From positions 1 through 40,305 of the IMG/VR virus record IMGVR_UViG_3300040801_001804: a stretch of 40,305 nt of DNA, one strand, 5' to 3'. This document shows, one piece after another, positions 1 to 40,305 of the stretch. Within the stretch, counting starts at the first letter, position 1. Every line of letters begins with the position of its first letter. The stretch is from a virus. A program made the translations under genes and the position numbers. A model generated the notes under the pieces. The model was not told the origin of the DNA. It made no database searches and saw nothing but the letters and a program-made list of their open reading frames with translations.

Positions 1-1805
1 TCACCAATTATTAAAGTGTACTTTTTTTGCCTTTTAGCATTTGGAGAAGGGTCATAAACCTGACCACCAACTAAAACAGGTGCTGGTGTGTTTTGTTGGA
101 TTTTCTTAACTCTGAATCTCCACGAAGCGTAATTTGCCTCGTGAGTTGTTGTATTAATTGTCGTTCCTGTTGCGACTTTAAAAATTGCTTCTCCACTTGA
201 AGAAATGTCAAACAGTGAGCAAATGTCATTTGGCATATTTGTAAAACCACCAGAGTCTCTTTGGTAATATTCTCTACCAGACTGTATAACATTATCATTT
301 ATATCAACCAAGGTTATTTGCCTGAAAAAACCACCGTTATTTGTCAGAACATTTGATTGAAGACAAACTTCGTAAACGCCAGAGCTGGGCAAATCTAAAG
401 CAACTCCATAATTTTCAGCAACCGACGAAGTGTCACAATTAATTCCTTCTGGCGCTGTCCCATTAGTGCAAGAAATTTTACCAACCCCTCTTATATTTTG
501 AAGATTTAAGTTTACATTGTTTGCATAGTTTAAATTTCCAGTGCTACCTGCGGGAAACGCAAAATTTGAACTTGTTGTTATCACGCCCTCATAAAGAAAA
601 TTCTGAGTCTCTGGAAGAAAAGCTGTCTGGCCTTCTAGTGGGTATCTATAAAGCGTAATTTGAGTCTCATTGTCATAACCAAGAAGCGCAGAACCATTAA
701 ATATATTAAGAGCTTGCGGACTTGAGGATTGAAGCTTAAATGTCCTATTTCCAGCATCGGTATAGTTAAAAATAGCACTACATACAATGCTATCAACTGA
801 GCCAGCAATATAACCAGTCCCACAATTTGCATCAGGAGTTGTAACTCCATCACTGATTGCAAACTTCATTCTTTGACCATTAACCGATCCTGAAAAAGCA
901 ACAGTAAAAACCGCTTCATACTTACCACTTGGCAAATCATTAACAGTGAACTGAGGAAGATCGGCGTCGATTGCTTGCCAGCTACCTATATTTTGCTCAA
1001 CGATAACAGGCGCAACACAGCTAGCGTTAGGCGTGAAGTCTATTGGTGTTGCACTTGCACCACCTGCCCAAGTACAAGAGGCTTGTTCTGGGTAATAAGC
1101 ACGACCAGCAATCTCAACGCTTCCGATATTGCTTAATCCTAAAGTTGAGCCTAGATAAACATCGTCAATCTGAAGTGCGGCTGCTGAAGCTGTTGACTCA
1201 AGAACAAAAACCATTGAAGCAGCACATGGGAATTGCAATGGAGTAGTTTTACCCCATTCACTTCTTGCGCTTAAGGTTGCTTCTGCTAGTACGTTTGAAG
1301 AACCATCTTCAACCTTAATATCAATATTCTCATCACCACCGTTATAGTTAAGTTGCGCCGAACAACCAACTCCAAGGCTATCAGGCTTTGTGATAGCGTC
1401 AGTTTCAACTCTTTGAGCTGCTGCCGAAAAATCAATTAGTGCATACTGCAAATTAGATTCTGTGCCGTTTGTGTAGGCTGTTCTTGAGAAAGATGCGCCT
1501 GTTGCTGTCCAGCCCTCAAGGTCATCCTCAAATCCACTATTAGGTAAAATATTAACTCCAGAAGCACCGCCGCTTCCCGAACCAGAACCAATTTCTTTTT
1601 CGTTTTGTGCTGGATTTTTAAAAACAAGTTTTTGCGATACGCTGTCATATTTAATATACGGCAAATCACCGCCGCCAATATCAAAGGTTAGCTGCATATC
1701 TTCAACCGATCCAGTACCTAATTGTAATTCTGTGCTTGCTGGTCTAAATGGTATTGCATAAGCACTAATCGATACCAAGTAACATAACAAAATAACTAAT
1801 TTCAT
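1..1805 (-). CDS. Tail fibre-like protein with Sec signal peptide (main part of a gene that crosses the window ends)
   Basis: The frame has no stop from ATG 1805 to base 1 (601 codons). It continues in frame from base 40305 to a TAA at 40200-40202, giving 636 residues in all. Residues 1-17 (MKLVILLCYLVSISAYA) are a typical signal peptide with an A-Y-A cleavage site. A Gly/Ser linker lies near residues 72-83. From residue 85 a segment beginning NILPNSGFEDDLEGW resembles carbohydrate-binding beta-sandwich modules (CBM4/9-like). The rest is beta-rich with paired cysteines, and the C-terminus is Gly-rich. The start has an AGAGGAATAG ribosome site just after the stop of the fibre-adaptor gene. Its place at the end of the baseplate genes argues for a receptor-binding or tail-tip role. 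A signal peptide on such a protein is unusual. Fold and role are inferred; the open frame is seen. Confidence 0.8.
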   Translation of the reverse strand, partial: MKLVILLCYLVSISAYAIPFRPASTELQLGTGSVEDMQLTFDIGGGDLPYIKYDSVSQKLVFKNPAQNEKEIGSGSGSGGASGVNILPNSGFEDDLEGWTATGASFSRTAYTNGTESNLQYALIDFSAAAQRVETDAITKPDSLGVGCSAQLNYNGGDENIDIKVEDGSSNVLAEATLSARSEWGKTTPLQFPCAASMVFVLESTASAAALQIDDVYLGSTLGLSNIGSVEIAGRAYYPEQASCTWAGGASATPIDFTPNASCVAPVIVEQNIGSWQAIDADLPQFTVNDLPSGKYEAVFTVAFSGSVNGQRMKFAISDGVTTPDANCGTGYIAGSVDSIVCSAIFNYTDAGNRTFKLQSSSPQALNIFNGSALLGYDNETQITLYRYPLEGQTAFLPETQNFLYEGVITTSSNFAFPAGSTGNLNYANNVNLNLQNIRGVGKISCTNGTAPEGINCDTSSVAENYGVALDLPSSGVYEVCLQSNVLTNNGGFFRQITLVDINDNVIQSGREYYQRDSGGFTNMPNDICSLFDISSSGEAIFKVATGTTINTTTHEANYASWRFRVKKIQQNTPAPVLVGGQVYDPSPNAKRQKKYTLIIG

Positions 1806-1808
1806 ATC

Positions 1809-2831
1809 CTATTCCTCTATTGAACCTGTTTGAGTATTTTTTGCATCAAGCCCAGATATTGTAGTGTCACAATTTAAAAATCTTACGTCTCTTATCATAT
1901 TGTAATCATTAGCTGCGCCGATTTCAATTGCAATATCTCCGCCCGTCGAAAAATCAGCAAACCTTCCGTTAGTAATTCTAACGCCGTTTGCATTAATTAT
2001 TAAGCCTTTTGTCTGTGTTCCTTTTGTAAGAGTAACATTTGGCTTAAAAACTATTTCAATATTATCTTTTGTGACTTCTGGAGTAATATCAATCGTTTCA
2101 TCTCTGGTAACAAGAATTTTTGCGCCTGATTGAATTGCTGAGTCGTCAAGTGCAGCTTTAAGTGTTTCATGAGAAAAACCAATTTCATTTGTATCACCAA
2201 TAACAGCGTCATAATCTCTTGAACCCGTTGTCCCAACTGTTGCTGCTAATGGCAAAAGCTCTCTTGAGTCTGTAATGTTGACTGCTGCTGTCACGCCGTT
2301 TGCTGCTTCAACTAATACCTCTGCAAGCTTTACATATCCTGCTGGAGTCGCTGGAACTGCTGGAGTCGCTGAAGGTACGCCTTCGACTAAGACAACCTCT
2401 GCAAGCCATTCTTTTGAAACAACTGTGTCTGACGTTGAAATTGAGCTAGAAAAAGCATCTTTGAACTTTCTTGTTTCAGTCTGTGAGTCCTGAAGTGCAG
2501 CCCTTACTGTTACAATGTCAATTCTGTCTTGTGATGGGTTAGCGGTAGGAACAATGACGCTTTCGTTTGCGCTTAAAAATACTGGCTTATTATCTGGCTC
2601 AAAAACGTCTGTTTCGTTTAATTGAAAACCAAGCCCAGCCCTTACGCTTAGCTCATTGTTTGAAACTCTTGAAACGGACAATGAATCTTGAAAGAATCCA
2701 CTAGCATTACGCCCAAGAAGCTCAAAAATAACCTTATCAAGTAAAAATCTTTCAGCCCTTGAAGGAATTTTATTCAAGTCCTGATAGATAATCTCCTGAC
2801 CATCACTAAAATTTTGTCTATCTCCCGACAT
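1809..2831 (-). CDS. Baseplate-proximal tail fibre / fibre adaptor
   Basis: This 340-residue protein starts at an ATG preceded by AGGAGAAGAT. The N-terminal 70 residues (DGQEIIYQDLNKIPSRAERFL, then a stretch of short beta segments) resemble the attachment part of phage tail fibres. The middle has an Ala/Pro/Val-rich segment near residues 150-165. The C-terminal 100 residues have short repeated strands with NIEIVFKPNVTL and GVRITNGRFADF, as in right-handed beta-helix proteins. It lies between the tail protein I-like gene and the secreted fibre-like gene, where P2-like phages encode fibre genes. Its exact ligand is unknown. Confidence 0.65.
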   Translation of the reverse strand: MSGDRQNFSDGQEIIYQDLNKIPSRAERFLLDKVIFELLGRNASGFFQDSLSVSRVSNNELSVRAGLGFQLNETDVFEPDNKPVFLSANESVIVPTANPSQDRIDIVTVRAALQDSQTETRKFKDAFSSSISTSDTVVSKEWLAEVVLVEGVPSATPAVPATPAGYVKLAEVLVEAANGVTAAVNITDSRELLPLAATVGTTGSRDYDAVIGDTNEIGFSHETLKAALDDSAIQSGAKILVTRDETIDITPEVTKDNIEIVFKPNVTLTKGTQTKGLIINANGVRITNGRFADFSTGGDIAIEIGAANDYNMIRDVRFLNCDTTISGLDAKNTQTGSIEE

Positions 2832-2839
2832 ATCTTCTC

Positions 2840-3454
2840 CTAACTTGCCTGCTCAAAGAGTCGGTAAACAACCCCAAAGGCTTTATTTTCATTAATAGCT
2901 TGTACTATTTGTCTAAATAATTCAAAAGATGATTCGCTTGTTCCTAGCGTTTCCTCTCTGTTTAAAAAACTCTCTCTGCTTGTGAATAGCTCCGCTTCTG
3001 GTATCTGGCTTGGAACTATAACTGTAAAAGCATTATACAATAAATCCGTAGGAACTAGACCTCTATTTAAGTATGAAGCTCTACTGAGAAAAAACTGATC
3101 TGCATCGCTATGCTCTATAATTGTTGATTGTCCGTTTATAAGCAGCGTGTCAACTAAGTCTTTTATTGCTGGGCAGTTTGATCTGTTTTTTATTTCTTTT
3201 ACTCTTAATCTATACGCACCAAGAGATTCGCCATCAAAACGCTCAATTCCACGCTCAGCACCTATTTGCTCTAAGTATTCTTCTGTGGCTGTATCAATAA
3301 ATGCTTCGGCTAAATTTAGTTCATAGTCATCTTGCAATTGTTGAAAAACAACTGATAAGCCTCTGAAAATAGGCTCAGCTTCAGGCTTTTTATCAAAAAC
3401 CCATTGCGGAACGTAGCTTTTTAGTTTGTTATACCAAATATCACTCACGAACAA
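2840..3454 (-). CDS. Tail protein I-like baseplate wedge protein
   Basis: The 204-residue protein overlaps the end of baseplate J by 10 bases, the usual J-I gene order of contractile tails. The N-terminal half (FRGLSVVFQQLQDDYELNL, then TATEEYLEQIGAERGI) matches the pattern of P2 gpI / YmfQ-like proteins, which join the baseplate wedge to fibres. The segment GESLGAYRLRVKEI is also typical. Residues near 121-132 and 157-168 hold two similar motifs, SRASYLNR and SRESFLNR, which form an internal repeat. Family assignment rests on order and pattern, not on an alignment. Confidence 0.65.
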   Translation of the reverse strand: MFVSDIWYNKLKSYVPQWVFDKKPEAEPIFRGLSVVFQQLQDDYELNLAEAFIDTATEEYLEQIGAERGIERFDGESLGAYRLRVKEIKNRSNCPAIKDLVDTLLINGQSTIIEHSDADQFFLSRASYLNRGLVPTDLLYNAFTVIVPSQIPEAELFTSRESFLNREETLGTSESSFELFRQIVQAINENKAFGVVYRLFEQAS

Positions 3455-4653
3455 CTAACCTTTTGATCTATTGTCATTGAATCAGGAATAAGTTTTTCTG
3501 TTGGCTGAATAGTCACGCTTGAAACTGGTGAATTAGTGTTAAAAGAAACTAAGTCGTTTGTCCCACTAGGGCCATATAAGCCAAGAATATAATTATTAGC
3601 ATCGTCTCTGTTAAAGCCTGTGCCAATTGGTAAATTTCTTAAATAATCAGCCATAGCATCTGTAATGAGCTTGCTATCGCTTTGAAGTGTCGCAAAATTA
3701 GGGCCACCAGCATTTAACACAAAAGAGCCATCCCAGCTTAAAGCAATTGCTGTAGCACCCTGAACGTCAACCGCTACACCACAAGCTCTTACTGGCTCTA
3801 GTGCTTCTAAAACAGAGTCAATTAAAGCCTCTGAGCTTTGACCGTTCTCATCGGCAATATAAGCAATTGGGTAAGGTATTCTAAATGATTGCGCTCCAGC
3901 TAGTATGCTGTCATTACCAGTATCGTAATCAATAACAATTCTTTCTCTTTCTATTAATGTAACAATTGAAACACCAGAAACAGCCAATATTGCACCTTCA
4001 ATAGCAGCTTTTGTTGCGCCAGCAAGTGCCTTAACTCTTGATCTAATTGTTTCTCTATAATCTGCATCTGATTCAGCATTTTCACCACCAGCACCAGAAG
4101 CAGGGTTAGTTACCGTTACCGATGAATCAGTAAGCGTTGAATCAACAACAGAAATAGCACCAGCATTAACATTGCCAATCGTGCCAGCGATTTCGCATTG
4201 TGCCTGAGCTGAAATAGTTAATCCTGTTAGTAAAACGTCTTCAATTGTTTGAAAAAGAATTTCATCGCCGTTTGCGTCTTTTTCAGTTTTTACAACTGTA
4301 CCAGTAGGTATTAGCACGTTGCCAGCGTCTGTATTTGCTCTGCTAAAGGTTAAATCAACAGTAGCAGGGTTAGCTTGTGGTCTGGCAAAATCATCGCCAT
4401 AGTGGTCAATAGCAAGCCTTTGAAGATCATCTGTTGAGCCTGTTATTTCTGGCCCATGTGCAGTCTCGAAAAAAGTCTTTTTAAATTCAGAAATTGTTAA
4501 TTCTTGATTTTCGTTTGCAGCAGTAGCTAAAGCACCGCCGATAATATCTAGCAATGAGCCTTCATTAAAATCAGATAGCTCAGGGTCACGACTTTTTACC
4601 TCATCGGCAAAAATCTGCAATAATTCGCTAGGCGTTAATATTCTTGTTGACAT
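3445..4653 (-). CDS. Baseplate J-like protein (wedge)
   Basis: This 402-residue protein has the layout of the baseplate J / T4 gp6 family. It has an N-terminal helix pair (PSELLQIFADEVKSRDPEL, then GSLLDIIGGALATAANENQ). The core contains GTVVKTEKDANGDEILFQT followed by AGTIGNVNAGAISVV and AESDADYRETIRSRVKALAGAT. The last two segments are hallmarks of the family, which builds the wedge ring of contractile tails. It sits between the gp25-like wedge gene (one-base gap) and the tail protein I-like gene. Confidence 0.9.
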   Translation of the reverse strand: MSTRILTPSELLQIFADEVKSRDPELSDFNEGSLLDIIGGALATAANENQELTISEFKKTFFETAHGPEITGSTDDLQRLAIDHYGDDFARPQANPATVDLTFSRANTDAGNVLIPTGTVVKTEKDANGDEILFQTIEDVLLTGLTISAQAQCEIAGTIGNVNAGAISVVDSTLTDSSVTVTNPASGAGGENAESDADYRETIRSRVKALAGATKAAIEGAILAVSGVSIVTLIERERIVIDYDTGNDSILAGAQSFRIPYPIAYIADENGQSSEALIDSVLEALEPVRACGVAVDVQGATAIALSWDGSFVLNAGGPNFATLQSDSKLITDAMADYLRNLPIGTGFNRDDANNYILGLYGPSGTNDLVSFNTNSPVSSVTIQPTEKLIPDSMTIDQKVSCS

Positions 4654-5058
4654 TTATACCTCAAGCTCAAACGGATCAAATTGGCTTTCTATAGTATTGT
4701 AGCCTATGGGTCTATAAGATACAAAAATGCGAAACTCACCCGTTTCTGTTTCCCCTTGCTCTATTCTAACACTCGTAACCTCTTCAACAGCAGGGTCTTT
4801 TAAAAATTCTTCGTTTATTATTGTTGCTAAGTTTCTTTGTACTGCCAAGCTTCCAACTCTGCCCTGATATTCTTTTATCCCTACTCCGTACTCTGGTCTG
4901 TGTACTAAAGTTCCCTTGACTGTAATTAATCGGTTAAACAGCCTTTGACGCAAGTTGGCTAAGCCTTTAATTCTAAGCAAATCTCCAGTGTTTGATTTTC
5001 TAAACTCTCCATCATGGCGAATATCTACGCCAATTGCTTGCTCTCTTCTTGTGGTCAT
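4654..5058 (-). CDS. gpW/gp25-like baseplate wedge protein
   Basis: The protein has 134 residues, the usual size for the T4 gp25 / P2 gpW family. The middle (NLRQRLFNRLITVKGTLVHRPEYGVG) carries the conserved pattern of an Arg-rich helix followed by the G-R-P-E-Y-G-x-G type loop. The C-terminal part has the VEEVTSVRIEQ strand. It directly precedes baseplate J and overlaps the small upstream gene by four bases (ATGA). In related phages this protein helps trigger sheath contraction. Confidence 0.88.
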   Translation of the reverse strand: MTTRREQAIGVDIRHDGEFRKSNTGDLLRIKGLANLRQRLFNRLITVKGTLVHRPEYGVGIKEYQGRVGSLAVQRNLATIINEEFLKDPAVEEVTSVRIEQGETETGEFRIFVSYRPIGYNTIESQFDPFELEV

Positions 5059-5294
5059 ATAATACCGCCATTTACACTAGGGTCTGTAATTTGTGAACTT
5101 CCGTTTTGTGTCGATATTGTTGGGTCAGCAATAGCAGCGTCAATCTCAGCATTTCCAGTAACCTCATTAACAACTGAAGCAGCTAAAGCATCACAAAATT
5201 TCTCAAGCTCTGTTTGGTCAAATTGAGGCCATTGGAAAGTAGAAATCAAACTATCTCTTATGGCATCTGAAAGTCTTTGAGTATTTAAAGCCAT
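5055..5294 (-). CDS. Small baseplate-region protein of unknown function
   Basis: The 79-residue acidic protein starts at an ATG that overlaps the stop of the spike gene (TAATG) and has a CGGAG ribosome site. The N-terminal half is helical (LSDAIRDSLISTF, then LEKFCDALAASVVNEV). The C-terminal half is Asn/Thr/Gly-rich and looks disordered. I recognise no family. Its conserved position between spike and gp25-like genes suggests a minor baseplate protein or assembly factor. Confidence 0.7.
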   Translation of the reverse strand: MALNTQRLSDAIRDSLISTFQWPQFDQTELEKFCDALAASVVNEVTGNAEIDAAIADPTISTQNGSSQITDPSVNGGII

Positions 5295-5977
5295 TATTTC
5301 TCCGTAAATGCAAAATCACTTAATATTGCTTCTGATTCTACCTCATCAGCAAGCAAGCTCTCAAGGTTAGCTTTTATTGTCTCAAGCTCAGCTTTTTCTG
5401 CAAGCATTACTGCGCTTTGAATTGGAATATTAACAGGAACGCCAAAAACGCCTATATGTGTATGGTTAGCATCAGTTTCACGCTGAATAACAAGCTTTTC
5501 AATAAGTGTTATAAGTTCGTTTAAGTGAGTAGTGTAAACAGTCTTGAACTTCTGACCAATAATAAGGTTTTCTGTTGGCTCTGCATCTCCCCTAGATATA
5601 TTTACTCTTGTGTCTGATGTAAGCCAGTTTTTCTTTCCACTTAGCGACCTAAGAACAAGAGAGCCATCTGTTGCTGTAACTGGAATAGTATCCTCTGCAC
5701 TTGAAAGCCTTTTTGTAATTAATGGCGAATCTTCATCAAGTTCAGGATACTCGACTAAAACCAAGTCATTTTGTTGAGGAAATTGAAAAATTCCAGCGTC
5801 AGGGCCGCAGGCATCCCATGCAACACGACAGACTATTTCTATTTCGTCAGGCCATAGCGAAACAGTAGCCCTTAAAACCGACCTATCTTGGCTTAATGAC
5901 GTATTCAAAACAATGCCAAAAGCTGAGCTTTTTTGTGGCTCTTCAAGCATATTTCTTAGGTTTTGAACTAAATCCAC
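5294..5977 (-). CDS. Baseplate spike (gpV/gp5-OB-like) protein
   Basis: This 227-residue protein lies between the hub and the small baseplate gene, the position of the central spike in Mu/P2-type tails. Residues 30-95 (LRATVSLWPDEIEIVCRVAW to NDLVLVEYPELDEDSPLITKRL) fit an OB-fold like that of gpV or Mu gp45. A DGSLVLRSLSGKKNWLTSD segment and an asparagine/glycine turn follow. The C-terminus ends in a helical tail rather than a metal-binding spike tip. Thr/Leu-rich helix TVYTTHLNELITLIEKL lies near residues 145-165. The role is inferred from order and domain pattern. Confidence 0.65.
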   Translation of the reverse strand: MDLVQNLRNMLEEPQKSSAFGIVLNTSLSQDRSVLRATVSLWPDEIEIVCRVAWDACGPDAGIFQFPQQNDLVLVEYPELDEDSPLITKRLSSAEDTIPVTATDGSLVLRSLSGKKNWLTSDTRVNISRGDAEPTENLIIGQKFKTVYTTHLNELITLIEKLVIQRETDANHTHIGVFGVPVNIPIQSAVMLAEKAELETIKANLESLLADEVESEAILSDFAFTEK

Positions 5978-7374
5978 TATATATCCAAATTTGCGTTATT
6001 AAGGTCAACAATATTAAGAAATTCTAAATCCATATTAAAACCGCTTTCAGCGTCAAGCATAAACCTTGCTGTTTTTGTATAAAAAGGCGTAGATACTTTG
6101 TTCATTGATCTTGCCAAAGCCTCTGCAACCCTTGGTGCATAAAACTTATCAATTAAATATTTCTTTTTATCCTCAAATGATTTTATCTGTGCAATTTGCT
6201 TCATATCATCTTGTGAAATAAAAACTTCTATTGGTGTACCGTTTTGTATTTTACTAAAATCAATTTTATTAATTCTTTCTGTAGGAACTCCGTTATTAAA
6301 GACACGTTCTGGCAAAAGCATTTCATAAGTGCTAAGCCTTCCCTCTATTTGCTGTCGTGAATATTCATAATAAATTTCTTCACCCTTTTCAATAAGATGA
6401 TTTTTGTCACGAATAGAAGATACCTTAAATGTTATATATGGTGCTGGCTCTGGCTTTCCTTTTGAGCCGTCTGCCTTTATTACTGGCCTAACTTGCTCCC
6501 CTAGTTTTGCCAAGTCTGGGCTTTTTGCTTCTTTAGGTATAAGTGCGGTAATAACTTGCTTTCTTTCAAAATCAAGCCCTGTAACCTTAATATTAATTCC
6601 CTTGAGTCTTCCAAGCTTTCTTTTAAACTCTAATGTTTTTAAATTAACGCCATATACAAATTGAGTAAAACCCTGTGTTCCGACATAAGCATTTCTTGGT
6701 CTTGCAAGAATAAATTTATCAAGCCTAAAAAAACCAACCAAGCCAAGCCTTTGTAATAGTTTTTGCAAAACATCCCAATACTTATCACCCTTCTTAGAGT
6801 TTTTCTTGTTTGCAAGAGGGTCTGTATCAGTAAGCAAGTTTGCTGGCTCTGGAATAGGGCCGCCAATTTCGTTTACAATCTCAATGCCTTCGGTTGCTTG
6901 TAAGGCATCTAACTGCTTTCTTATAATTGTTAATAGTGGCTCAGATTGATTTATCGGTGGGCCAGGAAATTTTTGATCTATCATCAATGCCGTAAGATCT
7001 CTTCCTTCCATTCTTACTGTTCTAGTATTTGAGTCAAAGCTTATTGTTTCTTCATCAGCAAAACCAACAAACATCGTATTTTCTGCACTTGGCTTTATTG
7101 TTACCTGAACGCCTCTGTCGTCAAACACCCTTTTAACGTCTTCCATGTGAATTGTTACACCAACTGATCTTAATGTTCTTGGATCAAATGGAAAGTTTTT
7201 ATAATCAAGTTCCATTTTAAAAGTGTCTGCTTCTCTATAGTCGTTTTTTTCAATTTCTACGCTTTTTGGCTGACAAGTAAATTCATACTTTTCTTCAAGA
7301 GTAGCATCGTCTTTGCCAAAATTTTCAAAGACAACTCTAAGGGTAACTGCTGCTTGTGGAAAATATAAACTCAT
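5977..7374 (-). CDS. Baseplate hub protein (gpD / gp27-like)
   Basis: The 465-residue protein overlaps both neighbours by one base. The N-terminal third carries beta segments typical of hub proteins: CQPKSVEIEKNDYREADTF, TRTVRMEGRDLTALMID, then a proline-rich loop FPGPPINQSEPL. The pattern 'operator on a tilted pair of tube-like domains' is shared by T4 gp27, P2 gpD and VgrG proteins. A YWDVLQKLLQRLGLVGFFRLDKF segment follows near residues 205-225. It would connect the trimeric spike to the hexameric tube. Confidence 0.72.
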   Translation of the reverse strand: MSLYFPQAAVTLRVVFENFGKDDATLEEKYEFTCQPKSVEIEKNDYREADTFKMELDYKNFPFDPRTLRSVGVTIHMEDVKRVFDDRGVQVTIKPSAENTMFVGFADEETISFDSNTRTVRMEGRDLTALMIDQKFPGPPINQSEPLLTIIRKQLDALQATEGIEIVNEIGGPIPEPANLLTDTDPLANKKNSKKGDKYWDVLQKLLQRLGLVGFFRLDKFILARPRNAYVGTQGFTQFVYGVNLKTLEFKRKLGRLKGINIKVTGLDFERKQVITALIPKEAKSPDLAKLGEQVRPVIKADGSKGKPEPAPYITFKVSSIRDKNHLIEKGEEIYYEYSRQQIEGRLSTYEMLLPERVFNNGVPTERINKIDFSKIQNGTPIEVFISQDDMKQIAQIKSFEDKKKYLIDKFYAPRVAEALARSMNKVSTPFYTKTARFMLDAESGFNMDLEFLNIVDLNNANLDI

Positions 7375-8510
7375 TACAACTCTGGTATTTCTAAGACTTG
7401 CCCAGCAGATATTGTTGCAGTTTGTAGATTGTTATGGTCTTTAAGCCTAACCCATAACGTAGCATCGCCGTAAAATTTAGATGCAACTTTCTGTAACGTA
7501 TCTCCAGCAATGACTGTGTAAGTCCTGCTAGGGTCATCTAGTATTAAGTCATTAAATTGTGTTTTCATTCTTTCGAGAAGCGAATTTAAAAAAGACATAT
7601 ATGAATACTGGCTAGAATAATAGCTTGCTGACTCATATCTTCCTGTAACAGCTTGTGCTGGGTCAAAAGGGTCAACTCCTCCAATAAATCTTTTGTAACC
7701 TTCTATAGTGTTCTGAGCGTTTTTAATAAGCCCAACTGCTCTTTGTACTGATTTCCTAATGTCGTTTGTTGTTGAAATAACATCGTCAACAAATCCCGTT
7801 ACAATACCAATTGCGCCAGCAACGTCTGATGTAAATTCGCCAATTGCGTCTGCAATAGACAATGGAACGTCCTTTGGTGCTAATCCAGCAGTTCTTATTT
7901 CATTAATTTGACCTATCAATTCCCTGTTAATAGAAAACGGAACTTCTTTTTGTTTTTCTACAAATTTACCGTTTATTGGAGCATTAAAGCCAATGACATC
8001 AAAAGTAATCGCATAAGTAATATTTCTAATGTTATTCATGTTAAAGTCGCAATTTTTTATTATGCAATATCTTTGAAATTCACCCATGTAAATACGAACA
8101 AGATTTCCTCTTATTCGTATGGAGTCAATTAATTGCTGCAACTCTAAGGCAATGCCAAAGTTCTCTGGGCCTGAATATTTTTTATCGTAAAATCTACCAT
8201 TGATTGTTAAATCAGACTCTCTAGGCCCTAAAACTTGAACTGCTGGTTCTGTTTGCCCTGCATAGTATTCTTTTACAATCTCTTGTGTACCGCCAAAGTT
8301 GAAAGGAGCATGAGGCATAAAACTTCCAGTCAAAGCAACCTTGTCACCTATCTTTCCGCCTTCTTTAATTTCTTCTATATTAAAACCTTCTGGGAAATCA
8401 TCTCTTGTGTGCGCTCTTCTTAAGTCGCTTTGGGTGCTTCTTTTAAAAGGATTTTTTATTGATTGCCTTAAATTGTCTGATCTATCTCTTGCTGTATCAA
8501 GTAAGCTCAT
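7374..8510 (-). CDS. LysM-containing baseplate / tail-tube initiator protein
   Basis: The 378-residue protein directly follows the tape measure gene. The last 50 residues form a LysM domain (YTVIAGDTLQKVASKFYGD, then LWVRLKDHNNL and GQVLEIPEL). The N-terminal half, with ALTGSFMPHAPFNFGGTQ and DLTINGRFYDKKYSG, matches the tube-related domain of proteins such as XkdP or P2 gpX/gpU-neighbour proteins. Such LysM proteins sit at the tube-baseplate interface of myophages. The middle holds Ala/Ile/Val-rich helices. Start shares one base with the tape measure stop. Confidence 0.75.
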   Translation of the reverse strand: MSLLDTARDRSDNLRQSIKNPFKRSTQSDLRRAHTRDDFPEGFNIEEIKEGGKIGDKVALTGSFMPHAPFNFGGTQEIVKEYYAGQTEPAVQVLGPRESDLTINGRFYDKKYSGPENFGIALELQQLIDSIRIRGNLVRIYMGEFQRYCIIKNCDFNMNNIRNITYAITFDVIGFNAPINGKFVEKQKEVPFSINRELIGQINEIRTAGLAPKDVPLSIADAIGEFTSDVAGAIGIVTGFVDDVISTTNDIRKSVQRAVGLIKNAQNTIEGYKRFIGGVDPFDPAQAVTGRYESASYYSSQYSYMSFLNSLLERMKTQFNDLILDDPSRTYTVIAGDTLQKVASKFYGDATLWVRLKDHNNLQTATISAGQVLEIPEL

Positions 8511-10393
8511 TATGCACCCTGAGGAATAAGCGGTCTTCCAACTGCGCTTCGTCTATTTTCGTTAATTTTTCTCAACTGGTCATCAATTGTAAAAGCAATA
8601 CGATCAGGCTCAATTTGTTCTTTTATATTAAAGGTGTTTGTTACCTTAACGTCCATTTTATCCTTTTTAACTTCTGGTGCTGATGTATCCGATCTGCCCA
8701 TAAGTCTGTCAATTAGTCTTTCTGCTGATGCATTGCCTTCTCTTGCCATTGCCTCGAACATATTATCAAGAGGGCTAACAAAAGTTTCTGGATTTAATAG
8801 GCTGGTAGGATTTTCCATAATTTGAAAAAGAGTACCAAAAAAAGCACCTAGTCCAGCACCCAAAGCTCTTAAGGCAACATTTATTCCGCCTATCGCAACG
8901 GAAATGCCAAAAACTACTTTATTTAATAAATTAAAAGCACCTAAAACAATTTCAAAAACCGTTGTCGATACTAAAAGTTCAGCTATTAAATCTGACCAAT
9001 ACTCAATAACTGTGTTGAATGGCTCTGTTATAATTCCCATCAAGTTTGAAAATTCATCTAACTTATCTAAAAATGCATCACCAAAAACGCTTAAAAGCTT
9101 ATAATATTGAATTTCTGCTTTTGCTACGGCTCTGCTGAATATCTGAAAAAAGAAAACTAGCCCAGCAAACTGAGCAGCAACTGTTCCCACTATGCCACCT
9201 ACAAATTTTAAAACTGGAAGTAAAAACTTAACAACCCTAAAAAGTCCATACATTGCAGCACCAACTCCGCCAATTCCTGCTGCACCTGTAGCCATAGCTG
9301 CTCCAGCAACACCCATGCCAGATGGCAATATCCCAAGTGCGGCTGCGCCCTTAAGTGCAAATATACTAATTGCTAAAAACCTTAGTGATTTACCAGCAGC
9401 AGCAATGTCACCATGTAAAGATGCAAATTGCTTTGTGTTTAAATAAAGCTGCTCTGGAGTAGCTGCAAAGTTATTGAAAAACATATTTAAAAGTCTGACT
9501 ATATGGCGACCTTTTGTGTTTATTTGGTCAATTATAATATCTAGTGCTGGCCCAACGACATTCATTAAAGTGTTTCCTAATGGTCTTAGCACAGAGTCTA
9601 GTCCAACAAAGCTGTCTCTTAGTCTCAGTAGTCTTTGCGATAAAGATTGCGACCTTGCTTCAACAATTTCAGCACCACCAGCAAGCTTATCCATTGCTCT
9701 TGTAAGTATTTCAACTCTTTTTGTAACCTTTAATGCATTAAATCCCTTTACGTCAGAGACTCCAGCTTGCTTAAAAACATCGCCAGACTCGGCAAATATT
9801 CTTTGCCCAAACAGTGTGCCTTTGGATAGATTTCCACTAATAGCGTTTAATATCTGTTGAGTCATGTTTGTAGAATCAAGATTTAATGCTGCTCTTGCTT
9901 TTTCCTGAACTCTTGCTAGGTCAATTGATTGCCCAAAAACATCGCCATCAAAATCACTTTTTGCCCCTAAAACTGTTGAATAAAGCTTTGTGCTGTTGGC
10001 AAGTGCAATTGTTGATATGTTTGCATTTCTAGCTGTTTTAGATATTTTGTCGAGAATTGGAACTGATGCTTCCATTGCTTCATTAAATTGAACGTATTCA
10101 CCAGCAGCATTTTTAAACCTGTTGCTTATCATTACGTTTGCAAGTTCAATTTGTGTGTTTCTAAATTTCTCTGATGAGCTAATTGCTGAGCCAAGTAAGC
10201 CCAATATACCACCACCACCAAAGGCAAAAGATTGCAAGTAAGCAGCACCCATTCTAGCAACGCCAAAAATTGACTGATCTACCTTTTTCGATAGATTTTC
10301 AACTGCTCTTGTCATCTTGTTAGTAGCTGCTATTGCAACAGCTTCCTCAAAGACAAATTCGGCAACTACTTCATAAGCGACTTTTGCAACCAT
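8510..10393 (-). CDS. Tail tape measure protein
   Basis: With 627 residues this is the longest gene in the tail block, and it directly follows the frameshifted chaperone pair, the invariant position of tape measures. It is helical and Ala-rich with several hydrophobic segments (ALKGAAALGILPSGMGVAGA; FVGGIVGTVAAQFAGLVFFF; IVLGAFNLLNKVVFGISVAI) that may act on the host membrane after injection. Length sets the tail; at about 1.5 angstrom per residue it would suggest a tail close to 90-95 nm (inference). Its ATG follows the TAA of the -1 frame directly. Confidence 0.88.
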   Translation of the reverse strand: MVAKVAYEVVAEFVFEEAVAIAATNKMTRAVENLSKKVDQSIFGVARMGAAYLQSFAFGGGGILGLLGSAISSSEKFRNTQIELANVMISNRFKNAAGEYVQFNEAMEASVPILDKISKTARNANISTIALANSTKLYSTVLGAKSDFDGDVFGQSIDLARVQEKARAALNLDSTNMTQQILNAISGNLSKGTLFGQRIFAESGDVFKQAGVSDVKGFNALKVTKRVEILTRAMDKLAGGAEIVEARSQSLSQRLLRLRDSFVGLDSVLRPLGNTLMNVVGPALDIIIDQINTKGRHIVRLLNMFFNNFAATPEQLYLNTKQFASLHGDIAAAGKSLRFLAISIFALKGAAALGILPSGMGVAGAAMATGAAGIGGVGAAMYGLFRVVKFLLPVLKFVGGIVGTVAAQFAGLVFFFQIFSRAVAKAEIQYYKLLSVFGDAFLDKLDEFSNLMGIITEPFNTVIEYWSDLIAELLVSTTVFEIVLGAFNLLNKVVFGISVAIGGINVALRALGAGLGAFFGTLFQIMENPTSLLNPETFVSPLDNMFEAMAREGNASAERLIDRLMGRSDTSAPEVKKDKMDVKVTNTFNIKEQIEPDRIAFTIDDQLRKINENRRSAVGRPLIPQGA

Positions 10394-10860
10394 TTAGTCT
10401 CCATTCTCTTTGGCTATTATATCACTTAAACAGTCTAGGTATAATCCCCATTCCTTTGGTGACATTTCATTTATTTCGTCAAGAGAAATTGTGCTATATC
10501 TTTTTGCCCAAGCGACTACTGACCAGAAGCCACGATCTCTGGCTTCGGCTGAAACTTTCCCTCGTCTTCACCATCATCACTAACCATCTGCACACATTGT
10601 AAAGCTTGGCCGTATTCCTTTACAGTAAATAAATCATCAAGGTTTTCTTTTTGAATTGCTGAAACTTCAGTGTCGTCAACTTTAACAAGAAGTATCTTTA
10701 AAAGCTCTTCTTGCATACGAACAACAAGAAGTGCCTGATTGTCAGAAGTGCCTTTTCCTGCAATTTGAGCGCAAAGCCTAGTATCTTTGATCTTAGGCTC
10801 TCTGATTAAAATTGATTTACCTGATGATAGCGTAAATTTATACGCTGGATTAGTAGCCAT
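10394..10860 (-). CDS. Tail assembly chaperone, long frameshift product (G-T type)
   Basis: The zero-frame product ends at 10516 (separate entry). At codons 101-102 the mRNA reads G-GGA-AAG, and a -1 slip re-reads base 10555. The new frame runs 53 more codons to a TAA at 10394-10396, directly before the tape measure ATG. The extension contains GFWSVVAWAKRYSTISLDEI and SPKEWGLYLDCL, the W-rich pattern of T domains. The fusion would have 155 residues. In lambda the G and GT proteins act together as chaperones for the tape measure. The frames and the heptamer are seen; slippage itself is inferred from the family. Confidence 0.8.
10516..10860 (-). CDS. Tail assembly chaperone, short product (G type)
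   Basis: The 114-residue protein starts at an ATG with an AAGGAG site five bases upstream. It contains ILIREPKIKDTRLCAQIAG near residues 16-34 and an acidic C-terminus (SDDGEDEGKFQPKP) that covers the slippery site. Gene order tube, chaperone, tape measure is standard. A terminator hairpin lies between the tube gene and this gene, which would lower its level relative to tube and sheath. It would bind the tape measure during tail assembly and be absent from the virion. Confidence 0.82.
   Translation of the reverse strand: MATNPAYKFTLSSGKSILIREPKIKDTRLCAQIAGKGTSDNQALLVVRMQEELLKILLVKVDDTEVSAIQKENLDDLFTVKEYGQALQCVQMVSDDGEDEGKFQPKPEIVASGQ
10555..10561 (-). other. Slippery heptamer for -1 ribosomal frameshift
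   Basis: The minus strand reads GGGAAAG, in phase as G-GGA-AAG within the chaperone frame (codon starts at 10560 and 10557). This fits the X-XXY-YYZ rule and is the same heptamer that lambda uses for its G/GT shift. The -1 frame is open from there to 10394 and stopped upstream by a TGA about 18 bases before the site. Confidence 0.82.
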
Positions 10861-10887
10861 GATTTCTCCTTATCTTATCTTTATCGT

Positions 10888-10911
10888 AAAAAGAGGGGCA
10901 AAAGCCCCTCT
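10888..10911 (-). terminator. Rho-independent terminator after the tail tube gene
   Basis: On the minus strand AGAGGGGC and GCCCCTCT form a perfect 8-bp stem with a four-base loop (TTTT), followed by a run of T. It lies 10 bases past the tube stop and 28 bases before the chaperone ATG. It would reduce, not abolish, transcription into the chaperone and tape measure, which are needed in lower amounts than tube and sheath. Confidence 0.85.
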
Positions 10912-10920
10912 AGTATTATT

Positions 10921-11340
10921 TTATAATGGTAGTCTACCACTTGCTTGGAACTCAAGTCTTTTTGTTACTTTTTCGTTCAATCCACGAATTGATTTTGACA
11001 TTTTCCATTGAATATCAAAATAAACGTATGATTTACGACTTCCATCTGGGTAAAGCTCAGTGTCAATAAAAGTATAATCACTGATGCCAACGCCATTTAG
11101 ATTGTTTGTAACAAGTGCATCAATGAACTCATCAACAGAAGCATCTTTAACTTCTAAATCACAAGAGCCTGACCAGCCTTCAATTGCTTGATCTCCCTCT
11201 GGAGTAGGGCGACCAACATAGAAAGTTCTTTGAAAACTTGAATCTTGGTTAATATCAACGCTTGTTACGTCAATAATGTTAGTCAAAGCACCATTTTCAA
11301 ATACTTTAAACTGTCCTTGGTGTCCTCTAATTGAAGCCAT
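10921..11340 (-). CDS. Tail tube protein
   Basis: This 139-residue protein directly follows the sheath gene and precedes a terminator, the standard sheath-tube order. It has the tube pattern: N-terminal GHQGQFKVFENGALTNIIDV, then a predicted beta sandwich with TFYVGRPTPEGDQAIEGWSGSCDLEV and a charged C-terminal strand KVTKRLEFQASG. It would stack as hexamers to form the inner tail tube that carries DNA. Confidence 0.85.
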   Translation of the reverse strand: MASIRGHQGQFKVFENGALTNIIDVTSVDINQDSSFQRTFYVGRPTPEGDQAIEGWSGSCDLEVKDASVDEFIDALVTNNLNGVGISDYTFIDTELYPDGSRKSYVYFDIQWKMSKSIRGLNEKVTKRLEFQASGRLPL

Positions 11341-11341
11341 A

Positions 11342-12796
11342 TTAGCCCTCCACTTCCGTTACAACAACAGACTCGCCGATTTCCGCAATAAGTACGATGA
11401 ATCTCATGCTGCTGTATAAACGTCTTTTAATCTTAATAAAGAACTTACCTTCACCGATTGACTGATCTGTATTAAGACTTTCAGTGTCGATAAGAACCGC
11501 ACTACCGTCTCTTACTTCATCATTAGAAGGAAGAATTTTTGTTGGTGCAGTAGAATACTGCTGGTCAAAACGCTGAATAGCAGCATTTACATTGTCTCTT
11601 TCGTCTCTGCTGTTTACTGCATTTTGGTAAAGCTTAAGGAAGATACCAACTGAATTTGTGTACCAATCAGCCATTCTACGACGAGTAATTGTAACTTTAG
11701 AGCTATTAGCAATTTGAGTAACAACACCAGAGCGAAGCTTGATACCAATATCTGAATCATTTTCAAATCCAGCAATCCCAGCTCTCATTAATCGAATATA
11801 ATCTGTTCTTCCTAGCTTCAAATTAACATCAGATGCACCTTGAAGAAATTCAGTATTCCCAGAAAAAGCAGGGTCAATGTGTGGTGAAGTTTGACTCATG
11901 ATTGAAGCAATCCAGTGAGCTGGAGAAGTGTAAACATTAACACCACCAACAAGCGTTTGAAGCCAGTTATAAGCGTAAATTATACGGCCATCAGTATCTC
12001 TTAAAAGAGCAACTGCCGCTTCTGCTTCTGTTACTGTTTCGCCTAATGGGCCACCACAAATAACCATTCTATCTTGAGTAGCTGCTGCATGAGCCTGAAG
12101 ATATTCGTTTCTTGTAGGCGTATAAGAATCAAGCATAACAATATTTGCAACGCCTTCCTCAAGTGATCCATTTAGAGCTGTTTCATAATCAGTATCAGCA
12201 ATTGTCCCATCTGAACCACCAGCTAAAGCTGTTGCCGCTTGATCTTCAAGAACTAGCTGATCGTCAACAATTGCAACGTCAACAAGTGCAGAACCACCAA
12301 GTTTTTCAAGAAGATTAGCTGCCGTTACTTCGTCATAAATTTCATCTGGAAGGTCTGAGCCGCTATTCAAGTCTCTAATTGTAATTAGTTTTCCGCTTAC
12401 ATCAGAAGCTTCAATTGTAACGTCTATGCTGTTTCCGTAAACACCCTTAGATTTTGCTGACAATGTAGCAATATCTGCTGCTAATCCATCTTGTAGCGTT
12501 TGAGAAGCAATTGCCGCATCTGCCGCAACAACTCTTTTAATTTTTAATAACCCAAAACGCTTATTAGCTAAAGCAAGCTGACCACCATAGGAAATATTAT
12601 TTCCATAGTTATTGAAAAGCTCAACTGTTGAACCAATTGTTGTAATGTCTTCTGATCCTCTTTCAAACTCCCCTAGCAAAAGAACAACATTAGTTGCAAC
12701 GCCTTGAATGTTCGGTGCTGGCGCACGTTCATCAATTACAATGCCATCAACTTCTGCATACTCTAATGGGTTATTTGTTCTAAAAATACCGCCCAT
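11342..12796 (-). CDS. Tail sheath protein
   Basis: The 484-residue protein has the sheath layout. The N-terminus is VIDERAPAPNIQGVATNVVLLLGEFERG, followed by the GSTVELFNNYG turn. A variable surface domain lies near residues 110-200. The conserved core has INYAYNWLQT-type segment IIYAYNWLQTLVGGVNVY, then SPAHWIASIMS and the C-terminal KITITRRRMADWY-like segment KVTITRRRMADWYTNSVG. The last strand (RFIVLIAEIGESVVVTE) is the C-arm that links neighbouring subunits. It proves the contractile tail type. Confidence 0.93.
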   Translation of the reverse strand: MGGIFRTNNPLEYAEVDGIVIDERAPAPNIQGVATNVVLLLGEFERGSEDITTIGSTVELFNNYGNNISYGGQLALANKRFGLLKIKRVVAADAAIASQTLQDGLAADIATLSAKSKGVYGNSIDVTIEASDVSGKLITIRDLNSGSDLPDEIYDEVTAANLLEKLGGSALVDVAIVDDQLVLEDQAATALAGGSDGTIADTDYETALNGSLEEGVANIVMLDSYTPTRNEYLQAHAAATQDRMVICGGPLGETVTEAEAAVALLRDTDGRIIYAYNWLQTLVGGVNVYTSPAHWIASIMSQTSPHIDPAFSGNTEFLQGASDVNLKLGRTDYIRLMRAGIAGFENDSDIGIKLRSGVVTQIANSSKVTITRRRMADWYTNSVGIFLKLYQNAVNSRDERDNVNAAIQRFDQQYSTAPTKILPSNDEVRDGSAVLIDTESLNTDQSIGEGKFFIKIKRRLYSSMRFIVLIAEIGESVVVTEVEG

Positions 12797-12804
12797 AAAT
12801 TCTC

Positions 12805-13440
12805 CTATTGTTCGTCAATTATGACTGTTTCTGAAATCCACTCTTCTTCTGTAACTTCATCTTTATCGACAATAATGGTTTCTTGAATCTTGGTAAGCAA
12901 CTTATATCTCTTTGTGTCAAAGTGAACTTGCAAGTCAATTACTGCTCTCCAATCGTCTTCCTGTGAACCTCTTTCGCTGTCAGGAAAATTATAACCAGTT
13001 ATATCATATCGGGCAATCACGTTATAGTAACCAGCAAGCTGTAAACTTAAGCCCGTTGGCCTAGAATCACCCTCGGCAAACTCTTTATTAAGTGTATCAT
13101 GGAACAATTTAAAAAGTTCGTTACGCTTGACCTTATAAGGACTCCAAATATCAACTTGAAGTGTTAAATCAAACTTTCCTGTTCTATATAGTGCTGCAAC
13201 CTTAGAAGCATCTTCAATAATGTCCGTTTCACTTTCTTTTGATGGCATTACATGAGTATGTGCAGCATTAACTGTGTGAATTGATAAAGTATTCTCATAC
13301 TCTCCAAGATGAGAGTCAGGCCACTCGCCATAGTATTTATCAACAGCATTACCCATATTAAGCTCAAGATACTTTTTAAGCTCTTGGATAGCTATTTCGC
13401 TTTCTGGTAATGTTACTGTTAAGTCATCCTGTGAAATCAT
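12805..13440 (-). CDS. Tail terminator / neck-region protein
   Basis: The 211-residue protein lies directly upstream of the sheath gene and overlaps the gp10-like gene by four bases (ATGA). The middle has FDLTLQVDIWSPYKVKRNELFKLFHD and the end has VIDLQVHFDTKRYKLL, a pattern seen in tail terminator proteins of Mu-like and P2-like phages (a beta sheet with an N-terminal helix). The C-terminal 40 residues are acidic (DKDEVTEEEWISE). The assignment is from order and pattern. Confidence 0.55.
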   Translation of the reverse strand: MISQDDLTVTLPESEIAIQELKKYLELNMGNAVDKYYGEWPDSHLGEYENTLSIHTVNAAHTHVMPSKESETDIIEDASKVAALYRTGKFDLTLQVDIWSPYKVKRNELFKLFHDTLNKEFAEGDSRPTGLSLQLAGYYNVIARYDITGYNFPDSERGSQEDDWRAVIDLQVHFDTKRYKLLTKIQETIIVDKDEVTEEEWISETVIIDEQ

Positions 13441-13895
13441 AATTTAGTTATCTCTTTTCTTATGTTTTCAATAATCTTAGGAATTTGATTTTCCAAAACG
13501 TGTCTTGGCTTCATTCCAATTCTTGCTATTTTATTCTGCGTACCTCTGGCTAATGACCATACCTCTGGCGAGTATTCTGGTGGCTGTGAAGGGTCTTGAA
13601 GGACTCTTTTTGCCCAAGCAAGCAATGGTGAAATAGGTGGCGTAAACGGCCTAGCACCCTTTTCTATAATAGCAGCATGAGGGGCAAAGTTGCCCAATAA
13701 TACTGTTTTTTCTGTTTCTGTGAAATCCCATGAATTGGCATATTCGCCAGTATCAACTGGTGAGCTACGAACTAAATCAGGAACTGAACGAATAACACCT
13801 ATTTTAGTTGCTCGTCTAAGTTCTTCAGATGATTTTTCCCTGAAGTTTCTTAGCTCTCCTGCAAATTGAGATAGCTTAATTCGCTTTTTAGCCAT
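13437..13895 (-). CDS. HK97 gp10-like tail completion protein
   Basis: Residues near 48-95 carry the family pattern: SSPVDTGEYANSWDF, then NFAPHAAIIEKGARPFTPP and LLAWAKRVL. This V-D-T-G ... Y/H-A-x-x-I-E-x-G order defines HK97 gp10-like / phage virion morphogenesis proteins, which join tail to head. I chose ATG 13895, which overlaps the upstream stop as TAATG and has an AGGG site, over the TTG at 13901. The product has 152 residues. Confidence 0.8.
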   Translation of the reverse strand: MAKKRIKLSQFAGELRNFREKSSEELRRATKIGVIRSVPDLVRSSPVDTGEYANSWDFTETEKTVLLGNFAPHAAIIEKGARPFTPPISPLLAWAKRVLQDPSQPPEYSPEVWSLARGTQNKIARIGMKPRHVLENQIPKIIENIRKEITKL

Positions 13896-14230
13896 TAACA
13901 AACCCTAGCAATTACGTTTATCTCTCCAATAAACTGAAGGATTCGCTTTTCTCCTGACTCATCAACAACAAGCTCCATGCTTTGCTCATCGCCTTTCTTG
14001 AGAAGCGCAGTCTCTCCCTCTTCCAGCCTAACCTGTATTTTCCCGTTTTGAGGTGCTGAATCAATAATCGTTATCGCACCACTAGACTGTGTTTTTTCTA
14101 AATTAGTTCCATCTGCATTTTTGAAACAGGCTGTCATTTCAGTAACATTTACTAAATTATAAGCATCTCCGTCTTGTTCCTGTATTCGAATTACAATGTT
14201 TTTGTCTTCGCCTTGTATGATATTTACCAT
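13895..14230 (-). CDS. Small beta-rich neck/tail protein of unknown function
   Basis: ATG 14230 follows the stop of the preceding gene and has a CGGAG site, so it is preferred to the TTG at 14254. The 111 residues look like one small beta sandwich (NIIQGEDKNIVIRIQEQDGD; GAITIIDSAPQNGKIQVRLEEGET; SMELVVDESGEKRILQF). Similar small domains occur in phage BppU-like or fibre-attached proteins. The gene sits between neck genes, so a minor head-tail joining or decoration role is likely. No catalytic motif is seen. Confidence 0.6.
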   Translation of the reverse strand: MVNIIQGEDKNIVIRIQEQDGDAYNLVNVTEMTACFKNADGTNLEKTQSSGAITIIDSAPQNGKIQVRLEEGETALLKKGDEQSMELVVDESGEKRILQFIGEINVIARVC

Positions 14231-14231
14231 T

Positions 14232-14750
14232 TTAACACTCCGATAATGAGCCAATTAATAAGTCTTCTGTAATTTTAGCACTTAATAAGCTTTCACGCAT
14301 AATTCCAGTTAGTAAAGAGCTGCTAATTTTCCCTGTTAGTTGACTAGATTCTAGCCTTCCAGAAATAGTCACATCTTTATCAATAGAGCCAATTATTTCA
14401 TTTGGCACAATTACCCCAAAAAGGTCGGTAGCCTCATCACTTGCCCCAGACGTGGAAGAACCTGTATCAATAACAAATACATCCTTATCTTCTCCAAACT
14501 CTTCTGATTTTACGCTTAGTGAAACATCATCAAATACGATGTATTGCACAACTATATTTGCATTAGGCATTATGAATGGAGTGTTTGGAAGATATAGCCC
14601 ATCAGATACATGAGTCATTGTGATTGAGTTTATAAGCCCACCGTTAACATTGTAAATATATGCAACAGGGAATTTGTCAGAAACACCTGTTTCTAGTTGT
14701 AAGAAAATAGGAACTCTATCGTTTTGTTTTACGCCTGTAGCACTAGCCAT
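14232..14750 (-). CDS. Putative structural protein with repeated C-terminal motif
   Basis: ATG 14750 with a GAGG site six bases upstream is preferred over TTG 14762. The product has 172 residues. The N-terminal 100 residues are beta-rich (VPIFLQLETGVSDKFPVAYIY; DGLYLPNTPFIMPNANIVVQY), a pattern also found in minor tail proteins. The C-terminus holds short repeats of the type S-x-L-x-G-x-I (SSQLTGKI, SSLLTGIM, SLLSAKI, EDLLIGSL), about 10 residues apart, which suggests a solenoid or fibrous tip. Function is unknown. Confidence 0.6.
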   Translation of the reverse strand: MASATGVKQNDRVPIFLQLETGVSDKFPVAYIYNVNGGLINSITMTHVSDGLYLPNTPFIMPNANIVVQYIVFDDVSLSVKSEEFGEDKDVFVIDTGSSTSGASDEATDLFGVIVPNEIIGSIDKDVTISGRLESSQLTGKISSSLLTGIMRESLLSAKITEDLLIGSLSEC

Positions 14751-15000
14751 TTGAGTCCTCAATAAAGGTTTTGCATTTTTCTATCATCACTTCTTTTGGT
14801 GTCCAATCAAAATCAGACATAGACCAAAAGAGATGCCCCATAACAAACCCCATCAAAAATGCAATTGACGGAAATTTCTTTGCGTTTCGTAAAAACCAAG
14901 CTGAAACCGATGCCTGTTTTCCCTTTTTTATAATAATGTAAATATCAAAGGCAGCTATAATAAAAATTGTTGCTCCTACAAAAATATCTGTAATGCTCAT
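14743..15000 (-). CDS. Two-helix membrane protein, holin candidate
   Basis: The 85-residue protein has a hydrophobic segment near residues 4-24 (DIFVGATIFIIAAFDIYIII) and a second near 46-61 (IAFLMGFVMGHLFW), separated by a basic loop KKGKQASVSAWFLRNAKK. The C-terminus is charged. Size and topology fit a class II holin that would open the inner membrane for the amidase encoded 2.8 kb away. A membrane role in the virion or in superinfection exclusion is also possible. It overlaps both neighbours by a few bases. Confidence 0.6.
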   Translation of the reverse strand: MSITDIFVGATIFIIAAFDIYIIIKKGKQASVSAWFLRNAKKFPSIAFLMGFVMGHLFWSMSDFDWTPKEVMIEKCKTFIEDSNG

Positions 15001-15851
15001 ATATTAAACTCCGATGTTAAGTATTGAAGCACGCTAGCTCCACCAATCTGTAGAACAGGTTCAGATAGCCACGGGTCAGTAGTTTCTGCTGCTTGCTCAA
15101 ATGCCACAATTACAGACTTTCTTCCAACATTAGGGCTTTCAGGGTTCGTTACGGTTGAGCTGTTATCTATAAACCTATTAAACTCAGACTCAAAGCGATC
15201 CATAAAATCTCTGCCCATCAGTAAAATTTCAGTAGGAGTTTTATTGTAAGGCGGTTTTGCCAGAACTTCTTGTAAAAACGCAAAAGTTGGTAACTGCACT
15301 CCATCAACAATATTACCTCTTCTTCGCTTTCCCTCTTTAATCATCTCAAGTGGCGTATATATTTTTTCAGTTATTTTTTTTCTTGGCATTTCATTGTCTT
15401 CAAAATCATACCATGTTCTAACTGTTTTTCTTTTTAAAGCAAACCCAAAGGCATCCCTTGTGTATGTTATATCAACACTCAATATCAGGTCGGTAAATTC
15501 TTTGTTTGAATGCCACTCGACTCTTCTTAGTTCACCTTGGGCAAAATCTCTTTTTGGGAAAAAATTTGTAAGTGCCTGAACCTTATAGTCAACTGCGGTA
15601 TAGTCTTTATTTGCGGATTCATCCTCAATATACTTATATATTTTAACGCCATAGTTTTCGGTTATGGTGTGATTACCAAGAGTTTCGTCAAAAACGCCAA
15701 CTTCTTCTTGAGTCAATGCCCTTGTAAAAGCATACCTATATCCAGTATCGGTCTTTGCCAAGTCAATATAAGGCAAGTTTGTTTGCTGAAGTTGCCAATG
15801 AATCTTTTCATCAAAAACATTTTTTGATCTTTCTATATATTCAAAACTCAT
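14997..15851 (-). CDS. Conserved-looking phage structural protein, function unknown
   Basis: The ATG at 15851 overlaps the upstream stop as ATGA and is preferred to the GTG at 15863, which lacks a ribosome site. The 284-residue protein starts SFEYIERSKNVFDEKIHW. It is rich in Tyr, Thr and charged residues. It has a KRKTVRTWYDFEDNEMPRKK segment and a basic GKRRRGN motif near the middle. I recognise no family. Position among fibre, neck and holin-like genes suggests a neck or tail accessory protein. Confidence 0.65.
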   Translation of the reverse strand: MSFEYIERSKNVFDEKIHWQLQQTNLPYIDLAKTDTGYRYAFTRALTQEEVGVFDETLGNHTITENYGVKIYKYIEDESANKDYTAVDYKVQALTNFFPKRDFAQGELRRVEWHSNKEFTDLILSVDITYTRDAFGFALKRKTVRTWYDFEDNEMPRKKITEKIYTPLEMIKEGKRRRGNIVDGVQLPTFAFLQEVLAKPPYNKTPTEILLMGRDFMDRFESEFNRFIDNSSTVTNPESPNVGRKSVIVAFEQAAETTDPWLSEPVLQIGGASVLQYLTSEFNI

Positions 15852-16378
15852 AATGTGCGCCACGCTTCTATTGAAGCCTCGTAAAGCCTTGTAACCCTGT
15901 TTGCTGATGCTGGTCTTGCAGAAAACGATATTTGATAAGAACCAGAACTTAGATTTTCCACATAAAACTTTATTTGATTTTGTATTCTTTGATCTGTTCC
16001 TTGGTCTTTAGGTTCTATTCTAAGCTCTTTTACCTTTGCACCATTGTTAAAATCAAGCCTAAACCTTCCATCATTACTTGCTGAATTATGGCCCCACAAA
16101 AAATCTACACATACCCTATACCTGTTAACAGAAGGCGTTCCACTAGGAACAACAAGGGTAGCTTGCAAATATTCAGTAAAAGAGCCACCGCTTATATTAG
16201 TGTTTGGAGTCTCTTCAACAGCATAAACTGCATCTTTCCCATAAGCAGGCTCAAGAACATTTTTCCATTCCCCGTCGGTGTACCTAAGCAAGTCACCTTC
16301 AGATGGATTGAACACCTCGCTATCCCGCAAGGTGTCAATTGAATAATCAATAAGGTATTTTTGACTAAGCTTGGTCAC
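15848..16378 (-). CDS. Fibre-associated protein with W-rich N-terminus
   Basis: The 176-residue protein has an N-terminal peptide (PSEGDLLRYTDGEWKNV) of the kind found in many phage fibre and appendage proteins. The remaining 120 residues form alternating strands (FTEYLQATLVVPSGTPSVNRY to YQISFSARPASANRV), consistent with a jelly-roll or trimeric fibre-tip domain. It follows the longer fibre-like gene by four bases, and both may form one appendage such as a head or neck fibre. Function inferred. Confidence 0.6.
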   Translation of the reverse strand: MTKLSQKYLIDYSIDTLRDSEVFNPSEGDLLRYTDGEWKNVLEPAYGKDAVYAVEETPNTNISGGSFTEYLQATLVVPSGTPSVNRYRVCVDFLWGHNSASNDGRFRLDFNNGAKVKELRIEPKDQGTDQRIQNQIKFYVENLSSGSYQISFSARPASANRVTRLYEASIEAWRTL

Positions 16379-16382
16379 TTAA

Positions 16383-17498
16383 TTAAAAGTCCAGCGTCTC
16401 AACATTAACATCAATTACATCACCGCTTGAAATAATTGAAGCCAAGTCGCCAGCAAAGCTTACTCTTGTCTTGCCGCTTGCTCCGCCAGTATAAGAAACG
16501 GTAAAATCAGCAACTTCTTTCTGCTTAATTCCAAATCTAGGAAAAAGTAAAACTGAGTCACGGCTTGCCACAACGCTTAAGTCAACGTAGCCATTCGAAA
16601 TATCTGTTGCATTTAAAGTAAATTCCTGCTCATCTCTTTTTCTTCCTGCAACATTACCAGAGGAGTCAATTTTAACTGTTCCATCAACCAAGTCATTATC
16701 AACAAGAACAACTAAAGAGTTTCCAGAAAACCCAAGACCGTCACCATTATCAACAGATAAAGTTGAACCTGTTTTATTTAAGCCCTGTCCTGCAACGATG
16801 TTTTCGCCAAGTCTAATGAAGTTTAAGTTTGAAGAACCAAGAGAGATCGGGTCAACAGTGGTCATAATAAAAGCAATCCCACCATTTTCTGTACCTTCTG
16901 CAACTGGAACATTCATGCCCTGAGTGACTTGCTCAGAATTTGGCTGATCTACCGCATCACCACCACCGATTGATGCATTATCTGATCTAGTTAAAATCCA
17001 CGGAGTGCCTGCATCGCCAGCCTGTGTTAAGTTATACAATCCGTTTTCCGTTTGGTTTACCTGATTCTTTACTAACAGATTGTCACCAACAGAAAGAGCA
17101 ATTCCATCCTGAGAAGGAAAAGAGCCGTTTGCGTCAGCAGTAAGTGTTGCCCCTGTTCCATCTGTTCCGTTGTCGTAAGTAGAGGCTGGCAATGCACCCG
17201 TGGTTGCCGCCTTGGAAGCGTCTTTCGGATCTTTAAGACCACTAATAAGCGATTGAATTTGACCTAAATTAACTGCGTCACTAGCAGCAGTACCGTCTGC
17301 CAAGTTCGTGATCTTGTTTGACTCCATGCTCATTTCACGAAGAATCTCTAAGACATCAGTTATACCTACCTGTAGCAATGAAATATCGGCTGTGTCTGAA
17401 CTGTTGCGACTCCTTAAAGGAAGCCCATTACGAAGCCTTATTTGCAAGTCTGTAATTGTTGAATCTTGAACGAATTTACCTAGTAATCTACTCATCAT
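16383..17498 (-). CDS. Head/neck fibre-like structural protein
   Basis: The 371-residue protein opens with a segment containing MESNKITNLADGTAASDAV, a motif widespread in phage tail and head fibres. A module with PSQDGIALSVGDNLLVKNQ and ENGLYNLTQAG follows (residues about 125-165), typical of fibre shafts in T4-like and cyanophage proteins. The rest is Gly/Asn/Asp-rich beta structure. Being near the connector genes and not with the baseplate fibres, it may be a head or neck fibre. The second ATG (17495) has the better spacing from the AGGGG site. Confidence 0.65.
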   Translation of the reverse strand: MMSRLLGKFVQDSTITDLQIRLRNGLPLRSRNSSDTADISLLQVGITDVLEILREMSMESNKITNLADGTAASDAVNLGQIQSLISGLKDPKDASKAATTGALPASTYDNGTDGTGATLTADANGSFPSQDGIALSVGDNLLVKNQVNQTENGLYNLTQAGDAGTPWILTRSDNASIGGGDAVDQPNSEQVTQGMNVPVAEGTENGGIAFIMTTVDPISLGSSNLNFIRLGENIVAGQGLNKTGSTLSVDNGDGLGFSGNSLVVLVDNDLVDGTVKIDSSGNVAGRKRDEQEFTLNATDISNGYVDLSVVASRDSVLLFPRFGIKQKEVADFTVSYTGGASGKTRVSFAGDLASIISSGDVIDVNVETLDF

Positions 17499-17507
17499 GT
17501 TCCCCTT

Positions 17508-17771
17508 TTAACTATAGATTATTAAAATATTGTCACCTTGTTCTAATACTGTTTCAAGAGCTAAGCCACTCCAGTATATCCTATTTCCATCAACATCGAA
17601 GTCAAAGCCTTTTATCTGTACTGTTCCGCTTGGAATATCAAACACAACTAACTCTGGGCTTGTCGGTATGTTCTCAAGAAAAACCTCTTGATCGATTGAT
17701 TGCTGGGAATTTAAGGTAAACTCCTCAACAAACCTAAAGCTGCCTTGAATAATTTTTCTACTTATGCCCAC
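17508..17771 (-). CDS. Small beta-rich structural protein, function unknown
   Basis: The 87-residue protein lies between the amidase and fibre-like genes. It is made of short strands (PELVVFDIPSGTVQIKGFDF; NRIYWSGLALETVLEQGDNILIIYS). Acidic residues and the absence of Cys or catalytic motifs suggest a small virion domain, perhaps a decoration or fibre-base protein. It starts seven bases before the amidase stop region without overlap. I recognise no family. Confidence 0.6.
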   Translation of the reverse strand: MGISRKIIQGSFRFVEEFTLNSQQSIDQEVFLENIPTSPELVVFDIPSGTVQIKGFDFDVDGNRIYWSGLALETVLEQGDNILIIYS

Positions 17772-17778
17772 AAGACCT

Positions 17779-18225
17779 CTAAAAAGGTAAAATCTGGTTT
17801 ATTTCAAAATTAGGGCAAGTTTTACTGGTATCAAAGTGCTTGTGACCAAATATTTGATCGTTAGCAAGCCCATATTTAGCACATAAAGCCCTTAGCAACA
17901 TTGTAGCAGACTTCTTTTGTTCAATCGAAAAGTCCTTTTTACCAGTAAGGCAAATGCCTATAGAGTCGTGATTTTGCCCCTTGGTATGCGCTCCAATCTT
18001 GTTTATTGGCCTACCCTCTTTTACTGTTCCATCTTTCAATATTATGAAGTGATAGCCAATATCTGACCATCCATTTTCTTCAACGTGCCACTTTCTTATA
18101 GTTTCTATGTTGTCATGATGCTCAAGGTCAGAATCTGAGCAATGAACTATGATTTTACGAACTAAAATTGAATCTTCTCTTTTTAGCTTTTCTAACAATG
18201 ATGTTCCAATAGAATTGTTTTTCAT
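17779..18225 (-). CDS. N-acetylmuramoyl-L-alanine amidase (T7 lysozyme-like endolysin)
   Basis: The Amidase_2 fold is clear. It has KIIVHCSDSD (first zinc His), GYHFIILKDGTVKEGRP (catalytic Tyr), the GAHTKGQNHDSIGICLTG core and GHKHFDTSKTCPNFE (zinc His, active-site Lys, zinc Cys), all in the T7 lysozyme order. It would cut the amide bond between muramic acid and the stem peptide at lysis. The frame is open back to ATG 18303, inside the upstream gene; ATG 18225 with GGAAG just upstream is my choice, but the start is uncertain. No signal peptide is evident, so a holin would be needed for release. Confidence 0.88.
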   Translation of the reverse strand: MKNNSIGTSLLEKLKREDSILVRKIIVHCSDSDLEHHDNIETIRKWHVEENGWSDIGYHFIILKDGTVKEGRPINKIGAHTKGQNHDSIGICLTGKKDFSIEQKKSATMLLRALCAKYGLANDQIFGHKHFDTSKTCPNFEINQILPF

Positions 18226-18571
18226 GGACTTCCACAACCTCATAAATTTCTTCATTGATGAAATAATAAAGTTCTTCATTGTCTTTTTTCGATGTGCAGT
18301 CAATATCTGTTTTTAATGGATATTTTGGCTTAGGAAGCAATTTAATAATTAAATCAGCCTTCCTCTGCATACCGCCTTTATCGTTGCTATATGTTTGGTC
18401 TATGCCTTCTAACCTTGGCGTGGGGCTTATGTACTCAACAGAGTCCACAAATTCCCCTTCTCCAAGCCTCTCACCTGACCAGACTCTTTTAAAAATTCCG
18501 ATCTTGTGAAGCACAATACCAGCATCATTTAATGCCTCAAGTGCGCAGGAAGCAATATCGCATTTATTCAT
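18155..18571 (-). CDS. Head-tail connector / head-closure candidate
   Basis: The 138-residue protein is encoded two genes after the capsid protein, where head-completion and stopper proteins lie. The central part (ISPTPRLEGIDQTYSNDKGGMQRKADLIIKLLPK) and the strand pair EEIYEVVEVHEKQFYWNIIVRKAKKRR are reminiscent of head-closure beta barrels. The 3' end overlaps the amidase reading frame by about 70 bases. The family assignment is positional. Confidence 0.5.
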   Translation of the reverse strand: MNKCDIASCALEALNDAGIVLHKIGIFKRVWSGERLGEGEFVDSVEYISPTPRLEGIDQTYSNDKGGMQRKADLIIKLLPKPKYPLKTDIDCTSKKDNEELYYFINEEIYEVVEVHEKQFYWNIIVRKAKKRRFNFSS

Positions 18572-18915
18572 GCTATTACAACTCCAGAGCCTTGATTATT
18601 GATAGGAATACTCAACAAACTTGATAGCTTTTTTTGAAGCCTTCTATACTCTGATCTAATGTTATAACGATGATCTAAATTCATTCTAATGCCATCAGCC
18701 TGCTCAACTTTTAAACAGCTTAATGACTTTTGATATTCTTGCTCTGCCTTCTCAAGTTCCTCTAATAGCCTAAGAACATTGTCTGTACCATCATTGGAAA
18801 TATCGGAAAGCCTATCATCAATAATAGAATTATAAAGCGTATTGTTTTCAACTATTGAGCTGCTAGGCCAATTAAGATGATACAACACACGATTTTTCTC
18901 ATCAGTAGCAAGCAT
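18568..18915 (-). CDS. Helical connector-region protein
   Basis: The 115-residue protein overlaps its neighbours by one and four bases. A helical segment LRLLEELEKAEQEYQKSLSCLK near the middle is followed by a second helix with RSEYRRLQKKLSSLLS. Short helical proteins of this size after the capsid gene are often connector adaptors (gp6/gp15-like), and this is the most likely role. No motif settles it. Confidence 0.5.
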   Translation of the reverse strand: MLATDEKNRVLYHLNWPSSSIVENNTLYNSIIDDRLSDISNDGTDNVLRLLEELEKAEQEYQKSLSCLKVEQADGIRMNLDHRYNIRSEYRRLQKKLSSLLSIPINNQGSGVVIA

Positions 18916-19193
18916 TACTCCTCACTTTCTGAAGATTTTTTGCTTACCTTTTTCTTAGATGACTTCTTCTTAGAAGCTTTCTTAGGCTCAGCCTTGACCT
19001 CTTCAGAAGGTTTATTTTTTTCTTCATTTAAAGCTTCTACTTTAGCAACTGCTTCATCATGAATTTTATGCTTTTCAATCTGTGACTTTGCTTCTTTCTT
19101 AGCTTTGCTAGCCTCAGCAATAATTTCACGCTGCTTTGCTTGAAGCTCTAAAAGCTCTTTGCGTTTTTTACCATAGTGTCTTGAATATAACAT
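18915..19193 (-). CDS. Lysine-rich low-complexity protein
   Basis: The 92-residue protein starts with a helix rich in Lys, Glu and Ala and ends in a histone-like tail with repeated K-K-x-S-K-K (SKKKSSKKKVSKKSSESEE). It could bind DNA inside the capsid or line the connector. It lies just past the capsid terminator. The start ATG has GAGGTTATA upstream, a moderate site. I recognise no family; base composition alone could mislead database searches. Confidence 0.65.
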   Translation of the reverse strand: MLYSRHYGKKRKELLELQAKQREIIAEASKAKKEAKSQIEKHKIHDEAVAKVEALNEEKNKPSEEVKAEPKKASKKKSSKKKVSKKSSESEE

Positions 19194-19207
19194 TATAACC
19201 TCATTAA

Positions 19208-19236
19208 AAGAGAGGGGCTTAAAGCCCCCCTATATT
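19208..19236 (-). terminator. Rho-independent terminator after the major capsid gene
   Basis: On the minus strand GGGGC and GCCCC form a stem (extended by TT/AA pairs) closely after the capsid TAA, followed by TCTCTTTT. The core is nearly the same as the terminator behind the tail tube gene. It would uncouple high capsid expression from the connector genes. Confidence 0.8.
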
Positions 19237-19244
19237 TGCTCTAA

Positions 19245-20150
19245 TTAAGCACTAACTAAAGTCTTAACACCACCAGCTCTTAGGTAGTCAGATGCAATTT
19301 CTTTATGGAATGACTTAACAGCATACCACTCGTTTGATGTAACAACGATCTCACGAGTAAGAACGTCTTTATCATCATCAAGCTCAATGTCTTGCTTCAT
19401 CATTAGGCCATAAGAATCTGCTTTGTGAAAGTGTGTAAGATACTCGCCTGCGGCAGTACCAGCGTTAGCATCAACACCGTTTGGAGTAGTATCTACAACA
19501 ACGATTGCCATGCCAAGAAAACGCCCCATGAATCCTTCAACCCAAGCCATTGGGTCGTTAGCGTCAGCTTTAAGGAATCCTGAACCACTATCATTAATCA
19601 TGTCTAAATAAACACGACTGTGCATGAAACATACTTCTGCTTCTTGGAACTTGTCACCAAAAGCAGTCATTCTAGCAGCGTTTAATACTGAAATAGACAT
19701 TTTAGCTGGAACTACTGCTGGCGTTCCATCTTCAATGTTAGCAACTGCTGTAATTTCAGTGTTTAAATCACCGTCAACTTTTTCAGCATGAACTCGTGCC
19801 ATTTGACGTTGAGCTTCTGCCATGATTCCAGCCATTGAATCTGCTGACTTTTTGAAAGATTTTTTAGTAAAAGAAACTGCTTTACCAACTTCCTTAACAG
19901 TAGCGTTAAAGCTATCGTCAGTAAGTGCATCTGGAGTAAGAGCTGCTGTTTCTAAAGGCTCTTCTGCTGCACCAATCTTACTATAGTAAGGAAAGTTGAT
20001 TGTAAGCCCTGAACCTTCTGCTTGCAACGTGTTGTCACGAATAGCAAAAGCCCCATAGACTAATTTTTGATCGAAATAAGCTCTGATATGGTCTGACCAT
20101 ACCTTCGGCTCAAATAGAAAGTCACTTGATTCTGTACCACCAAAAGCCAT
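19245..20150 (-). CDS. Major capsid protein (HK97 fold)
   Basis: The 301-residue protein follows the scaffold gene and precedes a strong terminator. It has the order expected of HK97-fold shells: an N-terminal arm (MAFGGTESSDFLFEPKVWSD), an E-loop region near NFPYYSKIGAAEEPLETA, a spine-helix region SADSMAGIMAEAQRQMARVHA, and a P-domain/A-domain end (GEYLTHFHKADSYGLMMKQDIELDDD). N4-gp56-like coat proteins share this layout. No protease gene is seen, so assembly would use the separate scaffold without cleavage. Confidence 0.85.
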   Translation of the reverse strand: MAFGGTESSDFLFEPKVWSDHIRAYFDQKLVYGAFAIRDNTLQAEGSGLTINFPYYSKIGAAEEPLETAALTPDALTDDSFNATVKEVGKAVSFTKKSFKKSADSMAGIMAEAQRQMARVHAEKVDGDLNTEITAVANIEDGTPAVVPAKMSISVLNAARMTAFGDKFQEAEVCFMHSRVYLDMINDSGSGFLKADANDPMAWVEGFMGRFLGMAIVVVDTTPNGVDANAGTAAGEYLTHFHKADSYGLMMKQDIELDDDKDVLTREIVVTSNEWYAVKSFHKEIASDYLRAGGVKTLVSA

Positions 20151-20171
20151 TTATTACCTCCGAGTTTTTGG

Positions 20172-20933
20172 TTACTTTAACATTCTTTTCTTTGCGGCTT
20201 CGGCAAACAATTTGTTGTATAGGTCTGGGCTATCCTGTCTCAATTTTGTCTTCTGAACTAAGTTCATGTTGGCAAATTGCTCTACGGTAACTCCTGCTGT
20301 CTGCTCTGGGTCTTTTCTGTCGCCATCTACGCTAGAAGTCGCCATTGCAGTATTCCCACCAACAAGCTTTGCTTTACCAAGAAGCTCGTCAAATAGCTCG
20401 TCGCTGATTTCTTCATTTTCTCCCAGCGATTCACCTTGTTGACCAATTAGGAATTGTAAATATTCCGCTTGATCTTTGTTAAGCCCATTCTCGACTGCAA
20501 CCATCAAGACTGCGTTTTGAAAAGCTAAGTTATCGCTCTGGTGGCTAAGGACGTTTACCTGATCTTCTAGGCTCATCTCGTTTTCGTCTTCAATTCCCAA
20601 AGCTGATTTCAGACCTTTCTCTAACTGAGTCATTCGGTCTTCAATCGTTCTTGCCTTAGTGCGACGTTCTGCATTTTCGCTTCTAAGGTCTTTTATATAT
20701 TCTTGCACCGATTCTGGAAGTTCGCTAAGGTCAACTTTGTCACTTCCTTTCGGGCTTTCTTCTTGTTTTTGTGACTCTGGAGCTTGTGCTGCCTGTGCCC
20801 CTTGTCCAGCCTGTGTGTTGTCTTCCCAACTTCTGCCTTGGCTGTCTTTTTGAGCTGGTGCCCCTGCTCCTGCTGATTCTGTACCATCAGCAACCTGATT
20901 AAATTTTAACATAAATCTCTCATTTCTTAACAT
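20172..20933 (-). CDS. Capsid scaffolding protein
   Basis: This 253-residue protein is acidic and helical, directly upstream of the capsid gene. The N-terminal 80 residues are rich in Gln, Gly and Ala (disordered); a coiled-coil segment (VQEYIKDLRSENAERRTKARTIE) follows near residues 80-115. The end is basic (LFAEAAKKRMLK), as in other scaffolds that bind the coat through the C-terminus. ATG 20933 has AGGAG six bases upstream. Confidence 0.85.
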   Translation of the reverse strand: MLRNERFMLKFNQVADGTESAGAGAPAQKDSQGRSWEDNTQAGQGAQAAQAPESQKQEESPKGSDKVDLSELPESVQEYIKDLRSENAERRTKARTIEDRMTQLEKGLKSALGIEDENEMSLEDQVNVLSHQSDNLAFQNAVLMVAVENGLNKDQAEYLQFLIGQQGESLGENEEISDELFDELLGKAKLVGGNTAMATSSVDGDRKDPEQTAGVTVEQFANMNLVQKTKLRQDSPDLYNKLFAEAAKKRMLK

Positions 20934-20946
20934 ATCGTTACTCCTA

Positions 20947-21780
20947 TCAATTATCCCATTCCTTAGAATAAGGAACTATTATACTTCTATCGTTTGGTCT
21001 GTCTGGCGGATTCATAAAAACCCGTTCTTTACCTCTAAAATTGTATTTAAACGGCTTGTCAATGTCCACCACAAGATCAAGGCTTTCAGCTAGTTTTGAG
21101 TCTTCGCCCGTCCTTCCATCCATAGGGTGAATAAGCGTCTTTTTTAGTTCAGGAATCAACCCTGAATCTCTTACGTTTATCATGCCCTCATTCTTGGTCA
21201 TGTTGTAAATATTATGAAGCTCAGTCCTTGTGATTCTTAAAATCTTCCATTGCTGAAGCCCAACTGCATCGACCATTCTTCTAATTGTTGTATTTCTTGG
21301 CTCTGATGAAAGAATTGCATATTGTAGCTCTCTTTCAATCGTTGCCCTTTGCTCTGCTGTGTATGCTTTCACCGATGCCATATAGCTATTAACTAAATAG
21401 TTTTTACTTTGCAATGCGGTAATTATTTCATCCACTGGAATCTGTCTATTTATCCCCTCAAAGCGTTTAGAGAATACCCTGATCTCTTTACCTAAATCCT
21501 CAATTGACTGCTCAGAAACAAGGTCAGAGCTTTCTAGCACTTCTCTTCTCGCCCTTTCTTCAGTCGCCGACAAAATAACCTCTGACTGCTGTAACGCAAG
21601 CGTCAAAGATGCCTGAGTAAACGAACCTTGCTCAGCTAAAATTAATTGCTGCTCAAGTCTCTGTGTAGCTTCCTTGAATACTCTACCAAGCTTCATAGCT
21701 TCGCTTTTCTCAAGACTGACAATCCTATTAATGTTTCTTTCGACAACTTTTAAACTATCGACTTTATCGGTAAAACTCAT
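20947..21780 (-). CDS. Mu F-like minor head protein (SPP1 gp7 family)
   Basis: The 277-residue protein has a helical N-terminal region and a C-terminal Mu F domain: ILRITRTELHNIYNMTKNEGM, then LIHPMDGRTGEDSK, and the end motif FMNPPDRPNDRSIIVPY. This R-T-E ... D-x-R-T ... P-P-x-x-P-N order defines the family, though the usual Cys residues are replaced. Such proteins are few per virion, near the portal, and are needed for DNA packaging or ejection. It overlaps the last tagged gene by four bases. Confidence 0.87.
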   Translation of the reverse strand: MSFTDKVDSLKVVERNINRIVSLEKSEAMKLGRVFKEATQRLEQQLILAEQGSFTQASLTLALQQSEVILSATEERARREVLESSDLVSEQSIEDLGKEIRVFSKRFEGINRQIPVDEIITALQSKNYLVNSYMASVKAYTAEQRATIERELQYAILSSEPRNTTIRRMVDAVGLQQWKILRITRTELHNIYNMTKNEGMINVRDSGLIPELKKTLIHPMDGRTGEDSKLAESLDLVVDIDKPFKYNFRGKERVFMNPPDRPNDRSIIVPYSKEWDN

Positions 21781-22463
21781 TTAAGCCTGTCAATTATTGC
21801 TCTAATTTGATTATTTCTTTCTTCTTTATTCATTTCATCAAAAAGGGATAACTGCTTTCCTTTTTTCATGGATTTTACGTTATACGCCCTTTTTGACTTC
21901 ATTCTTGCAGCCTTAAACTTGCCAATGGTTCTTTTGGTATTGCTCATGCCCTTCACTTCGACTTTCTTGAATACCTCGGCAATGCTTTTGCCACCCTTTA
22001 CCCCAGAAATACGACCAAAGGCTATAGCTCCTATAACTGGTGCTGCTGATGCAAAGAATGAAGATATTTCATTTGTTTCGCTTCCTGCATCAATTATATC
22101 CTCAGCAGCCGAAGCAGTAAAAATAGAAGCTGCTGCGGTTCCAAGGCTCAAAGCAAGTCTTGATCGTGACTGAAGTTTTTTTCCTTTAATAAAAAGCTCA
22201 GCCGCCTGCCTTCTATCTGCGTTAGCTTTAACGCTTTTTAAATTAGGAAGTAACTGCATTGCACCCCTTCTTAAAGATGATGCTCTGAACGCAGACTCAG
22301 CAGAGTTTTGTATCCTTCTTGCAACACCTACAGAGCTGACTGTTAATCCAGCCGCAACTCCAGCCTTTGCAATGCCTTTTTTGACGCTTTTATCGTCTTT
22401 AACTTTAATAGGAACAACTCTACCGTTAATCATTCTAAATGTTATTTGTCTGTTATCTTTCAA
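21777..22463 (-). CDS. Tagged membrane-active-looking protein 5
   Basis: The 228-residue basic protein begins QITFRMINGRVVPIKVKDDK, a divergent copy of the tag shared by five neighbours. After the tag come a small-residue hydrophobic stretch (GIAKAGVAAGLTVSSVGVA), a second near residues 103-118 (LALSLGTAAASIFTASAA) and a third (ISSFFASAAPVIGAIAFG, about 132-150), then a Lys/Arg-rich end. Such helices could insert into the host membrane during DNA ejection, or the protein could be an internal head protein. It overlaps its neighbours by 11 and four bases. Function is inferred from tag and context. Confidence 0.7.
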   Translation of the reverse strand: MKDNRQITFRMINGRVVPIKVKDDKSVKKGIAKAGVAAGLTVSSVGVARRIQNSAESAFRASSLRRGAMQLLPNLKSVKANADRRQAAELFIKGKKLQSRSRLALSLGTAAASIFTASAAEDIIDAGSETNEISSFFASAAPVIGAIAFGRISGVKGGKSIAEVFKKVEVKGMSNTKRTIGKFKAARMKSKRAYNVKSMKKGKQLSLFDEMNKEERNNQIRAIIDRLK

Positions 22464-22914
22464 GCATTAACCTTCCAAGAACCTGAGAATTGCCCTTGCT
22501 TTTCTTAGCTGCCCTTCTTGCTGCTGCCTTTGAAGCCTTTTTCAAAGAATCTTTTATGGCCTTTCCTTTATTGTATTTAAACAAAGCAATACCAGCAAGT
22601 GCGCCACCAGCCAAACCAGAAAAAGACTTGGCCAAGCTTCCACCAATTTCGTCTTTTATCTTATCGCCAATTGTTCTGTTTGGGTCATAAAATCTTTTGT
22701 ATGCCGTATATGCTCCTGATGCTAATGAAGCACCAGCAAAAACTGAAGAAACTTTAGGGCTTTTTATGAAACCAACCGTACCAGCACCAGCAGCCGCACC
22801 TGTTAGCGCATCCACCTTGGCCAAGCTCATAGGCTTCTTCTTTTCTTTTTTATCTTTCTTCTTTCCCTTAATAGGTATAATTCTGCCGTTCTTTCTAATG
22901 AATCTTGTTTCCAT
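22453..22914 (-). CDS. Tagged glycine-zipper protein 4
   Basis: The 153-residue protein begins METRFIRKNGRIIPIKGKKK. The 16 tag residues from R4 are identical to those of the 103-residue protein two genes upstream. Two Ala/Gly-rich segments (LTGAAAGAGTVGFIKSPKV, about 36-55; SFSGLAGGALAGIALF, about 95-112) have G-x3-G zipper spacing typical of membrane-inserting peptides. The end is a basic Ala/Lys helix (KKASKAAARRAAKKSKG). It may be carried in the head and inserted into the cell envelope. The molecular role is unknown. Confidence 0.7.
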   Translation of the reverse strand: METRFIRKNGRIIPIKGKKKDKKEKKKPMSLAKVDALTGAAAGAGTVGFIKSPKVSSVFAGASLASGAYTAYKRFYDPNRTIGDKIKDEIGGSLAKSFSGLAGGALAGIALFKYNKGKAIKDSLKKASKAAARRAAKKSKGNSQVLGRLMLER

Positions 22915-22916
22915 AA

Positions 22917-23660
22917 TTACTCCTGTCCACCTTTTGAAAGGTCTTTTGCAATTCTGTTAATTCCAGCATATTGCATACCTGTCCCAACTGCTCTTGCAAG
23001 ATACGTTGAATAAGCAGGGAATGTTCTTATAAGGTATTTTGCTGCTGCGGCCCTTCCTGATCTGGCTTTTACTGCTCTTGATGCAAAATAATTAGCCTCA
23101 GCCTCTGATACAACATCAGTAAAAGGTCTAACTGTTCCTATTCCAATATTCATATTAAAAACTGTACCAAGCTTTCCTTTTTTGACCAACTGCTCACTTC
23201 TAACCGTTATTGACCTTAAAAACCTATTCATTGTTCCTTTTTTTCTTGTGGCTGCTAAATGGCCCATTTCATGAAGCAAAGTATCTTCGTTAGCCATTGT
23301 TCCAAGAATCACTGACCTTCTTTTTAGCCCAACACCTAAAATCGGTGCTAGTGCTTCGCTGGTCTGCCTTCCAACATAATTACTATTGTAAGCAAACGCC
23401 CCTTTTAAATTGGGATTATTGAATATATCTGGTCTTCCTGCTTTATCGTAAAACTTTGCATAATTCTTTTTAAAAGCACTTACGCTAGTTCTTGGCTTAC
23501 CCTCAGCTCTTTTACTTATGGCGTTTCCAAGCCCCATAGCACCAACATTAACACCAATGCCACCAACTAAAAGCTCACCACCAGAAAGCTTACGCTTCTT
23601 CTCCCTAATAGGAATAACCTTGCCATTCTTCCTGATAAATCTGACTTTCTTCTTTTCCAT
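22917..23660 (-). CDS. Tagged zinc metallopeptidase-like protein 3
   Basis: The 247-residue protein starts with the tag (VRFIRKNGKVIPIREKK). Residues 126-136 read EDTLLHEMGHL, a zincin HExxH motif at 130-134. E186 or E188 in SEAEANYFASR could be the third zinc ligand. A Gly-rich hydrophobic stretch lies near residues 27-46 (GGELLVGGIGVNVGAMGLGN). AGGAAAAGGC precedes the ATG. It could cleave host or virion proteins after injection, or process head proteins. The motif is seen; the substrate is unknown. Confidence 0.75.
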   Translation of the reverse strand: MEKKKVRFIRKNGKVIPIREKKRKLSGGELLVGGIGVNVGAMGLGNAISKRAEGKPRTSVSAFKKNYAKFYDKAGRPDIFNNPNLKGAFAYNSNYVGRQTSEALAPILGVGLKRRSVILGTMANEDTLLHEMGHLAATRKKGTMNRFLRSITVRSEQLVKKGKLGTVFNMNIGIGTVRPFTDVVSEAEANYFASRAVKARSGRAAAAKYLIRTFPAYSTYLARAVGTGMQYAGINRIAKDLSKGGQE

Positions 23661-23703
23661 GCCTTTTCCTAAATAGAGCTTGAATTATTTTTTTTCTTTT
23701 CCA

Positions 23704-24015
23704 TTACTTGCCTCTCTTGTTCAAAACAATAGCTGTCTCACCATCAACTGTTGACTCAACTCTAGCATTTAGCTTCTTGAGCAGTTTGTATGTTTTCATA
23801 TCGCCTTTAGAGTTAAAGTCAATGCCTAAAAACTTTCTTGGCTTAAATGTCTTTGCTTTAAAAATAGATTTCTCTGAAGGGTATTTTGTCTTCAATGGCT
23901 TATTAACAACTCTCAGCCTTTCGCCGCTTATTGGAAGCTTTATAGACTTCTTGCCTTTTATTGGAATAATCCTTCCATTTTTTCTGATGAATCTTACGTC
24001 TTTATTTTTTTGCAT
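23704..24015 (-). CDS. Tagged small basic protein 2
   Basis: The 103-residue protein carries the tag from residue 8 (RFIRKNGRIIPIKGKK). The rest is basic, with FKPRKFLGIDFNSKGDM and a C-terminal alpha/beta piece (TYKLLKKLNARVESTVDGETAIVLNKRGK). The TAA of the 26-codon gene upstream overlaps this ATG (TAATG), so translation is likely coupled. No enzymatic motif is seen. It may be an internal head protein; the tag and position are the only functional hints. Confidence 0.7.
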   Translation of the reverse strand: MQKNKDVRFIRKNGRIIPIKGKKSIKLPISGERLRVVNKPLKTKYPSEKSIFKAKTFKPRKFLGIDFNSKGDMKTYKLLKKLNARVESTVDGETAIVLNKRGK

Positions 24016-24095
24016 TACTTACCCTTTTTCTTGCCTTTGCCTTTTCCCTTATTGCTCTTTGTGCGCTGTCCTCTCTCTGGTAATTTACTTGGCAT
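24015..24095 (-). CDS. 26-residue basic microprotein within the tag cluster
   Basis: An ATG at 24095 has AGGAG five bases upstream and starts MPSKLPERGQRTKSN, ending in a Lys/Gly run (KGKGKGKKKGK). It overlaps the kinase-like gene end by 11 bases and its TAA shares a base with the next ATG. Clean ribosome site and coupled stop argue that it is translated. The charge suggests binding to DNA or RNA. Alternatively it is only a coupling leader for the next gene. Confidence 0.6.
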   Translation of the reverse strand: MPSKLPERGQRTKSNKGKGKGKKKGK

Positions 24096-24966
24096 TTTTA
24101 CTCCTAACTATAAACTTGTTAATTCGACGCAATTGCTCTCTAGTGAAATTATACTCATCAAAGCCACCTTCCACAAAATCAAAAGTTCCTGCATCTATAA
24201 CCATTGGCTTTTTACCTTTTTTAAGAACATTTTTACTATGAAGATCATCTACAAGAATATTTGAACCACCTAGAGCATTTTCTACCTTTCTTGAGAAAAC
24301 ACCTCTTGCGGAATCGTTCATTTTAAATTCGCCGCCCTTTACAATATCCTGAACAATAAACTTACTTTTTGAAGTTTCAACAACGAATGTCTCTGGAGCA
24401 AGCTTCTTCTGATTAAGAGAAATTAGAAACTTTCCAGCCTTTGAGTTATCAGAAAAAGAAACTGATCCCCACTGTTTGTTATACTTGCCCCTTGGAATCT
24501 TTACTGCTTTTCCTTTGGCTTTAATAACAACATTTTCAATACCTTTTCCAAGTATATTCTTATCTTTCTGTAAATCTCTTATTCGCTGATAATACTTGTT
24601 CTTAAAAGAAGCAAGCTCATTAACTTCTTTAATGTTGTATAACTTTGACTTGGGCTTAGTAATCTTTTTTCCGTTAAAACCCTTATAGGTAACAGTGTTC
24701 TTGTCGGCTATCTTGTTAATCTTTTTTGTCAATTTACCTATCAAGCCTTCATATAAACTTATCTGTTTACTTCTAAACTCAGACTCAGGGCCATACTTTT
24801 TAACCTTAGATAACGACTCTCTTACTGCTTGAATTGAACTTATTCGCTTATTGGAAAGATTAGTTCTTGCGCTTGCAGCTTTACGCAATGCCTTACGCCT
24901 AGCTGACTTGTCAAATATGGGAATTAGTCTCTTTCCCTTCCTTATGAATGTTTTTGGCTTTAACAC
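24085..24966 (-). CDS. Tagged protein kinase-like protein 1
   Basis: The 293-residue protein starts with a variant tag (TFIRKGKRLIPI). A kinase-like fold is visible in order: a glycine-loop-like LGKGIENVVIKA (139-150), AVKIP with the candidate ATP Lys K156, a hinge region KFIVQDIVKGGEF, the catalytic loop DLHSKNVL (241-248) and VIDAG (256-260) in place of DFG. The key Lys, Asp, Asn and Asp are all present, as in the kinase domains found in phage polyvalent proteins. The protein could phosphorylate host proteins after injection. It directly follows the portal gene. Confidence 0.7.
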   Translation of the reverse strand: MLKPKTFIRKGKRLIPIFDKSARRKALRKAASARTNLSNKRISSIQAVRESLSKVKKYGPESEFRSKQISLYEGLIGKLTKKINKIADKNTVTYKGFNGKKITKPKSKLYNIKEVNELASFKNKYYQRIRDLQKDKNILGKGIENVVIKAKGKAVKIPRGKYNKQWGSVSFSDNSKAGKFLISLNQKKLAPETFVVETSKSKFIVQDIVKGGEFKMNDSARGVFSRKVENALGGSNILVDDLHSKNVLKKGKKPMVIDAGTFDFVEGGFDEYNFTREQLRRINKFIVRSKNAK

Positions 24967-24977
24967 TCAATTATCCC

Positions 24978-26444
24978 TTAAAAGAACCCAAATCCGCCTA
25001 ACTGTGGCTGATTATTTACCTCAAGAATTTCCTGCTCAATGTCTTCAATGCCAAATTCTTTAGCAAGCCATGTTGTCGCTGTTCTTCTTGATATTAAGTT
25101 TGCCTGTGAGGCTTGTGCTGCTGTTGATACTTTCTGCTGAAGGTCTGCCATGGTCATTGGGAATACTGGCGGCCATGTGAAAACTATATCTAATGACTGA
25201 ACCTTATAGTTTTGTGGTATTTGAAAGCCATTAAATTGCATACCCTGCTTAGCCATAAGAAGAACTGTTGCAATCATCTTCTGCATTAGCTTCATCATGC
25301 TTTTTTCAACATAAGGACGATATTCGTCAATAAGGTCAAGCAGTGGGCCGTGCATAACTTCCATAGCCTTGGCTGACTGAGCTGAGCCAACGATTTTCTC
25401 AGGGTCAAGCATTACAACTCTGGTAATATCTGCAACAAGCTGTCTATAATTCATTCTCTGTTCGCTTGCTACCTGAACGCCACTCATAGAGGTTTCAAGG
25501 TAACTTGCATCGCCATCACGCCCAAGATTCCAAGAAGACATAGAAGATTTAATAAGATTTTCCATCTCATCTGTGTCCATCCCTTTTAAAATTAGCTGTG
25601 GCTCTTGATTATATTTAACTGCTTGATCTGTCTGAGAAAGTGAATAGTTAAATGCGTCAAAAAAGTCTAAGTTTTCATATATTAATGAGCATCCATCAGG
25701 TTTATGAATATCTGTTCCGATCTTAAACCATTCACCCTGAACAAAGCCTAAGTTATGCTGAGCTGTTGCAGAAACTTTAAATTCTGGCTCTGAGCCTTCT
25801 TTGCACTCTGGATTATTGTAAAGAATGTCTTTTTCTTTACCTAGCTCAAGCCTGTACCATTTTTTCTTAGGATTACCCTTTTCGTCTTTGTCTTCAAGGT
25901 CATCAAATACATATTTAATCTCAAGCTTTTCTAGCTCTCCAGTATCGTCAAACTCTGGATAGCAGTAATTAGGATTGTAAATTTCCAGCATTGGAAATCC
26001 GTTAGTTAGTTTAAATCTGGCAAATGCTGAACCATGAGAAGGCAAATATCGTGCAACATCAAGCATTTTGGCTTTCATGTTGGCTTGATTAATAAGCAGT
26101 TTTAATAATTCTTCTGTTAGTGGGTCTTGCGCAATGTTAAGTGAAGGAAATACTCTAGGCCCAAGAAGTTTTGATCCAACTGTATCCTGAATACGCTTAG
26201 GAAGATTATATATAATAAGAGGCTTACGCTTACGAATAGGAAAAGGATTCCCAGCACCGTCTGTAGCATCCCAAGCAACATGATTGTCATACTGGCATGA
26301 CTTTAGGTATTTATCTACTTTGTCTAAGTCATCCCGTCTATTGGATTTTTTCTTATCATTATAAGCTGGTGAAATATTTCCAAGCTGTTGTGAAGCCCTT
26401 CTCTTATTTCTCGATAGCTTAAAAACCCCGTCAAAGTAAGGCAT
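24978..26444 (-). CDS. Portal protein
   Basis: The 488-residue protein directly follows the large terminase. It has the SPP1/gp6-like portal pattern: ARYLPSHGSAFARFKLTNGFP, then a wing with LEIYNPNYCYPEFDDTG, a central stem region (NLDFFDAFNYSLSQTDQAV) and a C-terminal helix set with YVEKSMMKLMQKMI. It would form the dodecameric ring at the vertex that takes up DNA and joins to the connector. Length and gene order fit. Confidence 0.85.
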   Translation of the reverse strand: MPYFDGVFKLSRNKRRASQQLGNISPAYNDKKKSNRRDDLDKVDKYLKSCQYDNHVAWDATDGAGNPFPIRKRKPLIIYNLPKRIQDTVGSKLLGPRVFPSLNIAQDPLTEELLKLLINQANMKAKMLDVARYLPSHGSAFARFKLTNGFPMLEIYNPNYCYPEFDDTGELEKLEIKYVFDDLEDKDEKGNPKKKWYRLELGKEKDILYNNPECKEGSEPEFKVSATAQHNLGFVQGEWFKIGTDIHKPDGCSLIYENLDFFDAFNYSLSQTDQAVKYNQEPQLILKGMDTDEMENLIKSSMSSWNLGRDGDASYLETSMSGVQVASEQRMNYRQLVADITRVVMLDPEKIVGSAQSAKAMEVMHGPLLDLIDEYRPYVEKSMMKLMQKMIATVLLMAKQGMQFNGFQIPQNYKVQSLDIVFTWPPVFPMTMADLQQKVSTAAQASQANLISRRTATTWLAKEFGIEDIEQEILEVNNQPQLGGFGFF

Positions 26445-26447
26445 ATA

Positions 26448-28127
26448 TTATCTCCCGACCATTGCATTTAGTCCTGTTATCGCCCCTTTATCATATCGAC
26501 CATTTACAAGATTCCATAGCATTTCTGTTGCGTCTGGTGCATCGTCGTGGTCTTCCTTCGGGAATCCATCGAACTGTGTAAAATATTCTTCTGATAAAGT
26601 TTCATTAAATAAAATCCAACCATGAGAAATTTTCGGCTCTAGTGTATGAATCCTTTTGATCTTATTCTCGGTGTTTATAATATCATAAAAGGGTATCTTA
26701 ATCTTTTTCTTGAGCCTCTTCTCTCTTTGCTTACGTTCTTCTAATATATTAGGCAATAAGAGGTTTCTATACAAGTTAGTCTCAACAGCAAACTTTTCGT
26801 ACTCATATTGCTCATGTAGGTCAAAAATTCGCTGAATATAGTCTGTTGGTGGCATACGCTTAACAACATCATTTACAACAAATAAACGCCCCATACTATC
26901 AGTGTAACCTGTAATTAATGCTGTGTAGTCACCTTTTTTGTTTCTTTTGGCTGGCTGCTGTCCAGTAGAAGGGTCAATGACTCCGTATGCTCTTAGCTCT
27001 TTCCAGCTTATTGTTACGCCTGATTTCTTAATATATAGCCCGTCTTTAGTCTCTCTAAAGTAGTGAAATTGCTCACGATCAAACAAACACTCTTCATCTG
27101 AGATAGGTTTATTCATCTTCTCTTTATAAAATGATCTTCTGCCCGTTTCGATCAATTCCTTCATCAAGTAGTAGTAAGGCTCTTTGTCTGGCCATAAAAC
27201 TGCTGCGCCCTTGTCCATTTCTTCTTTGTTGGATAGATAAAATTGCTCAGCCTTTTCCTGTCTGTTCTCATCGTCTAAATTGGTATAAATGGCTTTCCAA
27301 TCTGCCCATAATTCCTGATTTTCAGCCCACGACTTTACTGCTTGATAGGATTTTGACTCGTATGAAGGATTTTTGCTTGTTTTTACCAATAAGGCTTTTG
27401 GGTGAAGAACTGTTCCGATAAATTCAATATTTGTCTTTGTGTTACCAATTTTGGTCACTACGTCATTATACCAATCCTCGAAGCCATCTCGTATAGCCTC
27501 GTTATAAACTTTTGTGCTGTGTTCAATATCATCAAGAACAATTTTCGATGGACGATACGCCCCAAACCGAATCCCTCTAATTTCCGTACCCGAACCAAGC
27601 GCAATAAAACGGCATTGATGCTCTTCGCAAGATGCAATAAAATCAGTTTCTCCTGCCTTCTTATTAAGAAAGCCAATACCATAAAAATTGATAAGCTCAT
27701 CGTTACTAAGTAGTTCAGCTCGAATATCCTTAAGCTTTTGCTTTGCCTGTGGCTCGGTGTTGGAGATAATGACAATGAATCTCTCCAGTTTGTAGCAAAG
27801 GTCATGAATCGGCTTAACGAAAGCTGAAATTGTTGATTTAGCATAACCTCTAGGCGCAATCCGCAAACGGCGAACTGATCGCTCATCGAATCTATACGCT
27901 TTGAATAAGTCCTTATGAAAATCATTGAAGCTTTCTGTGGCATAGTGCGGAAAAAACATAGAAGTGAAAAGCTCAACGTCTGAACCCATACGATAATATA
28001 ACAGGTTATCCAATGCAGCTTGCGCATCCTTACTCCCTGTCTTCAACTGCTCCAGCAAGCCTTGATAACATTCCTGAAATTCTGTCGTAGTGAGATTCCC
28101 TATTTCGCTTAGGTGGCTCTTGTTCAT
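26448..28127 (-). CDS. terL: Terminase large subunit
   Basis: The 559-residue protein has the ATPase and nuclease parts of large terminases. Walker A is RIAPRGYAKST (near residues 90-100). Walker B is KIVLDDIEHST (near 195-205). The RNase H-like nuclease has AYGVIDPSTGQQ with the first Asp near residue 390, and the acidic C-terminal motif DHDDAPDATEMLW. It would pump and cut DNA. The 5' end overlaps the small subunit by about 100 bases. ATG 28127 is used (TTG 28130 is adjacent); a later start is possible. Confidence 0.92.
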   Translation of the reverse strand: MNKSHLSEIGNLTTTEFQECYQGLLEQLKTGSKDAQAALDNLLYYRMGSDVELFTSMFFPHYATESFNDFHKDLFKAYRFDERSVRRLRIAPRGYAKSTISAFVKPIHDLCYKLERFIVIISNTEPQAKQKLKDIRAELLSNDELINFYGIGFLNKKAGETDFIASCEEHQCRFIALGSGTEIRGIRFGAYRPSKIVLDDIEHSTKVYNEAIRDGFEDWYNDVVTKIGNTKTNIEFIGTVLHPKALLVKTSKNPSYESKSYQAVKSWAENQELWADWKAIYTNLDDENRQEKAEQFYLSNKEEMDKGAAVLWPDKEPYYYLMKELIETGRRSFYKEKMNKPISDEECLFDREQFHYFRETKDGLYIKKSGVTISWKELRAYGVIDPSTGQQPAKRNKKGDYTALITGYTDSMGRLFVVNDVVKRMPPTDYIQRIFDLHEQYEYEKFAVETNLYRNLLLPNILEERKQREKRLKKKIKIPFYDIINTENKIKRIHTLEPKISHGWILFNETLSEEYFTQFDGFPKEDHDDAPDATEMLWNLVNGRYDKGAITGLNAMVGR

Positions 28128-28620
28128 CAAACATACCTATGTGTTTTGCTATTAATTCTAGTGCTTTCATTTTGTTGTGCATCTTAATGCCTATTGCTGT
28201 CCCACCTTCGCCTTTTGTTTCCTTTATGGATTCTATCGCTCCAGTGTTAAAAGCATATTCGCTAGGACGCATATAAATGCCCCCTGCATCCCATGAGGCA
28301 AAATCCCTCAAGTCACTAAAGGCAACCTTGTTAAGCTCTTCTAAGACTCTCTCAGCAGTCGTGGCAGCCTTCTCCTTACGCTTTTCAAAATGTTCCTTAA
28401 TATATACTGATATAATAGGGTGGCGCAGTAAATCATTTCCTGTTGTTGTTGCTGATGCTTTACTGTATCCAGCTCTTATTGCTGCCTGAGTAGCGTTAAA
28501 ATCTCTTAAGTATTCAAGTATGAAAAGCTGTTGCTTTGCGGTTAGGTCATCTTGAGTAAGGTCTTTCTGCTTAGGCTTTCTTGTTTTTTTCTTTACTTTC
28601 TTTTTCTTGTCTTGCGTCAT
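28030..28620 (-). CDS. terS: Terminase small subunit (Terminase_2 type)
   Basis: The 196-residue protein has a Lys-rich leader and then the family's DNA-binding domain: LTAKQQLFILEYLRDFNATQAAIRAGYSKASAT, followed by LLRHPIISVYIKEHF. This helix-turn-helix pattern binds the packaging site and recruits the large subunit. A middle helix set (RVLEELNKVAFSDLRDF) and an acidic end follow. It is the first gene of the late block, with a candidate extended -10 promoter about 40 bases upstream. Confidence 0.88.
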   Translation of the reverse strand: MTQDKKKKVKKKTRKPKQKDLTQDDLTAKQQLFILEYLRDFNATQAAIRAGYSKASATTTGNDLLRHPIISVYIKEHFEKRKEKAATTAERVLEELNKVAFSDLRDFASWDAGGIYMRPSEYAFNTGAIESIKETKGEGGTAIGIKMHNKMKALELIAKHIGMFDEQEPPKRNRESHYDRISGMLSRLAGAVEDRE

Positions 28621-28660
28621 AAAAATACCTGATTTTTACAGTTAGAATCTATCTTATTAC

Positions 28661-28669
28661 ATAATAGCA
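28661..28669 (-). promoter_or_regulatory. Candidate late promoter (extended -10)
   Basis: The minus strand reads TGCTATTAT, an extended -10 (TGn + TATTAT). No good -35 is seen 17 bases upstream. It lies in the only gap before the late block, about 41 bases ahead of terS. The core GTGCTA is shared with the candidate at 30351-30359. A TTACATAA sequence as in the operator arms overlaps it, but that 8-mer is expected several times by chance. Confidence 0.4.
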
Positions 28670-28708
28670 CAATACTAATTACTTCCAGAACTCTTCAGAA
28701 ACAATGCG

Positions 28709-28930
28709 TTAATAGCATAAGTCTTTGATAGCCTCTAAGCAATGTGCATACTCAATGTATTGAGATTGATTAAACAGTATCTTGAAATTATCCCATCGTT
28801 CCTCTTCCATATAATAAACAAACTCTCCTTTTCCTCTGGAAAGCTTTTTTACTTCTGCTGGGTGAACTTTGTTTAATCGCAAGAAAGCGCAAAATTTGAT
28901 GTTTTTTGTTCTGTGTTCTTTTTCTTCCAT
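28709..28930 (-). CDS. Small protein of unknown function
   Basis: The 73-residue protein is the last gene of the leftward early operon. It is charged and helical: FCAFLRLNKVHPAEVKKLSRG, then MEEERWDNFKILFNQSQYIEYAHCLEAIKDL. AGGATAAGAT precedes the ATG. I recognise no family and see no metal-binding or catalytic motif. Confidence 0.6.
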   Translation of the reverse strand: MEEKEHRTKNIKFCAFLRLNKVHPAEVKKLSRGKGEFVYYMEEERWDNFKILFNQSQYIEYAHCLEAIKDLCY

Positions 28931-29013
28931 ATCTTATCCTGTATCGTAATTAACTTTAAATGAGGCTTCTAACGTCCATGTCCGAAGCCCCAAACACACA
29001 CACAACGCCATGA

Positions 29014-29051
29014 AGGGTTGCTATTGTCTTTATTATGCTTATAGCAATCCT
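29014..29051. repeat. Inverted repeat between early genes
   Basis: AGGGTTGCTAT (29014-29024) and ATAGCAATCCT (29041-29051) form an 11-bp stem with one G-U pair as plus-strand RNA (an A-C mismatch on the minus strand) and a 16-base loop. No T-run follows on either strand, so it is not an intrinsic terminator. It lies in the 127-base gap between the metallopeptidase-like gene and the small 28709-28930 gene. The remainder of that gap holds nothing I can name. It could be a processing site or an mRNA stabiliser. Confidence 0.6.
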
Positions 29052-29057
29052 TAATGT

Positions 29058-29363
29058 CTATTTATGAAAATTTACGGCCATTGCTCTTCCTATCTGATCG
29101 GCAATGATTTCTTCTGTTTCTGGGCTTACAATTTGATTTAACGCACCATGATTAAATATAGCGTGGATCATTTCATGGACTAAAGTTTCATAATAAAACA
29201 ATTTATCATCAATTTCTTTGCATATAACAATGTGATCTTTTGACCTGTCGTAATAACCAGCAATTCCGTCTGGTACTTTTTTATGAAGAACTTTTACTCT
29301 ATGACCAAATATTTTAACTGAAGTAGGCTTCTTAAATTTAGCCTTCGTGGATTTTGTTGCCAT
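29058..29363 (-). CDS. Zincin-like metallopeptidase domain protein (HExxH)
   Basis: The 101-residue protein (ATG 29363, with an AAGGG site; an ATG at 29378 has no good site) has LVHEMIHAIFNHG with HEMIH at residues 63-67, and EEIIADQIGRAM about 17 residues later as a candidate third ligand. The pattern resembles the SprT-like or ImmA/IrrE-like small zincins common in phages. Targets are unknown; anti-repressor cleavage is one known role in the latter family. It overlaps the metallophosphatase gene by 26 bases. Confidence 0.7.
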   Translation of the reverse strand: MATKSTKAKFKKPTSVKIFGHRVKVLHKKVPDGIAGYYDRSKDHIVICKEIDDKLFYYETLVHEMIHAIFNHGALNQIVSPETEEIIADQIGRAMAVNFHK

Positions 29364-30129
29364 ATACTGCCCTTCCATTCTTTATGTTAATAAAGTCAAT
29401 TATGTAATCATGAGGGTCATCGCTAAACTGATAAACTATTCCAAAACCTTGCGCCCAATCGTCAGTGTCCATATATGAAAAAACTTCTGAATTAAAATCT
29501 ATTAAGCATCCAAGTGAGAGACATTCTATATATTTTCCATCGCCTCTTTTTCTTATTACTCTTTGAACTCTATGAGTATCGCCGTTTACTAACGAGATAT
29601 GTTTTTTATCCATATTTGCATGAGCTATGTTTTTTCCGCCGCTATAGGGTCTATGCCTTGCGTAAAGTTCGCAATCTAATATCCTGTGAAGTTGACCTGT
29701 TCCGCCTTTGTTTCCACGACTAAACTTAACCCAATCATAACCACGCTCATCAATCTTAAGCTTGTCTCTTAAATAACCTTCCTCAAACAGCTCTGGGCAA
29801 TTTTTCATCATATATCTTTGAGCTCTCTGCTCATGGTTGCCTTCAATATAGACTTTCTTCTTAGCACCAAGAGAATCAAATCTATCTAGTAATTTGTGGC
29901 ATTGATATATTTCGTCTTTGATTGTTTCTTTAACTGATGCCATGTCAGGCAGCTTAGGGTGCAATCCAAAACCAAATGCATCAGCAAGATCACCAAGTAT
30001 GCAAAGCTCGTCTACTGGTCTTCCGATTGACTTTTGAAGGTCTTCTATCACAGAAAACATTGCGTTAGTTGCCTTAACATCATGGTATGGGCAATGAAGG
30101 TCAGGGACGAGAATTGCTATCTTGGTCAT
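29338..30129 (-). CDS. Calcineurin-like metallophosphatase
   Basis: The 263-residue protein has the metallophosphatase motifs in order: VPDLHCPYHD (D-x-H), CILGDLAD (G-D), YIEGNHEQR (G-N-H-E), IAHAN, and NGDTHR, where G-H-[ST]-H is normal. The first His of that last motif is replaced by Asp. Such enzymes hydrolyse phosphodiesters or phosphomonoesters with two metals. Phage members may act on nucleic acids or nucleotides; the substrate is unknown here. Confidence 0.82.
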   Translation of the reverse strand: MTKIAILVPDLHCPYHDVKATNAMFSVIEDLQKSIGRPVDELCILGDLADAFGFGLHPKLPDMASVKETIKDEIYQCHKLLDRFDSLGAKKKVYIEGNHEQRAQRYMMKNCPELFEEGYLRDKLKIDERGYDWVKFSRGNKGGTGQLHRILDCELYARHRPYSGGKNIAHANMDKKHISLVNGDTHRVQRVIRKRGDGKYIECLSLGCLIDFNSEVFSYMDTDDWAQGFGIVYQFSDDPHDYIIDFINIKNGRAVYGNKIHEG

Positions 30130-30320
30130 AGTGACCTAGTGCTGCTTTTCTCTTCTTCTTCCTGTTCTTTTAATTCTTCTGGCTCAAGCTGGGCATATTT
30201 TTCTATAATGCGCTTAAGGTTTTTAGATAATGTATTATAAGAAGTGCAGTAGTGAGTTTCATCCAGAGCTTCGCAAGTTAGCTTAGTTCCTGAAGTTCCA
30301 AGATTGATTTTTATTTCCAT
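30126..30320 (-). CDS. Small acidic protein of unknown function
   Basis: The 64-residue protein has a beta-like N-terminus (MEIKINLGTSGTKLTCEAL), a helix with SKNLKRIIEKYAQLEPEE and a glutamate-rich end (LKEQEEEEKSS). It overlaps the metallophosphatase start by four bases. A candidate extended -10 promoter lies about 31 bases upstream. I recognise no family; partner binding is a guess. Confidence 0.6.
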   Translation of the reverse strand: MEIKINLGTSGTKLTCEALDETHYCTSYNTLSKNLKRIIEKYAQLEPEELKEQEEEEKSSTRSL

Positions 30321-30350
30321 ATAAAATATCCTCTTAGTAAGTGTTAATAA

Positions 30351-30359
30351 ATTGTAGCA
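30351..30359 (-). promoter_or_regulatory. Candidate promoter (extended -10)
   Basis: The minus strand reads TGCTACAAT, an extended -10 with 5 of 6 matches to TATAAT. It lies in a 99-base gap without genes, upstream of the 30126-30320 gene. It shares GTGCTA with the late-promoter candidate. The -35 region is poor. It would start a transcript for the last genes of the early block. Confidence 0.45.
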
Positions 30360-30419
30360 CGAATCTGAGGCTCATTGGTTGCCGTTGCTAGTCAAGCAAA
30401 TCTATGGCTTACCCTATTA

Positions 30420-30842
30420 TTATTCAATACCACGCCCATATAGAGCCTCTTCTATTACCCTTGCGCAACTAAAGGCATAAGCAAAAAAAGGCGTTGAAAA
30501 GCTTATATTAAGTTCAAACGTCATACCATTGCTCTTAGTAATCGCTGGAACATATTTATATTGATTTTTATGTATGTGATATTTATTAAAAAAACATATA
30601 TGACCAGTTTGATCCATTATATACTTTGCGGCTAAATTTAATGACTGCATTGACCTTGTAAACCAAGGCAGCAAATATGGGTCTTTTGTTATCATTTGAT
30701 TTTTTGATGATACTTTTGCGCCAACATAATCTGCTATTAATTGGTTAATCTCCAATATAGTCTGATAATCCAGCTCCGTTGTCCTTTTCCCAGCAATAAC
30801 ACTCTTCCTCTGTTTTGTTGGAATAACTGTTAATCTCGTCAT
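30420..30842 (-). CDS. Phage protein, possible ABA-sandwich (DUF2591-like) fold
   Basis: The 140-residue protein has a layout similar to small phage proteins with a DUF2591-like/ABA sandwich: a DPYLLPWFTRSMQSLNLAAKYI helix, two strands and a final helix (PFFAYAFSCARVIEEALYGRG). The ATG overlaps the 3' part of the membrane-protein gene by 98 bases, so the N-terminal 33 residues could be unused. The family link is tentative and unverified. Confidence 0.55.
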   Translation of the reverse strand: MTRLTVIPTKQRKSVIAGKRTTELDYQTILEINQLIADYVGAKVSSKNQMITKDPYLLPWFTRSMQSLNLAAKYIMDQTGHICFFNKYHIHKNQYKYVPAITKSNGMTFELNISFSTPFFAYAFSCARVIEEALYGRGIE

Positions 30843-30960
30843 AATTTATGCCTTCATACGGGTCTATAACAATCTCTAGGGCTACAACAGCCTGAACTAA
30901 TGAAAGCATAAACAATAAACCTGATAATAATAAAACTGCATAAATTCTTAGATTTTCCAT
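30745..30960 (-). CDS. Small membrane or secreted protein
   Basis: The 71-residue protein starts MENLRIYAVLLLSGLLFMLS with a hydrophobic helix at about 5-28 and a V-V-A-L-E boundary, which reads as a signal anchor or a signal peptide. The acidic remainder has a C-Y-C motif (EEECYCWEKD). It overlaps the upstream gene by 13 bases and the next gene by 98. It may sit in the host inner membrane or periplasm, perhaps in superinfection control. No family recognised. Confidence 0.5.
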   Translation of the reverse strand: MENLRIYAVLLLSGLLFMLSLVQAVVALEIVIDPYEGINYDEINSYSNKTEEECYCWEKDNGAGLSDYIGD

Positions 30961-31580
30961 ATCCCTGAATAGTATCTCATAGGGTGCTTGGGATTTTTAA
31001 AATAAATCGAATAAACTTGGTGCATTGGGTATTTTCCGAACTTATTCACAAGTATTTTATTCAACAATTCCCATGTAGATACTAAATCAGCAGCTCTGCA
31101 TCTCAGATATGAAAGCTTCTTTCCATCAGTATGAATAAACTTAACGCCATTCCTCGTCTTATGCGTTCTAAGGCATGAAATAAACATGGCTATAAATAAT
31201 GGTAAATAACCAATCATAGCCGCAAAACCGCCCTTAAGGACTAACCAGAAGGCTATATCTCTTGGGTGAAGGTATTGCCTCCACATTTTCCAAGTCATTT
31301 TAGGACTAATGCCCAATAAATAACAAATAGCCAAGTAAGCAGTTGTATTGTCGTGAGAATAATTTCTATCGTTGCCAGATTCATAATGAGAAGCCGCCTT
31401 TGGTAAATATTTATAAAATTGCTCATCAAGGTAAGCAGCTTCGGCCAAGAACAATATGCCGTTTTCGCTGTCCACCACTTCAGGATTAAGATGAAGGTAT
31501 CCCGTTTCTGGCTCTATCCAGCTTGAATAATCTTTGTTTGAATTATCTTGAAAATACTTCTCAAGCTCCCAATCATTCAT
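30948..31580 (-). CDS. Phage protein of unknown function with a hydrophobic segment
   Basis: The 210-residue protein has a soluble N-terminal part (TGYLHLNPEVVDSENGILFL), a region with KMWRQYLHPRDIAFWLVLKGG and a hydrophobic stretch GYLPLFIAMFISCL near residues 122-137, then DGKKLSYLRCRAADL. The H-P-R-D segment and the hydrophobic stretch recur in uncharacterised phage proteins from memory; I cannot name a family. It overlaps the DUF3310 gene by eight bases. Confidence 0.6.
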   Translation of the reverse strand: MNDWELEKYFQDNSNKDYSSWIEPETGYLHLNPEVVDSENGILFLAEAAYLDEQFYKYLPKAASHYESGNDRNYSHDNTTAYLAICYLLGISPKMTWKMWRQYLHPRDIAFWLVLKGGFAAMIGYLPLFIAMFISCLRTHKTRNGVKFIHTDGKKLSYLRCRAADLVSTWELLNKILVNKFGKYPMHQVYSIYFKNPKHPMRYYSGIWKI

Positions 31581-31791
31581 TTCTTATCCCGTATTCCAAT
31601 TCCATTAAAAGCTCTGCATAATGAATAACCTTTTTTAAGTCCTCAACGCCATTTTTATTCTTATAACGGCAAGCATACTTAATTATATTCCCCTGACAAA
31701 AATTCAAATTATTTTTATGTGTAAACTCAATCGGTTGTATTTCCATATCCTTGTAATGGTTTCCGCCTTCTTGTTTGTCTAATGCGCTCAT
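31573..31791 (-). CDS. DUF3310 family protein
   Basis: The 72-residue protein has the DUF3310 (SaV-like) pattern: GGNHYKDMEIQPIEF, FCQGNIIKYACRYKNKNGVEDLKKVIHYAELL. This is one of the most widespread small phage families, with no proven function; some members are annotated as nucleotide kinase-like without evidence. The full domain is present. It overlaps the next gene by four bases. Confidence 0.88.
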   Translation of the reverse strand: MSALDKQEGGNHYKDMEIQPIEFTHKNNLNFCQGNIIKYACRYKNKNGVEDLKKVIHYAELLMELEYGIRNE

Positions 31792-32138
31792 TTCTCCCCC
31801 ATTATATCTTTAACCGCTTGTTCGGCTTGTCTGGCTTTCTTTCCAGCGCAATAGTCACTTTTAAGCTCGCCAAAATTATAAGGCTCAGTGTCACCTAAAG
31901 AAATTTCTGTGCAATGGTATGGTTCTTCACCATCATACCAATTTTTATCATCAGCATAAAAAGAATTACTCTCTCTTAATATGTCTAGGGCTTTTTGGAG
32001 TTTTTCGATATGTTTAATTGGATTGCAATAATCCATAAAAACGTCTTGCAATTCATCAATATCGTCTGGCTCAATCTCCAAATCTCTCCATTCGCAAGTC
32101 TCAATAGCCATTTCTTTCCACGTTTTAATTTTTTTCAC
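31788..32138 (-). CDS. Small acidic protein of unknown function (GTG start)
   Basis: I chose the GTG at 32138, with AGAGAGG six bases upstream, over the TTG-like frame start 50 bases earlier inside the neighbour gene. The 116-residue protein is acidic (WRDLEIEPDDIDELQDVFMD) and has Trp and Tyr-rich loops (DDKNWYDGEEPYHC). It ends with CAGKKARQAEQAVKDIMG. The C-A-G-K-K-A-R-Q-A element is like endings of small phage proteins I cannot name. Confidence 0.55.
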   Translation of the reverse strand: MKKIKTWKEMAIETCEWRDLEIEPDDIDELQDVFMDYCNPIKHIEKLQKALDILRESNSFYADDKNWYDGEEPYHCTEISLGDTEPYNFGELKSDYCAGKKARQAEQAVKDIMGEK

Positions 32139-32364
32139 TGTTAACCTCTCTGATAAACTCACAATTAGAACATGCACAATGCCCATCAATTATATCTGGA
32201 TAAAAGCATTCTATTTTTCTAATTGCTTTATTTAGTTTTTCTTTTAAATTTATGTTTCTTTTATGCAGCTTTACAATAATATCCACAGAAAGCTTGACTG
32301 CATCATCTTCCGCTTGATTAATATCATGCAAAACACACAGTAATTCTTTTTCAAACTCCCTCAT
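32125..32364 (-). CDS. Small helical protein with Cys cluster
   Basis: The 79-residue protein has a helical N-terminal part (MREFEKELLCVLHDINQAED) and a Cys-rich end (DGHCACSNCEFIRE), which may bind a metal. AGGGAG lies eight bases before the ATG, inside the 19-codon frame upstream. It overlaps the next gene by 14 bases. Function unknown. Confidence 0.55.
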   Translation of the reverse strand: MREFEKELLCVLHDINQAEDDAVKLSVDIIVKLHKRNINLKEKLNKAIRKIECFYPDIIDGHCACSNCEFIREVNSEKN

Positions 32365-32366
32365 AA

Positions 32367-32426
32367 CTAAATCTCCCTGTCAGCATCGGGGAATCTTACG
32401 CATTTTTCTAAATCATCTAGTGTCAT
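32367..32426 (-). CDS. 19-residue micro-ORF, possibly translated
   Basis: The ATG at 32426 overlaps the TGA of the upstream gene (ATGA) with a GAGGAG-like site 9-14 bases before it. The frame, MTLDDLEKCVRFPDADREI, ends two bases before the next ATG. It links two genes without a gap, as the other genes here do. It may be a real micropeptide or just a coupling element. Confidence 0.4.
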   Translation of the reverse strand: MTLDDLEKCVRFPDADREI

Positions 32427-32650
32427 TTCTCAATCTCCTCTAAAATAGGTTTTATTTTTTCTAAAGTGTTATCAACTTGCTCCTCTAGCCATCCCTGATC
32501 TGTATTCTCAGCAACAAACTCAAGCATAGTTCGTGCAAGCTCTATGTCTTGCTCTAAAGATGCAACATAAAGAGGACAATACATTTTAAAATGAGTGTTT
32601 TCGCTACCTAGATGATCTGTTAAGCAAATAGTTCTATATTTATTAATCAT
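32423..32650 (-). CDS. Small protein of unknown function
   Basis: The 75-residue protein overlaps the HNH gene by one base. It has YRTICLTDHLGSENTHF and a helical acidic second half (EQDIELARTMLEFVAENTD; LEEQVDNTLEKIKPILEEIEK). No family recognised. Its place between small early genes suggests a host-interaction role. Confidence 0.55.
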   Translation of the reverse strand: MINKYRTICLTDHLGSENTHFKMYCPLYVASLEQDIELARTMLEFVAENTDQGWLEEQVDNTLEKIKPILEEIEK

Positions 32651-33000
32651 TAATTATATCCTATTTCTTCACTCTCTATTAATACTGATTTATCTCTTAT
32701 CATCTTTTCAATTCTAAAATTCTTCCATTTATATGATCCGTCACCGTATTCTATTAACTCCCATTTATGGTCTATTAAAAACTGCTTTACGCATGGGAAA
32801 AAATCGGCCATATAAACGCTCCCTTTCTCGTGCCATAGCTGATGATGTTCATGGCAAACTGGCGCAAGATTCATCTCATGGCATGGGCCTGAGCTTCCAA
32901 ATGACTTTATGTGATGACCGTAGGAGTTTTTCTTACCACAAGCTAGGCAAGCCCTATCCCTCATCCTCTGGGCTATGATTTTGTCTCGCTTTGTTGCCAT
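32650..33000 (-). CDS. HNH-type endonuclease-like protein
   Basis: The 116-residue protein has a zinc/HNH pattern: RACLACGKKNSYGHHIKSFG, then MNLAPVCHEHHQLWHEKG. The C-x2-C and C-x2-H pairs would bind zinc around an H-H ... N ... H core. It resembles phage NinG/recombination-type or homing-type HNH proteins. The C-terminal 40 residues may bind DNA. A GGGGGG run lies seven bases before the ATG. A role in recombination or host-DNA cleavage is possible. Confidence 0.72.
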   Translation of the reverse strand: MATKRDKIIAQRMRDRACLACGKKNSYGHHIKSFGSSGPCHEMNLAPVCHEHHQLWHEKGSVYMADFFPCVKQFLIDHKWELIEYGDGSYKWKNFRIEKMIRDKSVLIESEEIGYN

Positions 33001-33154
33001 AGATAAGCCCCCCTTCCTTGTCGATTCTACAAACTCTCGTATCGCTATCGCTAAAGCTTATCTGAACTTTACCGTCACCGCTTTTTATTACCTTGCAAAT
33101 GCTGTTACCAACAATGAAAGGCTCATCAACTCTTAGTGTTAATACTAATGCCAT
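32954..33154 (-). CDS. CsrA-like RNA-binding regulator candidate
   Basis: The 66-residue protein starts ALVLTLRVDEPFIVGNSI, close to the CsrA pattern L-x-L-T-R-R-x-G-E-x-x-x-I-G, followed by GDGKVQISFSDSDTRVCRI, which fits strands 3-5 with the key Arg of V-x-R. CsrA dimers bind GGA in mRNA leaders. A phage CsrA-like protein could control phage or host translation. Similarity is by eye; the G before E and several positions differ. The last 47 bases overlap the HNH gene. Confidence 0.5.
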   Translation of the reverse strand: MALVLTLRVDEPFIVGNSICKVIKSGDGKVQISFSDSDTRVCRIDKEGGLIYGNKARQNHSPEDEG

Positions 33155-33156
33155 AT

Positions 33157-33297
33157 TTATTCCTCAAACAAATCACCACCAAATAGCCTATCTATCTGAA
33201 TGACAATTCCCCCAACTGCATAAAGAGCAATGGAAAGCACCAACATTACTAGCAACATTGGTGCGCAAATTATTAACTCAATCGTTTGCTTTAGCAC
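33157..33297 (-). CDS. 46-residue membrane peptide (GTG start)
   Basis: The frame from GTG 33297 encodes VLKQTIELIICAPMLLVMLVLSIALYAVGG (shown in part: core IICAPMLLVMLVLSIALYA) and ends QIDRLFGGDLFEE. One long transmembrane helix fills most of it. An AAGG site precedes the GTG; ATG 33258 is an alternative giving 33 residues. It overlaps the ribbon-helix-helix gene by 20 bases. A toxin-like, holin-like or superinfection role is possible. Confidence 0.45.
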   Translation of the reverse strand: MLKQTIELIICAPMLLVMLVLSIALYAVGGIVIQIDRLFGGDLFEE

Positions 33298-33445
33298 GTT
33301 TAGCAACCTTATTAGACTCATACTTTTCTAATATTACTGTTCTAAGTGCAGTAGAAAGAGGCATTTTCATGCTTCTTGCAACAATCTTAGCCTGTTTAAT
33401 TTCTTTATCGGACATTTTCAAAGTAACAACTTTTCGTGCGCTCAC
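33278..33445 (-). CDS. Ribbon-helix-helix transcription factor (Arc/CopG type, GTG start)
   Basis: A GTG overlaps the upstream TGA (GTGA), and the frame runs 55 codons. It starts SARKVVTLKMSDKEIKQAKI and continues ARSMKMPLSTALRTVILEKYE. That is a basic strand followed by two helices, the pattern of RHH repressors. RHH dimers bind palindromic or tandem short sites. It lies in the operon controlled by the 37-bp dyad at 35632-35668, so it is the best candidate repressor in the window. The match is by pattern only. Confidence 0.68.
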   Translation of the reverse strand: MSARKVVTLKMSDKEIKQAKIVARSMKMPLSTALRTVILEKYESNKVAKRAKAND

Positions 33446-33672
33446 TGATTTTCTCCTTCCAGCTTATTTAAAATATATTCAAAGCACTTATCCTGATTAT
33501 CTCTATTGCTATAAACAAGCTGCTCATCTATTAAAGGGTCAAAAATTACCTTAAATCTGCACCAATTACGGCCAGCATAAGGATATTGAAAGGTGCATGA
33601 GTACCCCTTAGCTTCTAGCCTTGGGATAAGCTCAATGCACTTTTTTGCAAAGTCGTGCGGAAATTTACTCAC
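33442..33672 (-). CDS. Small protein of unknown function
   Basis: The 76-residue protein has an alternating helix/strand layout: DFAKKCIELIPRLEAKGYSC, then WCRFKVIFDPLIDEQLVYS and a final helix KCFEYILNKLEGENQ. It overlaps both neighbours by a few bases. No motif is recognised; it may work with the recombination genes just upstream. Confidence 0.6.
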   Translation of the reverse strand: MSKFPHDFAKKCIELIPRLEAKGYSCTFQYPYAGRNWCRFKVIFDPLIDEQLVYSNRDNQDKCFEYILNKLEGENQ

Positions 33673-34489
33673 TTGATTTCTCCGATTCAGCCAATCCGTT
33701 CATAATGCTGCTTGCTTCTGAGTTAGTTTGCTGCTTTTTAAACTTAAACCAATCCTCTCGCTTGCTCATTTTATCCGTAAGGCTGTTATAAATATTTGTT
33801 AATTGAACCATTTCAATTTCACTTGTTTCCTCAAGGCTATGCCCAAGAAAGCCCTCAAGCATTTCAACTGATACTGAAAATTTGTCATTGAATACTTCAG
33901 CGCATTTAGCGATTCTTTCTTTTAATGGAACTTCGTTATTGCTTGTTAATGTGTTCTGACAAGCATCAACGGCTTGCTCAATAACATCAAGAGGAATAAC
34001 GGCCATTAAACAAGCTCTGAGCCTTCTTGCACCATAGTTAGCTATAAGCTCGTAAACGTCCCTGTGGTCGGTTAGAAGCTGCTTTCCTTTTCTGGTGTGT
34101 CTTTCGTGCTTGATAACAAATGATTTTGCTTCTCTGAAATTTGATTCCAAATCCCATGCGTAAGTTTCATAGGTCGATTGACCGTTTTCTTGGTCAATTT
34201 CCCTAACGCCGCAATCTATGTTTCCCCATAAACTTGCTATTTCACGAATTAACTTTATTGAAGGCCCAGTAATTGCTTGCCCCCCTCTTGGGTAGCTATA
34301 CATAGCCTCTCTCGCTAGTTTTTTACTTTTGCATACGTCTTTAATGCGCTGTAATGCTGCATTGTAGTTTCTTGGAAATTTCTTAGCTAAGACAACTTGA
34401 GCCTCAACTTCCTTCATCGAACGGGCAACCATTGTGCTACCCGTATCTGTTATTTTTGTCTGATTAATTAAGCTTGTTATTGCGTCCAT
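33665..34489 (-). CDS. Recombination-associated protein, candidate single-strand annealing partner
   Basis: The 274-residue protein lies downstream of the RecE-like exonuclease, where annealing proteins are found. Conserved-looking blocks are AREAMYSYPRGGQAITGPSIKLI (about 60-82), ESNFREAKSFVIKHERHTR and DHRDVYELIANYGARRLRACL. Similar proteins with Y-P-R-G-G and G-A-R-R-L-R-A motifs occur next to exonucleases in phages, from memory. Function as a RecT-type annealer is therefore an inference. The ATG overlaps the upstream TAA (TAATG). Confidence 0.6.
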   Translation of the reverse strand: MDAITSLINQTKITDTGSTMVARSMKEVEAQVVLAKKFPRNYNAALQRIKDVCKSKKLAREAMYSYPRGGQAITGPSIKLIREIASLWGNIDCGVREIDQENGQSTYETYAWDLESNFREAKSFVIKHERHTRKGKQLLTDHRDVYELIANYGARRLRACLMAVIPLDVIEQAVDACQNTLTSNNEVPLKERIAKCAEVFNDKFSVSVEMLEGFLGHSLEETSEIEMVQLTNIYNSLTDKMSKREDWFKFKKQQTNSEASSIMNGLAESEKSSE

Positions 34490-34665
34490 TATTTTTCCTT
34501 TTCTGCAAAGATTGTTAAATCTACGCCGTTTAAATTAACTGTTACTGATTCTAGCTCTTCATTAAATGAAACATATCCATTTTCGTGCATCTGCTTATCA
34601 TTTACCATTTGCTTAAGCTTAAAAATCAGCTCTCTATCAACATTATGTAACATTATTGAACCCAT
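34489..34665 (-). CDS. 58-residue protein between exonuclease and annealing-partner genes
   Basis: The ATG at 34665 has AGGGG seven bases upstream and starts MGSIMLHNVDRELIFKLKQM. The acidic middle (HENGYVSFNEELESVTVNL) looks like strands. Its TAA overlaps the next ATG. It fills a gap of otherwise 190 bases between two coupled recombination genes. No family recognised. Confidence 0.6.
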   Translation of the reverse strand: MGSIMLHNVDRELIFKLKQMVNDKQMHENGYVSFNEELESVTVNLNGVDLTIFAEKEK

Positions 34666-34680
34666 CGTATTTCCCCTGTA

Positions 34681-35613
34681 TTACCGATAATAATGATATG
34701 CTGGAACTTCAATGTCAACAAACCCATTATGATAATAATTATCCTCGACAAGCAATTGCCCCATATTCTCTTTAAGATCGGTTAAAATCTCTGTCATTAG
34801 TTCTTCGCCAATATTTCTCATATCGTTGTTTACTGTATATCCTGCGCTTGCATACGGTGCAGTTTTCTCAGCTACCATAAAAGCAAACGTCCACTTTCCA
34901 CCATAAATCTGCTCAGCACCTTTTAAATATTGCGCTGCCTGTAGATCATAAAAGTATGACGCAACTGAACGTGCAAAATCTTTAGGCGATGCAGAAACAG
35001 AAGTTTTAAGGTCACAAATAATCTTCAATGTTGGATTAATAATATCTGCTTTAAATTTCTGTAAAATTCCAGTATTGGGACAAGTAAAGAAAACAACTTG
35101 CTCAAACAAAGTATCGCTATGCTGGTAAAGCTCTTTAAACGCCTGATTGTTTAAACATGAACGCATCATGCCACGAAACTGCTTTCTTACTTCAGGCTTC
35201 ATTAATTTCTTATCGGCTCTAGCAGCTTCATAAGCAGCCTTAACAGCTTGCCATTCTTTATACTGCTCTTTGATACCGCCATTAGCTTCAGTCTTTCTAG
35301 CGTCACCCTCTGGCCTCGGTACGTCATATTCAAAGTCATATATCTCATCAAACCTTTTAGGCTCAAGCATATATGTGTGAAACGCTGTTCCAAACTCCAT
35401 TGATGGGCTTGTTTCTGTGTTCCATTCTTGACGTTTCTTTGCACCTAAAAATTGAACTGATTTAGTTCTAACAATCTGCAAGTCTGAGCGTGAAAGCCCT
35501 ATACAGTTATGATAAACCTCATCTGAAATATTGCTATACGTCCCGTCAATATCCCCACTGTCTGCTAAAATTGCTAAATCTTCAATCTGCTTTTCTACTT
35601 CTTTGCTAAACAT
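34681..35613 (-). CDS. RecE-like PD-(D/E)XK exonuclease
   Basis: The 310-residue protein has ISDEVYHNCIGLSRSDLQIV, then SMEFGTAFHTYMLEPKRFDE, the opening pattern of RecE/YqaJ-type exonucleases. The core is FKADIINPTLKIICDLKTS (Asp, then D-x-K), followed by the YDLQAAQYLKG helix with the motif Gln. It would resect double-stranded ends to load an annealing protein for recombination-driven replication or repair. AAGGAG precedes the ATG. It is the first leftward early gene, next to the operator dyad. Confidence 0.87.
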   Translation of the reverse strand: MFSKEVEKQIEDLAILADSGDIDGTYSNISDEVYHNCIGLSRSDLQIVRTKSVQFLGAKKRQEWNTETSPSMEFGTAFHTYMLEPKRFDEIYDFEYDVPRPEGDARKTEANGGIKEQYKEWQAVKAAYEAARADKKLMKPEVRKQFRGMMRSCLNNQAFKELYQHSDTLFEQVVFFTCPNTGILQKFKADIINPTLKIICDLKTSVSASPKDFARSVASYFYDLQAAQYLKGAEQIYGGKWTFAFMVAEKTAPYASAGYTVNNDMRNIGEELMTEILTDLKENMGQLLVEDNYYHNGFVDIEVPAYHYYR

Positions 35614-35631
35614 AGTATCTCCTTTTTGTTG

Positions 35632-35668
35632 TTTACATAAAGGTATTACCGTAATACTGTTATGTAAA
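35632..35668. promoter_or_regulatory. Operator-like 37-bp dyad between divergent early genes
   Basis: TTTACATAA (35632-35640) and TTATGTAAA (35660-35668) are inverted copies, and inside them GTATTAC-C-GTAATAC (35643-35657) is a perfect inner repeat centred on 35650. Only two positions on each side do not pair. It sits 18 bases before the exonuclease ATG and 11 bases before the zinc-ribbon ATG. A dimeric or tetrameric repressor bound here could control both divergent transcripts. Exact -35 and -10 boxes inside the dyad are unclear. Confidence 0.75.
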
Positions 35669-35679
35669 GGAGAAATTAC

Positions 35680-35823
35680 ATGAGAGTTAAATTAATTGAA
35701 TTTTGTGAGAAGCTAAGCTGTGAATGGTGTGGAAAAACAGAAGATTTATATTTAGATAAAGAAGAAAACGAATGTTATTGCTTTGATTGTGCTAAGAGTC
35801 TTGAAGTCGAAGTAGATGACTAA
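35680..35823 (+). CDS. 47-residue zinc-ribbon-like protein
   Basis: ATG 35680 has AAGGAG seven bases upstream. The protein starts MRVKLIEFCEKLSCEWCGKT. Its second Cys group is CYCFDCAKSLEV, so C14-x2-C17 and C34-x2-C37 can bind one zinc. The end is acidic (EVEVDD). It is the first rightward early product, beside the operator dyad and followed by a terminator, so it is made as a monocistronic message. It may be a small regulator; no family recognised. Confidence 0.65.
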   Translation: MRVKLIEFCEKLSCEWCGKTEDLYLDKEENECYCFDCAKSLEVEVDD

Positions 35824-35874
35824 TAGTATTAGCTATTCTTTTTTGCATAAGAAAACATTTCCTTTGATTAAATT

Positions 35875-35899
35875 AGCCCTGCGTATGTGGGGCTTTTTT
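35875..35899 (+). terminator. Terminator after the zinc-ribbon gene
   Basis: AGCCC (35875-35879) pairs with GGGCT (35890-35894), followed by TTTTTT on the plus strand. It would end transcripts from the zinc-ribbon gene. Confidence 0.75.
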
Positions 35900-35942
35900 A
35901 TGCTCTGTGTATTTCCAATTTATTAATAAAGGCTCTAAATAG

Positions 35943-35980
35943 AAAAACCCCGCTATCAATTTCAGGATTTCAAGCAGGGT
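35943..35980 (-). terminator. Leftward terminator at the end of the non-coding region
   Basis: On the minus strand ACCCTGC and GCGGGGT form a stem of seven pairs including one G-U, with a 20-base loop, followed by TTTTT. The G-U pair would be A-C on the plus strand, so the hairpin fits leftward RNA. No leftward gene ends here, so it implies an RNA made from the region to the right. Confidence 0.65.
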
Positions 35981-35983
35981 TAT

Positions 35984-36290
35984 GTTTCAAAGAATGTCTA
36001 AAAGATACTATTTTTAATATCTAAAATCAATGACATTCATAAAACATTTAATGAGCATTTATTGTTTTTGGCTCTTATGGAAATCAACCTAAAACACGAC
36101 TGACAGAAGGTTAGGCAAGTTATGGATTATGAACCTCCATTTAAAATATGACTTGTGAAACATAGGGAAGCATAAAGGCGAACTAGCACGAGAGGTAACC
36201 AGTAAAAGCTAGGAGTCTGAATGTGGAGACTAAGCCAGTAATAGGGCGTGGATTCTAAGAATACCTCTTGGTTGAAGTGTATCTAAAATC
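35984..36290 (-). ncRNA. Candidate structured non-coding RNA region
   Basis: The 35824-36355 stretch has no supportable gene. Inside it are nested inverted repeats: GAATGTC/GACATTC (35992, 36032) around AGATA/TATCT; CAAGT/ACTTG (36116, 36151) around ATGGA/TCCAT; CTAGC/GCTAG (36183, 36208); AGTCT/AGACT (36214, 36227). CGAGAGGTA (36189-36197) can pair with TACCTCTTG (36262-36270), crossing the CTAGC stem, so a pseudoknot is possible. A leftward promoter box (36297-36302) and leftward terminator (35943-35980) bracket it, but two G-U pairs fit plus-strand RNA better. Strand and class are open. Confidence 0.5.
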
Positions 36291-36296
36291 TAAATA

Positions 36297-36302
36297 ATTA
36301 TA
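36297..36302 (-). promoter_or_regulatory. Candidate leftward promoter (-10 box)
   Basis: The minus strand reads TATAAT here, a perfect -10, preceded by an A+T-rich stretch without a clear -35 (TTGTCA lies too close). It could start the leftward RNA that ends near 35943. It faces away from the rightward promoter at 36308. Confidence 0.4.
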
Positions 36303-36307
36303 AAAGT

Positions 36308-36337
36308 TTGACAAATAATTTAATGTATTACTATTAT
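36308..36337 (+). promoter_or_regulatory. Rightward early promoter
   Basis: TTGACA (36308-36313, perfect -35) is 18 bases from TATTAT (36332-36337, 5 of 6 for -10). It is the best sigma70-type promoter in the window. Transcription would start about 36344, a dozen bases before the ATG at 36356, and run through SSB to 38186. GTATTAC repeats lie on both sides of the -10. Confidence 0.75.
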
Positions 36338-36345
36338 CGTATTAC
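36325..36345 (+). promoter_or_regulatory. Direct-repeat operator over the rightward promoter
   Basis: GTATTAC occurs at 36325-36331 and 36339-36345, 14 bases apart, flanking the -10 box and covering the start site. The same 7-mer forms the inner dyad at 35643-35657. A protein binding both sites would coordinate the two divergent early operons. Four copies in 700 bases is more than expected for this composition. Confidence 0.6.
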
Positions 36346-36355
36346 TGGAGAATTA

Positions 36356-36577
36356 ATGGCTGAAGTAAATAAAATGCTTCTTGTGGTATCGCATGGTGGC
36401 TCTATCAACTCGCCAATACTGGTAAGTGAAAAGATGCTTCAAGTGCTATTAGATACCGATAAAACGGTTAAGTATCTGACTGAAGAAGAATATAAAGAAA
36501 TCACTGGAACTAAATATATCGCTGGAAGGAAAGGCGAGAAACAACGTAAGGAGAATATGCAAAATGAATGTAATTAG
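36356..36577 (+). CDS. Small early protein of unknown function
   Basis: ATG 36356 with GGAG upstream is the start; an in-frame ATG-like start at 36308 would lie inside the promoter. The 73-residue protein begins AEVNKMLLVVSHGGSINSPI and ends in a charged tail (RKGEKQRKENMQNECN). The middle is helical (SEKMLQVLLDTDKTVKYLTEEEYKEI). It overlaps SSB by 14 bases. No family recognised. Confidence 0.65.
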   Translation: MAEVNKMLLVVSHGGSINSPILVSEKMLQVLLDTDKTVKYLTEEEYKEITGTKYIAGRKGEKQRKENMQNECN

Positions 36578-36950
36578 TTTAATGGGAACATTAGGAAAAG
36601 ATGCGGTCGTAAGATACACGCAGAATGGAAGTCCAGTAACAGACTTCTCAATTGCAGTAAACGAAGGGCCTAAAGATAAACAAATAACTACATGGATTGA
36701 CTGTACCCTCTGGGGCTTGAAAGGTGAGCAGCTAGATATGAGAAAAGGCGACTTAGTTAAACTTCAAGGAAAGCTGAGAAAAAGCTCATGGGACGATAAG
36801 ACAACAGGGCAAAAACGATATAAAAGCTATGTTTTAGTTGATCTTATTGAGAAAGTTGAGAAGGCAAAGCTAGTGCAAAGCGTTGCAAATATGTCATCCC
36901 AAGTACCTAGTCAAAGTGCAGAATTTACAGCAGACAATATACCTTTTTAG
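36564..36950 (+). CDS. ssb: Single-stranded DNA-binding protein
   Basis: The 128-residue protein has the SSB OB-fold: MNVISLMGTLGKDAVVRYTQ, then VTDFSIAVNEGPKDKQITTW, WIDCTLWGLKGEQLDM and KGDLVKLQGKLRKSSWDD. The C-terminus ends DNIPF, close to the acidic D-x-I-P-F tip that recruits partner proteins. It would coat single strands during replication and recombination with the exonuclease. Ribosome site AAGGAGAATATG lies inside the previous gene. Confidence 0.93.
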   Translation: MNVISLMGTLGKDAVVRYTQNGSPVTDFSIAVNEGPKDKQITTWIDCTLWGLKGEQLDMRKGDLVKLQGKLRKSSWDDKTTGQKRYKSYVLVDLIEKVEKAKLVQSVANMSSQVPSQSAEFTADNIPF

Positions 36951-36960
36951 GAGAAAAGCA

Positions 36961-37308
36961 ATGGTTAAGAAGAATACAAAGTTTACAGATGATGATGTTA
37001 AAAGAGTAGTTCTCAGAGAGCTTAAAAAAATAATGAAGAAAGATGAGGCTGAAGAAGCCTATAATCAGCTACCAAAAGCCTTCATGTCTATATACAGAAA
37101 AGGCATTACCGATGGGCAATTCATAATGAGAGATAGCAACAATTACAAGGTTTACGAGGCTGAGGATAAGGTTTTCAAGAAAGATATTGAAATTGCAGCC
37201 TTGCTTAAAGAAAAAGACAATTTAAAGCAACTTGTTCAACTTTCGCAAAATGAGCTTAATTCATCCAATGCTAAAAATGAGTATATGCTCAATAATTACG
37301 TTCATTAG
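36961..37308 (+). CDS. Helical early protein of unknown function
   Basis: ATG 36961 with AGGAG nine bases upstream is the start; the frame opens earlier inside ssb but without a site. The 115-residue protein is helical and basic (DDVKRVVLRELKKIMKKDEA), then an acidic coiled-coil part (LLKEKDNLKQLVQLSQNEL). Coupled to SSB, it may act in replication, but no motif is seen. Confidence 0.6.
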   Translation: MVKKNTKFTDDDVKRVVLRELKKIMKKDEAEEAYNQLPKAFMSIYRKGITDGQFIMRDSNNYKVYEAEDKVFKKDIEIAALLKEKDNLKQLVQLSQNELNSSNAKNEYMLNNYVH

Positions 37309-37315
37309 GTGAATT

Positions 37316-37636
37316 ATGATTAAGCACTTACAAAACAATAAAGAGAAAGTTGATTACATATTGCGCAAGTACCCCGAAACAAGGGATAGCGATAAAAAGC
37401 TATGGCTTGCCTATATGTGCATATTTAAAGAACTTAAATCAAAGATTGGCAATGAAGCCTATGAGTCTCTAAAAGGAGTTGTAATGGCAGATGATACGCC
37501 AGCATTTGAATCACTGAGAAGAGTTCGCCAAAAGCTTCAGGAAAGCGGTCAAGAGCTTCAGGCAAGTGACGAAGTAAAAGAACAAAGAAAAGTAGCAGCC
37601 GAAGACGTTTCAGCTTGGGCTAAAGGATTGTTATGA
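37316..37636 (+). CDS. Conserved-type phage protein of unknown function
   Basis: The 106-residue protein has VDYILRKYPETRDSDKKLWL, then FESLRRVRQKLQESGQEL, a pattern seen in a widespread uncharacterised phage family from memory. An HTH-like role is possible. AGGTG lies six bases before the ATG. It lies in the replication-side operon behind SSB. Confidence 0.6.
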   Translation: MIKHLQNNKEKVDYILRKYPETRDSDKKLWLAYMCIFKELKSKIGNEAYESLKGVVMADDTPAFESLRRVRQKLQESGQELQASDEVKEQRKVAAEDVSAWAKGLL

Positions 37637-37977
37637 AGGATTTTGAAAAGTACATTGCACAAAATACAACGGTAGGAAAAGCTAAGATGCGTGACATAGT
37701 ACCATCTGACGTAAAGCCCACTAATGGAACTGAAGCAATTAACATTACTGTTACGCCAATGATTGAAAGGGAGCTAAAAGTTCCTTACCCAAACACACAA
37801 AACATAAGAGGTATCCCAATGACCACTTATGAAAACAAAGTTCAACAGAACCTTGATGAAGGTATTTTGATAAGCTGGGAGCGATGGCCTATTCCAGAGT
37901 CACAAGTTGATAAGGCTATTGAAGAACTTGGGGCAAAACTAAAGCGCATTATGTCTAAAAATGGTCTTATGCGATGA
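37633..37977 (+). CDS. Early protein of unknown function
   Basis: The 114-residue protein overlaps its upstream neighbour by four bases (ATGA). It has a flexible N-terminus and a block IRGIPMTTYENKVQQNLDEGILISWERWPIPES. The C-terminus is helical and basic. I recognise no family. Confidence 0.55.
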   Translation: MKDFEKYIAQNTTVGKAKMRDIVPSDVKPTNGTEAINITVTPMIERELKVPYPNTQNIRGIPMTTYENKVQQNLDEGILISWERWPIPESQVDKAIEELGAKLKRIMSKNGLMR

Positions 37978-38186
37978 ATGACAGTGTATGGAAAACACTA
38001 TACTCACAAAGAGAATCTGAAATATCTAAACTCAGGTTTACTGTAATTAATCAAAACAAGCTTAATAAAGAGCTTGCTAACGCTTTAAAAATTGCTGACT
38101 CTGCTATTTACATGATTGTTAATGGGGCAAGCCCTGAAATTGGCGACGATGCAAGAAAGCAAATAAAGCACTTACTGAGACATTAA
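37974..38186 (+). CDS. Last rightward early gene, unknown function
   Basis: The 70-residue protein is helical (SQRESEISKLRFTVINQNKL; ELANALKIADSAIYMI). It overlaps the previous stop (ATGA) and the end of the convergent lipoprotein gene by 15 bases. No terminator is seen at the junction. No family recognised. Confidence 0.55.
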   Translation: MNDSVWKTLYSQRESEISKLRFTVINQNKLNKELANALKIADSAIYMIVNGASPEIGDDARKQIKHLLRH

Positions 38187-38441
38187 CTGAAGTGAATCAA
38201 ACAGCCTATCAAGATTGTCCTTTACACAAAGCAATTCCTTTCCCTTTATTGCGACAAATCCCGACTTGGTAGGCTTCACTTTATAGCAAACTTCTTTCTT
38301 TTCTCGCCTGTCATATCGGCAAACCTCGCCTTTAATTTTATATGGTATTGGTTTACACGACTTGAGCTGCGCAACTCCGCAACTACTTAGAATTAAGCTC
38401 GTCTTCAAGATCAAGAAGGTCTTTAGTATCGCCTGTTTCAT
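38172..38441 (-). CDS. Small lipoprotein (spanin-like candidate)
   Basis: The product starts KQAILKTFLILKTSLILSSC. The lipobox L-S-S-C puts the modified Cys near residue 20, then a Cys-rich basic region with CKPIPYKIKGEVC. ATG 38441 (or 38444) is preferred to ATG 38531, which has no signal. About 90 residues. The gene starts inside the 63-residue gene in another frame, as Rz1 lies in Rz. It may be an outer-membrane lysis protein, but it lacks the Pro-rich Rz1 look. Confidence 0.6.
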   Translation of the reverse strand: MKQAILKTFLILKTSLILSSCGVAQLKSCKPIPYKIKGEVCRYDRREKKEVCYKVKPTKSGFVAIKGKELLCVKDNLDRLFDSLQLMSQ

Positions 38442-38574
38442 CATACTTTTCCCATTTTTCTTGTCTTTTTGCTTCACGCTTTTCACGCTTAAGATAGGTA
38501 GAGATAGCTCGCCATAATTTTGGCAAGCCATCTATTGCTATCATTTTTAAAAGCTGTAACGCCCAGACAGGCAT
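38383..38574 (-). CDS. Small charged protein upstream of the lipoprotein
   Basis: The 63-residue protein has an amphipathic N-terminus (MPVWALQLLKMIAIDGLPKLW) and a strongly charged helix (KREKREAKRQEKWEKYDETG). It overlaps the lipoprotein gene by about 60 bases in another frame. The pair could form a two-part envelope lysis unit. No family recognised. Confidence 0.55.
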   Translation of the reverse strand: MPVWALQLLKMIAIDGLPKLWRAISTYLKREKREAKRQEKWEKYDETGDTKDLLDLEDELNSK

Positions 38575-38873
38575 TATTCTTCGTCTTTCTTAAGAAGTAA
38601 TGACTGTCCTTCGTCAAAAGCTTCTGGAAGGTCTATTTTAAGCTCTAAAAGGCTTTCTCCGTCCTTGTCAGTATCAATAACAAGAACCATTTTAGTTAGC
38701 TCAAAACGAAAATCAACAAGCTTTGCGCCTTCTACTGCTTCGCCTCTTGAGATAGCTTCTTGTAAAGCTTCGCTTAGGTGAAGAACGCCTTCTACTGATT
38801 TCTCGCCATCTTCATTTAGATCAAGACCAAAAACCATTTTTCCATCTTCAAAATTTACTGGAATTTTACTCAT
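38574..38873 (-). CDS. Acidic protein with two DxNxDG-type repeats
   Basis: The 99-residue protein holds two similar units. The first is KMVFGLDLNEDGEKSVEG followed by a helix (LHLSEALQEAI). The second is KMVLVIDTDKDGESLLEL followed by DLPEAFDEG. Each has a D-x-[ND]-x-D-G loop like calcium-binding sites. It lies among late accessory genes, so a calcium-stabilised virion or periplasmic role is possible. Charge and repeats are seen; function is not known. Confidence 0.6.
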   Translation of the reverse strand: MSKIPVNFEDGKMVFGLDLNEDGEKSVEGVLHLSEALQEAISRGEAVEGAKLVDFRFELTKMVLVIDTDKDGESLLELKIDLPEAFDEGQSLLLKKDEE

Positions 38874-38874
38874 T

Positions 38875-39222
38875 TTATTTTCCTTTGCTTAAGCCTTCAG
38901 CAACAGCGTCAACTAAAAGCGTTCTAATTGATTCAATTTGTACTCCAGAAAGAATTTGCTGAATACCCATAGCTTCTTCAGCATCTTTCTCTTGAAGCTC
39001 TTCAAATTGCTTTCCATGATGATTAAGCATTTTGCAGTTCATTGCATGACGAATCATGTCACGATCTTGCTCAGCTTTTAAAGCTTGTCTTTTAGACTCG
39101 ATAGCAAGTTCACGTTCAGCTAGGTCAAGCTCAGCTTTTCTTAGCTCAATGCTTGTCAGGTGACGATCTTTATTGCTCATGTAGTCTTCTCTGCGAACAT
39201 CATTTTCATAGTTTTCTTTCAT
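38875..39222 (-). CDS. Coiled-coil protein
   Basis: The 115-residue protein is mainly one long helix (SIELRKAELDLAERELAIES, then KRQALKAEQDRDMIRHAM) with heptad-like spacing, and a second helical part near GIQQILSGVQIESIRTL. It follows the XhlA-like gene by one base and could be a lysis regulator or virion scaffold. No family recognised. Confidence 0.6.
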   Translation of the reverse strand: MKENYENDVRREDYMSNKDRHLTSIELRKAELDLAERELAIESKRQALKAEQDRDMIRHAMNCKMLNHHGKQFEELQEKDAEEAMGIQQILSGVQIESIRTLLVDAVAEGLSKGK

Positions 39223-39223
39223 A

Positions 39224-39445
39224 TTATTTCTCCTTATTTTCGAGACGTATCATACGCTCTTTTAATTCTCTGATTTCTTCTTTGTGCCAATCTTGGTTTG
39301 TAACAATAGTAGCAATTTTTTCGTTTAAGTCTTTGACACTTGAACCAATTTCTCTTATGTCTTCTCTCATTCCTTTAAATTGCCATATTAATATACCGCC
39401 CAAGGCAGATATTACAAAAGAAACAAGGTAATTTAATTCAGGCAT
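39224..39445 (-). CDS. XhlA-like membrane/coiled-coil lysis protein
   Basis: The 73-residue protein has an N-terminal membrane helix (NYLVSFVISALGGILIWQF) followed by a charged coiled coil (MREDIREIGSSVKDLNEKI; EEIRELKERMIRLENKEK). This is the layout, in reversed order, of XhlA-type hemolysin/holin-partner proteins. The gene directly follows the secreted Cys-rich gene. It may help lysis at the membrane. Confidence 0.6.
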   Translation of the reverse strand: MPELNYLVSFVISALGGILIWQFKGMREDIREIGSSVKDLNEKIATIVTNQDWHKEEIRELKERMIRLENKEK

Positions 39446-40198
39446 TTACTGTCCCAAGCACTCATCAATCTTAGCAGTTAGTGCGATTTTGTCTGCTTCT
39501 GTTACAAGTGTACCATCTGGCGTTACAGCTTGAATTTCTTCTCTTGCAGAAACAAGTGATCCTGTCTCTAGCAAGTCTTTAATGTCTGCATAGGTTTGGT
39601 TAACTTGCTTGATCTGTGCCGTTGTCAGTCCTTTAGGTACGTTTAAAACCAACAGCAAAGCAATAACGTCTTCGCCACAAGCCATTGCCTGTTTAGCCTG
39701 AGCTATGGCATCCGACTGAGCTTTTTCAGCAGCGACCTGAGCCTCATAAGTAGCCATCTTTGTCGGGTTGTTTTGTAGTTTTTTAGAGCCGCTTGCAATC
39801 TGTGGGTATCCAGTAATTTTTGAGCAATAGACTTCTGTAAAGCCCTCGTCGATGTATGCAGTTTCTTCGCTGTCTGAACACTCTTTAACACCGAGCTTTA
39901 GCTGACAGTCTGCCTGACCTGAACATGGCTCTGCCTCAGATTTAGACATGATTGGATTAGCTGTGTCATCTATCATGACATCGACAATCTCAGCCGCTTG
40001 CCAAACTATTCCGTCAAAGCAAAGGCATTGTTCTGAAGGCAAATCCTTGCATTGAATCTTTCCTGCTCCTGCTTCGAGGTTAACCGCCTTAACTGCCTCA
40101 GATAAGGGTAGGTAGTTCTTGCAAGCAATAGCGTTCATTGAAAAAACCGTTAGTGCGAGCGTCCATAAAAATACGCTTAATTTAGTAATATGCTTCAT
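39446..40198 (-). CDS. Secreted Cys-rich protein downstream of the fibre gene
   Basis: The 250-residue protein has a signal peptide ending near NAIA-C (FLWTLALTVFSMNAIACKNY), which could also be a weak lipobox. The body has many Cys (CLCFDG, CSGQADC, EVYCSKITGY), suited to disulphides outside the cytoplasm, then an Ala-rich helix (YEAQVAAEKAQSDAIAQAKQ). It follows the fibre-like gene within one base of its stop. Both may work in the periplasm or at the outer membrane. No family is certain. Confidence 0.7.
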   Translation of the reverse strand: MKHITKLSVFLWTLALTVFSMNAIACKNYLPLSEAVKAVNLEAGAGKIQCKDLPSEQCLCFDGIVWQAAEIVDVMIDDTANPIMSKSEAEPCSGQADCQLKLGVKECSDSEETAYIDEGFTEVYCSKITGYPQIASGSKKLQNNPTKMATYEAQVAAEKAQSDAIAQAKQAMACGEDVIALLLVLNVPKGLTTAQIKQVNQTYADIKDLLETGSLVSAREEIQAVTPDGTLVTEADKIALTAKIDECLGQ

Positions 40199-40199
40199 A

Positions 40200-40305
40200 T
40201 TATTCCTCTCCCCAACAAGTGAAAATTATACGACCGCCAAAACCGCCACCTGAGGTATTTATTAAAATAACGTCGTGGGTGCCGCCGTTGTCAAAATCCA
40301 ATACA
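40200..40305 (-). CDS. 3' end of the fibre-like gene that starts at 1805
   Basis: These 35 codons, including the TAA at 40200-40202, continue the frame that leaves base 1. The peptide across the junction reads LIIGDVLDFDNGGTHD with no break, and the protein ends in GGRIIFTCWGEE. The TAA is one base before the ATG (40198) of the next leftward gene. That gene's ribosome site (GGGGAGAGG) lies inside this coding end. Tight spacing of this kind is the rule in this genome and supports joining the two window ends. Confidence 0.75.
   Translation of the reverse strand, partial: VLDFDNGGTHDVILINTSGGGFGGRIIFTCWGEE

What the first reader, a model, noticed from the sequence alone, without database searches (positions are those of the whole stretch)
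21777..24966. Five neighbouring proteins share an N-terminal tag (FIRKNGRIIPI type)
Proteins starting at 24966, 24015, 23660, 22914 and 22463 begin within 4-8 residues with F-I-R-K-N-G-R-I-I-P-I or a variant. They otherwise differ in length and content. They lie between the portal and the Mu F-like gene. A shared leader on unlike proteins, all in the head-gene block, suggests a sorting signal, for example for loading into the capsid and delivery into the host. This would be a tag-based cargo system like the T4 capsid-targeting sequence but unrelated in sequence.
Basis: partly seen in the sequence, partly recalled or inferred. Interest (0 to 1): 0.9.

Follow-up and report, generated by a model that had tools for sequence, protein, structure and literature searches.

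The report
Terminal cargo tag on phage effectors
A whole group of uncultivated tailed phages attaches the same short tag, at either end, to many unrelated proteins made from its capsid-gene block, including toxin-like enzymes, most likely as an address label that loads them into the virus particle so they enter the bacterium with the DNA.

Summary
The five window proteins carry the only five tag sites in the window; the next best site scores below zero. The tag is a terminal peptide, V-x-F-[IR]-R-x-x-G-[RK]-[IV]-[IV]-P-I-[RK]. In viral contigs, four pattern scans returned 85 distinct stretches; 82 lie in one clade of ~40-46 kb myophages and 3 are chance hits in tiny frames. A reversed-peptide scan returned none. 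On 23 contigs all 103 tags lie on the late strand, only between TerL and portal, portal and MuF, or MCP and sheath. Of 218 distinct tags, 183 are N-terminal and 34 at or near the C-terminus; 11 proteins carry both. The proteins behind the tag fall into more than 70 unlinked groups: ART-PolyVal ADP-ribosyltransferases, GNATs, HExGH metalloproteases, kinase-like and ATP-grasp-like proteins, and Gly/Ala-rich proteins. They are strongly basic; the scaffold is acidic. Two low-depth AlphaFold models draw the tag as a beta-hairpin. Best explanation: an end-independent capsid-loading tag, functionally like the T4 capsid-targeting sequence but unrelated in sequence. Encapsidation and injection are inferred; no virion data, host or cultured relative exists. 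Receptor unknown; scaffold is the leading guess.

The parts
24085..24966 (-). tagged protein 1, 293 aa, kinase-like (DLHSKNVL ... DAG); tag FIRKGKRLIPI at 24948-24916
   Evidence: its homologue L158:4060-4956 has a weak Kinase-PolyVal match, E 0.0072, below cutoff
23704..24015 (-). tagged protein 2, 103 aa, function unknown; tag FIRKNGRIIPI at 23991-23959
22917..23660 (-). tagged protein 3, 247 aa, HExGH...E metalloprotease-like; tag FIRKNGKVIPI at 23639-23607
   Evidence: (tag residues F, R, G, P and HE-GH plus a distal E invariant in 8 homologues)
22453..22914 (-). tagged protein 4, 153 aa, Gly/Ala-rich and basic; tag FIRKNGRIIPI at 22902-22870
21777..22463 (-). tagged protein 5, 228 aa, basic, Ala-rich, directly upstream of MuF (the commonest tagged position in the clade); tag FRMINGRVVPI at 22439-22407
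24978..26444 (-). portal protein
   Evidence: phrog_64 E 8e-20; SPP1_portal E 6.5e-8
20947..21780 (-). MuF-like minor head protein
   Evidence: phrog_115 E 4.6e-4; homologues in 21 of the tag-bearing contig ORF sets
20172..20933 (-). scaffold-like, acidic; candidate tag receptor (inferred)
   Evidence: phrog_233 E 2e-5; acidic in all 21 homologues, median net charge -13
19245..20150 (-). major capsid protein
   Evidence: phrog_544 E 6.6e-31
26448..28130 (-). terminase large subunit; upstream border of the tagged zone
   Evidence: phrog_38 E 1.8e-81

Best explanation
The tag is a short beta-hairpin docking peptide that works at either end of a protein and loads cargo into the phage head during assembly. 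A component of the prohead common to the clade (scaffold, MuF, portal or capsid interior; the acidic scaffold is the leading guess) would bind the tag and enclose the basic tagged proteins with the DNA. The proteins would then leave through the contractile tail and act in the host: enzymes (ADP-ribosyltransferase, acetyltransferase, kinase-like, metalloprotease) as early effectors, and Gly/Ala-rich basic proteins as DNA-associated or membrane-entry helpers. Shown: the tag, its terminal position, its clade-wide use, its confinement to the head block, the unlike and basic cargo. Inferred: the hairpin (low-confidence models), packaging, receptor, injection and action in the host.
For: Four pattern scans: 85 distinct stretches, 82 in one clade, 3 chance; reversed peptide 0; a scan of 84,980 prokaryote species genomes gave 12 hits, all chance-like. 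100 profile sites above 20 on 23 contigs against 0 in shuffles. All 103 tags on the late strand in three head-gene intervals (circular contigs read around the join). Terminal: 183 N-terminal, 27 within 12 residues of the stop, 7 more within 22, and the one remaining is a mis-called start. A portal-based sample blind to the tag: 67 of 79 loci tagged, 221 tags, all on the portal strand, none internal. Cargo: ART-PolyVal E 2.9e-11, 2.6e-14, 1.6e-17 and GNAT above cutoff; HE[ILM]GH in 8 tagged frames. The same extended leader MSVKLSRYVFRR.. precedes a kinase-like protein and two ARTs. Tagged cores basic, median +0.14 per residue versus -0.01 for untagged, p 1e-46, not corrected for relatedness; scaffold acidic in all 21. 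Hairpin strands 6-11/14-19 and 6-10/13-17 in two models.
Against: No virion proteomics, no cultured member, host unknown. At least two clade members (L145, L170) show no tagged gene in the stretch seen, so the system is not essential. T4 internal proteins are only mildly basic, so charge is suggestive only. Models are low confidence and the Foldseek search found nothing significant. Most cargo has no recognisable domain.
Confidence: 0.66

Rival explanations
1. The tag docks proteins on the head or neck as structural, decoration or assembly parts; they are virion proteins but are not delivered into the host.
For: The gene directly before MuF is tagged in nearly every member with a complete stretch, as expected of a near-core head part. 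All tags lie among head genes.
Against: ADP-ribosyltransferases, acetyltransferases, kinase-like proteins and metalloproteases make poor decoration parts, and content varies strongly between members.
Confidence: 0.16
2. The tag is an address inside the infected cell (assembly site, nucleoid, membrane) or a stability signal for late-expressed proteins, not a virion signal.
For: No virion data; the tag and cargo are basic and could bind nucleic acid or membrane.
Against: Genes of other late functions in the same genomes (tail, baseplate, lysis end) never carry it; effector enzymes made only late and kept inside a dying cell make less sense than packaged ones.
Confidence: 0.13
3. The shared ends are leftovers of gene duplication or a recombination site, without function at the protein level.
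For: Tandem arrays of tagged genes; some cores are related.
Against: The tag sits at N-, C- or both ends of unrelated folds, and identical peptides within one genome differ at 7-8 of 33 nucleotides.
Confidence: 0.03

Closest known systems
T4 capsid-targeting sequence (IPI-III; propeptides of Alt inferred to be similar)
   Same: Short terminal peptide shared by otherwise unrelated, variable internal proteins; Ip1-3 share no homology other than the leader and are injected anti-restriction proteins (PMC12373910; PMC3012670). 10 residues suffice for IPIII (PMC9026906).
   Different: Sequence unrelated: IPII/IPIII start MKTYQEFIAEA and score -26.6/-9.3 at best with the tag profile. Here the tag works at N, C or both ends, and no gp21-like protease was found between portal and MCP.
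Polyvalent proteins (Iyer et al. 2017, PMC5512222)
   Same: Same effector kinds (ART-PolyVal; weak Kinase-PolyVal), phage-encoded near portal-type packaging genes and thought to be packaged.
   Different: Those are multidomain chains; here short, mostly single-domain proteins each carry their own tag.
MuF-fused phage effectors
   Same: Effectors tied to the portal/MuF zone of the head block (PMC5512222).
   Different: Here MuF is a stand-alone 277-aa protein and effectors are separate tagged proteins.
eCIS/PVC N-terminal signal peptides
   Same: N-terminal peptide loads diverse payloads into a phage-derived injector (PMC11495950).
   Different: Loads the tail tube with the help of the Pvc15 ATPase; here a complete phage with a DNA head, tags at either end and in head-gene slots.

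Membership tests
T4 CTS system | shared terminal peptide on otherwise unrelated proteins encoded by one phage | tested here: met
T4 CTS system | CTS sequence of the IPIII type | tested here: not met
   T4 IPII/IPIII best tag scores -26.6 and -9.3
T4 CTS system | removal by a prohead protease after L/I-x-E | tested here: inconclusive
   no protease family among portal-to-MCP genes; cleavage itself not testable
T4 CTS system | tag suffices to package foreign protein into the head | not testable with these tools
   needs an experiment
Polyvalent proteins | two or more effector domains in one polypeptide | tested here: not met
   window proteins 103-293 aa, no multidomain match
Polyvalent proteins | effector domain of the polyvalent repertoire | tested here: met
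   ART-PolyVal above cutoff in three tagged proteins of relatives; not in the window itself
MuF-fused effectors | effector domain fused to MuF | tested here: not met
   MuF is separate, median 277 aa in 21 homologues
eCIS/PVC signal peptides | loader AAA ATPase of the Pvc15 kind | not tested
   not searched

The most novel reading that the evidence does not exclude
A clade-wide, end-independent capsid-loading hairpin serves as a universal address label behind which phages swap an arsenal of unrelated effectors (ADP-ribosyltransferase, acetyltransferase, kinase, metalloprotease, DNA-binding and membrane-entry proteins), making the tag itself a generic finder for injected phage effectors.
Probability: 0.58. 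Interest if true: 0.9.

Novelty: new variant of a known kind. Interest (0 to 1): 0.82.

Why it matters
Injected phage effectors are hard to find because they share no sequence. A tag that marks them makes the cargo of a whole phage group readable from sequence: the tagged set seen here falls into more than 70 unlinked groups, most without any known domain. It would be a second, independent case of the T4 logic, and the only one known to me that works from either end, which makes it a candidate for directed loading of proteins into phage heads. It also makes a standing question testable: what decides which proteins enter a prohead.

Tried and rejected
Portal as a single query in viral contigs found no relatives; the alignment did. 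PHROGs with the bare tags: nothing. tblastn of tag peptides against cultured phages: nothing, or one E=3 hit. Cultured relatives by portal, TerL, sheath and MCP: only distant ones, at most about 33% identity. Host search: capsid alignment in 398 and 296 genomes of two phyla gave one distant capsid match without tag or other clade genes; empty result shows little. Zincin and kinase models: mean pLDDT 67.7 and 50.8; Foldseek on the former not significant, so no fold is claimed. Enrichment of hydrophobic segments in tagged cores: none by a simple measure (15% versus 16%). Gene duplication as sole cause: rejected. Papers: no mention of the motif or of such a clade found; the library lacks most subscription papers. 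Wrong reference and term or handle errors gave nothing; an incomplete submission was repeated.

Full report
1. The observation. The window is a 40,305-base virus record. On the - strand it reads terminase small and large subunit, portal, five accessory genes, MuF-like protein, scaffold-like protein, major capsid protein, and further down sheath, tube, tape measure and baseplate genes. The five accessory proteins carry the reported motif with F at residue 5 to 9. A profile trained on relatives without the window's own tags finds exactly these five sites in all six frames; the next best scores -1.7 against 19.8 to 47.7. The two identical peptides differ at 8 of 33 bases.

2. How far it extends. 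DNA patterns for the motif were scanned in viral contigs: 46, 31, 23 and 42 stretches, 85 distinct. The reversed peptide gave 0. All but three stretches lie on contigs that hold homologues of this window's head or tail genes, or belong to contigs that do; the three exceptions (L051, L218, L221) are in frames of 30-39 residues. A scan of prokaryote genomes gave 12 stretches, none resembling the system. Twenty-two contigs were fetched nearly whole: all share TerL, portal, MuF, scaffold, capsid, sheath and baseplate homologues or most of them, with portals 41-47% identical to the window's. This is one family-level clade of myophages without a cultured member in the collection searched.

3. Position. 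On these 23 contigs 103 tags were mapped. All lie on the late strand; reading circular contigs around the join, 11 lie between TerL and portal, 74 between portal and MuF (or after the portal at a contig end), and 18 between capsid and sheath; none elsewhere. Counting all loci, 218 distinct tagged sites divide into 183 N-terminal, 27 within 12 residues of the stop, 7 within 13-22 residues of the stop and 1 N-terminal site with a mis-called start. Eleven proteins have a tag at both ends. A sample drawn by portal similarity, blind to the tag, gave 221 tags in 67 of 79 loci, all on the portal strand and all terminal. Two relatives with a complete portal-MuF stretch lack tags there (L145, L170), and two distant outgroups lack them (L207, L208).

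4. The tag. Near-invariant F0, R2, G5, P9; hydrophobic at 7, 8 and 10; basic at 6 and 11. Two forms coexist, F-[IV]-R-x-x-G and F-R-x-x-x-G; the second dominates before the portal and just before MuF, the first after the capsid gene. AlphaFold models of two window proteins draw strands 6-11/14-19 and 6-10/13-17, a hairpin with its turn at NG or GK; depth was only 8 and 2 sequences, so this is suggestive.

5. The cargo. Without the tag, proteins fall into more than 70 unlinked groups. Above curated cutoffs: ART-PolyVal in three relatives and GNAT in two. By motif and alignment: HExGH metalloproteases in eight tagged frames, with a distal conserved E, one with a sub-threshold Tox-MPTase4 match (E 0.0026); kinase-like proteins with DLHxxN and D-x-G, one with a sub-threshold Kinase-PolyVal match. 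Weaker leads: ATP-grasp and NlpC/P60-like. The same extended leader MSVKLSRYVFRR.. precedes a kinase-like protein and two ARTs, which looks like module swapping behind a fixed leader. Tagged cores are basic (median +0.14 per residue against -0.01; p 1e-46 without correction for relatedness) and Gly/Ala-rich (25% against 14%). Scaffolds are acidic in all 21 cases, but portal and capsid are acidic too.

6. Interpretation. A terminal, position-independent peptide on unlike effector enzymes confined to head-gene slots is best explained as a loading tag for the head. T4 is the precedent: its internal proteins share only a leader that directs packaging and are injected (PMC12373910; PMC3012670; PMC9026906). 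Steps shown: tag, position, clade, cargo diversity, charge. Steps inferred: hairpin docking, receptor, encapsidation, exit through the tail, action in the host. An accessory hint: in one clade member, L147, proteins in the same two slots carry instead a different shared leader, SRGG[KH]II-Y...G-P-Y, one of them again a HELGH protein; this would fit replacement of one tag by another.

7. Verdict. Confirmed and extended; interpretation supported but not proved. It works like the T4 capsid-targeting sequence, but is not a member: the sequence test fails and C-terminal use is a difference.

Noticed in passing
L147:1767-2555 and 4111-4689: A clade member without the tag has a different shared N-terminal leader (SRGGKIIGYFKTGRPIY / SRGGHIIRYTRGGNPVY) on proteins in the same two slots; one is a HELGH protein. 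A like motif lies near the N-terminus of a 2923-aa protein in unrelated contig L209.
   Followed up: partly
L181:6454-7194, L047:3536-4279, G003:27682-28611 (L090), G002:29572-30225 (L088), G017:32674-33579 (L120): Unrelated effectors share an extended leader M-S-[VT]-K-L-[SA]-R-[YV]-[VI]-F-R-[RK]; suggests swapping of effector modules behind a constant leader.
   Followed up: partly
G002:27169-27708, G015:42484-43047, L056:3340-3885, L059:4977-5531 and kin: A family with tags at both ends, the C-terminal one partly decayed (FRxIDGKVRPx).
   Followed up: no
window 20947-21780 and relatives: MuF homologues L145, L147, L170 and L205 carry an internal F-x-G-A-[IVL]-[VIL]-P-I-N stretch that faintly recalls the tag but does not score as one.
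   Followed up: no
window 17779-18303: Looks like an amidase-type endolysin gene sitting between capsid and tail genes, judged from the sequence only.
   Followed up: no
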